Assembly (NCBI GenBank): GCA_003215935.1 | Contig: QCJQ01000003.1 | Coordinates: 1 to 64,000, forward strand | Source of the DNA: Prochlorococcus sp. AG-409-D09 | Lineage (GTDB): Bacteria > Cyanobacteriota > Cyanobacteriia > PCC-6307 > Cyanobiaceae | Direction of reading: 5' to 3' | Length of the DNA stretch: 64,000 nt | Shown: one piece after another, positions 1-64,000 of the stretch | Position numbering within the stretch: the first letter of the stretch is position 1 | Layout of the letters: every line of letters starts with the position of its first letter | The notes under the pieces: generated by a model | Told to the model about the DNA's origin: nothing | Database searches by the model: none | The model's input: the letters and a program-made list of their open reading frames with translations, nothing else | Made by a program: the position numbers and the translations under genes

Positions 1-610
1 GTGGATTACGAGCACTACCACTCACCAAATCTCCAATTGAAAGTCCTAAGCCTGTTAAAACAGCCAATGCTGTAGATGTCCCGCCTGGAACACATTCAGT
101 TATTAAAAGCGGTTTAGTTAGACTTTCTCCTATTTTCTGACCTTTCTTCCACAGAGAAGCTACTCGGTCTTTAGCCATAGCTTTTCCTGTACTTAAGCAA
201 TTTGCAGGCCCATTTGCTGGCGATTCAAATGAATCATGAGGGAATGGGGGCGTTTGAAGCAATCCAGCTGTAATTACATAAGGTTTAATATTTAAAACCC
301 TCGAAACAACATGACTAATAAGAGCCGGGGATACGCCAGCTTGCAAAGGAGGTAATGGCCACTTGCAAGGAAAATTAGGTCCATGCAAAAGAAGTTCTGC
401 ATCTGCTACAGCGGTATACCTTCGTGAATGAACAGTTGATCCTGCAGATGAAATACCCTTAACCTCAGCGGTCTTTGAACCTGCTAAAACAAGAAAAAAC
501 TCAAAGTCACCCAAAGAGCTACGCCATTTTTCTATCCAATCCTCAACACTTAATCTAGTAATTCCTGGTCCAAAAGCCTTTATTCCGAATCCAGTCAATA
601 CGTAGGACAT
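1..610 (-). CDS. CobT-like nicotinate-nucleotide-dimethylbenzimidazole phosphoribosyltransferase family protein (partial, runs off the left edge)
   Basis: Minus-strand reading from ATG at 610: MSYVLTGFGIKAFGPGITRLSVEDWIEKWRSSLGDFEFFLVLAGSKTAEVKGISSAGSTVHSRRYTAVADAELLLHGP...; resembles the cyanobacterial CobT-related family; open to window start. Confidence 0.65.
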   Translation of the reverse strand, partial: MSYVLTGFGIKAFGPGITRLSVEDWIEKWRSSLGDFEFFLVLAGSKTAEVKGISSAGSTVHSRRYTAVADAELLLHGPNFPCKWPLPPLQAGVSPALISHVVSRVLNIKPYVITAGLLQTPPFPHDSFESPANGPANCLSTGKAMAKDRVASLWKKGQKIGESLTKPLLITECVPGGTSTALAVLTGLGLSIGDLVSGSARNP

Positions 611-630
611 TATCTAAAGAATAGAGTCAA

Positions 631-1305
631 TTAAAGAGTGTCTAAAGATATCAGGCCTCGTAATATTTCTGGAGGGTCTGGCAAATATGCTTTAAGTCTA
701 GGGAAAAGCCAAAAAGCAATTGCATGTAAGCAAATAACATATATAAGCTCTTGAAATATAACAAGTATCATTGCTGCAAGTTGAACAAGAAAAATATCTG
801 GAGCAAAGCCTAAATCAAATAAATCAACTACTTTTTCAATAAGACCTGAACCTGCACGAGTAAGCACTACCCATAGGTTCTCTCCTACTAATAAGGAAAG
901 AACCAGCACTCTTATAAGAAAGCCAGCTGTTCCTATAAGTACGCCAAAACTCCAACTAAACCACCAACTACAATTTCTGGACCAACACCAACCTAACCAC
1001 AATGCCAAAAATCCGTATGGAAATAAAAAAAGAGGTCCTCGAACTGGTCCCATCAAAGCAATTAAAAGTAATACTGTGAGGCTGACACCTTCTAGAGCAG
1101 TTTTAAAACCTCTACGTAGTTGAAGTAGAGATAAGGGAAGAGGTAAAGCAAGACGAAAAATTGCACCGCCGATAGGCAAATAATACAAAGCAATCCATAT
1201 TAATCCAGTTGCTGCTGATAAATATGACGTCTCTACGATATTTAGAGCTTGTCTTCGACTTAACTTAGAACTCTCAAGAGATCTATTATTGTTTTTAGTA
1301 ATCAC
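631..1305 (-). CDS. DUF2232-type multi-TM membrane protein
   Basis: 224 aa ORF with several hydrophobic segments, in a topA-linked minus-strand cluster. Confidence 0.55.
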   Translation of the reverse strand: MITKNNNRSLESSKLSRRQALNIVETSYLSAATGLIWIALYYLPIGGAIFRLALPLPLSLLQLRRGFKTALEGVSLTVLLLIALMGPVRGPLFLFPYGFLALWLGWCWSRNCSWWFSWSFGVLIGTAGFLIRVLVLSLLVGENLWVVLTRAGSGLIEKVVDLFDLGFAPDIFLVQLAAMILVIFQELIYVICLHAIAFWLFPRLKAYLPDPPEILRGLISLDTL

Positions 1306-1310
1306 AATTG

Positions 1311-1814
1311 CTACCTTTTCATTTTAATAGTATTCATTTTCGAATTCTCTTCAAAACTTTCTATTTTCTCAACCTCAAATTCAACTCCTGCTTGTCTTAA
1401 TGCTTTTGTAACTGATTCAGCAGGGGCTGAAGGGTTGGCTCCTGACAACTTAAGTATTATTCTATAAGGTTTTGGACGAAAATTTCTAACTTTTTTTTCT
1501 ATACTTTTCTTTTCCGTATATTCAGAATTGTTCTTAGATTCTTTATTTGCAAGCTTATGATCCACTTTCGATCTAGGAAAAGAAGAAGGTTTTTTCAATA
1601 AATCTTTATTTCTAATTTTTGTAGCAACTTTATTATCATTTAATTTCTTAATACTATCAATATCTTCTTCTTTCTGCGTCGTGTAGTCAAAACTTCTTTC
1701 CAGTTGATTACCTATCTCACTATTAGAACAGGCCTGAATAGTCAATAAAGCTAGCCAAAGTATAGTTCGAGCAAAAATATAATTAAATGGTCTATCTGTA
1801 GTTTTAATAATCAT
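1311..1814 (-). CDS. Putative lipoprotein of unknown function
   Basis: 167 aa; N-terminal hydrophobic segment ending in lipobox-like LTIQAC; start overlaps the topA stop by 4 nt. Confidence 0.6.
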   Translation of the reverse strand: MIIKTTDRPFNYIFARTILWLALLTIQACSNSEIGNQLERSFDYTTQKEEDIDSIKKLNDNKVATKIRNKDLLKKPSSFPRSKVDHKLANKESKNNSEYTEKKSIEKKVRNFRPKPYRIILKLSGANPSAPAESVTKALRQAGVEFEVEKIESFEENSKMNTIKMKR

Positions 1815-4687
1815 TTCTCAGTTGACTTAATGATTCTTACAGCACTTGCTCTTGGCCTTGATGATTTTGCTTTCTTAGATGTTTTACTTACTTTTTCAGA
1901 AGAAGTGTTTCTTTTTGTTTTAACTGTTTTCTTTTTTGAAACTGTAGATTTTTTAGTAGCTTTCTTTTTGCTAGAAACTTTTTTAGAAAGCAATTCTATT
2001 GCTTCTTCTAAGTTTATATCATTTGCATCTTTACCCTCAGGTAAAGATGCATTTACCTTTCCTTGTTTTACATACAGGCCATAAGGTCCATCATAAATTT
2101 GAATTTTTTCTTTACTACCTTTTGGTATACCTAGATCTTTCAAAGCAGTCCTTCCACCTCTTCCTCTTTTAGGCATAGCTAATAATTCCAAAGCTCTTTC
2201 TAAACCAACTTTTAAAACATCGTCTTCTACTTTTAATGAACGAAAATCTTTCTCACCTTTCCCCTTGTCCCAAACAATATATGGGCCAAATCTTCCTAAA
2301 CCAGCTTGAATTTTTCCACCTTGAGAATGCTCACCTAGTAATCTTGGCAACTTAAGCAATCCTATGGCTTCTTCCAGAGTTAGATCTTCTGGTTTAACAC
2401 CCTTCGGAAGAGAAGATCTTTTTGGATTTGGAACTTTTTTTGACGATTTATCTTCTAAAGTCTTAATTGCAATATCTAAATCAACCTTTTCCTCAGTAAT
2501 GTTATCAGGTAATAATATATTTAATTTTCCTTGTTTTACATAAAGACCATGAGGACTACTAAATAATTGAATATTTTCCTTCTTACTTTTTGGTATGCCC
2601 AAGTCTTTAATTTCAACTACCAAACCTCTTTGTACATAAGGTCCATATTTACCAATTAATATATAAATTTTCTGACCAGTCTCAGGATCTTCTCCTATTG
2701 ATTCCGGTCCATCAGCTTTCTGCTTTAAAAGCATTTCAGCCTTATCTTCATCTAAGTCTGCAGGTGTAATTTCCTGAGGCAAAGTAGCTGTTATGGGCTT
2801 ACCATCATCTCCAACGGTTCTTGACTCAAGATAAGTACCATATTTACCGATTCTTACTAAAGACGATAGACCTTCTAAAGAAACAGCTCTGAATTCGCCT
2901 CCATCTATGTCTCCCTCTCTAAGCAGTACTTGATTTTCTAATCCTTTATCTCCTTTATAAAAATCTTTTAGGTAAGGCAACCAACTAACTTTCCCTGTTG
3001 AAATTTCATCTAGCGTTGATTCCATTTTAGCCGTAAAGCTCGTATCAACTAGTTCAGGGAAATGCTCTTCTAACAAAGCTGTTACCGCAAAAGCAGTAAA
3101 GCTTGGTGTTAATGAATTATTTTGAAGAATTGAATATCCACGATCAACAATTGTTCCAATAATACTTGCATAAGTTGAAGGCCTCCCAATACCTTCATTT
3201 TCTAAAGTCTTAACCAGTGATGCTTCGCTATACCTTGCCGGAGGCTGTGTTTGATGACCTACAGCTTCTACTTTCTTAGGTGCAGGCTTATCTCCTACAA
3301 GAATATTTGGCAAAAGGACCTCTTGCCCATCAAGAGCAGCTTCTGGATCATCGCTTCCCTCTACATAAGCTCGAAAGAAACCTGGGAAATCAATTCTCTT
3401 ACCACTTGCTCTAAAAGAAGCTTTATCGATTTCAACCTGTACAGAAAGCATGGTCAAGCGTGCATCAGCCATTTGACTAGCAATCGTTCTCTTCCAAATC
3501 AAATCATATAAAGATAAATCTCTCCCTGATAAACCTGTTTCTTTTGGTGTCCTAAACACTTCACCAGCAGGTCTAATAGCTTCATGTGCTTCTTGAGCAT
3601 TACGTGTTTTATTTGTAAATTGTCGAGACTTTTGAACCAAATACTCCTGACCATAACGAGATTGAACACATTCTCTAGAAGCCTTAATTGCTTGATCAGA
3701 CAAATAAACAGAGTCTGTACGCATATAAGTTATATATCCTCTTTCATATAACCCCTGAGCACATCGCATCGTTTCACGGGCAGAAAGGCGCAATTTTCTA
3801 TTTGCTTCCTGTTGAAGAGTACTTGTAGTAAATGGAGGAACTGGTTTTCTTGTAGTCGCTTTTTCCTCAACAGAACTAACTACCCATTCATTTTTTCTAG
3901 AAATCTCAGCAAGTTCTTTTGCTTCACTTTCATTGATTAAACATACATTTCTTCCGGTTTTTAATTTACCTGTGGCTTCATCAAAATCACCGCCATTAGC
4001 AACTCTTTGACCTCTTAAAGTAACTAATTTTGCTTCAAAAGAAGTACCTCCTTGCTCAAGTTTGGCCTTTAAATCCCAAAAACTCCCACTCCGAAAAGAT
4101 CTTCTTTGTCTTTCACGTTGCACTAATAATCTAACAGCAACTGACTGAACTCGTCCGGCAGAGAGTCCCCAAGAGACTTTCTTCCATAACAGTGGAGATA
4201 GTGTATATCCTACTAAGCGATCTAAAATCCTTCTAGTTTCTTGAGCATGAACTAACTCTAAATCAATCTCTCTTGTCTTAGAAAGAGCCTTAGAAATTGC
4301 TTCTTTAGTAATCTCATGGAAAACCATTCTTTTCACTGGGATCTTAGGATTTAAAACATTTAGCAAATGCCAACTAATACTTTCACCTTCTCGATCTTCA
4401 TCAGTCGCAAGTAATAGTTCATTTGCACCTTTTAAAGATTGCTTAAGATCTTTTACAACCTTCTTTTTATCTTTAGGAATTACGTATAAGGGGTCAAAAT
4501 CTGACGTTGTATTAACTCCAAGAGTTGCCCACTTTTCCCCTTTATGAGCAGCAGGTATTTCTGCAGCACTATTAGGCAGGTCTCTAACATGTCCCATTGA
4601 GGCAACAACTTCGAAGTCCTTGGGCAAAAAACCTTTAATAGTTCTTGCTTTTGTAGGGCTTTCAACTATGACAAGAGTGTGCGCCAT
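1811..4687 (-). CDS. topA: DNA topoisomerase I
   Basis: [21 protein letters not shown] toprim start, YITYMRTDS active-site motif, repeated C-terminal domains and a Lys-rich tail. Confidence 0.97.
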
Positions 4688-4819
4688 TGGCGACCAAAAA
4701 TCTTCCTTAACTCTTATCTATCGCAAAAGTGCACTAAGTGCATAGACCAAGATCATATAAAAGGCATATTTAATAACCTCGCTAGAGTCAAAAAAGCAGG
4801 TCTGACCTCAATAAACATC

Positions 4820-6391
4820 ATGCATGACATTGGAGTAATTTTTTTAACAGCTCAATCATGGAATGACCCTGGAGAGCTCCTGAGCCTTTCTTTAAATGCA
4901 AAAGCGATACTTCCTGAAGGATTTGTACTTTTAGCAATGCTAGGGACGCTTTTAGTTGACTTGGCAGGGGAAAGAACTGCATCTCGCTGGGCTCCCCCTA
5001 TTTGTTATGCAGGCCTAAGTACAGCATTAATAATTCTTGCAACCCAATGGAATGGTCAAAATCAAGAGGCTTTTCTCGGTGCCTTTATTGCAGACAATCT
5101 AGCTATTGCTTTTAGAGGTGTAATAGCTTTATCGACTCTTATTTCTTTGCTTATCAGTTGGAGTTATGCCGAGAAAAATGATAATCCTGTAGGTGAATAT
5201 GCGGCAATACTTTTAGCCGCAACACTAGGCGCAATGCTGTTATGCGGCTCTACTGATCTGGTCAGCATTTTTGTTTCGCTAGAAACTCTTTCAGTTGCAA
5301 GCTATTTGCTTGCTGGATATATGAAAAGAGATGCACGAAGCTCAGAAGCAGCCTTAAAATATCTTCTTGTAGGCTCAGCCGCCGCCGCAGTTTTTCTATA
5401 TGGAGCATCTCTTCTATATGGCATAAGTAGTACTACAAACATTCAAGAAATTGGGATATCTCTTTTAACTAGCCCATCCCCATTAGCGGCCTTAGCACTA
5501 GTTTTTGTTCTTTCAACTGTTGCCTTTAAAATTGCAGCTGTTCCTTTTCATCAATGGACACCAGATGTTTACGAAGGATCACCTACCCCTGTTGTAGCTT
5601 TCTTATCAGTAGGATCTAAAGCCGCTGGCTTTGCTTTAGCAGTAAGACTTCTTGTTGGATGTTTTAACGCTTTCGACAATCAGTGGAAACTTTTATTTAC
5701 AGTTCTCGCCATCTTGAGCATGACATTAGGGAACGTAGTTGCCTTAGCTCAGACATCAATGAAAAGAATGCTTGCATATAGTTCGATTGGCCAAGCAGGC
5801 TTTGTGATGATAGGGCTAGTAAGCGGAACAGAAGAAGGGTTTGCGGCCATGATTCTTTACATGGCTGCATATTTATTTATGAATTTAGGTGCATTTTCAT
5901 GCATAATTCTTTTCACCATAAGAACCGGTAGTGATCGAATATCTGACTATGCGGGTCTATACCAGAAAGATCCTTTAATAACACTTGGCCTGAGCCTGTG
6001 CCTTCTTTCCTTAGGCGGAATTCCACCAATGTTAGGGTTTTTCGGGAAAATATACCTTTTCTTCGCAGGATGGGCAGATGGCCAATATCTTTTAGTTATT
6101 GTGGGCTTAGTGACTTCCGTTATTTCTATTTATTACTACATTTCAGTAATAAAAATGATGGTTGTAAAAGAACCACAAGAAGCATCTGAAGTTGTCAAAA
6201 CATACCCTTCAAAAAATTGGCAACTAATTGGACTCCCACCTTTAAGAGTTGCCTTGGTAGTATGCGTATTTGCCACTGCTGTTGGAGGAATTCTTTCCAA
6301 TCCTTTATTTCAATGGGCAAATAATGCCGTTAATGGAACCCCCATAATCCAGGAAGCTATAACAGTTGCAAGTCAAGGAACAATTGGATAA
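4820..6391 (+). CDS. ndhB: NAD(P)H-quinone oxidoreductase subunit 2 (NdhB)
   Basis: Multi-TM Nuo-N/NdhB-like sequence; internal ATG at 4820 ([14 protein letters not shown]) is a more likely start than 4679, which overlaps topA. Confidence 0.93.
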
Positions 6392-6410
6392 CAATTCCTC
6401 TGTAAACAAA

Positions 6411-7094
6411 ATGGCCGTCGCAAAACTAACCAATGTAAGCAAAGTTTACGGACAAGGTGATTTAGTAGTTAAAGCCTTAGATAAACTAAATCTGGAAGTA
6501 AGGAAAGGGGATTACCTTGCCGTAATGGGTGCGAGTGGGTCAGGGAAAAGTACAGCTATGAATATTTTGGGATGCTTAGATCGACCTACTAGCGGCAAAT
6601 ATGAACTAAATGGGAACGCAGTTGAAAAATTAAATGACGATGAATTAGCAGATCTCCGAAACAAAGAACTTGGCTTTGTTTTTCAACAATTTCATCTCTT
6701 ACAAGAAATCACAGCTATTGAGAATGTAATGCTCCCGATGATTTATGCCTGTGTTCCATCAAATGAAAGAAGAAATATCGCTGAGCAAGCCTTGGTAAAA
6801 GTTGGTTTAGCTGAAAGAATAAATAATCTTCCTAATCAATTATCTGGTGGACAACAACAAAGAGTGGCAATAGCTAGAGCAATAATCAATCGACCATCTT
6901 TACTCCTTGCGGATGAACCCACTGGTGCACTTGATTCCACAACAACAAATGATGTATTAAATTTATTTGACGAATTACATGCTCAAGGTATAACTCTTGT
7001 ACTTGTAACTCATGAAGACAATGTTGCAAAAAGAGCAAAAAAAATTGTACGATTTAAAGATGGTCAAATAGTTGACATCTCAATAAATATTTAG
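6411..7094 (+). CDS. ABC transporter ATP-binding protein (LolD/MacB/DevA-like)
   Basis: Walker A GASGSGKST, signature LSGGQQQR, Walker B LLLADEPTGALD; likely start ATG 6411. Confidence 0.92.
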   Translation: MAVAKLTNVSKVYGQGDLVVKALDKLNLEVRKGDYLAVMGASGSGKSTAMNILGCLDRPTSGKYELNGNAVEKLNDDELADLRNKELGFVFQQFHLLQEITAIENVMLPMIYACVPSNERRNIAEQALVKVGLAERINNLPNQLSGGQQQRVAIARAIINRPSLLLADEPTGALDSTTTNDVLNLFDELHAQGITLVLVTHEDNVAKRAKKIVRFKDGQIVDISINI

Positions 7095-7861
7095 ATAAAA
7101 GAAATTTGATTTGATCTTCTAATAACCTTTTTCTCATCATTTCTTGTTACTTTAAGTCCCCCGCGATTATCTAAGCCTTCAATTTTCCATTCATATCCAG
7201 TCTCAATATCAATAATAGATCTAGACCAAAAAATGTTTTCTATATTACAACAAAGAGTACTTTTATCTTCTAGAAGCTTTAAAGCTCTTTCCAAGCAAAA
7301 TAAAATTTCTACTATCCAATATTCGATATGAAAATTTTGAGATATTTTGAACAATGATATTCCTTCTTCTGGCACGTTATTGGCAATATTGAGACCAATA
7401 CCAATTCTAGCAATTCGCAATTTATCACCTCTAAATAATAGTTTTGGAAGAAAACCAGCAATCTTTTTATCACCAACAATCAGATCATTTGGCCATTTAA
7501 TTTTAACATTTATTCCATTTTCCTTTAATCTTTCTGACAATGCAAAAGCAGCTGCTAGGCCAAATAATTCCATTGAGTATTGAAAATCTTTAACAGGCAA
7601 AGCAGCACTAAGCCATGCTCCTCCTTTTAAAGATTTCCAAACTCTTCCATACTGACCTACTCCATGATTTTGCCTACCAGAAATATATGCTCTTGCAAGG
7701 CTTAAAACTTCAGGTTCATCTCTTAACCATTGAGTGAGTTCTTTTTCTGTACTTGCACATACAGGCTTCCATCGCAATATCCAGGGCATAGATATATGAG
7801 GATGAGAATGCAAATATCTGGTTACTTTTGGTGCTCCATTCCATGCTCTATTTATAGACAT
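7091..7861 (-). CDS. birA: Biotin--[acetyl-CoA-carboxylase] ligase
   Basis: GRQNHGVGQYGRVW and KWPNDLIVGDKKIAG biotin-ligase motifs. Confidence 0.9.
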   Translation of the reverse strand: MSINRAWNGAPKVTRYLHSHPHISMPWILRWKPVCASTEKELTQWLRDEPEVLSLARAYISGRQNHGVGQYGRVWKSLKGGAWLSAALPVKDFQYSMELFGLAAAFALSERLKENGINVKIKWPNDLIVGDKKIAGFLPKLLFRGDKLRIARIGIGLNIANNVPEEGISLFKISQNFHIEYWIVEILFCLERALKLLEDKSTLCCNIENIFWSRSIIDIETGYEWKIEGLDNRGGLKVTRNDEKKVIRRSNQISFI

Positions 7862-7890
7862 AAAAAATAAAAACTTATAGCATTAAAAGA

Positions 7891-8682
7891 TCAGGTATTA
7901 TCTATTGATTTCTTTAATTCTTCTAATTCTGCATCAACTTCTTCTATCTTAACTGTTTCAACTTTCATTTCATCTTCTTCTAATTGCTTCTCATTCGCTG
8001 AAGGTAATGCAACATTTTCAACACCAGACTTAAGCTCTTTTCTTAAGTTCTGCAATTCAAAATCGATATCATCAGAACTTTCTAATTTAGCAAACTTACT
8101 TTCCAAATCTGCGCCTGCAAGTTCAGCAGCAGCCTGACCAGAGGCTTCTAAAGCTTCCACTTTTTCCTCCATTCTTTCAAAAGCAGCCATTGCAGAGGTT
8201 GAACTAATGTCTCCAACCGCACTTTGCAATTTCTGCTGAGCCTTTGCAGCCTGAGCCCTAGCTTTAAGCATATCTTTCTTGGTTCTTGCTTCGGCGATTT
8301 TGCTTTCAAGAGCAACCAAACCTTTTTTAAGTTTTTCAACTTGTCCCTCTTGAGATTCCAGCTGAATAGTTAAAGAAGAGAAAGACTCCTTAAAAGCTTT
8401 TCGCCGTGTCAAAGCTTCGCGGGCTAAATCATCTTCTCCCTTTCTCAAAGCTAATTCAGCTCTTTCATACCAAGTTTTAATTTGAGATTCGGACTGACTA
8501 GCTTGACTAGCAAGTTTTTTCTGACTAGCAATTGCAATTGCTACAGCTTGACGAAGTTTTACTAAATCTTCCTGCATATCTGATACAGACTGATCAAGGA
8601 TCTTGACTGGATCCTCAGCTTTATTTACAAGGTCATTGAGATTAGAACGAATTAATCGACTTAGCCTGTCAAAGAATCCCAT
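7891..8682 (-). CDS. PspA/IM30 (Vipp1) family protein
   Basis: MGFFDRLSRLIRSNLNDLVNKAEDPVKILDQSVSDMQEDL, long coiled coil. Confidence 0.93.
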   Translation of the reverse strand: MGFFDRLSRLIRSNLNDLVNKAEDPVKILDQSVSDMQEDLVKLRQAVAIAIASQKKLASQASQSESQIKTWYERAELALRKGEDDLAREALTRRKAFKESFSSLTIQLESQEGQVEKLKKGLVALESKIAEARTKKDMLKARAQAAKAQQKLQSAVGDISSTSAMAAFERMEEKVEALEASGQAAAELAGADLESKFAKLESSDDIDFELQNLRKELKSGVENVALPSANEKQLEEDEMKVETVKIEEVDAELEELKKSIDNT

Positions 8683-8753
8683 TTAAAGAGGTTTAGATGA
8701 ACCTTGAAAAGAGGGTAGCTATCTTCAGGAAATACTCCACCTAGAATGGGGAT

Positions 8754-9236
8754 ATGAAATCTACAAAACAAAAAAGTGAAAGTTCTTTTTCGTCAGAGTC
8801 ACTAGGAAAATGCCTGGAATCACTCAGGTTTTCTATTCAGAAAAAAAATGCACTGGGATCAATAATACAAAATTGGGAAACCATTGCGGGCAAGCAGTTA
8901 GCATCAAATTGCAATCCTCTCCAACTCAATAGAGGGATATTAATTATCGGTGCAAGTCATCCTCAATGGCGCCAAGCACTTATATATAATCGTCTAGCGC
9001 TTATATCATCACTTCAAAAAGCAGGTTTTAAAATAAAAGACATTCGAATTCAACAATATTATCCACAAAAAAATATTAACCTCAAATCAGATGAAAAAGA
9101 TATATGGGAAAATCATCCAAGTAGAATGGATATCCATGGAATTGTCACATGTAAAACATGTGGAAATCCTTGTCCTGCAGGTGAATTAAAATTATGGAAT
9201 AAATGTGGATTTTGTAGAAGACTAGATTTTTCTTAA
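8754..9236 (+). CDS. DUF721 (DciA-like) protein with C-terminal Cys4 motif
   Basis: NWETIAGKQLASNCNPLQLNRGILIIGASHPQWRQAL is DUF721-like; C-terminus CKTCGNPC...KCGFCRR. Confidence 0.75.
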   Translation: MKSTKQKSESSFSSESLGKCLESLRFSIQKKNALGSIIQNWETIAGKQLASNCNPLQLNRGILIIGASHPQWRQALIYNRLALISSLQKAGFKIKDIRIQQYYPQKNINLKSDEKDIWENHPSRMDIHGIVTCKTCGNPCPAGELKLWNKCGFCRRLDFS

Positions 9237-9254
9237 CATCTGATTAAGCTAGAT

Positions 9255-9956
9255 TTATTTTTTGAGGAGTAAAATACCCATCTGTCCAAAACAAATCGAT
9301 TGATAACTTACCTTTGAAAAACCGATCCCAACAGCTATTTGTTTCTGCACAACACCTGTTGGGTATTCTTCAATACTTTTTTCTAAGTACTGATAATATT
9401 TACCAAATCCAATTATAGAAGCAAAAGGAACAACAAAAAAGCGTAAGTAAAGCTTTTGAAAAATAGAGCTAAATGAGCCACTTTTAGTCTTATTAAAATC
9501 CAAAATAACAACTTTGCCCTCATTCTTTAATAAGCGTTTTATCTCTTGCAATGCTTTTGTAAAATCTGAAAGATTTCTTAAGCCATATGAAACAATAATT
9601 CCATCAAAGTAACATGAAGGGAAAGAAGTACATAAAGCATCTTCCTGATAAAAAGAAACTGATAAATTGTTAGCCGAAGAAGCTTTATTTTTTGCAATTT
9701 TTAATGGCTTAATTGCTGAATCTATTCCTATTGCTTCACCTTTATCTTTGACAAATTTAGCAAGCAGTAGCGTCAAATCTCCTGTTCCACAGCATAAATC
9801 AAGCCACTTTTGTCCTATACTAGGATCAGCAATTTTCAATAATTTTCTTTTCCAGAGCCTATGCAGACCAAAACTAAAAAAATCATTAAAAAAGTCATAT
9901 GAAGGGGCTATAATTTCAAACATATCCCTTATTGAATTAGGGTCACCAGGCTTCAT
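9255..9956 (-). CDS. menG: Demethylmenaquinone/phylloquinone methyltransferase (UbiE/MenG family)
   Basis: FEIIAPSYDFFNDFFSFGLHRLWKRK and LDLCCGTGDL SAM-binding motif. Confidence 0.9.
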   Translation of the reverse strand: MKPGDPNSIRDMFEIIAPSYDFFNDFFSFGLHRLWKRKLLKIADPSIGQKWLDLCCGTGDLTLLLAKFVKDKGEAIGIDSAIKPLKIAKNKASSANNLSVSFYQEDALCTSFPSCYFDGIIVSYGLRNLSDFTKALQEIKRLLKNEGKVVILDFNKTKSGSFSSIFQKLYLRFFVVPFASIIGFGKYYQYLEKSIEEYPTGVVQKQIAVGIGFSKVSYQSICFGQMGILLLKK

Positions 9957-10011
9957 ATTATTTCTTTAAAAGATCATTATACACATTTTCCCAATAAAAC
10001 ATCTCTATCTT

Positions 10012-10797
10012 TTATAACTTAAGTAAATCCTCAACTGGTCTTACATAAATATCATTCTCTAATAAATAATCTTTAATTTGTTTTATATTTAAGACAGAGT
10101 CATGTAATAAAGAAGCAAGAAGCGCAGCGGAAGCTTTGCCTTGAATAAAAGCTTGAGATATATGTTCTAAACATCCTGCTCCACCAGAAGCAATAACAGG
10201 AACAGAAACGGCATCTGCTACAGATCTAGTTAAGTCAAGATCGTAACCATTTTGAGTTCCATCTCCATCCATTGAAGTAAGTAGAATTTCTCCAGCTCCA
10301 CGGTTAACAACTTCTTTAGCCCAAGAAATTGCATCTAAATCAACTTTTTTTCTACCACCATTTACATAAACATCCCATCCAAAATTTCCATCAAGATTTC
10401 TTCTTGCATCTATAGCGACAACAATACATTGGGATCCAAATTGATTTGCCCCTTGAGAAATTAAATCTGGATTGCGCACTGCAGAGGAATTAAGACTTAT
10501 TTTGTCCGCCCCAGCTCTCAAAAGATCATTTATTCCCTGAATTGAGTTAATTCCTCCTCCAACTGTTAATGGAATTGTTACTTCTTCAGCTGTTCTTCTA
10601 ACTAGATCAATCAGAGTGGTTCTATTCTCATTCGTTGCAGCAATATCTAAAAAAACCAATTCATCTGCTCCGTCCTGGCTATATCTTGTTGCAAGCTCAA
10701 CAGGATCTCCAGCATCGCGAAGGCCCACAAAATTGACACCTTTCACTACTCTGCCTTCTGCAACGTCAAGACAAGGAATCAATCTTAAGGCGACCAT
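10012..10797 (-). CDS. hisF: Imidazole glycerol phosphate synthase subunit HisF
   Basis: [33 protein letters not shown]. Confidence 0.97.
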
Positions 10798-10824
10798 AAA
10801 AAATCAACATGAGAACTGTTAAGG

Positions 10825-11067
10825 TTGCCGAAACAAAGTTTGCAGGCCATGCCCCAGCCAGCGACCCTTACAAGGATCGGCTCCTCAATCAAGATTAATC
10901 TTGATCGTGTACGTGATCGTATCCCACCAAATTTGGCTGAACAGCTATCAAAGAATCCAAGAGGAACAGTTATTGATTACAAAATGACTGATGGAACTGG
11001 GATTGGTGTAGTTATCAAGCTTAGTGACGGATCGAAAAAATGGTTTTTTGAAGATGAAATTGCTTAA
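10825..11067 (+). CDS. petP: DUF2862 / cytochrome b6f subunit PetP-like protein
   Basis: GSSIKINLDRVRDRIPPNLAEQL...GTGIGVVIKLSDGSKKWFFEDEIA; immediately upstream of chlG. Confidence 0.75.
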   Translation: MPKQSLQAMPQPATLTRIGSSIKINLDRVRDRIPPNLAEQLSKNPRGTVIDYKMTDGTGIGVVIKLSDGSKKWFFEDEIA

Positions 11068-11084
11068 ATTAGAGGTTTTTATCT

Positions 11085-12032
11085 GTGAGTGATGCTCGTC
11101 AACTCCTTGGGATCAAAGGAGGATCTGAAACAACAAATATTTGGAAGCTGCGCCTGCAGCTTATGAAGCCCATTACATGGATTCCACTTCTGTGGGGTGT
11201 AATCTGTGGTGCGGCTGCAAGTGGCCATTTTAAATGGAACTTCTATTACGTACTAGCTTCTTTTGCTTGTATGGTGATGAGTGGACCTATGCTTACAGGC
11301 TATACACAGACAATTAATGATTACTTTGATAGAGAAATAGATGCTATCAATGAACCCAATAGACCTATTCCTTCTGGAGCAATATCTTTATTACAAGTTA
11401 AATTACAAATCTTATTATTATTAATTGCTGGTCTAGCAATTGCATATGGATTAGACATTTGGGCACAGCACAAAACACCAACATTATTTTTTCTAGCCCT
11501 TGGTGGATCATTTGTTAGTTATATATATTCTGCACCTCCTTTAAAACTCAAACAAAATGGATGGCTAGGAAATTATGCTCTAGGGGCAAGCTATATAGCT
11601 TTACCTTGGTGGGCTGGACAAGCATTATTCGGTCAACTTACCTGGACCACATCACTACTAACACTTGCTTATAGTCTATCAGGACTTGGAATAGCAGTTA
11701 TCAATGATTTTAAAAGCGTTGAAGGAGATAAAGAACTAGGTCTTCAATCATTACCAGTTGTTTTTGGAATAAAAAATGCTAGTCGAATAAGTGCAGCAAT
11801 GATAAATATTTTCCAATTAGCTATGGTTTTAGTATTAATTTTAATTGGTCAAAAGTTTGCATCTGTAATACTTATATTACTAATAATTCCACAAATAACT
11901 TTTCAGGATATGTGGCTTCTTCGTGATCCTTTAGAGTTTGATGTTAAGTATCAAGCAAGTGCTCAACCATTTTTAATTCTTGGAATGCTTGTAACAGCTC
12001 TAGCTATAGGACATAGTTCTCTAATTACTTAA
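11085..12032 (+). CDS. chlG: Chlorophyll synthase (GTG start)
   Basis: UbiA-type prenyltransferase motif NDYFDREIDAINEPNRPIPSG. Confidence 0.95.
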   Translation: MSDARQLLGIKGGSETTNIWKLRLQLMKPITWIPLLWGVICGAAASGHFKWNFYYVLASFACMVMSGPMLTGYTQTINDYFDREIDAINEPNRPIPSGAISLLQVKLQILLLLIAGLAIAYGLDIWAQHKTPTLFFLALGGSFVSYIYSAPPLKLKQNGWLGNYALGASYIALPWWAGQALFGQLTWTTSLLTLAYSLSGLGIAVINDFKSVEGDKELGLQSLPVVFGIKNASRISAAMINIFQLAMVLVLILIGQKFASVILILLIIPQITFQDMWLLRDPLEFDVKYQASAQPFLILGMLVTALAIGHSSLIT

Positions 12033-12034
12033 TA

Positions 12035-13831
12035 GTGAGCAAAAATATTTTTAAAAATATTTTATTTGCATCAATTATATTCTCAGTTGGTTCATTAACA
12101 GCAGTTTCAGAAATATACATAAGCAAAGGTCTTGACTATTTGTTACCTGAAACAAGCAAAATAAAAAACTTTAAAAGATTAGGTACTATAACTTTACTCG
12201 CAAAGAATGGAGAGATAATCCAAAAAATTGGTCCTGCAACCAGAGAAAAAGTTTACCCAGGTAAAATGCCTTTAATGATTGAAAAAGCTTTTATAGCAGC
12301 AGAAGATAGGAGATTTTACATGCATGATGGAGTGGATTTCTGGGGAGTCATTCGTGCAGCAAGTAAAAACTTAAGACAAATCTCATTCGAAGAAGGAGCT
12401 AGCACTATCACACAACAATTAGCTAGAATAGTATATTTAAGTCAAGATAAAACAATTACAAGGAAAGTAAAAGAAGCAGCTTTAGCTTTCAAAATAGAGA
12501 GAGAGCTAAGTAAAGAAGAAATACTTTTAAAATATCTAAATAATGTTTATTTAGGATCAAGTGCTTATGGAATTTCCGATGCAGCCTGGGTTTACTTCTC
12601 TAAAACTCCAGACTTATTAACACTATCGGAAACAGCTTTAATAGCAGGCTTAGCACCTGCTCCTTCTTTATATTCACCATTAGTAAATAAAGATTTAGCA
12701 ATTAAGCGGCGTAATATTGTTCTACAAAGAATGCAACATGAAGGATTTATCTCTCAGTCAGAATTTAAAAAAGCAATTAATAGTGAAATTACTTTAAAAA
12801 CTAGTGTCCCAAAATATTTTAATAGTGCTGCTCCTTTTTTTTCTAGTTGGTTATTTCAAGAATTGCCTAAGATACTAACAGAAGAGCAAATTGAAATTGG
12901 TGGCCTTACAATAAGAACAAGCCTAAATCTTGAATGGCAATTAATCGCAAGAGAAATAATTCAAACCTACAGTCCTAAAGAAATAGAGGCTGCACTTGTT
13001 GCTATAGAACCTAATTCAGGTTTTGTAAGGGTATTAATAGGCGGTAAAGATTTTAATAAAAATCAATTCAATAGAGCAACTCAAGCATTACGTTCACCAG
13101 GTTCAACTTTTAAAATCTTTATATATCTAGCTGCTCTAATCGAAGGTATAAAACCCAACGATATTTTCCTAGACCACCCTAAGTGCTGGTATGGATATTG
13201 TCCCAATAATTTTGGCAACAAATATTTAGGAGAGATTAAACTTATCGATGCATTAAGAACATCTTCTAATACCATCGCAGTTCAATTATTAGATGATATT
13301 GGTTTTAAAAAAATTATATCAATTGCCAATAAATTAGGGATTGGAATTGAAAGTGAATTAGGAAATTATTATCCATTAGCTATAGGGGCTCTAGAGGAAA
13401 CAGTTATAAATATGACAGCAGCATATGCATCTATAATAAATGAAGGTTTATACATAAAACCTACCCCTTTTGAAGAAATCAAAGGGCCAAACAATATTAT
13501 TCTTTGGAGTAAAAATCAAAATCATATAAAAGGGGAGCAAACAATACCAAAGCCAGTTGCTCAAACACTTGTCAAAATGCTTAAAACAGTAGTAAAAGAT
13601 GGCACTGGTATAGCAGCTTCCCTTCCGAATAGACCTGTTGCAGGAAAAACAGGAACTTCCGAAGGCAATAGAGATTTATGGTTTATTGGATCTCTCCCCG
13701 AATTAACAACTGGTGTCTGGCTTGGTAATGACAACAATAAAGTAACAACTAGTAGTAGTGGGAATGCCGCATTAACCTGGAGACTATTTGTCCAAAAAAT
13801 CGAAAAAGACCTTACTCAAATTAAATTCTGA
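12035..13831 (+). CDS. Class A penicillin-binding protein (GTG start)
   Basis: Transglycosylase motif EDRRFYMHDGVDFWGVIRAA; transpeptidase SPGSTFK, SSN, KTGTSEG. Confidence 0.93.
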   Translation: MSKNIFKNILFASIIFSVGSLTAVSEIYISKGLDYLLPETSKIKNFKRLGTITLLAKNGEIIQKIGPATREKVYPGKMPLMIEKAFIAAEDRRFYMHDGVDFWGVIRAASKNLRQISFEEGASTITQQLARIVYLSQDKTITRKVKEAALAFKIERELSKEEILLKYLNNVYLGSSAYGISDAAWVYFSKTPDLLTLSETALIAGLAPAPSLYSPLVNKDLAIKRRNIVLQRMQHEGFISQSEFKKAINSEITLKTSVPKYFNSAAPFFSSWLFQELPKILTEEQIEIGGLTIRTSLNLEWQLIAREIIQTYSPKEIEAALVAIEPNSGFVRVLIGGKDFNKNQFNRATQALRSPGSTFKIFIYLAALIEGIKPNDIFLDHPKCWYGYCPNNFGNKYLGEIKLIDALRTSSNTIAVQLLDDIGFKKIISIANKLGIGIESELGNYYPLAIGALEETVINMTAAYASIINEGLYIKPTPFEEIKGPNNIILWSKNQNHIKGEQTIPKPVAQTLVKMLKTVVKDGTGIAASLPNRPVAGKTGTSEGNRDLWFIGSLPELTTGVWLGNDNNKVTTSSSGNAALTWRLFVQKIEKDLTQIKF

Positions 13832-13854
13832 GCAATGAGTCAATTAACTTAAAT

Positions 13855-15189
13855 TCACTTTAAATATTCTAATAATACCGAATAAAATCCATCTCCCAAA
13901 ACATTTTGATTAGGCCAAATTTGTCTCTCTTTAAGTAAACGAAATGGAGGGAATTCTTTAAGAAAATTACTTATTTGTTTAGTATTTTCATCGGGATGAA
14001 AAGTACAAGTTGAATAAACTAATTGACCGCCTTTTTTTAATAAAGGTATCATTGCTTTAAGAAGGTTATATTGCAACATAACTAGACCCTTAATCTTTAT
14101 TGGATTAATTCTCCAACGAGCATCTGGATTTCTAGCTAATGTTCCCAATCCAGAGCAAGGTGCATCTAATAAAATCTTGTCAAAATAATTTTCCCATTCG
14201 GGTTTTAAAGTCAATAATTGAGTTGAATCTCCACTAAAAGTATTAATAGAAAATGTCCCCAATCTCTTTGAATTAATAGTTAGTCTCTGCAAACGCTTAC
14301 TAGAGGAATCAACAGCCCAAACTTCTCCCTGGTTTTTCAACATTTCAGCTATATGTGTTGTCTTCCCTCCAGGAGCTGCACATGCATCAAGAATTCGATC
14401 CCCAACTTTTGGATTCAAAAGTGGTGCAATTAATTGAGAAGAACGATCTTGAACAGACCACTCACCTTTATCAAAACCTGGTAAATCTCTTATATTTCCT
14501 TTCCCTAAATCAACTTCAATGCCATAAGGGCAGTTAGGAATACATTTAGATTTAATTCCTAACGAATCAAATTTACTCTTTAGTGAAAAAATATCTGATC
14601 GAATAGAATTAACCCTTAAATCTAGCGAAGGATATTTATTAAAAGATTCTGCGATTGTTTGGGCGACTTTTTCACCTTTCCACTGAATCAAATCTTTAGC
14701 CAACCAAATTGGCACAGATTTCTCTTGAGCTAATCTTTTCGAAACATTATCAGCTAAAGGAAATGATTTACCAGCTACCTGAACTCGCAAAGTAGATCTT
14801 AAAATAGCATTAACAACTGGAGCAAGTTTCGCAAAAGAACTAGATTTAGCTAATTCAACAGTGGTGTTAATAGCTGCTGATGAAGGAATATTTTTCATTT
14901 TCAATATCTGATAAAGGCCTACATGCAATAACCATCTCAATTTAGGAGGCTGCTTTCTCGCAGGAACCTTTCCTAAAAAATCTATCCAACAGTCCAAAAA
15001 ATACCTTTGACGTATTGATCCATACGCGAGCTCAGTAGCTAAAGCTCGATCACTATCACTAAGAGAATAATTGCGAATTACTCTATCAAGTGCCATATCT
15101 GAATAAGCACCAGATGCCACAGCTTGCAATACGTCCCAAGCAGCTTTTCTTGGTATTAAACCTATTTTAGAATTCACTATTTTGCTCAA
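13855..15189 (-). CDS. rsmB: 16S rRNA m5C methyltransferase RsmB (Sun)
   Basis: DACAAPGGKTTHIAE, LLDAPCSGLGTLARNPD, YSTCTFHPDEN. Confidence 0.93.
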   Translation of the reverse strand: MSKIVNSKIGLIPRKAAWDVLQAVASGAYSDMALDRVIRNYSLSDSDRALATELAYGSIRQRYFLDCWIDFLGKVPARKQPPKLRWLLHVGLYQILKMKNIPSSAAINTTVELAKSSSFAKLAPVVNAILRSTLRVQVAGKSFPLADNVSKRLAQEKSVPIWLAKDLIQWKGEKVAQTIAESFNKYPSLDLRVNSIRSDIFSLKSKFDSLGIKSKCIPNCPYGIEVDLGKGNIRDLPGFDKGEWSVQDRSSQLIAPLLNPKVGDRILDACAAPGGKTTHIAEMLKNQGEVWAVDSSSKRLQRLTINSKRLGTFSINTFSGDSTQLLTLKPEWENYFDKILLDAPCSGLGTLARNPDARWRINPIKIKGLVMLQYNLLKAMIPLLKKGGQLVYSTCTFHPDENTKQISNFLKEFPPFRLLKERQIWPNQNVLGDGFYSVLLEYLK

Positions 15190-15449
15190 AGAAACCCTCT
15201 CCTCTTTTTAATTATCATGGAAATAAATTAACCCCTAAATCATTATAGAAAAGAAGTGCATTTACAACTCAAATAATATACGATTTAAAATAAAATTACT
15301 GCAAAATACTATTAATTCATATCGAAGAAATAAAACCTACCTTTTAAAAAAAATAATTAGTCAAAAACCAATTATAGAAAGAACAATTAATTTCCTTGGC
15401 GCCAATTGATTAAGTGTTCCATTCTGGGAAGCATCCCATAGAGTCTAGA

Positions 15450-15455
15450 TATAAT
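15450..15455 (+). promoter_or_regulatory. Candidate -10 hexamer TATAAT of the porin gene
   Basis: Exact TATAAT 34 nt upstream of the ATG; no clear -35 hexamer. Confidence 0.45.
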
Positions 15456-15469
15456 AAGTATGCATTTTT

Positions 15470-15478
15470 GTGTGAGGA
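15470..15478 (+). promoter_or_regulatory. Candidate Yfr1 sRNA pairing site over the porin RBS
   Basis: GTGTGAGGA is the reverse complement of TCCTCACAC, 9 of 11 nt of the conserved Yfr1 core ACUCCUCACAC, just before ATG 15484. Confidence 0.55.
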
Positions 15479-15483
15479 CACAA

Positions 15484-16854
15484 ATGAAGCTATTCCAGCA
15501 ATTGCTGGTAGCTCCCGCAGCTCTAGGCCTTTTAAGTCCTTTAGCCGCTAACGCTACTGAATTAAATTTAAATCGAGTCGAAAACTACTCAGAAACCTCA
15601 CAGCAAGAGGTTTTAAGTTTTTCAGATGTATACCCTACAGATTGGGCATTTCAGTCTTTGAAAAAACTAGCAGTTAATCACAACTGCAATGTTTCCATTC
15701 CAGAAGAAACTATTAGCCGATACGAAGCTGCTGCTCTTTTAAACAAGTGCCTTGGCAATATCGCTACTGATCTCACTGTTGAAGAAAGACGTTTAATCAC
15801 CGAATTCTCTGTTGAACTTGCTTCTATCAAAGGAAACAGTGAAATAGCTGCAAGTATTGGAGAGTTTGAAGCAGGTGCTTTCTCTTCTACTACAACAATG
15901 GATGGGACAGCTACATTCACTCTTGGCTCAGTAACCGATGGTGGTGTCGCTGACGACAAAGACGCTTTGGTTATGCAATATGCCTATGACCTTGCACTGA
16001 ATACCAGTTTCAATGGTGACGATCTTTTATACGTTGGAGTAGAAACTGGCAACGCAGAGGGTCCTCTCTCGAATATGGATTCTGCTGTAGCAGGATTGAG
16101 TACAGATGAAAGCAAGGCATATCTATCTGTTCATTCAATGTATTACGTCTTCCCTGTAGGAGACGTAGAATTGACTGTAGGTCCTCTACTAGACCAGGAT
16201 GATGTAATCGCTTCAACTGGATCTGTTTACTCAAACGCCTATAGATGGTCCAGTATGCCACTATCTTCTGATGGTGATGTAACAGGACCTGGACTTGCAG
16301 TTGCTTATTCCAATGACTCTGGGTTTGTTGCTTCAGCAAGCTTTGTTGGTACAGAAGGAACTAATTCTGCCCAAAACAAAGGTCTTTTAGGTGATGACTC
16401 AGCAGATGTATATACTCTATCTGCAGGGTACAGCTGGGATTCATTCAACACAGGAATCGTCTTCTCTTCCAATGATGAAGGTGACGCATACTATGGATCA
16501 CATGAGACTATCGGTGTAGGTGCTTCTTGGGTTCCAGAAGAGCTACCATTCTCGATTAGTGCAACATACGATCAGAAGGATCCTGAAAATGGAAACACTT
16601 CTAGCAACTATTTTATAGGTGTTGAATACACTGGTGTAGGTCCTGGCACATTATCTGCTGCCTATTCCTTCACTGATGTAGAAACCACACACAGTGCTTA
16701 TCCTTCAGAAGTAGAAGAAGGAATGGAACTTGTCTATGCTTATCCAGTAAATGACAATATCACCATTTCACCTGGTGTGTTCTATGCGTCAGAGAAGACT
16801 CATGGAAAAGAAGATGATACTGGTTTCTTTGTTGAAACAGCTTTCAGCTTCTAA
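15484..16854 (+). CDS. Outer-membrane porin with SLH-like N-terminus
   Basis: Signal peptide MKLFQQLLVAPAALGLLSPLAANA; SLH-like FSDVYPTDWAFQSLKKLA...RYEAAALLNKCL; C-terminal beta-strands ending in F; RBS-like GAGGA before ATG 15484. Confidence 0.8.
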   Translation: MKLFQQLLVAPAALGLLSPLAANATELNLNRVENYSETSQQEVLSFSDVYPTDWAFQSLKKLAVNHNCNVSIPEETISRYEAAALLNKCLGNIATDLTVEERRLITEFSVELASIKGNSEIAASIGEFEAGAFSSTTTMDGTATFTLGSVTDGGVADDKDALVMQYAYDLALNTSFNGDDLLYVGVETGNAEGPLSNMDSAVAGLSTDESKAYLSVHSMYYVFPVGDVELTVGPLLDQDDVIASTGSVYSNAYRWSSMPLSSDGDVTGPGLAVAYSNDSGFVASASFVGTEGTNSAQNKGLLGDDSADVYTLSAGYSWDSFNTGIVFSSNDEGDAYYGSHETIGVGASWVPEELPFSISATYDQKDPENGNTSSNYFIGVEYTGVGPGTLSAAYSFTDVETTHSAYPSEVEEGMELVYAYPVNDNITISPGVFYASEKTHGKEDDTGFFVETAFSF

Positions 16855-16880
16855 TCTCTGATTAAAACTCTAGTAACAAA

Positions 16881-16913
16881 AACTCTCATCTGAAAAGGTG
16901 AGAGTTTTTTTCT
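16881..16913 (+). terminator. Rho-independent terminator after the porin gene
   Basis: AACTCTCATC-TGAAAA-GGTGAGAGTT followed by a T-run. Confidence 0.9.
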
Positions 16914-17050
16914 TGGTTAGTTTTTTAATCATATAATTTCTATATAACTTGATAAACTCAACAATTAATTTCATATGAATTAGATTCTCTATAAATATAA
17001 AATTTTCATTTATAAAAGTTCAGGAAAGTTCAAGAAAATCATTTACACCT

Positions 17051-17740
17051 ATGCCCTTATTAGCTCGCAGATTCGCAAAACTTAAATCCGTATTAGATCA
17101 AAGGATTAGTGATCTGACAGTTCTATTAGAAGAAGTAGAGAAGCCCCATAATTTATCCGCAATTTTACGAACTTGTGATGCAGTAGGCATTATCGATGCA
17201 CATGCTGTTTCTAAAATGAATAAATTAATCACTTTCAACAGTACTTCTCAAGGAAGTCAAAAATGGATAAAACTACATGAACATAAAAATATTGAAGAAG
17301 CAATCCTAAAAATTAAAAAGAGAGGGTTTCAAATTTATGGAACTAGTCTTAAAGGGGCCTCTATAGACTATAGGCAATGCGATTTCACACAGCCAACAGC
17401 TTTTGTTCTTGGTGCTGAAAAATGGGGATTAAGTGAAAATGCTATGAATTTAATCGATAATTCGATACATATACCCATGAGAGGTATGGTCCAATCATTA
17501 AACGTATCAGTAGCTGCTTCTACACTTTTATTTGAAGCAATTAGACAAAGAGAAATAGCTGGCCTCATACCAAGCAAAGGGGAAGGATTAGATCCAACTA
17601 CCTACAAAAACAAGCTCTTTGAATGGGCCTATCCAGAAGTGGCAAAATGGTGTAAAGAAAAAGGTAGAGATTACCCCGAATTAAACTCAAATGGAGAGAT
17701 ATTAGAAACTTTACCTAGAACTATTAAAGTCAAATGCTAA
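17051..17740 (+). CDS. trmH: tRNA (guanosine-2'-O-)-methyltransferase TrmH
   Basis: SPOUT motifs: EKPHNLSAILRTCDAVG, LGAEKWGLSENA, IPMRGMVQSLNVSVAAS. Confidence 0.92.
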   Translation: MPLLARRFAKLKSVLDQRISDLTVLLEEVEKPHNLSAILRTCDAVGIIDAHAVSKMNKLITFNSTSQGSQKWIKLHEHKNIEEAILKIKKRGFQIYGTSLKGASIDYRQCDFTQPTAFVLGAEKWGLSENAMNLIDNSIHIPMRGMVQSLNVSVAASTLLFEAIRQREIAGLIPSKGEGLDPTTYKNKLFEWAYPEVAKWCKEKGRDYPELNSNGEILETLPRTIKVKC

Positions 17741-17776
17741 TTCTTATTAAAAGTACAAATCAAAAAATTGCCATTT

Positions 17777-18625
17777 TTATTTATCTTGACTAATTAATAT
17801 TTCAAGACCTTCGCCAATCAAAGACAAGCCAAAAACAAGTCCAAACATAGCTAATCCTGGATACAAAGCAGTCCACCAAACACCTGTTGGAATTGCAACC
17901 AAAGCCATATTTAAGTCACTACCCCATTCAGGAACAGATGCTGGTAATCCCAACCCCAAGAATCCAAGACTACCTAAAACTAAAATTGCATCAGCAGCAT
18001 TAAGAGTTAAAACTACAGGTAAAGAGGTTATAACATTTTTAAAAATATATTTTCTAATTATCCAAAAAGGGCCTGCTCCCATCGTCTTAGCTGCATCAAT
18101 ATAAAGTTCAGATTTCACTTGAGCAGTTTGGTTCCTTACCAAACGAAAATACTGCGGTATATAAACAATACAAAGAGCAATAGCAGCATTTAATATACCT
18201 CTCCCCAAAAGGAATGCCATCACAACAGATAGTAATAGCACTGGAATTGTATATAGAGTATCCATAAGCAAAACAAAAACTCTATCGACAAATCCACCAA
18301 AAAAGCCACTAATCAATCCCATCGGAACTCCTACAAATAAAGCTAAGCTGACAGCAAGAAAAACGACTTGCAGCGCAACACCAGTCCCTTCCAAAGTTCT
18401 AGTACAAACATCTCTTCCAAGACGATCAGTTCCACACCAATGTAATAGTGAAGGAGAATCAAAAATTACTGCATTTACTCCTGCTTCACCATCAGGCAAA
18501 ATTCCTAAACCAGAAAAAATTGGAGTAAGAATAGCAATTAAAAAATAAATAAATACAATTAAAAGCCCTATGCGAGTCATTTTAATCGACAAATTCTGAT
18601 CGAACAGCAATCTTTTTAAAGACAC
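17777..18625 (-). CDS. ABC transporter permease, Dpp/Opp type
   Basis: Dipeptide permease C-like: HWCGTDRLGRDVCTRTLEG, PEWGSDLNMA. Confidence 0.85.
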   Translation of the reverse strand: MSLKRLLFDQNLSIKMTRIGLLIVFIYFLIAILTPIFSGLGILPDGEAGVNAVIFDSPSLLHWCGTDRLGRDVCTRTLEGTGVALQVVFLAVSLALFVGVPMGLISGFFGGFVDRVFVLLMDTLYTIPVLLLSVVMAFLLGRGILNAAIALCIVYIPQYFRLVRNQTAQVKSELYIDAAKTMGAGPFWIIRKYIFKNVITSLPVVLTLNAADAILVLGSLGFLGLGLPASVPEWGSDLNMALVAIPTGVWWTALYPGLAMFGLVFGLSLIGEGLEILISQDK

Positions 18626-18712
18626 TTCATTAAAAGTAGCTCTTAAGTTGAGAAATCATAAAATCAAGTAGAGATAAATAAAATCTCTGCTTAAATACAA
18701 ACACCATTATAT

Positions 18713-18883
18713 ATGAAAATGGACAAAAGAAATCAGGGACTTACTGTAGGTGAGTTAACAATTGCCATAGCTGCAATAATTTTAATCTTCTTTGTCTGGT
18801 CAGGAATTAACAAAAGCAACAATGACCGAAGTCGTCAAATATCTATTATCTCCAATAATTTTGCAATATTAAAAGCCAATTAA
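18713..18883 (+). CDS. 56-aa type IV pilin-like micro-protein
   Basis: MKMDKRNQG|LTVGELTIAIAAIILIFFVWSGINKSNNDRSRQISIISNNFAILKAN; Gly(-1)/Glu(+5) prepilin peptidase site followed by a hydrophobic helix; not in supplied ORF track. Confidence 0.65.
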   Translation: MKMDKRNQGLTVGELTIAIAAIILIFFVWSGINKSNNDRSRQISIISNNFAILKAN

Positions 18884-18910
18884 TTAATTTATTTATTTAT
18901 TTATTTATTA
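18881..18910. repeat. (ATTT)n tetranucleotide tract
   Basis: taattaatttatttatttatttatttatta spans the lepA stop. Confidence 0.85.
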
Positions 18911-20709
18911 AGTTTAAGTACTGCCATAAAAGCCTCTTGAGGTACATCTACTTTGCCCATTGACTTCATACGTTTTTTACCTTTGGCTTGTTTTTTAAGT
19001 AATTTTTTCTTCCTGGAAATATCTCCACCATAACATTTAGCTAAAACATCTTTACGTAAAGCACTAATGCTTTCACTAGCAATAATTCTGCTTCCAATAG
19101 ATGCTTGTAATGGAATTTTAAACTGTTGCTTCGGTATCAATTCTTTTAATTTCTCTACAAGTCCTCGGCCTACCCCATAAGCTTTTTCTCTATGAACAAT
19201 TGTCGTAAGTGGGTCAGCTTTCTCTGCATTAATCAACACATCTAATCGAACTAAATCATTTTTTCTATAACCAATTAAATGGTATTCCATAGAAGCATAT
19301 CCTTTTGTTCTACTCTTCATTTGATCAAAAAAATCCGTGACAACTTCTGCCAATGGAATCTCATAGATCAGGGTAACTCTGTCAGTAGTTATGTATTTCA
19401 TATCAACAAAGTCTCCCCTTCGATCCTGACAAAGCCCCATTAATGTTCCATTGTATTCATTAGGCGCATAAATTTCCATTCTTACGTAAGGCTCCTCTAT
19501 ATATTCACGTTTCTGTGGATCTGGAAGAGTCGCAGGATTATCTATCATAACTACATCTCCATTAATTAATTGAACTTGATAAATAACTGATGGAGCAGTC
19601 ACGATTAAATCCAAATCATATTCTCGCTCTAAACGTTCTTGAACTATTTCCATATGAAGAAGTCCTAGAAATCCACAACGAAAACCAAAACCCATTGCAC
19701 TACTAGTTTCAGGCTCATACTTAAGCGCTGCATCTGAAAGCTGCAATTTATCCAATGATTCTCTTAAATCAGGGTATTGATCCGCATCAGTAGGGAACAG
19801 GCCACAAAACACCATTGGTTTAGCCTCTGTATAGCCAGGCAATGGCTCCAAAGCAGGATCATTCAACAAAGTTATAGTGTCTCCAACACGTGCATCTGAA
19901 ACAGCTTTAATTGACGCAGCCAAATAGCCAACTTCTCCTGCATGCAATTCATCTGCCTTGCACTGATCTGGAGCCATTACACCTATTTCATCAAGTTCAT
20001 AACTCTGTTTACTTGCCATTAATAATATCTTGTCTTTATGTGCTAAGCGACCACTAATCACACGAAAGTATACGATGACTCCTCTATATGAGTCGTAATA
20101 AGAGTCAAAAATAAGAGCCTTAGTCTTTTGCCCAAAGTCTTCTGTTGGAGGAGGGATTCTATCAACGATAGATTGAAGAATTTCTGAAATACCAAGACCT
20201 GTTTTTGCAGAACACGATATTGCATTTGTAACATCAAGACCAATAATGGATTCGATTTCTTGTTTAATCCTTTCGGGATCAGCACCAGGTAAGTCAATTT
20301 TATTTAATACAGGAATAATTTCTAAATCATTCTCCAAAGCTAAATAAACATTTGCCAATGTTTGAGCTTCAACTCCTTGACTAGCATCAACGACAAGCAG
20401 TGCTCCTTCACAAGCTTGCAGAGACCGACTTACTTCATAGGAAAAGTCGACATGACCTGGAGTATCAATAAGGTTCAGGACATATTCTTGTTGATCATTA
20501 GCTATATAATTCATTCTGGCAGCTTGTAATTTAATAGTTATGCCTCTTTCTCTTTCAATATCCATATTGTCTAAAAATTGATCCTGCATATCCCTAGTCG
20601 CAACTGTTCCTGTTTCCTGCAGAAGCCTATCTGCAAGTGTTGACTTGCCGTGATCTATATGAGCAATTATGCAAAAGTTTCTCAAACGAGAAACAGGAAA
20701 TTTTGTCAT
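18901..20709 (-). CDS. lepA: Elongation factor 4 (LepA)
   Basis: [37 protein letters not shown], LepA C-terminal [17 protein letters not shown]. Confidence 0.97.
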
Positions 20710-20796
20710 GCTTTAATTTTTCCCTTGTGTTGTCTCAACCTCAATTCATAAAATTTAAAAATTCATTTAAAACTTGAATTACGAGAGGTTGGTAAA

Positions 20797-22296
20797 TCAT
20801 TTTCCTGGCTCCAATCCAAGAATAGAATCATTACGATCCCTTATAGCAATAAATGAGCTGACATCTTTACGAAGGTTTTTCCCGAAAGTAGGCAACAACT
20901 GCTTAAGTTTATTCTTCCATGGTTCAGAAGACATTTTATCAGCCCAACATTTCTGCAAGACTTCAAGCATGATTGAAACCGCAGTACTAGCACCTGGAGA
21001 GGCTCCTAATAATACAGCCAATGAACCATCAGAAGAAGATACAACTTCTGTCCCCATTTTCAATATCCCACCCTCTTTAGTATTTTTAATTATTTGAACT
21101 CTTTGACCTGCTATCGACAAATTCCAATCATTTGAATTAACACTAGGTAAGAAATTACGAAGAGAATCAATGCGATCACTATTATTAAGTTTTAATTGGT
21201 CAATTAAATACTTTGCTAGATCAAAATTCTTAATACCTGCCTGAATTATTGGATAAAAGTTATTTGAATTAACAGAAGAAAAAAGATCCCATATAGAACC
21301 ATGCTTTAAGAATTTTGTGGAAAATCCTGCAAATGGACCGAAAAGCAATGACCGGGAACCTCCAATCCATCGTGTATCTAAATGTGGTACGGACATTGGA
21401 GGTGCTCCTAGATTTGCCTTCCCATAAACCTTTGCATTATGAAGTTCAGTCACACTCGATTCTTTACATACGAGCCACTGTCCACTAACAGGAAACCCTC
21501 CATATTCTCTACCTTCGGGAATACCAGATTTCTGTAAAAGTGTTAAAGCCCCTCCTCCAGCCCCAAGAAAAACGAATGGGGCGCAAATCAACTGGGATTG
21601 TGTACCCCTTTGAAGTTCTAACTGCCATTGACCTTCCAAGCTACTTTGTAAATCTAAAACTTCTGTGGAGAAAAGGAATTGAATAGAATCAGATTCTTCT
21701 ATGCTATCCAAATAAGCTAAGGTTAGCTCCCCAAAATCAATATCTGTTCCTCTGCGAATTCTCGTAGCGGCAATCTTCTCAGAAAGTTCTCGTCCATCTA
21801 TTACTAATGGCATCCATGAATAAAGCTCTTCTAGGTCAGTACTCCATTCCATCGATGCAAATGCATATTCAGAACTAAGTGCCTCATAACGAGACCTCAG
21901 AAAATCAACATCATCCGCTCCAAAGACAACGCTTATATGGGGCAAATTATTCAAAAACTTTTTCGGTGAAAGTTTCCCTGATTCTGATAAAGAAGCCCAG
22001 AAGTCGAGACTTTGCTCAAAAGCTAAATTTATTTGAAGAGCTTTACCAATATCAATAGAGCCATCAGCCCTTATAGGTGTGTAATTAAGTTCGCAATTTG
22101 CAGCATGTCCCGTCCCAGCATTATTCATTGCATGACTGCTTTCTAGACCTGGAGCATCTAATCTTTCAACAATCAAAATCCTTAAGTCAGGCTCAAGCTC
22201 GTGCAGCAAAGCTGCCAACGTTGTACTCATGATCCCAGCACCGACAAGCACTGCGTCATAATTATTTTCTGAACCAAGAACGTTAGTCAAATACAC
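20797..22296 (-). CDS. mqo: Malate:quinone oxidoreductase
   Basis: [53 protein letters not shown]. Confidence 0.94.
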
Positions 22297-22369
22297 AAAT
22301 TAATCTTCTCTATTGCACAGATGTTGTATTAACTAACTAAGCTACACGCAGACAGGATCAAAAACTCCA

Positions 22370-22615
22370 ATGAGCAATGAAACTTTGCCCCTCACCCATG
22401 AGAATGTAGAAACAGTGCTAGATGAATTAAGACCATTCCTTCTCGCAGATGGAGGAAATGTAGAGGTAGCTGAAATTGACGGTCCTATAGTAAAAGTAAG
22501 GCTTCAAGGGGCATGTGGCAGTTGCCCCAGCAGTACGATGACTCTAAAAATGGGAATAGAGAGGAAGTTGCGCGAAATGATTCCTGAAGTTAATGAAGTA
22601 ATTCAAGTTTTATAA
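22370..22615 (+). CDS. NifU-like Fe-S scaffold protein
   Basis: [19 protein letters not shown]...[20 protein letters not shown]. Confidence 0.94.
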
Positions 22616-22712
22616 AAGAGGCTAAATACATTTAGCAATAAAAATAATAAACTAAATTTTCAATAAAAACATATAGATTATAAATAAAATAGTTATGCCT
22701 CTATAAAAATAA

Positions 22713-22979
22713 CTATGACAGTTCCCTTTTTATGACTGATTTATAATCTAAACAATCTAATGGTAAACCATTATATATAAGTATTCCTAGAGGAGCAAAA
22801 ATTCCAATAGTGAAAATCAAGTTTGAGATACTCAAACCAAATAATTTAAAAAAGTAAGTTATTCCATAAAGTACAACTAGATAAGAATGTAAAAATAAAA
22901 ATTCCTTTGGCTTCTGGACTGGCCATCTAAGGAAAGTACCTGCAAAGAACAATACTCCTTTCATCTTTAATAAACCCAA
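22713..22979 (-). CDS. Hypothetical membrane protein
   Basis: 88 aa ORF with hydrophobic segments, in a non-overlapped gap. Confidence 0.5.
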   Translation of the reverse strand: MGLLKMKGVLFFAGTFLRWPVQKPKEFLFLHSYLVVLYGITYFFKLFGLSISNLIFTIGIFAPLGILIYNGLPLDCLDYKSVIKRELS

Positions 22980-23170
22980 ATCTTGTGAACTGGAAATTCA
23001 ACAAAAGGATATCATCCTTATGATGAAACTTATCCAATAATGTTGGTTGGGAAGCTTACTATCAAGTGAGACCAAAGGATAATCTATACGGCTGGAAGCA
23101 AAATTTTATTTACAAAAGTGTAAAAAATGCTTTCCTTTAAAGTCTCTTAAACTAGCTCAAAAAGATTATA

Positions 23171-23311
23171 TTAACTTCTCTTCATAAAATTCCTTTCATT
23201 GATTTCTGATTCTAATTTTTTCATTTTCTGTTTCCACCAAAGTGTGGCAATAAAAACCCAAGCAAAAAAAGCAACTAAAATTGCAATACTTGCTGAATAA
23301 TCCATAGTCAT
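23171..23311 (-). CDS. 46-aa single-TM micro-protein
   Basis: MTMDYSASIAILVAFFAWVFIATLWWKQKMKKLESEINERNFMKRS: TM helix then charged amphipathic tail; below ORF-track cutoff. Confidence 0.5.
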   Translation of the reverse strand: MTMDYSASIAILVAFFAWVFIATLWWKQKMKKLESEINERNFMKRS

Positions 23312-23646
23312 TAATTAAAAGTCAAGCAAAGTAAAATATATATTTTGAAATCTATTTATATCGAAGATTAAATTCATAGATTTTAATTAGATAAAAAGTA
23401 ATTAATAATATCAATATAACCAAATACCATAATATTCTCCTAGCAAGTTAACCCTATTTAATCTCTTTTAATAAACTCAATCCAATAGCACCTATTATCA
23501 AAAGGTATTTATATAAAGAGTTCTACACATAATTCAATTTATGATAGAGAATAAATACTCTGCAAGAATATTAAAACATGTTCAAGATATCGATTATTTC
23601 TAGAAACGGGATTCAAAGATTATTTAATTAATTTATTTAGACTCTA

Positions 23647-24315
23647 CTAAAATAAGTTTACTGAGGTCTTTTGAATCCAAAACAAGCCAATGACTATTGA
23701 AAGCCCTCCTGTTCCCCCCATCAGAAGGGAAGATAGATTATTTCCAAGTTTTCCAGACGCAATTGATATTCCTAAAACCACTGATGACATTGCAATAATT
23801 GATCCAAGTAAATAAGAAAACATATAAACAATAGCCAATATTGGAGGGAGTGCTAAAGCTGGGATTACCGCAAGCAAATGACTTGCGCCAGCTAAACCAT
23901 GAATAACTCCAAGCCCTGTAGCAGCATGTGTGTGTTTTCTATGAAATTTTCTGCCTAATAAATGAAAATGCACGTGCTCGTGACGAGGGCCTTCACCATG
24001 CCTATGCTTATGCAAATGAATATTTACGCCTAAAGAGGAACGAATTGCTAAAACACCTAATAATAAAAGTGTCAATCCAACAACAAACTCGGCTAAAGAA
24101 GACATTCTCTCAATATCAATAAGGTCTTTAGCTAAAATTGCCATTAATGAAAGTATCAAAACTCCTGTTGAATGTCCTAAACCCCAAGCCAAACCATCTT
24201 TTAAAGCAGATTTAGGGCTACTCATAGAATTAGGCGCCATAGCTACCAAATGATCTGCTCCACTAACAACGTGAACAGCCCCAGCAGCAAAACCTGTAAT
24301 TACACTAAATAGCAT
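23647..24315 (-). CDS. NicO/HupE-like nickel/cobalt transporter family protein with His-rich loop
   Basis: HVVSGADHLVAM and HGLAGASHLLAVIPAL repeats; loop HLHKHRHGEGPRHEHVHFHLLGRKFHRKHTHA. Confidence 0.65.
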   Translation of the reverse strand: MLFSVITGFAAGAVHVVSGADHLVAMAPNSMSSPKSALKDGLAWGLGHSTGVLILSLMAILAKDLIDIERMSSLAEFVVGLTLLLLGVLAIRSSLGVNIHLHKHRHGEGPRHEHVHFHLLGRKFHRKHTHAATGLGVIHGLAGASHLLAVIPALALPPILAIVYMFSYLLGSIIAMSSVVLGISIASGKLGNNLSSLLMGGTGGLSIVIGLFWIQKTSVNLF

Positions 24316-24583
24316 GCAGGAAGAGAATGAACGTTAACTTGTTAAAGAAACCATCTCAATAAATTCATGAGATAGAACTCATCAAAGAAGATTTAATCAA
24401 CAAGAAAAAAGAATCAAGAGGTCTACCTGCCTCTTAACAATTCTTTAATTATTTAATATATCATTAAGAGAATTCATTTTATCAAAAAGTAAATATTAAT
24501 TATTTAAAAATATATAATTATATTTTTAGCTTAATTTTTTTAAATATAAATAAAATTAATTATCAATTGTAATTAAAGGATTT

Positions 24584-24778
24584 TTAAGATTTTCTTCCTC
24601 CATGCCCATGAGCTATTCCAAGTTCATGCATTTTAGCGTGTTCATCAATTGTATCTCTTAATTCTTTTGACCCAGGGCCAAATGAGGCATAAACTCCATA
24701 AGCTATGAAAGCAACCAGAAGAACTACTATCCCTCCAATAACTGTCAACAAAGTAGGATCAGCTGCTGTTGTTTCCAT
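24584..24778 (-). CDS. PsbN-like photosystem II-associated protein with C-terminal extension
   Basis: From ATG 24778: METTAADPTLLTVIGGIVVLLVAFIAYGVYASFGPGSKELRDTIDEHAKMHELGIAHGHGGRKS; similar to the PsbN pattern MET...Y-x-x-FGPxSKELxDPFxxH. Confidence 0.55.
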   Translation of the reverse strand: METTAADPTLLTVIGGIVVLLVAFIAYGVYASFGPGSKELRDTIDEHAKMHELGIAHGHGGRKS

Positions 24779-24937
24779 TGGTAAAAATAAATTGAGATAT
24801 ATTCTACAAGATAAAAGCAAGAATCAAGGGTTGTTGAACCGAACAAGCAAAATATAAAAAGTCAATTAACGCTCCAATTAAAATTTCAAAGGCGACGTAA
24901 ATCTCAACAAGTCCCAATGATTAGCATTAAATATTTA

Positions 24938-25036
24938 CTACAAAGTTGAATTATACGCCAGCAATCCAAAAAATCCCAGTATCAATAAGATACTAGCTAT
25001 TCTGCTAAAAGTGATTGGGCCAAAATCTATCTTCAT
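24938..25036 (-). CDS. 32-aa single-TM micro-protein candidate
   Basis: MKIDFGPITFSRIASILLILGFFGLLAYNSTL; short, not in ORF track. Confidence 0.35.
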   Translation of the reverse strand: MKIDFGPITFSRIASILLILGFFGLLAYNSTL

Positions 25037-25134
25037 TGGATTAGACAACTCTATTTAAATCATAAATCTTTTAAAAGCCTAGTTAGTATTATCTATTGAT
25101 TTTGTTAAAGTTATTAAAACCCTAAAATTCAAAC

Positions 25135-25458
25135 CTACATTGTCGATAAATCAACATCTGATATCCATTCCTCTCTAATAAGCAAATCATCTAAGAATTC
25201 ATTTAAATAAACATTAAAGATCTCCCTGTCAGGACAACTGTGTATTATGACTAAATTACCATCAGCATCAAGTTTATATTCGCCTTCTTCTGGCTTATGC
25301 CAATCATTCTCAACATGCTGAGGTTGATATCCAAGTAATTCAATATTCTCTTTATATCTTGCATGTATTGTGATATGAAGCATATATCTTTCATCAAACT
25401 TTCCATCATAACTCTCGTAAAAATCATCCCAAGAATTACCATTCACTTCAGAAGTCAT
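25135..25458 (-). CDS. Hypothetical acidic protein
   Basis: 107 aa ORF, isolated, no strong overlap with other genes. Confidence 0.5.
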   Translation of the reverse strand: MTSEVNGNSWDDFYESYDGKFDERYMLHITIHARYKENIELLGYQPQHVENDWHKPEEGEYKLDADGNLVIIHSCPDREIFNVYLNEFLDDLLIREEWISDVDLSTM

Positions 25459-25631
25459 CTAAGAAACCCTATAAGCAAGAGAATTATCATAAAATTTAAG
25501 CTCTTATAAGGAAGAAATAAGCAATTAAATAGTTTTATCAATAAACACATATATAAATGTATAAATTCTAAGTATAAAATTCTCCTTTTTAGAGCAAAGG
25601 AACCACCTTAAAAATAAAAATTCAATAAGTA

Positions 25632-25769
25632 TTATTTGTCGTTTAATGTATTATCTTTAACTTCAACAGATTTAGTTTTTTCAATTGATTTCAATGAATG
25701 TTCTATCTTTCCATTAAACATTACAACCCATTCCTGGGCTTTAATCTTATATTTATTGTCATCAGTCAT
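25632..25769 (-). CDS. 45-aa hypothetical small ORF
   Basis: MTDDNKYKIKAQEWVVMFNGKIEHSLKSIEKTKSVEVKDNTLNDK; the frame stays open about 20 codons further upstream. Confidence 0.35.
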   Translation of the reverse strand: MTDDNKYKIKAQEWVVMFNGKIEHSLKSIEKTKSVEVKDNTLNDK

Positions 25770-25826
25770 CTCTACTATTCCTTCAACAAGTAAATCAGAC
25801 CCATTTCTAGCAGAATCAGTGCCACC

Positions 25827-27080
25827 ATGTCACGCAATTCGCCATCAAAGACAATCTTTAATAATGAAAGCTCAGGTTTATTCAAGCCTAGGCAATTAGG
25901 CCTTAAAGAACTAATGCCCGCATTGCAAAACAAAATTTATTTTAATTATGGGGGACAAGGCCCGATACCTAATCCAGCTTTAGAATCTATTTTCAGAAGC
26001 TGGGAAAAGATACAAGAACTAGGACCTTTTACTAATAAGGTCTGGCCTTATATTGCTAACGAAATCATAGAAACAAAGAAAGATTTATCAAAAATCTGTG
26101 GAGTTGAACATAGCCGAATTGCTTTAACTGAGAATGTTACTAGTGGATGTGTTTATCCTCTGTGGGGGCTGCCTTTCAAAAAAGGGGAAAGAATTTTAAT
26201 TAGTGATTGCGAACACCCTGGCGTAGTAGCGGCTTGCAAAGAAATAGCTCTCAGAAAAGAGCTCAATATAGATATTCTTAAAGTTCGTCAACTAAGAAGG
26301 GGAATAGAAAACTCACAAGAAACAGAATTTGAAGTAATTCAAGCTTTAAAAAATTCTCTGCATAAAAATACAAAGTTAGTAGTTATTTCACATGTTCTAT
26401 GGAACACAGGACAACTAATACCTATAAGTGTGATATCAAACACACTAAAAAAACACCCTTCCAAGCCTTACTTATTAGTTGATGCTGCACAAAGTTTTGG
26501 GCAAATACCAATTGCTCAAGCATGTCAAAATTCTGATATCTATGCTTTCACAGGGCATAAATGGGCATGTGGACCAGAAGGGTTAGGAGGTGTAGTTCTA
26601 TCTGATCGCATAATCTTAGAGTCAAAGCCAACTCTTATTGGGTGGCGTAGCCTACAAAAAGAAGTAAGTATATACGAAGAGGGTATCACGCAGTTTCATA
26701 CCGATGGCAGACGGTTTGAAGTCGCAACTTCATGTATCCCTTTACTTTCAGGTTTGCGTTGTTCCTTAAAATTACTCAATGAAGAAGATAGTGTCTCACA
26801 AAGGTTGATAAAGATTCAAAAGTTAAGTCGATATTTATGGGATGGATTAAATGAAATGAAAAATGTAAAAACAGTTCTTAATGGAGCACCACCATGTGGT
26901 TTAGTAAGTTTTCACTTATTAAACCAAGAAGCAGACAATAAGCTCGTATCAGATCTAGGGAAACAAGATATCTGGATAAGAATTTTAGAAGATCCTGCCT
27001 GGTTACGTGCCTGTGTTCACGTAACCACCAATCAAAGCGAGATATCAGAACTTATTAGAGCTATAGGTCAAATAGTATAA
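25827..27080 (+). CDS. Class V aminotransferase (cysteine desulfurase / cystine lyase-like)
   Basis: PLP-lysine motif YAFTGHKWACGPEGLGG; LVDAAQSFGQIP. Confidence 0.88.
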   Translation: MSRNSPSKTIFNNESSGLFKPRQLGLKELMPALQNKIYFNYGGQGPIPNPALESIFRSWEKIQELGPFTNKVWPYIANEIIETKKDLSKICGVEHSRIALTENVTSGCVYPLWGLPFKKGERILISDCEHPGVVAACKEIALRKELNIDILKVRQLRRGIENSQETEFEVIQALKNSLHKNTKLVVISHVLWNTGQLIPISVISNTLKKHPSKPYLLVDAAQSFGQIPIAQACQNSDIYAFTGHKWACGPEGLGGVVLSDRIILESKPTLIGWRSLQKEVSIYEEGITQFHTDGRRFEVATSCIPLLSGLRCSLKLLNEEDSVSQRLIKIQKLSRYLWDGLNEMKNVKTVLNGAPPCGLVSFHLLNQEADNKLVSDLGKQDIWIRILEDPAWLRACVHVTTNQSEISELIRAIGQIV

Positions 27081-27089
27081 AAAAATCAA

Positions 27090-28619
27090 TCAAGGGTTCG
27101 GTTTCATCATTAATGCCTTAACTACTTCTTTTTTATCATCAAAATACACCTTTTCTTCTCCGAAAATCTGATAATCTTCATGCCCCTTACCTGCAATTAA
27201 AACCACATCAGATCTATTGGCCATATTTATTGCCATTTTAATAGCATTAGAACGATTATTTTCAACATAAATCTCTTCAGTAGTATTAGTTCCTGATAAA
27301 ATGTCTTTGATTATACGACAAGGATCTTCAGTCCTAGGATTGTCAGAAGTTATAACCAACTTATCTGCATATTGAGAAGAGATTCTTCCCATCTGAGATC
27401 TTTTACTTCGGTCTCTATCACCTCCACAACCAAAAACACAAATCAAGCTACCGGAGCAAAACGGTCTCAAAGAAGTAAGCACTTTTAATAAGGCATCAGG
27501 AGTATGTGCGTAATCCACCAAAACAGTAGGATGAGTAGATGAATTTTTTATATTGTCTACACTTACTCGATCCATTCGACCATTAACTCCCGGGAAATCG
27601 GGAATAGCTCCTAAAAGTGCCTTCAATGGTAATCCATGCTGGAGCAAAACACCTACAGATTGAAGAACATTCATTACATTAAACTCTCCAATCAAAGGAG
27701 ATTTAAAATGCCCTGATCCAACTGGACTATGAAAAACCCCCTTTGCTCCATCAGTATTCATTACCAAATCTGTTACATAAAGTTCAGCTTTAAATCTCTC
27801 TGCGACTTTTGGGTTTAACGAACTTTTCCAACAGTCATTACCCAGTTTCTTTGCTAATTTCCTACCCCATAAATTATCTATATTTACAATTGAGTTAGGC
27901 CTATTATCAACAGCAAGAAATGGCTCCTTAAAAAGAAGTGCTTTGGTTTCAAAGTACTCTTCAATTGAATGGTGATAATCAAGGTGATCTTGAGTTAAGT
28001 TGCTAAAAACTGCACCTGAAAATCTACAACCTGCAATACGATTTTGTGCTAATGAATGAGAGCTTACCTCCATAGCTGCAAATTGAACATTTGATTTAGA
28101 CACTTTTGCAAGCTTAAATTGTAAGGATGTTGCAAATTCAGTTGTATGAATCGCAATCTCACTATGTAATGGCCATCTATTTACTAATGTGCCAAATAAT
28201 GCGGATGGTTTACCTAGCGAATTGCTTAAATATTCGATCAAATGTGTAATTGTTGTTTTCCCATTAGTACCCGTCACTCCAATTAAATTAATTTTTGATG
28301 AAGGATAATTCCAAAAAGCTGATGCTAATTCACCAATCCATTTTTCAATAGGGTCAGGCAAAAAAATAACAGCATCTTTTATCGTAGGGGAGTTAAAGTC
28401 AAAAGCAGCTTTACTAATGACACAAGCAACTGCACCAGCTTTTTTTGCTTGAGGCCAAAAACTGCCTCCATCAACTTTTTGACCAGGTAAACCTAAAAAT
28501 AAAGTGTTTTTATTAATTAAACGAGAGTCAGATGCAAGATTTTCTATTAAAGGATTTGGCAGTCCAGATGGAATCTTAATTCCAACAATTTCTAAAAGTT
28601 CATGAAATTTATAACTCAT
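27090..28619 (-). CDS. murE: UDP-N-acetylmuramyl-tripeptide synthetase MurE
   Basis: GVTGTNGKTTITHLIEYL, DYAHTPDALLKVL, FGCGGDRDRSKRSQMG. Confidence 0.96.
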   Translation of the reverse strand: MSYKFHELLEIVGIKIPSGLPNPLIENLASDSRLINKNTLFLGLPGQKVDGGSFWPQAKKAGAVACVISKAAFDFNSPTIKDAVIFLPDPIEKWIGELASAFWNYPSSKINLIGVTGTNGKTTITHLIEYLSNSLGKPSALFGTLVNRWPLHSEIAIHTTEFATSLQFKLAKVSKSNVQFAAMEVSSHSLAQNRIAGCRFSGAVFSNLTQDHLDYHHSIEEYFETKALLFKEPFLAVDNRPNSIVNIDNLWGRKLAKKLGNDCWKSSLNPKVAERFKAELYVTDLVMNTDGAKGVFHSPVGSGHFKSPLIGEFNVMNVLQSVGVLLQHGLPLKALLGAIPDFPGVNGRMDRVSVDNIKNSSTHPTVLVDYAHTPDALLKVLTSLRPFCSGSLICVFGCGGDRDRSKRSQMGRISSQYADKLVITSDNPRTEDPCRIIKDILSGTNTTEEIYVENNRSNAIKMAINMANRSDVVLIAGKGHEDYQIFGEEKVYFDDKKEVVKALMMKPNP

Positions 28620-28962
28620 TAAATTCCTCGAAAAGAGATTTACTTGATAAATTATTTTTTTCCAATTTCTGAATTTCTTTTTGAAGCCAATTAAATAGAG
28701 ATTGTCCTCCTATTCTTGGTGAAACTCTTGGTAAAGAGTATTTACCTATGCTAAATCCAAAGTCAATTTTCATAACAGGAACTTCTAAATCATAAAGTAT
28801 TCTTTCTTCTTGAGAAAGTTCTCCATTATCAATATCTATTACATTAAGTAGTAATGATGGAGTTAATTCCTCAAGAGGCAATGCTCTTAAACGTTCTTCG
28901 AGTTTTTGACACAAGCAACACCCAGAACGACTATACAAAATAAGTGTAAAAACTCTTTTCAT
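28609..28962 (-). CDS. Glutaredoxin-like (DUF836) protein
   Basis: [19 protein letters not shown] CxxC motif, EVPVMKID. Confidence 0.8.
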
Positions 28963-29198
28963 TTATCAGGTACTGGGTCGCAACCACATGGAGTAAAGGG
29001 ATGACAACGCAATAATCTTTTAATAGCAAGCCATCCTCCTCTCCAAGGACCGTGGCGAGAAATTGCTTCATAACTATATTCGCTACATGTAGGGATGAAC
29101 CGACAATTGGGTCCTAATAAAGGGGATATTAATTTGCGATAAAGGTTAATCAACCCTAAAAAAATATGTGAAATCACCTTATTACAGTTTAAGAGCAT
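28959..29198 (-). CDS. yidD: Membrane protein insertion efficiency factor YidD
   Basis: [49 protein letters not shown]. Confidence 0.93.
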
Positions 29199-29300
29199 CT
29201 TTAAAGATAGAATAATGAGCTAGCTCAAAGTTCTGGCTAAATTGATTTTACAGTTCATGATGGCCAGATCTTTAAGCAATTATCCCTTAATTTCAATCTT

Positions 29301-29909
29301 ATGTCTCGATATCGTGGACCTCGCCTGAGGATCACGCGTCGCTTGGGAGATCTTCCAGGTCTCACCAGGAAGGCCGCAAAACGGTCAAATCCTCCAGGTC
29401 AGCACGGCCAAGCCCGTCGCAAGCGCTCAGAATACGCGATCCGATTAGAAGAGAAACAAAAGCTTCGATTCAATTACGGAATTTCGGAGCGTCAACTTGT
29501 AAGGTACGTAAAAAAAGCACGTGCTCAAGAAGGTTCAACCGGAACTAATCTTCTCAAGCTCTTGGAAAATAGACTGGATAATGTTTGCTTCAGAGTTGGG
29601 TTTGGTCCAACCATTCCTGGTTCTAGGCAGTTCGTAAACCATGGACACATAACAGTCAATGGGAGGGTTACAGATATTGCTAGTTACCAATGCAAAGCTG
29701 GCGATGTAATTGCTGTACGAGAAAGAAAAGCTAGTAAAAAATTAGCAGAAGCTAATTTAGAGTTTCCTGGCTTAGCAAATGTACCTCCACACATAGAGCT
29801 AGACAAAGCAAAAATGTCAGCAAAAGTTACTTCGCAAATCGATCGAGAATGGGTCGCTCTAGAGATCAATGAGTTACTAGTTGTTGAATATTACTCACGT
29901 AAAGTATAA
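29301..29909 (+). CDS. rpsD: 30S ribosomal protein S4
   Basis: [22 protein letters not shown]...[34 protein letters not shown]. Confidence 0.98.
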
Positions 29910-29962
29910 ACAATTTAAATCCATTCTTCTTGAATGGATTTAGCTATACATTACTAAACCTT

Positions 29963-29990
29963 AACCTCCTTACTCAAAGGAGGTTTTTTA
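29963..29990 (+). terminator. Rho-independent terminator after rpsD
   Basis: AACCTCCTT-ACTCA-AAGGAGGTT followed by TTTT. Confidence 0.92.
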
Positions 29991-30713
29991 TTTTAACAAG
30001 GCCTTAATTAATACTTAGTGACTAGTAATTTATATATGCTAAGAGTATAGAAAGAAATATTAAATGTCAATAGTTGATGCACTATAATATTGTAAAGCGA
30101 TCTATTTTCAAACAAGGTTAAGACTCATAATAGACGCATTACTTTTTACATTATTTTAACACCTATCTGCTATATATTAGTACGAGTTAAAATAAGATAC
30201 TAGAAGGTCTTTTATTTCAAGTTTTCCTAGTATTTCTTGTGAGATATTCTACTAAATATTATTATAATAACTAGATTAAATTCATAATTCCACTCTATCT
30301 TTTCTTAAGGCTAGAAACAATTAACAACCGCACTACAATTAAACTTTAGCACTATCTACAAAAACATTATTCTAGTCAATAGATTCTTTAGAAAAAGATC
30401 AAAGCTATATCTCACTAAGTTTTATTCTCCTAAAGTTCAAAATTTTGTTAGTATTTCCTTAATTAAAAAAATTAAATTAATTGGCCTTTATTAAAAATTT
30501 CTAAATTAAAAATTTCTCACCCAAAAACCAGATGCATCTAGAAACCTACCGTAACTCTAGAGAGAAACAATATTATTCCTAGCAAAGTTCATTTTATTTT
30601 TGATCTTAATGGTTGATTAGAGTTCAATTCATAGCGTAAATATTTTTTGCATCTAACGACTTTTAAATCTAGATTTTTGGCTATGAGTCTTTAACCTGTA
30701 AAAAGAATTTTGG

Positions 30714-31886
30714 ATGAATTTGAGCCAAAATAAAAATAAAAAATCACCCCCCAAAGGATTGAGCACTAGAGCTATCCATCATGGATCTAGCTATGCGAAA
30801 GAGACTGGCACAGTAATGCCACCAATATTCCCAAGTTCAACTTTTGAACATGGGAATATTGGTGGTTTTGATTACACTCGTTCTGGAAACCCAAATTTTA
30901 ATATTCTTGAATCAATTTTAGGAGCACTAGAAGACTGCAAATATTCAACTGTTTTTGGTTCAGGGATAAGTGCCATTACCGCAGTAGTTTCAACTCTTAA
31001 GGCAGGAGATATTGTTCTATGTGAAGAAAACCTCTATGGCTGTACCGTAAGATTATTCGAACAAGTTTTTGCAAAGTTCAAAGTAAACATATCTTGGGTT
31101 GATTTCACTAAACCATCATCCTTTGAATTAATTAAGACAATTAAACCTGCAATGATTTGGATAGAAAGCCCCACAAATCCTCTTTTAAAAATTCTCGATA
31201 TCGAAAGAATTTGCAATTCTGCCAAACAGAACAACATCCCTGTGATAGTAGACAATACTTTTGCTACGTCTCTTTTACAGAGACCTCTTGAACTAGGAGC
31301 TACGTTATCAATAAGTAGCACCACTAAATATATAAATGGTCACTCAGATGCTTTAGGAGGTGTAGTCCTAACCCATGATCGTGAATGGGATCAGAAAATG
31401 AAATTCGCACAAAAATCTTTAGGCTTACAACCATCACCATTTGACTGCTGGCTAATCACAAGAGGAGTCAAGACACTTCCACTAAGGCTAGAAAGGCAAA
31501 TAAAAAATGCATCTGAAATTGCAAATCAAATTGCCAATCATCCATCTGTTTATTCAGTCAGATACCCATTTCGGAACGATCACCCCCAAGTTAATCTTGC
31601 TAAAAAACAAATGAAAGCAGGAGGAGCAATAATTACAGCAAGTCTCAAGGCAAACAAAAATCAAACATATGATTTCTGCAAAAGATTGAGATATTTCACC
31701 ATGGCTGAAAGCCTAGGAGGAGTAGAAAGCTTAATATGTCATCCAGCAACGATGACACATGCTTCTGTCTCAGTAGCAACAAAAAACAAGCTAGGTATTC
31801 ATGATTCACTTATACGATTTTCTATTGGATGCGAAGACCTAACAGATCTAAGCGCAGACTTACATGACTCTTTAGAGGACCTTTAG
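30714..31886 (+). CDS. Trans-sulfuration PLP enzyme (cystathionine gamma-synthase/lyase family)
   Basis: MPPIFPSSTFE, PLP motif SISSTTKYINGHSDALGG. Confidence 0.9.
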   Translation: MNLSQNKNKKSPPKGLSTRAIHHGSSYAKETGTVMPPIFPSSTFEHGNIGGFDYTRSGNPNFNILESILGALEDCKYSTVFGSGISAITAVVSTLKAGDIVLCEENLYGCTVRLFEQVFAKFKVNISWVDFTKPSSFELIKTIKPAMIWIESPTNPLLKILDIERICNSAKQNNIPVIVDNTFATSLLQRPLELGATLSISSTTKYINGHSDALGGVVLTHDREWDQKMKFAQKSLGLQPSPFDCWLITRGVKTLPLRLERQIKNASEIANQIANHPSVYSVRYPFRNDHPQVNLAKKQMKAGGAIITASLKANKNQTYDFCKRLRYFTMAESLGGVESLICHPATMTHASVSVATKNKLGIHDSLIRFSIGCEDLTDLSADLHDSLEDL

Positions 31887-33349
31887 TGATAAGTCGTAAC
31901 CTCCTTACAGATCCTTGCTGGAGCTATCAAGACTTAGGAAATCCACTCCCTGATTCCCCTCATGCCGTCTCTGTAGCTTTACCACGATGGCAAGACGTAA
32001 TTGCATATGAAGAGCAAGATCCAGCTTGCATTAATTCATTACGTGCTATTTACCCTAGATTTGGCTTTAATCCAATTATTGCGGAAATAGCAAAAATAGC
32101 TTTAACAAAAGCAAACATACATGGAGGTACTAGTTGGCCCTACCCAAATTTAACCATAGCTGAAGAAGCTAGAGAGTATTGTGAAAAAACAAATAGCAAT
32201 GGACATACATCTATCATTAATGTTGCTGGCATTGAATGTTTAGTCGTTGATAACACAACCACTACTGCCGCTAAATCATTTTGGCAACATACAGGTCAAG
32301 GTGCTTCATCTAGGCAAGCAGCTATAGCCTTAAAAAGGGAGAAATCGCCATCAAGAATTGATGGAGAACTTGCAAAAAAGTTACTTCGCAAGCGTCTAGG
32401 GAATATCTACCAATGTCCTACAAAATATATAAGCTTATATCCATCTGGAATGGCTGCTTTAACAGCAGCATTAAAGGTAATTCATGGTCAAAGGTCCATT
32501 ATTCAACTTGGATTTCCTTATGTTGATGTTTTAAAACTACCTCAAAAAATTTTCAATGGAAGTGATCTCATTTTAACTCAAAACTTATCATTAATTAAAA
32601 AAGAGTTAGATGAAAAAAAACCATCTGCGCTAATCATTGAATTACCAAGTAATCCAATGCTTCAATGTATAGATTTACCAGAGGTTTCTAAATTAGCAAG
32701 AACTCGACATATACCTATAATTGCAGATGATACGATTGGATCTGGTGTAAATATCAATTCACTACCTTATGCTGATTTGATTTTTAGCTCTCTTACCAAG
32801 AGTTTCGCTGGGAGTGGAGATATACTTGCCGGTGGACTAGTCATAAGCCCAGAGTCACCTTGGGCGAATGATTTTTATACCAGTCTAACTAAAATAGGTT
32901 TTACATCATTAAGTGATCCAGATGCTATTGCTCTTGAAAGAGCAAGTAAGGACGTTGAAAAACGTCTACCCAAGTTAAATAATGCTTGTCAGCACCTTAA
33001 AGAAAAGCTGGAAAGACATCCTGATATTTTAAGAGTTTTGCATCCAAGTAATTGCAATAATTTCAAAAAAATCATGCGCCCACAAGGAGGATATGGTTGC
33101 CTTCTTTCATTTGAATTTAAGGAGGGATTACCTAAAGCAAAAAGATTCTATGATGCATTAAAAGTTTGTAAAGGGCCAAGTCTTGGTACCAATTTCACTC
33201 TGGTATGCCCCTATGTTTTGTTAGCTCATTATAATGAATTAAAATGGGCAGAAGAATGTGGAGTCCCAAGCCACCTTATAAGAGTTTCTGTTGGTCTTGA
33301 AGAGCCTAATATACTTTGGAATCGATTTGCTAAAGCACTCAATAAATAA
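31886..33349 (+). CDS. Cystathionine gamma-synthase-like PLP enzyme with extended N-terminus (GTG start)
   Basis: Start overlaps preceding stop (TAGTG); C-terminal PLP fold with FSSLTKSFAGSGDILAGG; ~150 aa N-terminal extension. Confidence 0.85.
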   Translation: MISRNLLTDPCWSYQDLGNPLPDSPHAVSVALPRWQDVIAYEEQDPACINSLRAIYPRFGFNPIIAEIAKIALTKANIHGGTSWPYPNLTIAEEAREYCEKTNSNGHTSIINVAGIECLVVDNTTTTAAKSFWQHTGQGASSRQAAIALKREKSPSRIDGELAKKLLRKRLGNIYQCPTKYISLYPSGMAALTAALKVIHGQRSIIQLGFPYVDVLKLPQKIFNGSDLILTQNLSLIKKELDEKKPSALIIELPSNPMLQCIDLPEVSKLARTRHIPIIADDTIGSGVNINSLPYADLIFSSLTKSFAGSGDILAGGLVISPESPWANDFYTSLTKIGFTSLSDPDAIALERASKDVEKRLPKLNNACQHLKEKLERHPDILRVLHPSNCNNFKKIMRPQGGYGCLLSFEFKEGLPKAKRFYDALKVCKGPSLGTNFTLVCPYVLLAHYNELKWAEECGVPSHLIRVSVGLEEPNILWNRFAKALNK

Positions 33350-33403
33350 ATATCAAGTACAAACTTCAAAAAGTGACTAAAATTAAATAGACCAAATTTA
33401 AGC

Positions 33404-34381
33404 ATGTCCAAAATTTACGAAGACAACAGCTTTGCAATCGGAAACACTCCTTTAGTCAAATTGCATTCCGTTACAAAAAACTGCAAAGCAACTGTACTTG
33501 CAAAGATAGAAGGAAGAAATCCTGCTTACAGCGTCAAATGCCGAATCGGTGCAAATATGATATGGGATGCGGAAAAAAGAGGGGTTCTTACTAAAGAGAA
33601 AACAATTGTTGAGCCAACTTCTGGAAATACAGGAATAGCACTTGCCTTTACTGCCGCGGCAAAAGGTTACAAGCTAATTCTTACCATGCCTGAATCAATG
33701 TCAATTGAAAGACGAAGAGTAATGGCAGTATTAGGAGCAGAACTAATATTAACCGAAGCTGCGAAAGGTATGCCTGGCGCTATTGCAAAAGCAAAAGAAA
33801 TTGCAGAGAGTAATCCATCTAAATACTTTCTTCCTGGACAATTTGACAATCCAGCAAATCCTGATATTCATTTTAAAACTACTGGCCCTGAAATATGGAA
33901 TGATTGTGATGGTCAAATTGATGCACTAGTAGCAGGCGTAGGCACTGGGGGTACCATCACAGGAGTATCCAAATACATAAAAAATGAGAAAGGTAAGGCA
34001 CTTATTTCAGTAGCAGTCGAACCAACACACAGTCCGGTAATAACTCAAACAATTAATGGAGAAGAAGTAAAACCTGGCCCACACAAGATTCAAGGAATTG
34101 GTGCTGGATTTATACCGAAAAATCTTGATTTATCAATAGTAGATAGAGTTGAACAAGTCTCCAATGATGAGTCAATTCAAATGGCTCTTCGATTGGCAAA
34201 AGAAGAAGGTTTACTAGTGGGAATTTCTTGTGGAGCAGCGGCAACTGCTGCTATAAGACTTGCTGAACAAAAAGAATTCGAAGGAAAAACTATTGTTGTT
34301 ATTCTCCCAGATTTAGCTGAAAGATACCTTTCCTCAGTAATGTTTGAAAATGTACCAACTGGAATCATTGAACATCCATAA
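33404..34381 (+). CDS. cysK: Cysteine synthase A
   Basis: [42 protein letters not shown]. Confidence 0.96.
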
Positions 34382-34385
34382 AATA

Positions 34386-35492
34386 TCAATATCTAGCTGA
34401 ATCCAATACAGCATCAGGCTTAATTAACATGGCATCGCCATATGAAAAAAAACTATAATTCTCTTCAATGGCATATGAATAAAGGTCTAACAATCGTCTA
34501 CGACCTATCAGAGCACTAACTAGTAAGAGTAATGAGCTTTTGGGCAAGTGAAAGTTAGTAAGCAGTCCATCAATTACACCAAATTTAAATCCAGGCTTAA
34601 TTACTAAATCAACTTTTCCTGTGATCGGTTTTAATTTACCCTTTCCAAACAAATAAGCTGACTCAAGAGCCCTAACACTTGTAGTACCAACTGCAAAAAC
34701 CCGACCGCCTGAATTATGGCAATGTTCAATAGCTTTAATAACTTCTTCTTTAACTTCTACCCATTCACGGTGTAACTCAAGCTTGGTTAGATCTTCTACT
34801 TCTATAGGGCGAAATGTTCCAATTCCAACATGCAATGTAACACTAGCTTGATTAATACCTTTATTTTTTAAATTCTTCAAAAGTTCATCACTTAAATGTA
34901 GACCAGCAGTAGGTGCTGCAATAGCACCCGGTCTTGAGGCATAAAGGGTTTGATAACGCTGTGAATCATTATTATTCAAGTTTTTGATGTATGGAGGCAA
35001 AGGAACCTCCCCATATTTTTCTAGAAGTTTCTCTATTTGTTCAAAGTCAGAAAATTCACAAGGGAATTGAATTAATCTTCCACCAATATCTTTATCTATG
35101 TCAACAACTCCTAACTCTATAGATGGAAGTCCCTCTTTTTCAAGAAAAATATTTTCGCCTTTACGAAATTTTCTTCCAGGCTTAGCTAAACATAACCAAA
35201 TTCCATTACCCAATGGATCCAATAATAAAAGCTCACCCAAAGAACCAGTATTTAATCTAATTCTTAATCTTGCTTTTAAAACACGTGTATCATTAAGTAT
35301 TAAAAGATCTCCTGAATTTAATTCGTTTTGAATATCCCAAACTTTAATATTATTAGAAAAGTAACTACTTTTATTATTTTTTCTAACAACTAACATTTTA
35401 GCTGCATGCCTAGGTTCAGTAGGTTTTTGAGCAATCCTCTCAGCATCTAAATGATAATTATAAGAACTTAATTGATAATCAAGAGAGTCCAA
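34386..35492 (-). CDS. queA: S-adenosylmethionine:tRNA ribosyltransferase-isomerase
   Basis: [35 protein letters not shown]. Confidence 0.96.
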
Positions 35493-35557
35493 AATAAGAA
35501 ATTTAATTCTTTTATGATTAGATTGTAAGTTTTAAAAAACTTATTTCAATGAATTTC

Positions 35558-36925
35558 TCAGCTCTTAAGTGATTCTGGTTTTTCTTCAATTAAATACGCT
35601 AAGTCCTTTAAAAAAGCAGCGCTATCAGCTCCATAAATAACTCTATGATCTGCAGTTAAATTCACTGTCATCTGACGTTTTATCGATATTGAATTATCTT
35701 TACTAGCTTTTACTTGCGGAATTGAGGCCGCTACAGCAAGAATTGCACCTGTACCTGGAGGAAGAATGGCATCAAAAGAACTAACCCCAAACATTCCTAA
35801 ATTTGAGAGTGTAAAAGTTCCTGTACTGTATTCATCTGGTTGCAGCTGTTTTGCTCTAGAACGTTGCACTAAATCAGCCCATTGAGCTGAAAGCTCAAAA
35901 AGTCCTGTAGTATCAGCCTTCTTCAAGACAGGTGTTATCAAGCCCCCATCCTCCATTGCGACAGCAATGGCAACATTAATTTGGGAAGGGTACACAATCC
36001 CCTGACTACTAAATGCAGAATTAACCTGTGGATGCCTAGCAAGTGTTACTCCTACAGCTTTAGCTAATAAAGCTGTCATTGTTACACCACTTTGTTTAAC
36101 CTCTTTATAAAAAGAATCGAACCGCTCAGTATTAATCTGATATGAAACTCTAAAACAAGGGATTGACAAGCTTGCTTCCATATTTCGATTTACTGCCTGT
36201 TGAAGCGTATTGAATGGAACATTTTCACCAGGAGAACCAAAACAATTTCCTTTCGCTGGTTCTTTAATTTTCTTAGTGCTAATTGAAACAGTTTTATTAG
36301 ATGTAATTGAAGAAGACTCAATAGAAGCTGGAGCATTACTCTCTGCAACCCAAGGAACTGCTGTGGGTAAACCTTTTGCTTTTTGAATATCCTCAGCCTG
36401 AATACGACCATGAGGTCCAGTCCCCCTAATTGTGGCCAAGTCAACCCCTGCCTGAGATGCCAGTTTTTTAGCTCTTGGGGAGGCCACAATTCTTCCTTGA
36501 TTTACGTTTGGCAATGGAGCAGTAGGCTCAACTTTTGGAATAGAAATTGATGAGGGTTGAACAGACTCTTTTTTGACAAATTCCTGATTATCAACAAGAG
36601 CTTCTGACTTTGATGTTGTGGGTTTTTCCTGTGAAAGATTTGGAGTAGAAGGAGATTTACTCTGAACAGCTGCAATTTCGTTTTCATTCTCAACAATTAA
36701 ACCTATCGTTTCGCCTACAGGTGCAGAACTACCTGCAGGCATAAGAATGGTAGCCAAAAACCCATCTTGAAAAGCTTCCACGTCCATATCAGCCTTATCA
36801 GATTCAACAACTAATACCGAATCTCCTCGTTTAACCTTGTCACCAGGCTGCTTTAACCACTCAACAATCTTCCCCTCCGTCATTGTGGAGCTTAAAGCAG
36901 GCATGAAGATGTCATGAGTCGCCAT
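35558..36925 (-). CDS. pdhC: Dihydrolipoamide acetyltransferase (PDH E2)
   Basis: Lipoyl domain VVESDKADMDVEAFQ, E3-binding ASPRAKKLASQAGVDL, catalytic DHRVIYGADSA. Confidence 0.95.
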   Translation of the reverse strand: MATHDIFMPALSSTMTEGKIVEWLKQPGDKVKRGDSVLVVESDKADMDVEAFQDGFLATILMPAGSSAPVGETIGLIVENENEIAAVQSKSPSTPNLSQEKPTTSKSEALVDNQEFVKKESVQPSSISIPKVEPTAPLPNVNQGRIVASPRAKKLASQAGVDLATIRGTGPHGRIQAEDIQKAKGLPTAVPWVAESNAPASIESSSITSNKTVSISTKKIKEPAKGNCFGSPGENVPFNTLQQAVNRNMEASLSIPCFRVSYQINTERFDSFYKEVKQSGVTMTALLAKAVGVTLARHPQVNSAFSSQGIVYPSQINVAIAVAMEDGGLITPVLKKADTTGLFELSAQWADLVQRSRAKQLQPDEYSTGTFTLSNLGMFGVSSFDAILPPGTGAILAVAASIPQVKASKDNSISIKRQMTVNLTADHRVIYGADSAAFLKDLAYLIEEKPESLKS

Positions 36926-37208
36926 AGTCTTCTGTTATCAGCGTTTGTAAGGGTTGCTTTAACGTCTGCTCAAAAATTCTCCAAACTTTTGGAGATCATT
37001 GAACAGGAACTTAATTCAATATAGATGGATACATCCTCTACGCCCATCACTATCTTTTAGTTATCAAATAATTTAAAAATCTACTTCTAAAAAACATCTA
37101 TCAATAGGTTTAAGTCCTTAGAGCTGCAAAGTAATGCTAAAAAGCTAAACACAAGAAAAAAGCCAAAGGAATTTTTTTAATTTCCATGGTTTTTCAATGA
37201 AAAAATTT

Positions 37209-37655
37209 TTACCCTCCTAAATCAATCGACTTGACAATTCCATCTCTTACCAAAATTGAAACTTGCATTTTTTCTACTAAATTATCCCCAACCTTCAAAT
37301 CACAAAAACTCTCTATTTGCCCCTGATCAACTATTTCTTCCATTTCTAACTCTCTAATTTGAGATTGTTGTTGAAGCAAATTACGTTTCTGTTCCTCCAA
37401 TTCTGATCTTTTAACAGATACTTGTTGTTGAATCTGTGCTACTTGATCTTGAACTCTAGGATCTAAGGGGTTTGAGCTCTGAGCCCGCACTTCATCAACC
37501 ACTTGTTGTCCTTCCTTCTCTAATTGTGCTAATTGCTCATCAGAAGTGGATATTGCACTACTCAATTCCCTCTCAGCTTCTTCTTTCCACGAAGGAGTCA
37601 CTATCGCTCTGACATTAATAGAGCGTTTTATTGAAATTGAAATTCCTTCAGCCAT
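37209..37655 (-). CDS. YlqD-family coiled-coil protein
   Basis: MAEGISISIKRSINVRAIVTPSWKEEAEREL, Gln/Glu-rich coiled coil. Confidence 0.7.
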   Translation of the reverse strand: MAEGISISIKRSINVRAIVTPSWKEEAERELSSAISTSDEQLAQLEKEGQQVVDEVRAQSSNPLDPRVQDQVAQIQQQVSVKRSELEEQKRNLLQQQSQIRELEMEEIVDQGQIESFCDLKVGDNLVEKMQVSILVRDGIVKSIDLGG

Positions 37656-37734
37656 TTAAAGTAGTTAATCATTACAAGAATCTCAGCCAAAGAGTCTTTG
37701 GTCAAATAAATCAATCATCTGGAAACAATTATTT

Positions 37735-39705
37735 TTAAAACATTGAATCAATAATGTCAGCATCTCGTTCGAAAATTTTTTGGCGTCTTTGTTTTAACGT
37801 TTGAGTAAGTAAACCATTTTCTAATGTAAATGGTTGAACTAATGCAATTGAAAAAACTCTTTCATCTGATCTAAAGCCTTTACGTGATGAAAGTATAGTA
37901 TTAATCTCCCTTCGTAATAACTTCCTTAAATCCATATTTCCAGGAGACCCGCCCAGATCGTCAGACACAATCAATCCTTTCTGTTTTGCCCACAAAACAA
38001 TTTCTTGATTTCTTGGGACGATTAATGCTCCTAACTGCCTTTCATCTTGTCCTACAACTACAACCTGCTCAATCAAAGGACTAGATACTAAAAGTTCTTC
38101 AAGAGGTCCAGGCTCAATATTCTCACCATTACTTAACACTATTGTGTCTTTATACCGTCCTGTTAGAACAACAGAGCCATCATCCAAAAGCATTCCTATG
38201 TCACCTGTGTCAAACCAACCATCATTAGTAAGAACATTCTTAGTAGATTCTTCCTTCCCTAAGTAACCTGACATAACTTGATTTCCTCGAACCATTACTA
38301 ATCCTTTTTGACCAATAAGTTTAATTTCTCTAGTTGACTGATCAACTATCTTAAATTCAGTTTCTGGTAAAGGCTGGCCAGCGCTCCCTCTAATATTCCT
38401 CCAAGGTCTTCTACAACTAATAACAGGACTGGTTTCGGTTAATCCATACCCTACAAGCAAGTCAATACCAACTGATTCAAAGAAACTATCTACATGTGGA
38501 GCAATGGCACCTCCTCCACTAATAGGGAATGCCAATCGACCACCACACAATTGATCTAAAACTTTCGGCCATAAAAGCAATGAAGATAAAGTATGTATGG
38601 GCCAACGCAATGTAACTTCCAACACAGATAGGCATCTCTTTTGAAAAGAATTTTTTTCAATTTTTAAATTTCTAAAATCTCTACTAGCCAATTTAAAAGA
38701 AGAGCTATTTTTTATAGCTGTTTTAATTATTGACTTCTTAACCGGAGGCATTTTTTGTATTGCATCGTCAAATCCAATCTTTATAGCTTCCCAAAGTCTG
38801 GGAACAGTAGCCATTACGATAGGCTTAACTCGTGGAAGATCATTTTTAAAATGTTTAATTGTCGTATAACTTTGTGTACATGCACATGAAAAGAAATAAT
38901 ATTCAGCACTCCTTTCATATGAATGCCATATAGGCAATACACTCAGAACTGGATCTCCAGGGTCTGGGCTTGCAACACAAACTAAGTACCTCATTTGATG
39001 TAAAAGATTGGCATGTGTTAAGGGAACTCCTTTGGGTTTCCCAGTTGTGCCAGATGTATACAAAATTGTTGCAACGGTTGTGGAAGATGAGTCCAAACTT
39101 CGCCCTTCAAAAATGTCAGGTGTTTTTTTCCCCGAACCTTTTTTAAGAAATTCATCCCATCCAAGAACTCCTACCTCAGGTTCACCTTCTAATTGAACAA
39201 TTATTTTAAAATTCTTCTTTTCTTCATCAGAAAAAGACAATTTATCCAACAACTCAGCATTTTGAACAACCAAAGCATTTGCCTGAGAGTCTTCGAGGAT
39301 ATATTTCAATTCTCCAGAAGGTGCCGAACTACCTCTTACTGCATCAGACGCCCCAACTCTCATAATACCTTGATCTGCAATTAACCAGCGTGGACTATTC
39401 TCTGAAAAAAGAGCAACAACATCACCTTGTTGGATACCAAGATGCTGAAAAGCAGCAGCAGCAGTAGAGATAAGTTCTGATAATTGAAAGTAATTAAAAG
39501 TTTCAGGATGAAAAGAATGAGGAGCATCAACAGCCGTTATATGACCATAAGTCTCTTTTAACCATTGCCAAATTTGATCAACGCGTCCAAATGAATTTAA
39601 ATAACTATGTTTTTCTAAGGCCTTTAGTTCAACTCGAGTAGGAACCCAAGTTTTAAAGGCATTCGAAGGATGTCTTCTATCCTTGCGCAATTTTCGGAAT
39701 AGCAC
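37735..39705 (-). CDS. Long-chain acyl-CoA/acyl-ACP synthetase
   Basis: AMP-binding motif ILYTSGTTGKPKGVPLTHANLLHQ, GYGLTETSPVIS, WFDTGDIGML. Confidence 0.95.
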   Translation of the reverse strand: MLFRKLRKDRRHPSNAFKTWVPTRVELKALEKHSYLNSFGRVDQIWQWLKETYGHITAVDAPHSFHPETFNYFQLSELISTAAAAFQHLGIQQGDVVALFSENSPRWLIADQGIMRVGASDAVRGSSAPSGELKYILEDSQANALVVQNAELLDKLSFSDEEKKNFKIIVQLEGEPEVGVLGWDEFLKKGSGKKTPDIFEGRSLDSSSTTVATILYTSGTTGKPKGVPLTHANLLHQMRYLVCVASPDPGDPVLSVLPIWHSYERSAEYYFFSCACTQSYTTIKHFKNDLPRVKPIVMATVPRLWEAIKIGFDDAIQKMPPVKKSIIKTAIKNSSSFKLASRDFRNLKIEKNSFQKRCLSVLEVTLRWPIHTLSSLLLWPKVLDQLCGGRLAFPISGGGAIAPHVDSFFESVGIDLLVGYGLTETSPVISCRRPWRNIRGSAGQPLPETEFKIVDQSTREIKLIGQKGLVMVRGNQVMSGYLGKEESTKNVLTNDGWFDTGDIGMLLDDGSVVLTGRYKDTIVLSNGENIEPGPLEELLVSSPLIEQVVVVGQDERQLGALIVPRNQEIVLWAKQKGLIVSDDLGGSPGNMDLRKLLRREINTILSSRKGFRSDERVFSIALVQPFTLENGLLTQTLKQRRQKIFERDADIIDSMF

Positions 39706-39780
39706 TAATTTCCCTCCAACTTTTCATAAGACATTTAAAACTAATTATTTATCAATTTCCATGAAGGGCAACCAACCATC

Positions 39781-40503
39781 TCAAGAATCCTTCCAAATAA
39801 AACCAAAATGCTTTTCTAAAGATCTCTTTACAAAAGGTTGAATCTTTTCAACTGTTAAATCAGGTATCCAATAATCCAGTCTTCCCACCTTTTTTCCCAA
39901 CAAACCACAAGGAACAATTTCATCAAACCCAAACAAATCACAATTTACATTTAAGGCAAACCCATGCTGTGTTATCCAGCCACTACAGCCAACTCCAATA
40001 GAAGCGATCTTAAAATTCTCTACCCAAATGCCTGTCAATCCATCTATACGGTAACCAGTCAAACCAATTTGATGTAATACATCAATAATCACTTCTTCAA
40101 TACGGCGCAAATACCAATGCAAATCTGTTTGATACCGGAAAAGGTCAAGTACAAGATATACAACTAATTGTCCAGGCAAGTGATGAGTAACTTCTCCACC
40201 TCGATCAATCCGATAACAAGGAAAGGGGGGGGTTTCAAGATCAAAAAGAACATATTTCTTGTCTGATCCTCTCCCCAAGGTATAACAAGGTTCATGCTGC
40301 AATAACCAAACAGATTGAGCACTTGACCTATTAGCCCGCAAAAGATTTCTCTTTTCTTTCTGAGATTTCCATGAGCTCTCAAAAGGAACGAGTTCTCTTG
40401 GTTCAAAAAGAAATGAAGAAAAAACTTCAGAAGGTAAATAAGCTGTATCTAAATTGCAGCGATCACCCAGGGAGGCAGAATTTGTATGAAACTTCTTATT
40501 CAT
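39781..40503 (-). CDS. lipB: Octanoyltransferase LipB (start uncertain)
   Basis: VWLLQHEPCYTLGRG, RIDRGGEVTHHLPGQLVVYLVLDL. Confidence 0.94.
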   Translation of the reverse strand: MNKKFHTNSASLGDRCNLDTAYLPSEVFSSFLFEPRELVPFESSWKSQKEKRNLLRANRSSAQSVWLLQHEPCYTLGRGSDKKYVLFDLETPPFPCYRIDRGGEVTHHLPGQLVVYLVLDLFRYQTDLHWYLRRIEEVIIDVLHQIGLTGYRIDGLTGIWVENFKIASIGVGCSGWITQHGFALNVNCDLFGFDEIVPCGLLGKKVGRLDYWIPDLTVEKIQPFVKRSLEKHFGFIWKDS

Positions 40504-41076
40504 GGCCGGAATCTTGAATTAACTCCTGCACTTCGTGAATACACACAATCAAAATTAGAAAGAGCAACACATAACTTTCAAGAAATGGTGAAAGAAGCTG
40601 ATGTTCATCTTTCAGTTGCAAAAAATCCAAGAGTGCCTCAACAAACTGCTGAAGTGACTGTATTTGCTAATGGCACTGTAATCAGAGCACAAGAACGTAG
40701 TGAGAATTTATATGCAAGTATTGATTTAGTTGCAAGCAAACTAAGCAGGCAATTGAGAAAATATAAGGAAAGACATAGTGATCACCACCATAGTCATGGA
40801 CATAAAGCAACCCAAACTCAAAAAACAGAATCAATTGTCTCAGACGAGTCAATTGATACATCTTCTTTAATTGAAAAGAAAGAAGCTAATCTTCCTAATC
40901 CTGGTGTCAGGCGAAAATATTTCTCTATGCCCCCTATGAATATTGACCAAGCCAGGCATCAACTTGATTTAATAGATCACGATTTCTACTTATTCCGTGA
41001 TGTAGAAAGTAATGAGTTACAAGTTATTTACAAAAGAAACCATGGAGGTTATGGAGTTATCCAAGATAAAAAATAA
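40486..41076 (+). CDS. hpf: Ribosome hibernation promoting factor (HPF/LrtA)
   Basis: MKLLIHGRNLELTPALREYTQSKLERA, long-HPF C-terminal domain FSMPPMNIDQARHQLDLIDHDFYLFRD. Confidence 0.94.
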   Translation: MKLLIHGRNLELTPALREYTQSKLERATHNFQEMVKEADVHLSVAKNPRVPQQTAEVTVFANGTVIRAQERSENLYASIDLVASKLSRQLRKYKERHSDHHHSHGHKATQTQKTESIVSDESIDTSSLIEKKEANLPNPGVRRKYFSMPPMNIDQARHQLDLIDHDFYLFRDVESNELQVIYKRNHGGYGVIQDKK

Positions 41077-41084
41077 TAGGTCAG

Positions 41085-41762
41085 ATGAAGGCAAACTCCT
41101 TGGATTCTTTAGATCTTAATGCCAGGATCCATCAAGCAGCATTAAATCCACATTTAGATCAGAACTCATTTAATGACATTTGTGATGCATCCACTTTTTT
41201 AGGATTTTCAGGATTTTGTCCAAATCTAAATAGAATTGAATATGCACGTAAAAGAATTAAATCAAATAGCACCACAAAGCTTATCGGTCTAATAGCTTTT
41301 CCTTTTGGTGATTTACCTTATTCAATAAAATTAAAAACAGCTGAATGGGCTGCAGCTCAAGGAGTTGATGAGTTTGAAGTAGTACCAAACTTTTCTGCAT
41401 TAAATGAAGGTAATCAAAATTTGTTTGCAGAAGAACTTGCTCAAATTTGTAACTTAGGACTACCTGTTCGAGTAATTCTTAATATGTCTCAACTCTCAGA
41501 AGAAAACTTATTACTTGCAATAGAGTCATCTATCGAAGTAGGTGTTAAAGGATTGCAAAACTGCAATGGTTTTGGTATTAAAAGTCCTTCTAATCAAATA
41601 CGTAGATTAGTCAATCTATCAAAAAAGCGATGCGAATTAAAAGCAATTGGTGGAATAAGAAGTCTAGATCAAACCATAGATTTAGTTGAAGAAGGAGCAA
41701 GCATAATTGGAACAACCCACGGACCTGAGATTATGAAAGAAGCAAAACAATGGAAAAAATAA
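41085..41762 (+). CDS. deoC: Deoxyribose-phosphate aldolase
   Basis: LIGLIAFPFGDLPYSIKLKTAEWAAAQGVDEFEVV, LKAIGGIRSLDQ. Confidence 0.88.
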   Translation: MKANSLDSLDLNARIHQAALNPHLDQNSFNDICDASTFLGFSGFCPNLNRIEYARKRIKSNSTTKLIGLIAFPFGDLPYSIKLKTAEWAAAQGVDEFEVVPNFSALNEGNQNLFAEELAQICNLGLPVRVILNMSQLSEENLLLAIESSIEVGVKGLQNCNGFGIKSPSNQIRRLVNLSKKRCELKAIGGIRSLDQTIDLVEEGASIIGTTHGPEIMKEAKQWKK

Positions 41763-42550
41763 GAGGTTTAGTTTTAAAAGTTGGACCTCTTGGAGAAAAT
41801 GATCGTTTATTAACTATCTTAAGTGAAAATGAAGGTATTAGAAGACTGGCTATTCCAGGTGCAAGAAAGCCTAAAAGTAGTCTTGCAGCGACTTCACCAT
41901 TAACTTTACTCCAGCTCCAAATTTCAGGAAGATCAGGACTACTAAGAGTTCGACAAATTAAAGTATTAAAAAGTTTTAGTAGACTAGGTGAAAATATAGA
42001 AACCCTGGCTGCTGGGCAAACAATTGCAGAGCTTTGTTTAATGCTTTTTTGTGATAATGGCGCAGAATCTAAAGTATTAGATCCAGTATTAATACATCTA
42101 GAAAGATTAAATAATGATAATAAGTATAAAACCAATAAGACTGAAATTCTAGCTAAAACTATACAAGCTTGTGTCCACCTACTTGCACTAGGTGGTTATT
42201 GCATACCAGTGCAAAAATGTTGTCATACAGGTTTAATCCTAGAACCTCCTATTGGCAAATGGGAATGGAGGTGTTCTTTTATCCCTGATGAAGGCTTTGC
42301 ATTAGGTAAATCCCATCATTCAAAGATAGAACTAAATCCTTCTGAACTAGCTCTTCTTCAACGTTTACTAAGGTCTAAATTACCTGTAACAAAGACAGGA
42401 GAAATAATGGGTCCCCAAGAAGTATGGTTGAAATTTCTTGATATTATCCAATGCTGGAACGAAACTCATTTACCGAAGAAACTCCTCTCATTACAAATGT
42501 TGCGAGATGTATTAGTAGATTCTGATACGATGAAATTAAATAGAAAGTAA
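41750..42550 (+). CDS. recO: DNA repair protein RecO
   Basis: IRGLVLKVGPLGENDRLLTILSENEGIRRLAIPGARKPKS; Cys-containing mid region. Confidence 0.92.
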   Translation: MEKIRGLVLKVGPLGENDRLLTILSENEGIRRLAIPGARKPKSSLAATSPLTLLQLQISGRSGLLRVRQIKVLKSFSRLGENIETLAAGQTIAELCLMLFCDNGAESKVLDPVLIHLERLNNDNKYKTNKTEILAKTIQACVHLLALGGYCIPVQKCCHTGLILEPPIGKWEWRCSFIPDEGFALGKSHHSKIELNPSELALLQRLLRSKLPVTKTGEIMGPQEVWLKFLDIIQCWNETHLPKKLLSLQMLRDVLVDSDTMKLNRK

Positions 42551-42594
42551 ATTTCACTATTTTAATATAATGCAAAAGAAAGAAATTTTCAAAT

Positions 42595-43920
42595 ATGCAT
42601 AACAATAAAACAGATGTAGGTATAAAAGTTGCACTCCAAATCGATAATTTCAAAAAGCTTTGGATAGGGCAAATTTGCTCTCAGTTAGCCGACAAGTTTT
42701 ATATAGTTCTTATGGTTTATTTAATCTCCCAATTTTGGGTCAATACTAATTCTGAAAATGCAATTATTTTTGAAAATTTAGCATCCTCAATTCGATTAAA
42801 TATTTCAAGTGATGCTCAAAAAATAACTCTACTCGCCACAGGAATATATATAGCAAATACTATTCCAGCAATTTTGTTAGGAGCCATTGCTGGAATAGGT
42901 TCAGATATTTGGCCTAAAAAAGAAGTAATGGTTATTTCAAATGCTATAAAAGCATTACTTTCTTTACTAATTCCTTTCTTTATATTGCCAGGCCCATACT
43001 TTCTAGGATTAAGTTGGGGATATTGGGGAATAATTCATCTTACATTTTTCATTTCAACTCTCACTCAATTTTTCTTACCTGCAGAACAAGCTGCTATACC
43101 TTTAATTATCCCAAAAAAGAATTTAATTGCTGCAAATTCTATATATCAAGCAACAAGCATGGGTGCAACAATAATTGGGTTTGCATTAGGAGATCCCTTA
43201 TTAAGAATTTTCAGGAATATTTTCTTATTATTGAATATTAATGGAGGAGAGTTTTTATTATTACCATTATTTTTTGGTAGTGCAGCATTATTTATTTTCA
43301 AAATTAATTTGAATGAAAAGTCCTCCAAAAATTTGAAAAGAAACCTCATAGACGAAATCAAAGAGGGCTTGAAAATAGTTAATGAAAAACCTTCATTGAG
43401 AGGGGCAATCTTCAATCTTGTAGTTCTATATAGCCTGCTTGCAGCTCTTTATGTCTTAGCAATTAGTCTCGCTTCTGAAATCCCTCTATTAGGCCCTAGA
43501 AAATTCGGATTACTTCTAGCAATGTGTGGAGTTGGTATTTCTATAGGTGCACTTTTTCTAGCTCAAAAAGGGCATTTTTTAGAACTCAAAAAGCTTTCAG
43601 CTTTTGGATTGGGAATAATTACCTTTAGTTTGATTCTACTTGGACATTTCAAAGGATCATTAATAATCACGTTTTCTTTGTGTAGCTTATTAGGTATTGG
43701 AGCAGCTTTAGTAGCGATACCGGCTCAAACAACACTCCAAAGAGATACACCAGAAGAGAAAAGGGGAAAAGTGTTTGGATTACAAAACAACTTAATTAAT
43801 ATTTCCCTAAGTCTGCCCCTCGTTCTGGCAGGGGCAATGGTTAGTAGTATTGGTTTATTACCAGTACTTTGGATACTTGCTGCTCTTTCTTTTATAACAG
43901 CACTCCTAGAAGAACATTAG
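42595..43920 (+). CDS. MFS-type transporter
   Basis: ~12 hydrophobic segments; FKKLWIGQICSQLADKFY, PEEKRGKVFGLQNNLIN. Confidence 0.88.
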   Translation: MHNNKTDVGIKVALQIDNFKKLWIGQICSQLADKFYIVLMVYLISQFWVNTNSENAIIFENLASSIRLNISSDAQKITLLATGIYIANTIPAILLGAIAGIGSDIWPKKEVMVISNAIKALLSLLIPFFILPGPYFLGLSWGYWGIIHLTFFISTLTQFFLPAEQAAIPLIIPKKNLIAANSIYQATSMGATIIGFALGDPLLRIFRNIFLLLNINGGEFLLLPLFFGSAALFIFKINLNEKSSKNLKRNLIDEIKEGLKIVNEKPSLRGAIFNLVVLYSLLAALYVLAISLASEIPLLGPRKFGLLLAMCGVGISIGALFLAQKGHFLELKKLSAFGLGIITFSLILLGHFKGSLIITFSLCSLLGIGAALVAIPAQTTLQRDTPEEKRGKVFGLQNNLINISLSLPLVLAGAMVSSIGLLPVLWILAALSFITALLEEH

Positions 43921-43960
43921 AAACGCTGCTAGTTTGCAAAAATCAACTTAAAATTTTTGA

Positions 43961-45124
43961 TTGGCGCACATCGCCTGGCTAGGAAAAAAATCACCTTTCT
44001 GTGGAAATGTCTGTTATGGCCTAAGCACCACGGAGGAACTGAGGAATAGGGGGCATCAAACAAGTTTCATTCATTTTGATAACCCCAGTAATTCTAGAAA
44101 AAGCAAAACATCATTACTCGCAAATGATCCTGACGTTAGTCTCCCTTATCTGATCAAATCACAGGTTTATACTATTCCATCCCCACGGGCTCAAAAAGAA
44201 CTAAGAGCCTCTCTTTCCAGACTCAAGCCAGATGTAGTTCATGCAAGCCTTACACTTTCACCCCTTGATTTTCGGCTACCTGAATTATGTCAGCAACTTA
44301 ATGTTCCTTTAATTGCAACATTTCATCCCCCTTTTGACTCCAGTTTACGCAATCTAACTGCAAATACTCAACAACTCACCTATCAACTTTATGCTCCTTT
44401 TCTCGCACGCTATGACAAAGTTATAGTTTTCTCAGAAATGCAAGCTGAAGTACTTGCAAAACTAGGAATAAAAGAAGATAGAATTGTTGTAATACCTAAT
44501 GGTGTAGACATTACAACCTGGCTACCCAAAAGCTCCAGTAGCCCAACTATTGAAGAGCTTGAAATAAAAAAAATACTTGGAAATAAAAGAACATTTTTAT
44601 ACATGGGAAGAATTGCTAGCGAAAAAAATGTTGAATCTCTCCTCAGAGCTTGGCGCCAATTAGATTTAACAGGATGTCAATTAGTAATCGTTGGAGATGG
44701 TCCACTAAGACCAACTTTAGAGAATAATTCAATAGCTAATAAAGATAAAGATGTATTTTGGTGGGGATATGAGCCTGATTTAAATAAAAGAGTTGCTTTA
44801 CTTCAACTCGCAGAAGTTTTTCTTCTCCCCAGCCTTGTTGAAGGTCTTTCTTTAGCATTATTAGAAGCAATGGCCACGGAGACAGCCTGTGTAGCCACTG
44901 ATGCAGGAGCTGATGGTGAGGTTCTAAAAAATGGCGCAGGTATAGTCATGAATACAGATGGAGTTACTTCACAATTAAAAACACTACTACCAGTATTAAG
45001 AAATCATCCAAGTCTCACCGCTGAGTTAGGTAAACGTGCAAGATCAAGAGTTATGGAGAAGTACACCTTGCAACAAAATATTGAGACATTAGAAAAACTA
45101 TATCTAAGTGTATTAGATGTTTAA
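43961..45124 (+). CDS. Glycosyltransferase family 4-like protein (TTG start)
   Basis: VIPNGVDITTW, YMGRIASEKNVESLLRAW, LPSLVEGLSLALLEAMATE. Confidence 0.9.
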   Translation: MAHIAWLGKKSPFCGNVCYGLSTTEELRNRGHQTSFIHFDNPSNSRKSKTSLLANDPDVSLPYLIKSQVYTIPSPRAQKELRASLSRLKPDVVHASLTLSPLDFRLPELCQQLNVPLIATFHPPFDSSLRNLTANTQQLTYQLYAPFLARYDKVIVFSEMQAEVLAKLGIKEDRIVVIPNGVDITTWLPKSSSSPTIEELEIKKILGNKRTFLYMGRIASEKNVESLLRAWRQLDLTGCQLVIVGDGPLRPTLENNSIANKDKDVFWWGYEPDLNKRVALLQLAEVFLLPSLVEGLSLALLEAMATETACVATDAGADGEVLKNGAGIVMNTDGVTSQLKTLLPVLRNHPSLTAELGKRARSRVMEKYTLQQNIETLEKLYLSVLDV

Positions 45125-45158
45125 TACTGGTCTTAGATCTGATATCTCAAAAGTATTA

Positions 45159-45983
45159 TCAAGAAAGTTCTTTACTACGTTCTGCCGCAAGAACAACAGC
45201 TTCAATCAAAGCGGAGCGTAACCCTGATTTCTCAAGATGCCTAAGAGCACTAATTGTTGTCCCCGCAGGTGAAGCTACCATGTCTTTCAATTGGGCTGGA
45301 TGCAATTTCTTTTTATTCAATAAGGATGCTGTTCCTGATAAAGTTTTATGAGCTAATTCAAGAGCTAGCTCTCTTGGTAAACCTGCAGCAACAGCGCCAT
45401 CTGCTAATCCTTCAACAATTAAAGCTACATAAGCTGGTCCAGAGGATGTCAATGCCAAAAATGCATCTAGTTGTGCTTCTGGTAAATCAATTAATTCACT
45501 AATAGGCTCGAAAATATCCTTCACAAGAGAGACTTTATCAATAGGAAATGAATCACCCCAAGAAATCCCCGTAAGACCTGAACCTACAAAAACAGGAGCG
45601 TTAGGTACAACACGAACACAAAAAGATTCAGAAAAAATAGCTTTCAATCTCTGCAATTTAACTCCTGCAATTAAAGAAATTAAAAGAGAATTAGAAGACT
45701 CAGGTTTAATACATTGATTTGCTTCTTTAGATACCAAATCTAATTGCTGAGGCTTTATAGATAAGATTTTAACTGGTGCATTCCAAGCTTTTATAGCTTC
45801 ACTTGAATCTGGAGTACAAATACACAGTTCTGATGGGAATCTCTCTGATATTGAGGCAATACTTTCACGTCTACCTACAACTCCAATAATCTGATCAGAT
45901 TTGAGTTTTCCACTTTTAAGTAAAGGAGATATTATTGCCTGAGCCATACGGCCAAACCCAATAACACCTACAGAGCAGGTCAC
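45159..45983 (-). CDS. proC: Pyrroline-5-carboxylate reductase
   Basis: VGVIGFGRMAQAI, C-terminal LKDMVASPAGTTISALRHLEKSGLRSALIEAV. Confidence 0.96.
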   Translation of the reverse strand: MTCSVGVIGFGRMAQAIISPLLKSGKLKSDQIIGVVGRRESIASISERFPSELCICTPDSSEAIKAWNAPVKILSIKPQQLDLVSKEANQCIKPESSNSLLISLIAGVKLQRLKAIFSESFCVRVVPNAPVFVGSGLTGISWGDSFPIDKVSLVKDIFEPISELIDLPEAQLDAFLALTSSGPAYVALIVEGLADGAVAAGLPRELALELAHKTLSGTASLLNKKKLHPAQLKDMVASPAGTTISALRHLEKSGLRSALIEAVVLAAERSKELS

Positions 45984-45988
45984 TTCCC

Positions 45989-46564
45989 TTAAATAGCTGA
46001 TGCTACAACATCTCCCCAGGCTGGTTCAGGTGCAGGAGAAGGCTCTTTCGACAAAAGGTCGGCACCTTTATCAGTAACCGTAGAAGGAGATGCTTCTTCT
46101 TGGAATGAATTTGTAACCGTGACACAAGAAGGAGCAAAAAGGAAAATACTTTCTCCTACTCTTTCTTGGTGACCATCAATAGCAAAAGTACCGCCTGCAA
46201 CAAAATCAACTGCTCTTTGTGCTTGATCTGGTTCCATCATCGTAAGATTAAGAATAACGGTCTTACGTTCCCTTAAAGCCTGAATAGCTCTTGGCATCTC
46301 ATCAAAACTTCTAGGTTCCATTAAATTAACCTCAGAAGTATTGGTTGATATTCCTGGCATACCTATAACATTTGAAGAACCAATTCCATTTCGACTATCA
46401 AAGGGATTCCCGTTTGAGACGGTCGACAATCCTCCGCTTAACCCTTTTCCACTTCTACTATCAGATTCAAAGTGATCGCTTGTTTCGTAGTCGAGCTCAT
46501 CAAAATCACTATCTAAATAGTCGTCACCAGCAACGACAGCACGAAGACGGGAAATAAGCGACAC
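45989..46564 (-). CDS. sepF: Cell division protein SepF
   Basis: [71 protein letters not shown]. Confidence 0.95.
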
Positions 46565-46611
46565 CAGTTGAATCCTCTCGGGAAATAGTTAAATAATCGG
46601 ATCTAACCGAC

Positions 46612-46649
46612 AGATAGGTTAAATTCTCTAAAGAATATTTAACCTATCT
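46612..46649. other. Long hairpin in the yggS-sepF spacer
   Basis: AGATAGGTTAAATTCT-CTAA-AGAATATTTAACCTATCT; 13-bp perfect outer stem plus inner 5 bp; no U-tract. Confidence 0.8.
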
Positions 46650-46720
46650 ATTAAATAACGTTTCTTAAATACAGGGGCAAGGTTTTTAAGTGCTTTTTTT
46701 GATATCTCTGTGCAATTGAA

Positions 46721-47362
46721 TTATTTAGATCTTTCTCCAAAAAGAAGTGAACCAATACGAATCCAAGTCGCACCAGACTCTATTGCCTCTTCCCAATCAC
46801 CACTCATTCCCATTGAACACTCCTTTAAACCCATTGCATTAGACAAATCACGGCATTGCTTAAAGACATTTTTCCTCCTGTTCAAGGCTAGGCCTAAAGG
46901 TGGAATCGTCATGAGACCAATTAATTGAATATTAGGCAACTTCTTTAATTCTGAACATGATTGGATTAAATCATCTACTTGAAAACCACCTTTATTTTCA
47001 TCTTCTAAAAATTTAACCTGCAACATAACCTTAATAAATCTATTTTCTTCCTGAGATATCCTTGAAATTCTTTCTGCTAAATCTATTGAATCTACAGAAT
47101 GTATGAAATCAAATTTTTTCACTACAGCCCGAACTTTATTTCTTTGCAATCTCCCTACAAAATGCCATTTTAGGTCAATTAAATCATTTAATTGAGCAAA
47201 TTTAGGCAAAGCCTCCTGCAAACGACTTTCACCAAAGTCGATTTGCCCAAAATTAGCTACAGATCTTATAGAACTTGCTGGATGTCCCTTACTAACAGCC
47301 AATAGATTGACATTTTCAGGAAGACGTCTTCTTAATGACTCAACTCGGGAAATCAAAGTCAT
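46721..47362 (-). CDS. pipY: YggS/PipY family PLP homeostasis protein
   Basis: LLAVSKGHPASSIR, DFGESRLQEALPK, WHFVGRLQRNK; directly downstream of pipX. Confidence 0.94.
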   Translation of the reverse strand: MTLISRVESLRRRLPENVNLLAVSKGHPASSIRSVANFGQIDFGESRLQEALPKFAQLNDLIDLKWHFVGRLQRNKVRAVVKKFDFIHSVDSIDLAERISRISQEENRFIKVMLQVKFLEDENKGGFQVDDLIQSCSELKKLPNIQLIGLMTIPPLGLALNRRKNVFKQCRDLSNAMGLKECSMGMSGDWEEAIESGATWIRIGSLLFGERSK

Positions 47363-47370
47363 TTATTCAC

Positions 47371-47658
47371 TTATATAAAAGTTTGATGAAAAAGATCTTT
47401 CCATCTAGAAGTCTCAGATGAACCTTCTCTTAAACAAGCAGATAAATTCTTCTCAGCATAATGACGTGCATCTAGATAAGGTATAACTTCAAATTCAGCA
47501 CCTCTTGGTTGTAAAGTTACTAGAAAAAACATTTTCTGTGCGTATAAAGTTGCATAAACATCTCTCGATTCTCCAGCAGGAGAAACTAGATATAACATAC
47601 CAAAAGTGGGATGGTTTAGATAACGCTCAGCATTCAATTTTGAACTCCCTTGAATCAA
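47371..47658 (-). CDS. pipX: PII-interacting coactivator PipX
   Basis: YLNHPTFGMLYLVSPAGESRDVYATLYAQKMFFLV; upstream of pipY. Confidence 0.93.
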   Translation of the reverse strand: MIQGSSKLNAERYLNHPTFGMLYLVSPAGESRDVYATLYAQKMFFLVTLQPRGAEFEVIPYLDARHYAEKNLSACLREGSSETSRWKDLFHQTFI

Positions 47659-48539
47659 GAATTACCATACTTAATTCTAAGAAAAATACACAAAAATAAG
47701 ATTAGAGTTGAACAAGTGTTAATTACTGAATTTTTTACAAGATCTATCCTTTCAGACCTAAAATATTCTGGAGAAATCAAAAAACCATTTCTTGATAATA
47801 ATGAATCAGCCCCTTGCTCTGCTCGAAGCAAAATATTTGTAAGCAAACGCTCAGCTACAGACAAGATTAAACTCAAAGCAGATTTAAACCCTAGCCTTCT
47901 AAACTTTACATTCCTTATAGCAATTGATCTAAGAAGATTTTGAAATTCTTCTTGAATCAATGGAAGAAACCTCAAAGCCAGCAATAACTGAAAGCTTAAT
48001 CTATCCAAAGGAAACTTAAAAAAAGATAAGGGGCGAAGGAACCATCTCAATGCCCACACAAGGTCTTCTGGCGAAGTTGTAATAAGCATAATATTAACGC
48101 TATGAATAACTGTAAAAATCAACGTAGATGTTTTTATTCCTAACTCTGCAGAATTTCTATCAATATTAAATGGTCCAAAACTTATTAATTCCCAACTTGG
48201 AAGTAGATTTTGTATAATTGATAATTCTTGAGGAGAGCGCATATTCAAGGCTGGACCAGTAGTACTAGTTGGCAAAAACATTGCAAACAATCCAACAGTA
48301 ATTGATAATAAAAATAATAAAGAAATTGATTTCAACCAAGTGCGTCGCTGCAATCCACTGCAAAAGGTAATTAGAAGTAATACTATAACCAAACAAATTC
48401 TCCACAAAGCATCAGCAAGAACAGGCGTTAATAAAAACATCAACACCCATGCAAGTTTTAATCTTGGATCAATCCTCCTCAACCAGCTAAGTTCACCAGC
48501 CACATATTGCCCAATAGGAATTTTTTTTAACCAATCCAT
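47655..48539 (-). CDS. CbiQ/EcfT-type transporter transmembrane protein
   Basis: SWLRRIDPRLKLAWVLMFL; C-terminal AIRNVKFRRLGFKSALSL. Confidence 0.85.
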   Translation of the reverse strand: MDWLKKIPIGQYVAGELSWLRRIDPRLKLAWVLMFLLTPVLADALWRICLVIVLLLITFCSGLQRRTWLKSISLLFLLSITVGLFAMFLPTSTTGPALNMRSPQELSIIQNLLPSWELISFGPFNIDRNSAELGIKTSTLIFTVIHSVNIMLITTSPEDLVWALRWFLRPLSFFKFPLDRLSFQLLLALRFLPLIQEEFQNLLRSIAIRNVKFRRLGFKSALSLILSVAERLLTNILLRAEQGADSLLSRNGFLISPEYFRSERIDLVKNSVINTCSTLILFLCIFLRIKYGNS

Positions 48540-48542
48540 ATA

Positions 48543-49910
48543 TCAAAATGAAATATCTTTATATTTTTTATCAAGATCTCTTTGCGCATCTCTCTGCTGT
48601 TTACCTCTCCAAAATAACTTTAAAGGAGTTCCTTCAAACCCTAAACCTTCCCTTAATTGCCTTTCTATATAGCGTCTATAGTTATCACCAAATAATTTTG
48701 GATCGTTTACAAAAAGAGTAAAAGTAGGTGGCTTACTTGCTACTTGTGTCCCGTAATACAACCGTCCTTGCCGCCCGCCTCGTGAAGTAGGAGGGCTCCT
48801 CCAACTTAATGCTTCTGATAGTACTTCGTTCACAACTGAGGTGGAAATTCTGCGTCGATGCTGTTCAACAGCAAGAGAAGCCAAAATAAAAATATTTTCA
48901 ACTCTTTGGCCTGTTAAAGCTGATGTAAATAACATTTGAGACCAATCAAGGAAAAAAAGCTTTGACCTCAATTCTTTTTCAACCAGATTCATAGTATGAC
49001 TATCTTTTTCAATGGCATCCCATTTGTTTACAACTACGAGACAAGCTCTTCCTTCTTGCTCAATTCGTCCAGCCAATCGCTGGTCTTGTTCTGTCACTCC
49101 ATCTAAAGCATCTATGACAAGAACACATACATCGCTTCTTTGAATAGCCTTAAAACTTCTATTAATACCAAAATATTCTGCTCCGTAATTCACACTCCTT
49201 CGTCTACGAATACCCGCTGTATCGACCAATCTCCAAGCTTTATTGTGGCGAAATAAGTTTGTATCAATTGTGTCTCGTGTTGTACCTCTAACAGGACTAA
49301 CTATTGCTCTATTTTCTCCACAAATTGAATTCAGAAGACTTGATTTACCTACATTTGGCCTCCCTACAATTGCCAACTGAATTGGCTCGTCAAATTGACT
49401 CTCGAGCTCTTTTGGAGGCAAAAGAGCTACCACTTGATCTAACAAATCACCTGTTCCTACTCCATGAATCGCAGAAATAGGTAAGGGTTCTCCTAATCCT
49501 AGTTTCCAAAATTCTGCGGCCATAGCAATGCCTTGTTCTGGCGATTCGCATTTATTTACTGCTACCAAAGTTTTACATTGATGAGACCTCAACCATTCTG
49601 CTATAGCTTCATCTGCAGCAGTTATACCTTGCTGGCCATCAACAATAACTACAGCAATAACAGCTTCGGCAAGAGCAATATTGGCCTGTTCTCGTATTTC
49701 TGGCAAAAACTCACTGTCATCATCAAATACCAACCCACCTGTATCTACAATCTTAAATTCTCTATCGGCCCAAACCCCATTTTGATAGGTTCTATCTCTA
49801 GTTACACCAGGCTGATCATGAACTATTGCTTCTCTACTTTCACAAAGTCTATTAACCAAAGTGGATTTGCCCACATTAGGACGACCAATTATCGCAACAA
49901 TCGGGCGCAC
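48543..49910 (-). CDS. der: GTPase Der (EngA)
   Basis: Two GTPase domains: [16 protein letters not shown] and [16 protein letters not shown]. Confidence 0.97.
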
Positions 49911-50008
49911 AAATGTCCTCTACTTGTAAATGGCATTGACCCTTTTATAAGTCATCGTGTGCTCTGATTCTGCATACTGTTGATAACAACAAAAAATAGG
50001 AATTAAAA

Positions 50009-50230
50009 ATGAACAAATCAAACTCTGGACCTTTCCTAAGATCTTCTTCAAAAAAATCTCAGAACTTCAGTGTTCATGGTCCTTGGACAGGGATAGCACT
50101 CTTAATAATCGCAATATCACAGGTGCCCATAGCATTGAAAGCAACGGTAGATCTTGTTTGCATTTCAAAAACTATAGATTGTTCAGCATTAGAAATTTCT
50201 CGAATAAGAAGGCTTGAAAGTTCAACTTAA
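50009..50230 (+). CDS. Hypothetical small membrane protein
   Basis: 73 aa, one hydrophobic segment, between der and dus. Confidence 0.55.
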   Translation: MNKSNSGPFLRSSSKKSQNFSVHGPWTGIALLIIAISQVPIALKATVDLVCISKTIDCSALEISRIRRLESST

Positions 50231-50238
50231 AAACCAAA

Positions 50239-51234
50239 ATGAATAATATTCCACTTAAAAAGATCTATTTACCAGGCCAGGGAACTGCCAGAGAAATTAA
50301 CACTCTTGTAATGCAATCACCTCTAGCTGGAGTAAGTGACCAAGTATTCAGAAACCTTATTAGAAAATGGGCTCCAGAGGCTTTACTTTTTACTGAGATG
50401 GTTAATGCTAGTAATCTAAAATTAGGCTATGGAAATGAAAAATTATTAGGTTTATCAAAGGAGAAAGGTCCAATAGGAGTTCAACTGTTTGATTACCGTC
50501 CTGAATCAATGGCTGAAGCAGCCGAATCAGCTGAAAAAGCAGGTGCATTTCTAATAGATATCAATATGGGGTGTCCTGTTCGCAAAATCACCTGTAAAGG
50601 TGGTGGAAGCGCATTATTAAAAGAACCTGAATTGGCGGTAGAAATAGTTCAAAAAGTTTGCAAAGCCGTCAAAATTCCCGTCACTGTAAAAATGCGTTTG
50701 GGATGGTGTCAGAATTCTTGCAATGCAAGTGAGTTTGCCAGGAAAATACAAAATGCTGGAGCTCAACTCATAACCATACATGGAAGGACAAGAGAACAAG
50801 GTTTTTCAGGGAAATCAAATTGGGAAGCAATTGGAAAAGTTAAGCAATCACTAGACATTCCTGTAATTGCAAATGGTGATATTAATAACTCTTTTGATGC
50901 CTTTAATTGCATCAAAAAAACTAATGCTGATGGAATAATGATTGGGAGAGGAAGTATGGGTTCACCATGGTTAATAGGCCAAATCGATGCAGATTTAAAA
51001 GGAAATAAAGCTATTTCATCTCCTACTCCCAAAGAAATATTAGAAATAGCCCTAGTACATCTTAGGCAACTATTAAAGTTAAAAGGAAATCATGGGTTGC
51101 TGATTGCAAGAAAACATCTATCTTGGACTTGCAAAGGTTTCCATGGTGCCACACAGCTTAGGAAAGAATTAGTTAGAGCTAAAACACCTGAAAAAGCAAT
51201 AAATCTTCTAAAAGAACAAATTAGTTTACTGTGA
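50239..51234 (+). CDS. dus: tRNA-dihydrouridine synthase
   Basis: SPLAGVSDQVFRNLIR, DINMGCPVRKITCKGGGSALL, IHGRTREQGFSG. Confidence 0.95.
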   Translation: MNNIPLKKIYLPGQGTAREINTLVMQSPLAGVSDQVFRNLIRKWAPEALLFTEMVNASNLKLGYGNEKLLGLSKEKGPIGVQLFDYRPESMAEAAESAEKAGAFLIDINMGCPVRKITCKGGGSALLKEPELAVEIVQKVCKAVKIPVTVKMRLGWCQNSCNASEFARKIQNAGAQLITIHGRTREQGFSGKSNWEAIGKVKQSLDIPVIANGDINNSFDAFNCIKKTNADGIMIGRGSMGSPWLIGQIDADLKGNKAISSPTPKEILEIALVHLRQLLKLKGNHGLLIARKHLSWTCKGFHGATQLRKELVRAKTPEKAINLLKEQISLL

Positions 51235-51238
51235 AAAT

Positions 51239-51985
51239 TCAAGGCAATATTTCAGGCCAACTCTGCCTAATTATTAATAATGAAAAATAAGAGATTTCTT
51301 TATCTTTTAACTCTGAAGCATTTATTATTTTCTGATCATAAAATCCAATATTTTGTGCAAATAAAGATAGTTTTATAATATTCATTTCCTCTAAAACTTG
51401 TTTTACCCACTTCCACCTTTTCCCAATCTTTAGCAAAACCAAAACTCTTTTCTTCGATCTTGCTTCATCTATTAAGAACATTAATGATGCCTTATCATCA
51501 GGTGTAGAAAGAATAAGTATTTGTTCATCCTGAAAAGATAAAGGGCATAGCCCTTGAGCAGCAGCAGTAGAAAAAGACGCTATCCCTGGAACAACTTTTA
51601 CATTAATCTGGGGATAATAATTTCTAATAGCCAACAAAATATACGAACCAGTTGAAAATAAAGAAGGGTCGCCTAATGTCAGAAAAACTATTTCCTTATA
51701 ACGTTTAATAACTGTAAAGAGTTGATCCCTAGCTTTATACCAAGCTTCTTTTCTAGGCTCAACTTCTTTTACCATTGGAAAATATAATGGTAGTTTCATC
51801 TGAGATTTAGAAATCCACCTGGATGCAATTTGATAAGCAAGACTTTTACCATCTACAACTGAAACTGGATAAGCAACTAAATTTGCTGATTTAATTGCAT
51901 TAATTGCAGATATAGTCAATAAATTTGGATCGCCAGGTCCAGTCCCAACAATGGTAAGATTAAGTTTTTTATCAGAAATACTCAT
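51239..51985 (-). CDS. cobI: Precorrin-2 C20-methyltransferase
   Basis: TIVGTGPGDPNLLTISAINAIKSANLVAYP; EIVFLTLGDPSLFSTGSYI. Confidence 0.92.
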   Translation of the reverse strand: MSISDKKLNLTIVGTGPGDPNLLTISAINAIKSANLVAYPVSVVDGKSLAYQIASRWISKSQMKLPLYFPMVKEVEPRKEAWYKARDQLFTVIKRYKEIVFLTLGDPSLFSTGSYILLAIRNYYPQINVKVVPGIASFSTAAAQGLCPLSFQDEQILILSTPDDKASLMFLIDEARSKKRVLVLLKIGKRWKWVKQVLEEMNIIKLSLFAQNIGFYDQKIINASELKDKEISYFSLLIIRQSWPEILP

Positions 51986-52050
51986 ATCTAAGTCAACAAT
52001 TTTTTAGATAATAATTAATCCTAAAAATCCTCAATTTTACTAGCATGATA

Positions 52051-52665
52051 TTAACTATGCATTCGAGGTTGAGGATGAAGAGTGGATAAGATTTCTGCTT
52101 CTTTTGATGCCAGCTCCTTCAAACGATAAATAATTTTTTTCTTCTCAAACCTTTGTTCTGCCAATCTCCAGTACAATGAGAAGTGTCTTGCCTCACTTTG
52201 AAGTAAATCAGCATATAAATCTTTTAATTCTTTATCCGGGCTATGAGAAGCAAGCAAGGACATTCTTTCATGACTTCTTGCTTCAATCAATCCTGCAACC
52301 AAAAAACTATCCAACATTCTTTCTGGTTCTTGAGGCCTGATATTTTTAGCTAACTCAGAACCATACGGTGGAGCAGGAAGAAGTTTCAAATATTCACCTC
52401 TTGATTTTAAAACAAATAAAACCCTCTCAAAATGTTCAAGTTCCTCACGGGCTAATGGACTTAGTGCCTCGCATAACCCAATCTCATTGATATAGCGGAA
52501 CATCATTTGTATTGCAAATCCAGCAGCTTTGCGCTCACAATGAGCATGATCAATTAGTAACTCAATTGGATTCTGAATTGCTTGAGTCAACCACTCAGAG
52601 CTTGTTGAGCTTGCAAGCCACTTAATCTTTAAACAACTTTTTTTAGTGTCATTTGAAGTGGACAT
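52051..52665 (-). CDS. miaE: tRNA-(ms[2]io[6]A)-hydroxylase
   Basis: DHAHCERKAAGFAIQMMFRY, LAREELEHFERVL, EARSHERM, EARHFSLYWRLAE di-iron ligands. Confidence 0.93.
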   Translation of the reverse strand: MSTSNDTKKSCLKIKWLASSTSSEWLTQAIQNPIELLIDHAHCERKAAGFAIQMMFRYINEIGLCEALSPLAREELEHFERVLFVLKSRGEYLKLLPAPPYGSELAKNIRPQEPERMLDSFLVAGLIEARSHERMSLLASHSPDKELKDLYADLLQSEARHFSLYWRLAEQRFEKKKIIYRLKELASKEAEILSTLHPQPRMHS

Positions 52666-52670
52666 AATAT

Positions 52671-53126
52671 TTATCTTCCTCTTTGCAAATAATCCAAAAG
52701 ACCTTTCATCGCCAAATAATAGCTATATGCTCCAAAACCACTAACAACTCCAATCGCCCTATCTGAAAGAAAAGACTTCTGCCGAAAAGGTTCCCTTGAA
52801 GAAGTATTACTTAAATGCAATTCAACATAAGGGATACTTACTCCTAACAAAGCATCTCTTATAGCGATAGAAGTATGCGTATAAGCCCCAGCGTTTATAA
52901 GAATCCCATTAATTTTAGTCTTGCTACTGTGTATACAATCAATAATTTCTCCCTCAGAGTTACTTTGAAAACATTCAAGGCTCACATTTTCAGAAATAGC
53001 TTTTTTCACCAACTCTTTCTCTATAGATTCAAGTGTCGTTGATCCGTACAAAGATTTTTCCCTTATCCCCAATAAATTCAAATTCGGACCATTAATAAGC
53101 AAAATATTCATATCCAATGAAATCAA
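52671..53126 (-). CDS. aroQ: 3-dehydroquinate dehydratase type II
   Basis: [46 protein letters not shown]. Confidence 0.96.
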
Positions 53127-53217
53127 CAGAACTAAAGAGATCGTATCTATTTAGTTCTGAAACGACCAACATTTCTGAACAATTCGTCCCCTTTTAATGT
53201 AAGGTCAATTTGTGTGG

Positions 53218-53302
53218 GGGTCGGTGCCCGAGTGGTTAATGGGGGCGGACTGTAAATCCGCTGGCTCTGCCTACGTTGGTTCAAATCCAACCCGGCCCAC
53301 CA
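53218..53302 (+). tRNA. tRNA-Tyr (anticodon GTA), long variable arm, encoded CCA
   Basis: Acceptor GGGTCGG/CCGGCCC, anticodon loop CTGTAAA, GGTTCAAATCC T arm, CCA end. Confidence 0.95.
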
Positions 53303-53317
53303 TAAATAAATACACAA

Positions 53318-53389
<72 letters not shown>

Positions 53390-53531
53390 TGACCCCTGAC
53401 CTAACTGATAACAAACAATCTCAGGCACTAAAGATTGCATTTGTATAAAATAGGATATCCAATTTCATGTCCACTTTTACTGAATGACAGATAATTCTTG
53501 ATTGGCGAATCTATTCTTATGCATCAAGAAA

Positions 53532-53669
53532 ATGGCAACGATTCCGAAAGGGAGGAAAGGCTGGCAAGCCTTAATTCGAAAGAAAAATTATCTAGTCAAT
53601 AAATCCAAAACATTTAGTTCTAAAACCCAAACCTTCTTATGGGCAAAAGCTGTTGAATGCTTAATTTGA
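53532..53669 (+). pseudogene. Truncated tyrosine-recombinase (phage-type integrase) N-terminal fragment
   Basis: MATIPKGRKGWQALIRKKNYLVNKSKTFSSKTQTFLWAKAVECLI*; matches the integrase N-terminal pattern (GxGWQAxIRxKGxxxxSKTFxTKxxAxxWAxxVE); begins 143 bp after tRNA-Thr. Confidence 0.7.
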
Positions 53670-53790
53670 AAAATACAAAGTAATATATAAACATCCTTAC
53701 AAAACTGATAGTATCAGCTTTGATGAATTTCGAGGCTATAGAATTGCGAAGAAAAATAATTGAACAATTGTATCGAAAAAAGAATATGTA

Positions 53791-53818
53791 TTGATAAAAT
53801 TAAATTTTATTTTATCAA
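53791..53818. other. AT-rich hairpin
   Basis: TTGATAAAA-N10-TTTTATCAA perfect 9-bp arms. Confidence 0.6.
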
Positions 53819-53881
53819 TTTAAATTATAAGGTATTGACATTATTAATTAATAATATTTTAACTTAACTTCTTCATTCTTA

Positions 53882-54205
53882 CTAATCTTCTGCATTCTCA
53901 AATTGTTTTGCCAATCTAAATGCCTTTCTAATAATCAAATATGCCCCATATAATCCAGCTATTAATGGAAGAATAATTAAAGGGTTAGGACTATAACTAG
54001 AATAATCTTTTACTCCATCAACATAACTAACTCCAGAGCATTTTAAAAACATAAAGCTTGTAAAAACAATCGCCCATCCAAGTATCGAAAGTATTCCTCC
54101 TTTTTTATCCCCCTCATAAAACCTATCTAAACCCCATCCCCAACCAATACCTAGCAGGATGCCTCTTGTAACTGCATTTTTTTCTTGCTTACGGAGCATT
54201 TTCAA
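53882..54205 (-). CDS. Small membrane protein, TM2-domain-like
   Basis: 107 aa, GIGWGWGLDRFYEGDKKGGILSILGW resembles the TM2 pattern; two or three hydrophobic segments. Confidence 0.5.
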   Translation of the reverse strand: MKMLRKQEKNAVTRGILLGIGWGWGLDRFYEGDKKGGILSILGWAIVFTSFMFLKCSGVSYVDGVKDYSSYSPNPLIILPLIAGLYGAYLIIRKAFRLAKQFENAED

Positions 54206-54605
54206 TTAATAATCAAGGTTGAAGTGAACCTTAACTGAATTTTACAGATTTTGCAGAAAAAGATTAAAAAATGCTCAAAAGCCAAGAACATCCATTACCT
54301 GTTCACTCAAAAAAGCTTTAATCCAAAAGACATATAGAAATCATTAACAATGAAAATCATCAGTTCAATTTCGAATAATCGCATCAATTCTTACTTGAAT
54401 CAGATTCATTCCATCCAATTAAGGATAAACAAATAAATCAAATCCTTTTGTATCAAAGAGTTCATGCCAAAAGCATTCTTTTTTCTTGGTGAATAAAGAA
54501 GGAACACAAAACTCCTCTGAGCCTTACAAAAACACGAGACCTAAAGCCTAGATCAGACTGGCATTCTGGTAGTTGCGCAATTTGAATTAATTGATTCATT
54601 GATTG

Positions 54606-54852
54606 ATGAGAATATCTCAAAGATTATTTATTTGTTTAGAAAAACTTCTTATCTCATTAACAATTGCGTTATCTTAATTTATTCCATCGGCAGTTTCTGA
54701 GGAAATGGAAAAAGAAAAGGAATTTACTTTTCAGTTGTGTAGAATTAGAAAGACACATTGAGATAGATCTCGCAGCAGGTTCAGGTAGAGGAGATATTTA
54801 ATTCAATTGCAGATTCGCAGGAGACTTAGCTGTTGATTATGATTTTCTGTAG
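54606..54852 (+). pseudogene. Decayed secreted small protein gene
   Basis: MRISQRLFICLEKLLISLTIALS*FIPSAVSEEMEKEKEFTFQLCRI / +1 frame VELERHIEIDLAAGSGRGDI*FNCRFAGDLAVDYDFL*: signal peptide, in-frame stop, frame shift, second stop. Confidence 0.5.
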
Positions 54853-54911
54853 TATCAGTAATGAATTAGTTGTTAAAAAAAGAATCACAATGTGAGACTT
54901 TAAAAAATAAA

Positions 54912-55643
54912 CTATAATGATTGATCTTTAGATTTACTCTTAAGGAATACATTCATAAACCCTAATCCAAAGACAATTAAAGCAGAGAAAACCAAAACAA
55001 GTAAATAAGGTCCCTCAATAACTTTCACATCTCCATTAAGAACTTGAACTAAGCTTACATCTTTCAATTTACTAAGAGCAAAACCACCAGCAACAAAAGG
55101 CAAATCCGATATCAAGATACTTAATATCAAAGCGGGCATAAATTTTTTCCAAGAAATTTTTGTTAGTCCAACTGCATAACATACAAAATCAAACCATGAA
55201 GTCATCAAAAAACCTGTCATTAAAAATAAATTGTTCTCTAAGTAATTCGAACTAATACTCTCTACTCTCTTCATTTGATTTTGCCCTAAAATTTTTCTTA
55301 CAAAATTTCTTCCTAAGTTTCTCGAAATCAAAAATGAAATTGAACAAGAAATAAAATCAGATATAAACATAATTATAAGACCTTTTTCAATTCCATAAAT
55401 GTAACCAGAAATCACTGCACAATATGTTCCTGGTATTATAGGAACAACAATGCTAATTGATCTAAGTAAAAATATTATGAATGCCATATAAATACCAGCT
55501 GTATTAATATTATTTTGACTTCTTTGGACTATGCTAGTAATTAAATCAATATCAAAAAATTGATAGCTATAAACCAGGAAGAATAGTATCAAGGCAAGCA
55601 ATATATAATTTGATTTTTTTTTAGAGAAAAACTCCATTAACAT
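54912..55643 (-). CDS. TVP38/TMEM64 (SNARE-associated/DedA-like) membrane protein
   Basis: VVPIIPGTYCAVISGYIYGIEKGLIIMFISDFISCSISFLISRNLGR. Confidence 0.75.
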   Translation of the reverse strand: MLMEFFSKKKSNYILLALILFFLVYSYQFFDIDLITSIVQRSQNNINTAGIYMAFIIFLLRSISIVVPIIPGTYCAVISGYIYGIEKGLIIMFISDFISCSISFLISRNLGRNFVRKILGQNQMKRVESISSNYLENNLFLMTGFLMTSWFDFVCYAVGLTKISWKKFMPALILSILISDLPFVAGGFALSKLKDVSLVQVLNGDVKVIEGPYLLVLVFSALIVFGLGFMNVFLKSKSKDQSL

Positions 55644-55669
55644 AAAGTAGATGATTTAAAGATTCTTAA

Positions 55670-55719
55670 AGGCCTAAGCTTTAGCTATAGACAAGTGTCT
55701 ACAGCTAAAGCTTAGGTCT
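55670..55719. other. 50-nt near-perfect hairpin upstream of the TVP38-like gene
   Basis: AGGCCTAAGCTTTAGCTATAGACA-AG-TGTCTACAGCTAAAGCTTAGGTCT; 22 of 24 bp Watson-Crick, two other positions GU/mismatch depending on strand; no T-tract. Confidence 0.9.
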
Positions 55720-56062
55720 AATGCAGCTATAATATAATATCCCCATCAAGCAATACAGGAATACGTAAATATTTCAAGTCAATTAATAGATCCAAGCACT
55801 TGTATACTTATATACCTTTTTAAATAATCTAATCACCTAAAAAAGGATCAAAGCCTCAATAAAGTTAAACAGCAAGAATCACTTCAATCCTTGAAATTAT
55901 CAATAGACTCTACATTCTAAAAATCGTTAACAGAAATCATTTAAGGAAAAGAATTATAGTGACTATTTGAAGTTTCCGAATTCTATAACAATAACAGGCT
56001 AATAATAAATATAATTTTAAATGATTTCACACAAATTAGTTTTACATAAAGTGAATTTTTTC

Positions 56063-56078
56063 GAGTATCAGGATACTC
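56063..56078. other. Short perfect hairpin downstream of the DCC-family gene
   Basis: GAGTATC-AG-GATACTC. Confidence 0.5.
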
Positions 56079-56163
56079 AAAATGCATACTATTATTTTTG
56101 ATAATGCGCAAAAATGATTTTAAGTGAATATCATAATCTTAAAGTAGGAAGAATCCTTGGTAT

Positions 56164-56565
56164 TCAATAACTTTGAATAGAATCTTTAACTGGCTTCCAC
56201 GTTATACCTTTTAATGTAAGAAGAATTCGTCTTGCAAATACAAGTATAGGGAAAGCTAAATTTGTCCTTTGCTTTGAAGTAAATATAACTCTAAGCAACT
56301 CTAATAATGAATCAGAAGGTTCATTTATTTTCGTACATATCCAATTAATAGCCTCCGGTCCATAAAGAATTTCATCACCTTTAAGAATAATTGCTCCTCT
56401 ATCTAAATCATATCCTTTTTTCAACAAACTGCTGAGTTGATTAAGGTTTTCTCTCCCATTAATAAACTCAATATTGGAAATGCCACTTTTAAGTTCAAGC
56501 AGCTCTGCAAAATGCTTACAAAATGGACACTCGCCGTCATAAATAAAAACATGCTTGGCGTCCAT
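56164..56565 (-). CDS. DCC-family (DUF393) thiol-disulfide protein
   Basis: VFIYDGECPFCKHFAELLELK CxxC motif. Confidence 0.85.
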   Translation of the reverse strand: MDAKHVFIYDGECPFCKHFAELLELKSGISNIEFINGRENLNQLSSLLKKGYDLDRGAIILKGDEILYGPEAINWICTKINEPSDSLLELLRVIFTSKQRTNLAFPILVFARRILLTLKGITWKPVKDSIQSY

Positions 56566-56762
56566 TTACCTAAATCAAATCTGAGACAATATAACCATTG
56601 CAATAGCATTTTGAGCATCTAGAAGGATTATATTTTACTTTGGCGCAAAAGTAGACTGTTGGGCATGAATAGATTTAGTGTGAAGAGGTAACGCTGAGTA
56701 GGGATTTCTTTCATTAAAAGTCAATCCCAATTAATACCAATGTTTTATCTAGGAGAAGAAGC

Positions 56763-57965
56763 TTGAAAGTTCCAATCAAACCCAAAATGGACTCTCCTGT
56801 AGATCTGAGAAAAACAAAAAATGCCCCAAGTTCAGGTCTTAAAAATAAGGCGCTGAAATTAAGCATGAGTGATATTCCCAGTAGATCTGAAGTTAGAGAA
56901 GTTATTCCTAGGAAATGTTTTTCTAGGCAAACAAATCAGTCTATTTCCTATCTACTTCAGTCAATATTCATTCAAACGTTAGTAGTAATTATTGGGATAT
57001 CGATTCCACTTACCCAGAATATGGTATTCATTTGGTTTATATATGCAATTATCTCCGGAACAACTGCTATGGGCTTATGGGTCCTTGCTCATGAATGTGG
57101 ACATGGTGCCTTTTCTGATAATAAAAGATTAGAAACAATAGTTGGATATATATGCCATTCAATATTACTTGTACCATATTTTTCTTGGCAGCGTTCACAT
57201 TCCGTACACCATGCATTTACTAATCATATAACTAATGGAGAAACACATGTGCCTTTAGTAGTTAATGGAAACGGTATAAGCGAAAAAGCAGGTGGAGAAA
57301 ATGACTTAGCAACTTCAATATTTCTAGGAAAATATTTATTTGGAATTCTGCAGCTTATTCTTCATTTATTATTCGGTTGGCCTGCATATCTTTTATTTGG
57401 AAAAACTGGAGGTCCTAAGTATGGAACTACAAATCATTTTTGGCCAACCTCACCATTCTCTAAAAAATTATGGCCATCAATATGGGCAAGAAAAGTTTGG
57501 TTATCTGATTGGGGTATTGCAGTTGTTCTTATAGGATTATTGATTTGGGCTTTTAAATTTGGAATTTATTCAGTAATTAGTCTATATTTTGCCCCTTTAT
57601 TAGTAGTAAATATCTGGTTAGTTCTTTATACATGGTTGCACCATACTGATTCTGATGTTCCTCACTTAGGCAATGCAGATTTTTCTTATATGCGTGGTGC
57701 ATTTCTTTCAGTAGACCGGCCATATGGGAAATGCTTGGATTTTCTCCATCACAGAATTGGATCAACTCATGTGATTCACCATATTGAGCCAACAATTCCT
57801 CATTACCATGCAAGAGAAGCAACTCTTGCAATTAAACAATCATTTCCAAATGTATATCTATACAATCCAACTCCAATACATAAGTCTTTATGGCACATAG
57901 CCACAAATTGTATTGCAGTCAAAAAAGAAGAAGGCACTCAAAGATATTTGTGGCAAAAACCATAA
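56763..57965 (+). CDS. Membrane fatty acid desaturase (delta-12/omega-3-like; start uncertain)
   Basis: Three His boxes: HECGHGAF, HSVHHAF, HVIHHIEP; ORF-track start is TTG, internal ATGs at 56787 and further downstream possible. Confidence 0.9.
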   Translation: MKVPIKPKMDSPVDLRKTKNAPSSGLKNKALKLSMSDIPSRSEVREVIPRKCFSRQTNQSISYLLQSIFIQTLVVIIGISIPLTQNMVFIWFIYAIISGTTAMGLWVLAHECGHGAFSDNKRLETIVGYICHSILLVPYFSWQRSHSVHHAFTNHITNGETHVPLVVNGNGISEKAGGENDLATSIFLGKYLFGILQLILHLLFGWPAYLLFGKTGGPKYGTTNHFWPTSPFSKKLWPSIWARKVWLSDWGIAVVLIGLLIWAFKFGIYSVISLYFAPLLVVNIWLVLYTWLHHTDSDVPHLGNADFSYMRGAFLSVDRPYGKCLDFLHHRIGSTHVIHHIEPTIPHYHAREATLAIKQSFPNVYLYNPTPIHKSLWHIATNCIAVKKEEGTQRYLWQKP

Positions 57966-58005
57966 AAAACTAATAATAGAATTTTTTTTAAATCACTTTC
58001 ACAAA

Positions 58006-59385
58006 ATGGGCTTAAATTCATTAAAAATAAATCAATTAAGATCATTCGTTTTAGATGGAAAAACAAGTTCAATAAAGTGGAGACTTAAGCAATTAAAAAA
58101 TTTTGAAATAATGCTATTTGAAAATGAAGAAAAAATATTAAAAGCACTAAGTGAAGATCTTGGGAAGCCACCTACTGAAGCTTTTTTTGAAATTGTCGCC
58201 TTAAAGCAAGAGTTAAGTCATACAAAAAAAAATCTAAAGAAGTGGATGGCACCACGTTCAGTAAAAATACCAATATCACTTCAACCAGGTAAAGCAATCA
58301 TAAGAGCACAACCACTAGGTTGCATTTTAATTATTGGCCCATGGAATTATCCTTTTTCTCTAACATTACAACCACTAATAAGTGCTTTAGCGGCGGGGAA
58401 TACTGCAGTTTTAAAACCTTCAGAACATGCACCTCAAACATCACACCTAATAAAAAGATTAATTGAAAAATATTTCTCACAAGAGATTCTGCAAGTTTTC
58501 GAAGGTGATGCTTTAACTGCAAAAGCATTACTTGAAGAAAAATTTGATCATATATTTTTTACAGGTGGAGAGAAAATAGGTAAAGAAATAATGAAATCTG
58601 CAGCAAAATATTTAACACCTATCACATTAGAGCTAGGCGGCAAAAGTCCAGCAATAGTTCTTGAAGATACAGATGTTAAAACTACAGCAAAAAGACTTAT
58701 ATGGGGCAAAGGATTAAATTCAGGGCAAACATGTATTGCACCTGACTATGTACTAGTCAAAGAAAATATAAAAGAAGATTTAATTAAAGAGATGAAAAAG
58801 GTTATTAAAGAATTTTATGGAATTAATCCCCTGAAATCAATAGATTCAGCTAGGATTGTAAATAACACTCAATTAAAGCGTTTAACAGGACTTTTAGACA
58901 ATGCCATTAAACATAATCAGATAATAACTGGAGGTGAAATCGATACAAAGCAAAAAAGATTAACCATAGCATTAATAAATGTAAGTGATACAAATGATTC
59001 CCTTATGAAAGAAGAATTATTTGGACCTCTTCTGCCTATATTAACAATTAAAAGTTTAGATAATGCTATAGATATAATCAAACAAAATCCTCACCCTCTA
59101 GCTATTTATATGTTTGGGGGGAAAGAAATAGATAAAAACAAACTTATTGAAAAGACCCGGTCTGGAGGAATTTGCTTAAATGATGTTGTTCTTCAAGCAG
59201 GTATACCCGAATTACCATTTGGAGGAATTGGACATAGTGGAATGGGTAGATACCATGGGAAAGCAGGTTTTGATACTTTTTCTCATGAAAGGCCAATTTT
59301 AGAAAAGCAATTTTGGTTCGACATCAAGTTTCGTTACCCACCTTATAAATTAGATATTTCATTCCTAAAAAATTTTCTAGGTTGA
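58006..59385 (+). CDS. Aldehyde dehydrogenase family protein
   Basis: IIGPWNYPFSLTLQPL, FTGGEKIGKEIMKSAAKYLTPITLELGGKSPAIV, GQTCIAPDYVLV; ATG 58006 avoids overlap with desaturase. Confidence 0.92.
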   Translation: MGLNSLKINQLRSFVLDGKTSSIKWRLKQLKNFEIMLFENEEKILKALSEDLGKPPTEAFFEIVALKQELSHTKKNLKKWMAPRSVKIPISLQPGKAIIRAQPLGCILIIGPWNYPFSLTLQPLISALAAGNTAVLKPSEHAPQTSHLIKRLIEKYFSQEILQVFEGDALTAKALLEEKFDHIFFTGGEKIGKEIMKSAAKYLTPITLELGGKSPAIVLEDTDVKTTAKRLIWGKGLNSGQTCIAPDYVLVKENIKEDLIKEMKKVIKEFYGINPLKSIDSARIVNNTQLKRLTGLLDNAIKHNQIITGGEIDTKQKRLTIALINVSDTNDSLMKEELFGPLLPILTIKSLDNAIDIIKQNPHPLAIYMFGGKEIDKNKLIEKTRSGGICLNDVVLQAGIPELPFGGIGHSGMGRYHGKAGFDTFSHERPILEKQFWFDIKFRYPPYKLDISFLKNFLG

Positions 59386-59465
59386 TTTGAATATATTTAA
59401 AAAATTATTATATATATTCAAAAATCTTCTTAGAAGCATTATCTTTTAAAAAACCCATCAAGAAA

Positions 59466-60224
59466 GTGATTAAAAGAATTAATTTATTTGCGATACCATT
59501 AATTTATTTAATAGCAATGCCCGCAAATTCGAATACAATTATAGTTAAAGAAGGAGATACACTTCATGGAATTGCAAAGAAAAATAATATTTCATTAAGG
59601 CAATTAATGGAAATAAATGAAATCTATAATGCAAGTAAAATAAAAATAGGACAAGAAATAATCCTTCCTCAAAAAAAGGAACTAAAAAATTTGACCAATC
59701 GAAATAACTCTCTAAGCAATTCAGATAAGAAAGATACAATTACCAATTACTCTGAAAAGAAAGTTGATTTTCATAAAGTAGAGAAAGGTGATTCTTTATC
59801 AAAAATAAGTAGACTATATAATATCTCAATTGATGACATCGTAAATATAAACAAATTAAAAGATCCTGAAAAATTAAATGTTGGAACTATCCTGTATTTA
59901 TCAAATAAAAGTATGAATAGAGAATTAGATAAACCTAACAATAAAAAGCTCGAATCCAAATCAAAAATTATCTATACAGAGCAAGAAGTAAAAGTAGATT
60001 GGAGAGAATATGGGTTTCTAAAAATCAACTGGGGTGAATTAGTCTATAGAGAAGGTAATTTTATTGCACCTAGCTTAAATAAAAATAATGAACCTTTATT
60101 TATTGCTTTAAATTGCTCAAGAAAAAAAATCAATACAACAAAAAGGAATGGAGAATGGAGAAGCTGGTTTTCACCAAAAGAAGAATTTGAATATCAACTG
60201 TTAAATGACATATGTAAAAATTAA
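59466..60224 (+). CDS. Secreted protein with two LysM domains (GTG start)
   Basis: IVKEGDTLHGIAKKNNISLRQLMEINEI...IKIGQEIILP and KVEKGDSLSKISRLYNISIDDIVNINKLKDPEKLNVGTILYL; signal peptide. Confidence 0.85.
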   Translation: MIKRINLFAIPLIYLIAMPANSNTIIVKEGDTLHGIAKKNNISLRQLMEINEIYNASKIKIGQEIILPQKKELKNLTNRNNSLSNSDKKDTITNYSEKKVDFHKVEKGDSLSKISRLYNISIDDIVNINKLKDPEKLNVGTILYLSNKSMNRELDKPNNKKLESKSKIIYTEQEVKVDWREYGFLKINWGELVYREGNFIAPSLNKNNEPLFIALNCSRKKINTTKRNGEWRSWFSPKEEFEYQLLNDICKN

Positions 60225-60245
60225 AGACTAAGTCTTTTGCACTTC

Positions 60246-61265
60246 TCAATGATCAAGATTTTCTTCTGCTATTTGTAATCGAATTTTTTTACCCCCAGAT
60301 AATTCTCCTAATGAAACCCTAAGAGTAGAACCAGTAAGAGTTTGAAGTGCAGACAGAACTTCCCGCAAATAAGGTGTACTGCTCCCACTTTCTATCCATA
60401 GTTTTTCATATAAACCTTCCAAGCGGCGCAATGAAGTATAAAATTTCAAAACCCCTGTTTCAAGAGATTTAGCTTGACCTAACGCATCAGCTAAAAGCCC
60501 TAATGAATCTAGTCTAGATGCCTCTTGAGTAGCCTTTTCAATATCTAAATTTTTATCATTAAAAGCTCGTATTGACAACGATCCATCAATAGTTTTCCCC
60601 ATCCATCGGGCAGCACTTGTTAAATCCTTTACACAATCAATTTCAGGCTCTTCTTTTAATGCTTCTTTTATCTGATCTTGTTGTAGCCGAGGTAATTTAT
60701 CTAATTCTTTCACTAGAGGTGCAACTAATTTTGAAGGTAATATGTTGGATTGAATCCGCTCTCTAATTTCATTTGGCAAAAGTGGGCTTGTTGCCGCAGT
60801 AAATTCATCTGTCAATCTTCTAACTTGTTTTCTCGTAACCTCATTACCCTCATTAGCTACTTCTGAAATCATTTGCTGCACTTCTGGAACTGATTGAGCT
60901 GTTTCGATAAAAGCTCTTCTAGAAAAATTATTAACACTAGACTCATCTAAAAGACCTCCACCAACAAGGTTATCTGAGGAATCAGCAAGTTTAATGAGGC
61001 TGTAAGCCTTTGTTTTGCTAATTTCCATTTCTCTAAGCCACTGCAAAAAGCCTGTACCACGACCTTCTCCCCCCTTTTTCTCACGATCTCTAATTACTCT
61101 TAAGATTCGGCCACGCCAAATATCCGTTTGCAAGTCAAATCGATCACATATTGACCAAGCATTTGAGAGACGATCTAAAAATTCAATGCTGCTTGAGTCA
61201 TCTGTATCAGGATCAGGTAAATCCAAGTAAAATGAAGAGGGGTCTAGAGAGGAGTGTGCTATCAC
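60246..61265 (-). CDS. Conserved-looking protein with possible DUF3102/ParB-like HTH segment
   Basis: RGTGFLQWLREMEISKTKAYSLIKLADSS; highly charged and helical remainder; 339 aa. Confidence 0.5.
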   Translation of the reverse strand: MIAHSSLDPSSFYLDLPDPDTDDSSSIEFLDRLSNAWSICDRFDLQTDIWRGRILRVIRDREKKGGEGRGTGFLQWLREMEISKTKAYSLIKLADSSDNLVGGGLLDESSVNNFSRRAFIETAQSVPEVQQMISEVANEGNEVTRKQVRRLTDEFTAATSPLLPNEIRERIQSNILPSKLVAPLVKELDKLPRLQQDQIKEALKEEPEIDCVKDLTSAARWMGKTIDGSLSIRAFNDKNLDIEKATQEASRLDSLGLLADALGQAKSLETGVLKFYTSLRRLEGLYEKLWIESGSSTPYLREVLSALQTLTGSTLRVSLGELSGGKKIRLQIAEENLDH

Positions 61266-61940
61266 AAAATCAAAAAGATGATGTCGCCTAAAAGCAACTA
61301 AAAAAATATAATAAGGAAGATTTAAATATGTTTTGATTATATATATTTTTATTTATAGATTAATCTTTTTTAATATAATCACTTTTAAATGTCAAAAAGC
61401 TTGGCTAAGAAGGAAAAATTCTTTTATCCAAATGATACATACCAGGCTCCACTAAAAAAAATAAAACCATCAAACTCACCACTGGAGTAGATTATCATCA
61501 TATATTTATTTACCTCTGAGTAAGAAATTTGCACCCAAGTCTAGAGCAAGATAGTACTACTTGCTGCATTACTCTATCATGATCATATAAAAATTATTCA
61601 CACAATTCTGACAACTCTGATAATTCTAAGCTATTAATCATTCTCCTAAAATCCGTAATGTATGCCATAGCGAAAAAGATCAATTATTTATTAATAACTA
61701 AAAAAGAGAAAAGCTAATAGCAAATATTCCAATTAAAAGTAATAAATTTTTCATATTGAAGTATCAGCTCTAAACAAAAGGGGTTATTAAATAGCAAAAA
61801 GCCTTTATATAGCTTGGTAAGCAATTCTTCAACCCTACTTATAAAGTCGTTGTATTAATCAAGAAATTTCCAACAAGAAAATAACTTTTTTCAAAATCAT
61901 TAAATTTCTAGGTGAGTTCCAAAAGCTTTCTAAAAGCAAC

Positions 61941-61968
61941 GATTTTTTATAAGGCGGATATAAAAATC
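61941..61968 (+). other. Hairpin in the presumed psaE leader
   Basis: GATTTTTTATA-AGGCGGA-TATAAAAATC with a one-nt bulge, 45 nt before psaE ATG. Confidence 0.45.
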
Positions 61969-62013
61969 ATTCTCAGATATAAAATATATTTGAAGTTGAT
62001 TTAGAGAGTTGAA

Positions 62014-62229
62014 ATGGCATTTTCTAGAAAAGACAAGGTTCGCATATTAAGGCCAGAATCTTATTGGTTTAACCAAGTAGGAGAGATTGTGTCAATCGAC
62101 AAATCACCAAATATGAGATATCCAGTTACTGTAAGATTTGAAAAATGCGATTTCAAAGCTTATAGTGGTATTGACGGAGGTGCAAATACAAGCATGTTCG
62201 AGGTTAAGGAACTAGAAGCTGCTAACTAA
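62014..62229 (+). CDS. psaE: Photosystem I reaction centre subunit IV
   Basis: [43 protein letters not shown]...[14 protein letters not shown]. Confidence 0.96.
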
Positions 62230-62240
62230 AAAATTTAAAG

Positions 62241-63089
62241 TTGCCTGAATTACCTGAGGTTGAGACAGTTCGCAAGGGTTTAGAACAGAAATTAAAGGGA
62301 TTTCATATAAAAAGGATTCAAGTTTTAAAAGAAAGATCTATTGCATCTGAAGGGGGCTCTGAAAAATTCATTTTTGAAATTTTAGGAAATAGTTTTGGTC
62401 ATTGGCAACGACGTGGAAAATATTTAATAAACAGCCTAGAGAAAGAGAGAAAACATCTTTCTGGATGGATAGTTGTACATCTTAGAATGACAGGTCAATT
62501 TCAATTTTTAAAAAATCCAATAGATCCTTGTTCTCATACAAGAGTTAGATTTTGGAACGAAAAAAATCATGAGCTTAGATTCGTTGATGTAAGAAACTTT
62601 GGGCAAATGTGGTGGGTGTCGTCTGATAATTCTCCTAAAGAAATAATCAAAGGAATAAGCAATCTTGGACCTGAACCTTTTAGTAATGAATTCAATCCTA
62701 TATATCTAAAACAGTGTCTTAAAGGTAAAACCCGCACAATAAAGTCAGCACTATTAGATCAATCAATAGTAGCTGGAGTAGGTAATATTTATGCAGATGA
62801 AAGCCTATTTGAGGCAGGTATACTCCCATTTAAAGAAGCAGGAAAATTAAAAAGAATTGAACTAGAAAAACTTTGTATAAGTCTAATAAATGTTTTAGAA
62901 ATAAGTATCGGTAAAGGTGGGACAACCTTTAGTGATTTTCGTGATTTAGAAGGGTTAAATGGAAATTATGGTGGTCAAGCTTGGGTTTATAGAAGATCTA
63001 ATAAATCATGCAAAAAATGTGACACTATTATTAAACGTGGACGTATTGCAGGTCGGAGCACTCACTGGTGTCCTAAATGTCAAAATTAA
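62241..63089 (+). CDS. mutM: Formamidopyrimidine-DNA glycosylase (TTG start)
   Basis: (M)PELPEVETVRKGLEQ, GRIAGRSTHWCPKCQ zinc finger. Confidence 0.97.
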   Translation: MPELPEVETVRKGLEQKLKGFHIKRIQVLKERSIASEGGSEKFIFEILGNSFGHWQRRGKYLINSLEKERKHLSGWIVVHLRMTGQFQFLKNPIDPCSHTRVRFWNEKNHELRFVDVRNFGQMWWVSSDNSPKEIIKGISNLGPEPFSNEFNPIYLKQCLKGKTRTIKSALLDQSIVAGVGNIYADESLFEAGILPFKEAGKLKRIELEKLCISLINVLEISIGKGGTTFSDFRDLEGLNGNYGGQAWVYRRSNKSCKKCDTIIKRGRIAGRSTHWCPKCQN

Positions 63090-63136
63090 ATTTCACATAT
63101 ATTAAATAACAAAAAAATTACTAAAAAAATAAAAAA

Positions 63137-63154
63137 AGCCACCTTACGGTGACT
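63137..63154. terminator. Bidirectional terminator between mutM and the rRNA operon
   Basis: AGCCACC-TTAC-GGTGACT flanked by A7 and T5; better paired on minus strand (GU). Confidence 0.75.
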
Positions 63155-63196
63155 TTTTAAATCTCTATTTATCACAAGAGATATGGAGAATGTTTT

Positions 63197-63314
63197 ACCT
63201 GGCATTGAGCTATTTTCTCAGGGGGCTGCCCCCCAAATATCGTCGCCGCTGATGCGTTTCACAACCGAGTTCGAGATGGATCGGAGTGGTTCCACATCGC
63301 CATGAACACCAGGA
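63197..63314 (-). rRNA. rrf: 5S ribosomal RNA
   Basis: Minus strand TCCTGGTGTTCATGGCGATGTGGAACCACTCCGATCCATCTCGAACTCGGTTGTGAAACGC...ATGCCAGG; complementary ends. Confidence 0.95.
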
Positions 63315-63414
63315 TATACATTCTCAAGATTTGAACCTTGAGAACTGCATAGGTTCTTTTGAATCCATAAAGGAAAAGTCAGGTTGAATAAAGCTTTTCA
63401 AAAGTAAAAACAAG

Positions 63415-64000
<586 letters not shown>

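Follow-up and report, generated by a model that had tools for sequence, protein, structure and literature searches.

A truncated tyrosine integrase beside a tRNA-Tyr/tRNA-Thr pair in Prochlorococcus as the probable scar of an integrative element

Why does a frame of only 45 codons stand behind a tRNA-Tyr/tRNA-Thr pair in Prochlorococcus? The window analysed here is a stretch of 64,000 nucleotides from a Prochlorococcus-like draft genome (G000; 1.22 Mb, 49 contigs, 65% complete). The original prediction had read this frame as the N-terminus of a tyrosine integrase, left by a past integrative element that used one of these tRNAs. The frame itself was confirmed, running on the + strand from an ATG at 53532 to the end of its stop at 53669 and encoding the peptide as quoted. 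Its ATG lies 142 nt behind tRNA-Thr(GGT), which is preceded by tRNA-Tyr(GTA). The features of the locus are as follows.

53218..53302, + strand: tRNA-Tyr(GTA) (ARAGORN); its last ~14 nt open the element-flanking repeat in relatives (from the repeat edges)
53318..53389, + strand: tRNA-Thr(GGT) (ARAGORN); relatives have a second copy at the far end of the element
53390..53531, + strand: leader, forming the left end of the lost element; alignable with intact elements over their leader
53416..53437, + strand: inverted repeat CAATCTCAGGCACTAAAGATTG, conserved in the leader (sequence and leader comparison)
53450..53461, + strand: decayed palindromic arm-type motif, here ATAGGATATCCA, in the closest relatives AGTGGATATCCA
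53469..53478, + strand: putative arm-type motif, single intact copy GTCCACTTTT
53532..53669, + strand: 45-aa ORF, N-terminal domain of a family-A tyrosine integrase
53658..53756, + strand: frameshifted integrase tail, poorly preserved, covering about codons 43-73; its right edge is approximate
54912..55643, - strand: VTT-domain gene, the first conserved core gene past the hot spot

In profile searches the 45-aa peptide alone matched no Pfam or PHROG family, and its identification therefore rests on full-length relatives. A six-frame search of relatives found 67%, 65% and 62% identity to the starts of frames in three other genera, all directly behind the same tRNA pair and two of them intact 326-aa proteins. 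Against the integrase genes of three other genomes, which lie at the same distance from the same tRNA-Tyr/tRNA-Thr pair as the window frame, the peptide gave E values of 9e-14, 2.7e-13 and 2.6e-11; this similarity is far from chance. From tRNA-Tyr through codon 42 the window is 80% identical to genome G088 over 441 bp. The full-length relatives at the same aroQ/tRNA-Tyr-tRNA-Thr locus are tyrosine recombinases (PF00589, 1.4e-23; PHROG 1 integrase, 5.8e-51). Their catalytic residues (R197, H282xxR285, H308 and Y317) are invariant, and the PF00589 catalytic domain (R-HxxR-H-Y) that they carry has been lost from the window copy, whose peptide is homologous to integrase residues 1-43. The closest PDB sequence to the intact integrase is HP1 integrase (1aih). 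An AlphaFold model of the intact protein (mean pLDDT 67, used in its well-scored parts) has a catalytic domain resembling those of HP1 and lambda integrase, and forms strand-strand-strand-helix over residues 1-45 (pLDDT about 74-84 over residues 1-40), the shape that would be expected of an arm-type DNA-binding domain. Since the relatives are tyrosine recombinases and the model folds residues 1-45 in this way, the window peptide is the N-terminal, presumably arm-binding, domain of an integrase. The 62-67% identity to the starts of 326-aa integrases at the same locus of other picocyanobacteria supports the predicted assignment.

Intact integrases and cargo-bearing elements were found at the aroQ locus of relatives, at the same tRNA pair and with direct repeats, in keeping with the suggestion that a tRNA served as attachment site. 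These elements, here called family A, span 3.4-11 kb (8.6 kb in L065 from Prochlorococcus sp. AG-363-O06, 7.1 kb in L066 and 8.5 kb in L067), and are ordered as tRNA-Tyr, tRNA-Thr, a leader of ~140 nt, integrase, cargo, right end and second tRNA-Thr. The leader holds an inverted repeat, a GTGGACGTCCAC palindrome, another GTCCAC, and a second inverted repeat before the integrase; Rfam found only the two tRNAs above threshold when searched against the leader. The right end has GTGGAC and, 19 bp further, CAGCACTCCCTAAAAAAGATTTGG; the repeated tRNA block lies about 95 bp beyond. Each left leader has GTGGAC/GTCCAC two to three times; in 7/10 elements this sequence also stands at -19 relative to the right motif, and it is rare in between. 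An integrase beside the tRNA and a direct repeat at the far end are present in L065, L066, L067 and others, with exact repeats of the tRNA block of 97-101 bp in these three and of 176 bp in L060. The anticipated duplication of the tRNA-Thr end proved to be a second tRNA-Thr, usually complete: among 16 right-end motifs in 400 genomes, one of them cut by a contig end, all 15 readable ones continue into tRNA-Thr, which is decayed in two.

The cargo of these elements is varied. L065 carries a GpgS-like glucosyl-3-phosphoglycerate synthase, a mannosyl-3-phosphoglycerate-phosphatase-family protein and a sucrose-phosphorylase-like enzyme, L066 a PrsW-type protease and a nuclease, L067 a Cas4-like PD-(D/E)XK nuclease and L061 a Mrr/ParA-like protein; these assignments are profile matches, several under curated cut-offs. 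No capsid or packaging-interference gene, such as would mark a phage satellite, was found among 28 cargo proteins searched against Pfam, many of which had no match at all. A conserved protein of 57-62 aa (MRTINQL..SGKTLTKREREAVERH) lies near the right end in several elements (L065:10710-10880, L066:9244-9417, L067:10238-10423). It had no Pfam match where tested and is a candidate excisionase or regulator.

Across 400 genomes of the family, the full-length, uninterrupted family-A gene is present in about 20 and remnants in 30 or more (counted by eye from the table, the other matches in the search being unrelated integrases). The tRNA-Tyr/Thr pair stands beside an integrase homologue in 28/30 fetched loci. 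Within the named GTDB genomes scanned, family A occurs only in Prochlorococcus and 'Synechococcaceae', mostly in single cells, and in MIT 9302 and MIT 9401 the gene is present with its reading frame interrupted. IMG/VR contigs gave no close relative of the integrase, only distant and mostly partial matches. In other genomes the remnants break off at a wide variety of points, from codon 16 to about codon 194, and the 45-aa frame is thus not a conserved gene; the prediction had named conservation as an intact stand-alone gene as the observation that would count against it.

G251 has an intact second integrase, against which the decay of the window copy can be followed. Alignment with this gene holds through codon 43 and then needs one extra base, and the in-frame TGA of the window is the out-of-frame TGA inside TTTGAAAAA of the intact gene. 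The stop is the result of a one-base (+1) frameshift after codon 43. Past the frameshift, weak similarity runs to ~53756 (a remnant of about 75 codons) and then ends; the alignment score of this frameshifted tail was equalled by 3 of 1000 shuffles. It is thus moderately supported that the remnant is longer than 45 codons, with a weak tail beyond codon 43. The gene had been predicted to be cut to its N-terminal domain by a stop and decay: it has indeed decayed, but through a frameshift and with loss of its 3′ part as well. Over 42 codons, dN/dS was 0.19-0.33 in comparisons with the window and 0.06-0.20 between relatives. This is consistent with recent relaxation, in a sample that is small and does not reach to a date for the decay, and a window value below 1 is as expected if most change came before decay. 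No right-end motif was found in G000, and no second tRNA-Thr at the window locus. The window therefore holds a scar, the left end only, and not an element. Because the right end and the second tRNA-Thr are gone from the locus, we infer from the relatives that a whole element was once present.

Taken together, the 45-aa frame is very probably the scar of a family-A element that once sat at the tRNA-Tyr/tRNA-Thr pair and was not cleanly excised, as the intact elements at the same locus also support for the original prediction. An element of 3-11 kb would have inserted at the pair, the N-terminal domain of its integrase presumably binding the GTGGAC arm sites at both ends and the catalytic domain recombining within the shared tRNA block. 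In the window lineage it would then have been lost imprecisely. The integrase was frameshifted after codon 43, and losses, in whichever order, would have cleared the locus of the rest of the integrase, of the cargo and right end, and of the second tRNA-Thr. The scar would persist beside a tRNA pair that must be kept.

Other readings of the frame were considered. It covers the predicted arm-binding domain almost exactly and its dN/dS is below 1, as might be seen if it encoded a peptide with a function of its own, such as a repressor that binds arm sites and so blocks re-integration. However, the remnants of relatives end at many codons, several of them too short to fold (16-24), and the stop in the window arises from a frameshift, so that such a function is highly improbable. 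Tandem states occur elsewhere: G251 has two full integrases, and G101 and G063 each have a full integrase with an N-terminal remnant downstream. A later element could likewise have integrated between the tRNA and the remnant in the window and then left, with the older remnant kept. This would account for repeated cycles but not for the truncation of the window copy, the window locus bears no trace of a second element, and we regard it as distinctly unlikely.

Tycheposon recombinases are described as deep-branching, whereas the family-A integrase matches PF00589 strongly and is of the conventional phage type. Moreover, the 426-aa integrase of G196 is a different one, without significant similarity to that of family A (BLAST). 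It is therefore rather unlikely that a tycheposon, as strictly defined by Hackl et al. 2023, left the truncated integrase, although tycheposons and family A are both small, cargo-bearing elements of the same genus with a tyrosine recombinase and a tRNA site. Seven tRNA genes serve as tycheposon sites in Prochlorococcus (PMC10872708, a secondary source); integration at a tRNA gene, as seen in family A, is a trait common to many other element types. With integrases of the lambda/HP1 type (PF00589, PHROG 1) family A shares R-H-R-H-Y, an N-terminal beta-sheet domain and arm-like repeats at both ends, but no phage structural genes were identified in the family-A cargo searched. The ssrA islands of Dehalococcoides, which use a serine recombinase and leave a 20-bp fragment repeat (PMC3146451), are alike in having the target RNA gene directly repeated, in occurring in tandem and in varying in cargo. 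In contrast, the far end in family A is normally a complete tRNA-Thr and not a fragment. Elements of this kind are known, and the scar in the window is an ordinary example.

Carriers of the element with complete genomes (G081, G101 and G109) have two identical tRNA-Thr copies and scar or element-free genomes one, and in G010 and G370 the decayed tRNA-Thr is the far copy. The shared block reaches from the 3′ end of tRNA-Tyr, or in genus g80 from the 5′ start of that gene, to the 3′ end of tRNA-Thr. The sequences directly behind tRNA-Thr differ between the two sides in L067 and G370, which places the crossover no further along than the tRNA-Thr 3′ end. The distance from right-end motif to block edge is constant, at 90-96 bp in five elements, and together with spacer differences in L062 and L063 this favours the left edge (the tRNA-Tyr 3′ end in most). 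With moderate confidence, crossover would thus occur at the tRNA-Tyr 3′ end. Whatever its exact position, the circular form must carry one complete tRNA-Thr; which copy is native depends on that position, and the window tRNA-Thr (53318..53389) may itself derive from the element. In L061 (G251) the two integrase leaders seem, when compared with the integrase types, to have exchanged their first ~50 nt, which suggests that other recombination occurs too, within the leader.

The region past the tRNA pair is a hot spot for insertion. The pair is 1.5 kb from the VTT-domain gene in the window, and further in mapped relatives. The core flank, VTT gene, psaE, mutM and rRNA operon (the names psaE and mutM being what we take these genes to be by sequence recognition), lies within about 13 kb in an order conserved as in relatives. 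Between the scar and the VTT gene is a 107-aa frame (53882-54205, minus strand) with no Pfam match and no homologue among the fetched loci. In G403 (L145:269-4375) the tRNA-Thr 3′ end is the site of an insert of 4.1 kb, at whose boundaries ~15 nt of that end are repeated. The insert contains a DNA cytosine methyltransferase-like gene but lacks an evident integrase, and a family-A remnant lies downstream of it. The 426-aa integrase of G196 (L246:5366-6643; weak PF00589 match) lies in an insert of ~12 kb behind the same tRNA-Thr. A 'TCGTCGGAGGGA...terminator' flank was considered as the empty site and dropped: it recurs elsewhere in G000 and leads into another insert in G196, and is thus not safe as the ancestral site.

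Elsewhere in G000, contig C31 (L243:9018-9090) holds a decayed tRNA-Thr copy, 89% identical, beside tRNA-Ser(GCT) and alr. Behind it come a terminator-like hairpin and TGTTCCC repeats, a flank that second tRNA copies elsewhere also have. The C31 copy may be the far end of the lost element, displaced by rearrangement, or may stem from a separate event. Upstream of it are sulfotransferase-like genes and a serine resolvase, and contig C41 (L001:348-854) has a different phage-integrase-domain gene beside a ParB/methyltransferase-like frame.

An easily skipped 45-aa frame thus flags a hot spot near the Prochlorococcus rRNA operon at which integration recurs. The whole range of states is represented, between the intact element and a stub of 16 codons, which makes such remnants usable as markers of past insertion. 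Through family-A elements, metabolic and nuclease-like cargo is moved in streamlined genomes. Most interesting are the apparent carriage of a whole tRNA-Thr by the element and the decayed tRNA-Thr on another contig of the window's genome. Tentatively, and with more doubt than conviction, a complete tRNA-Thr(GGU) might travel with family-A elements, joined in one lineage by tRNA-Tyr, so that after insertion at the tRNA-Tyr end the element copy would take its place by the shared promoter while the native copy is stranded and decays. Once that native copy is gone, the host would depend on the element-derived tRNA, which would fix the scar, and the window would be the end point of such a takeover. 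The tRNA duplication thus poses the question of whether a mobile element can replace an essential host tRNA.
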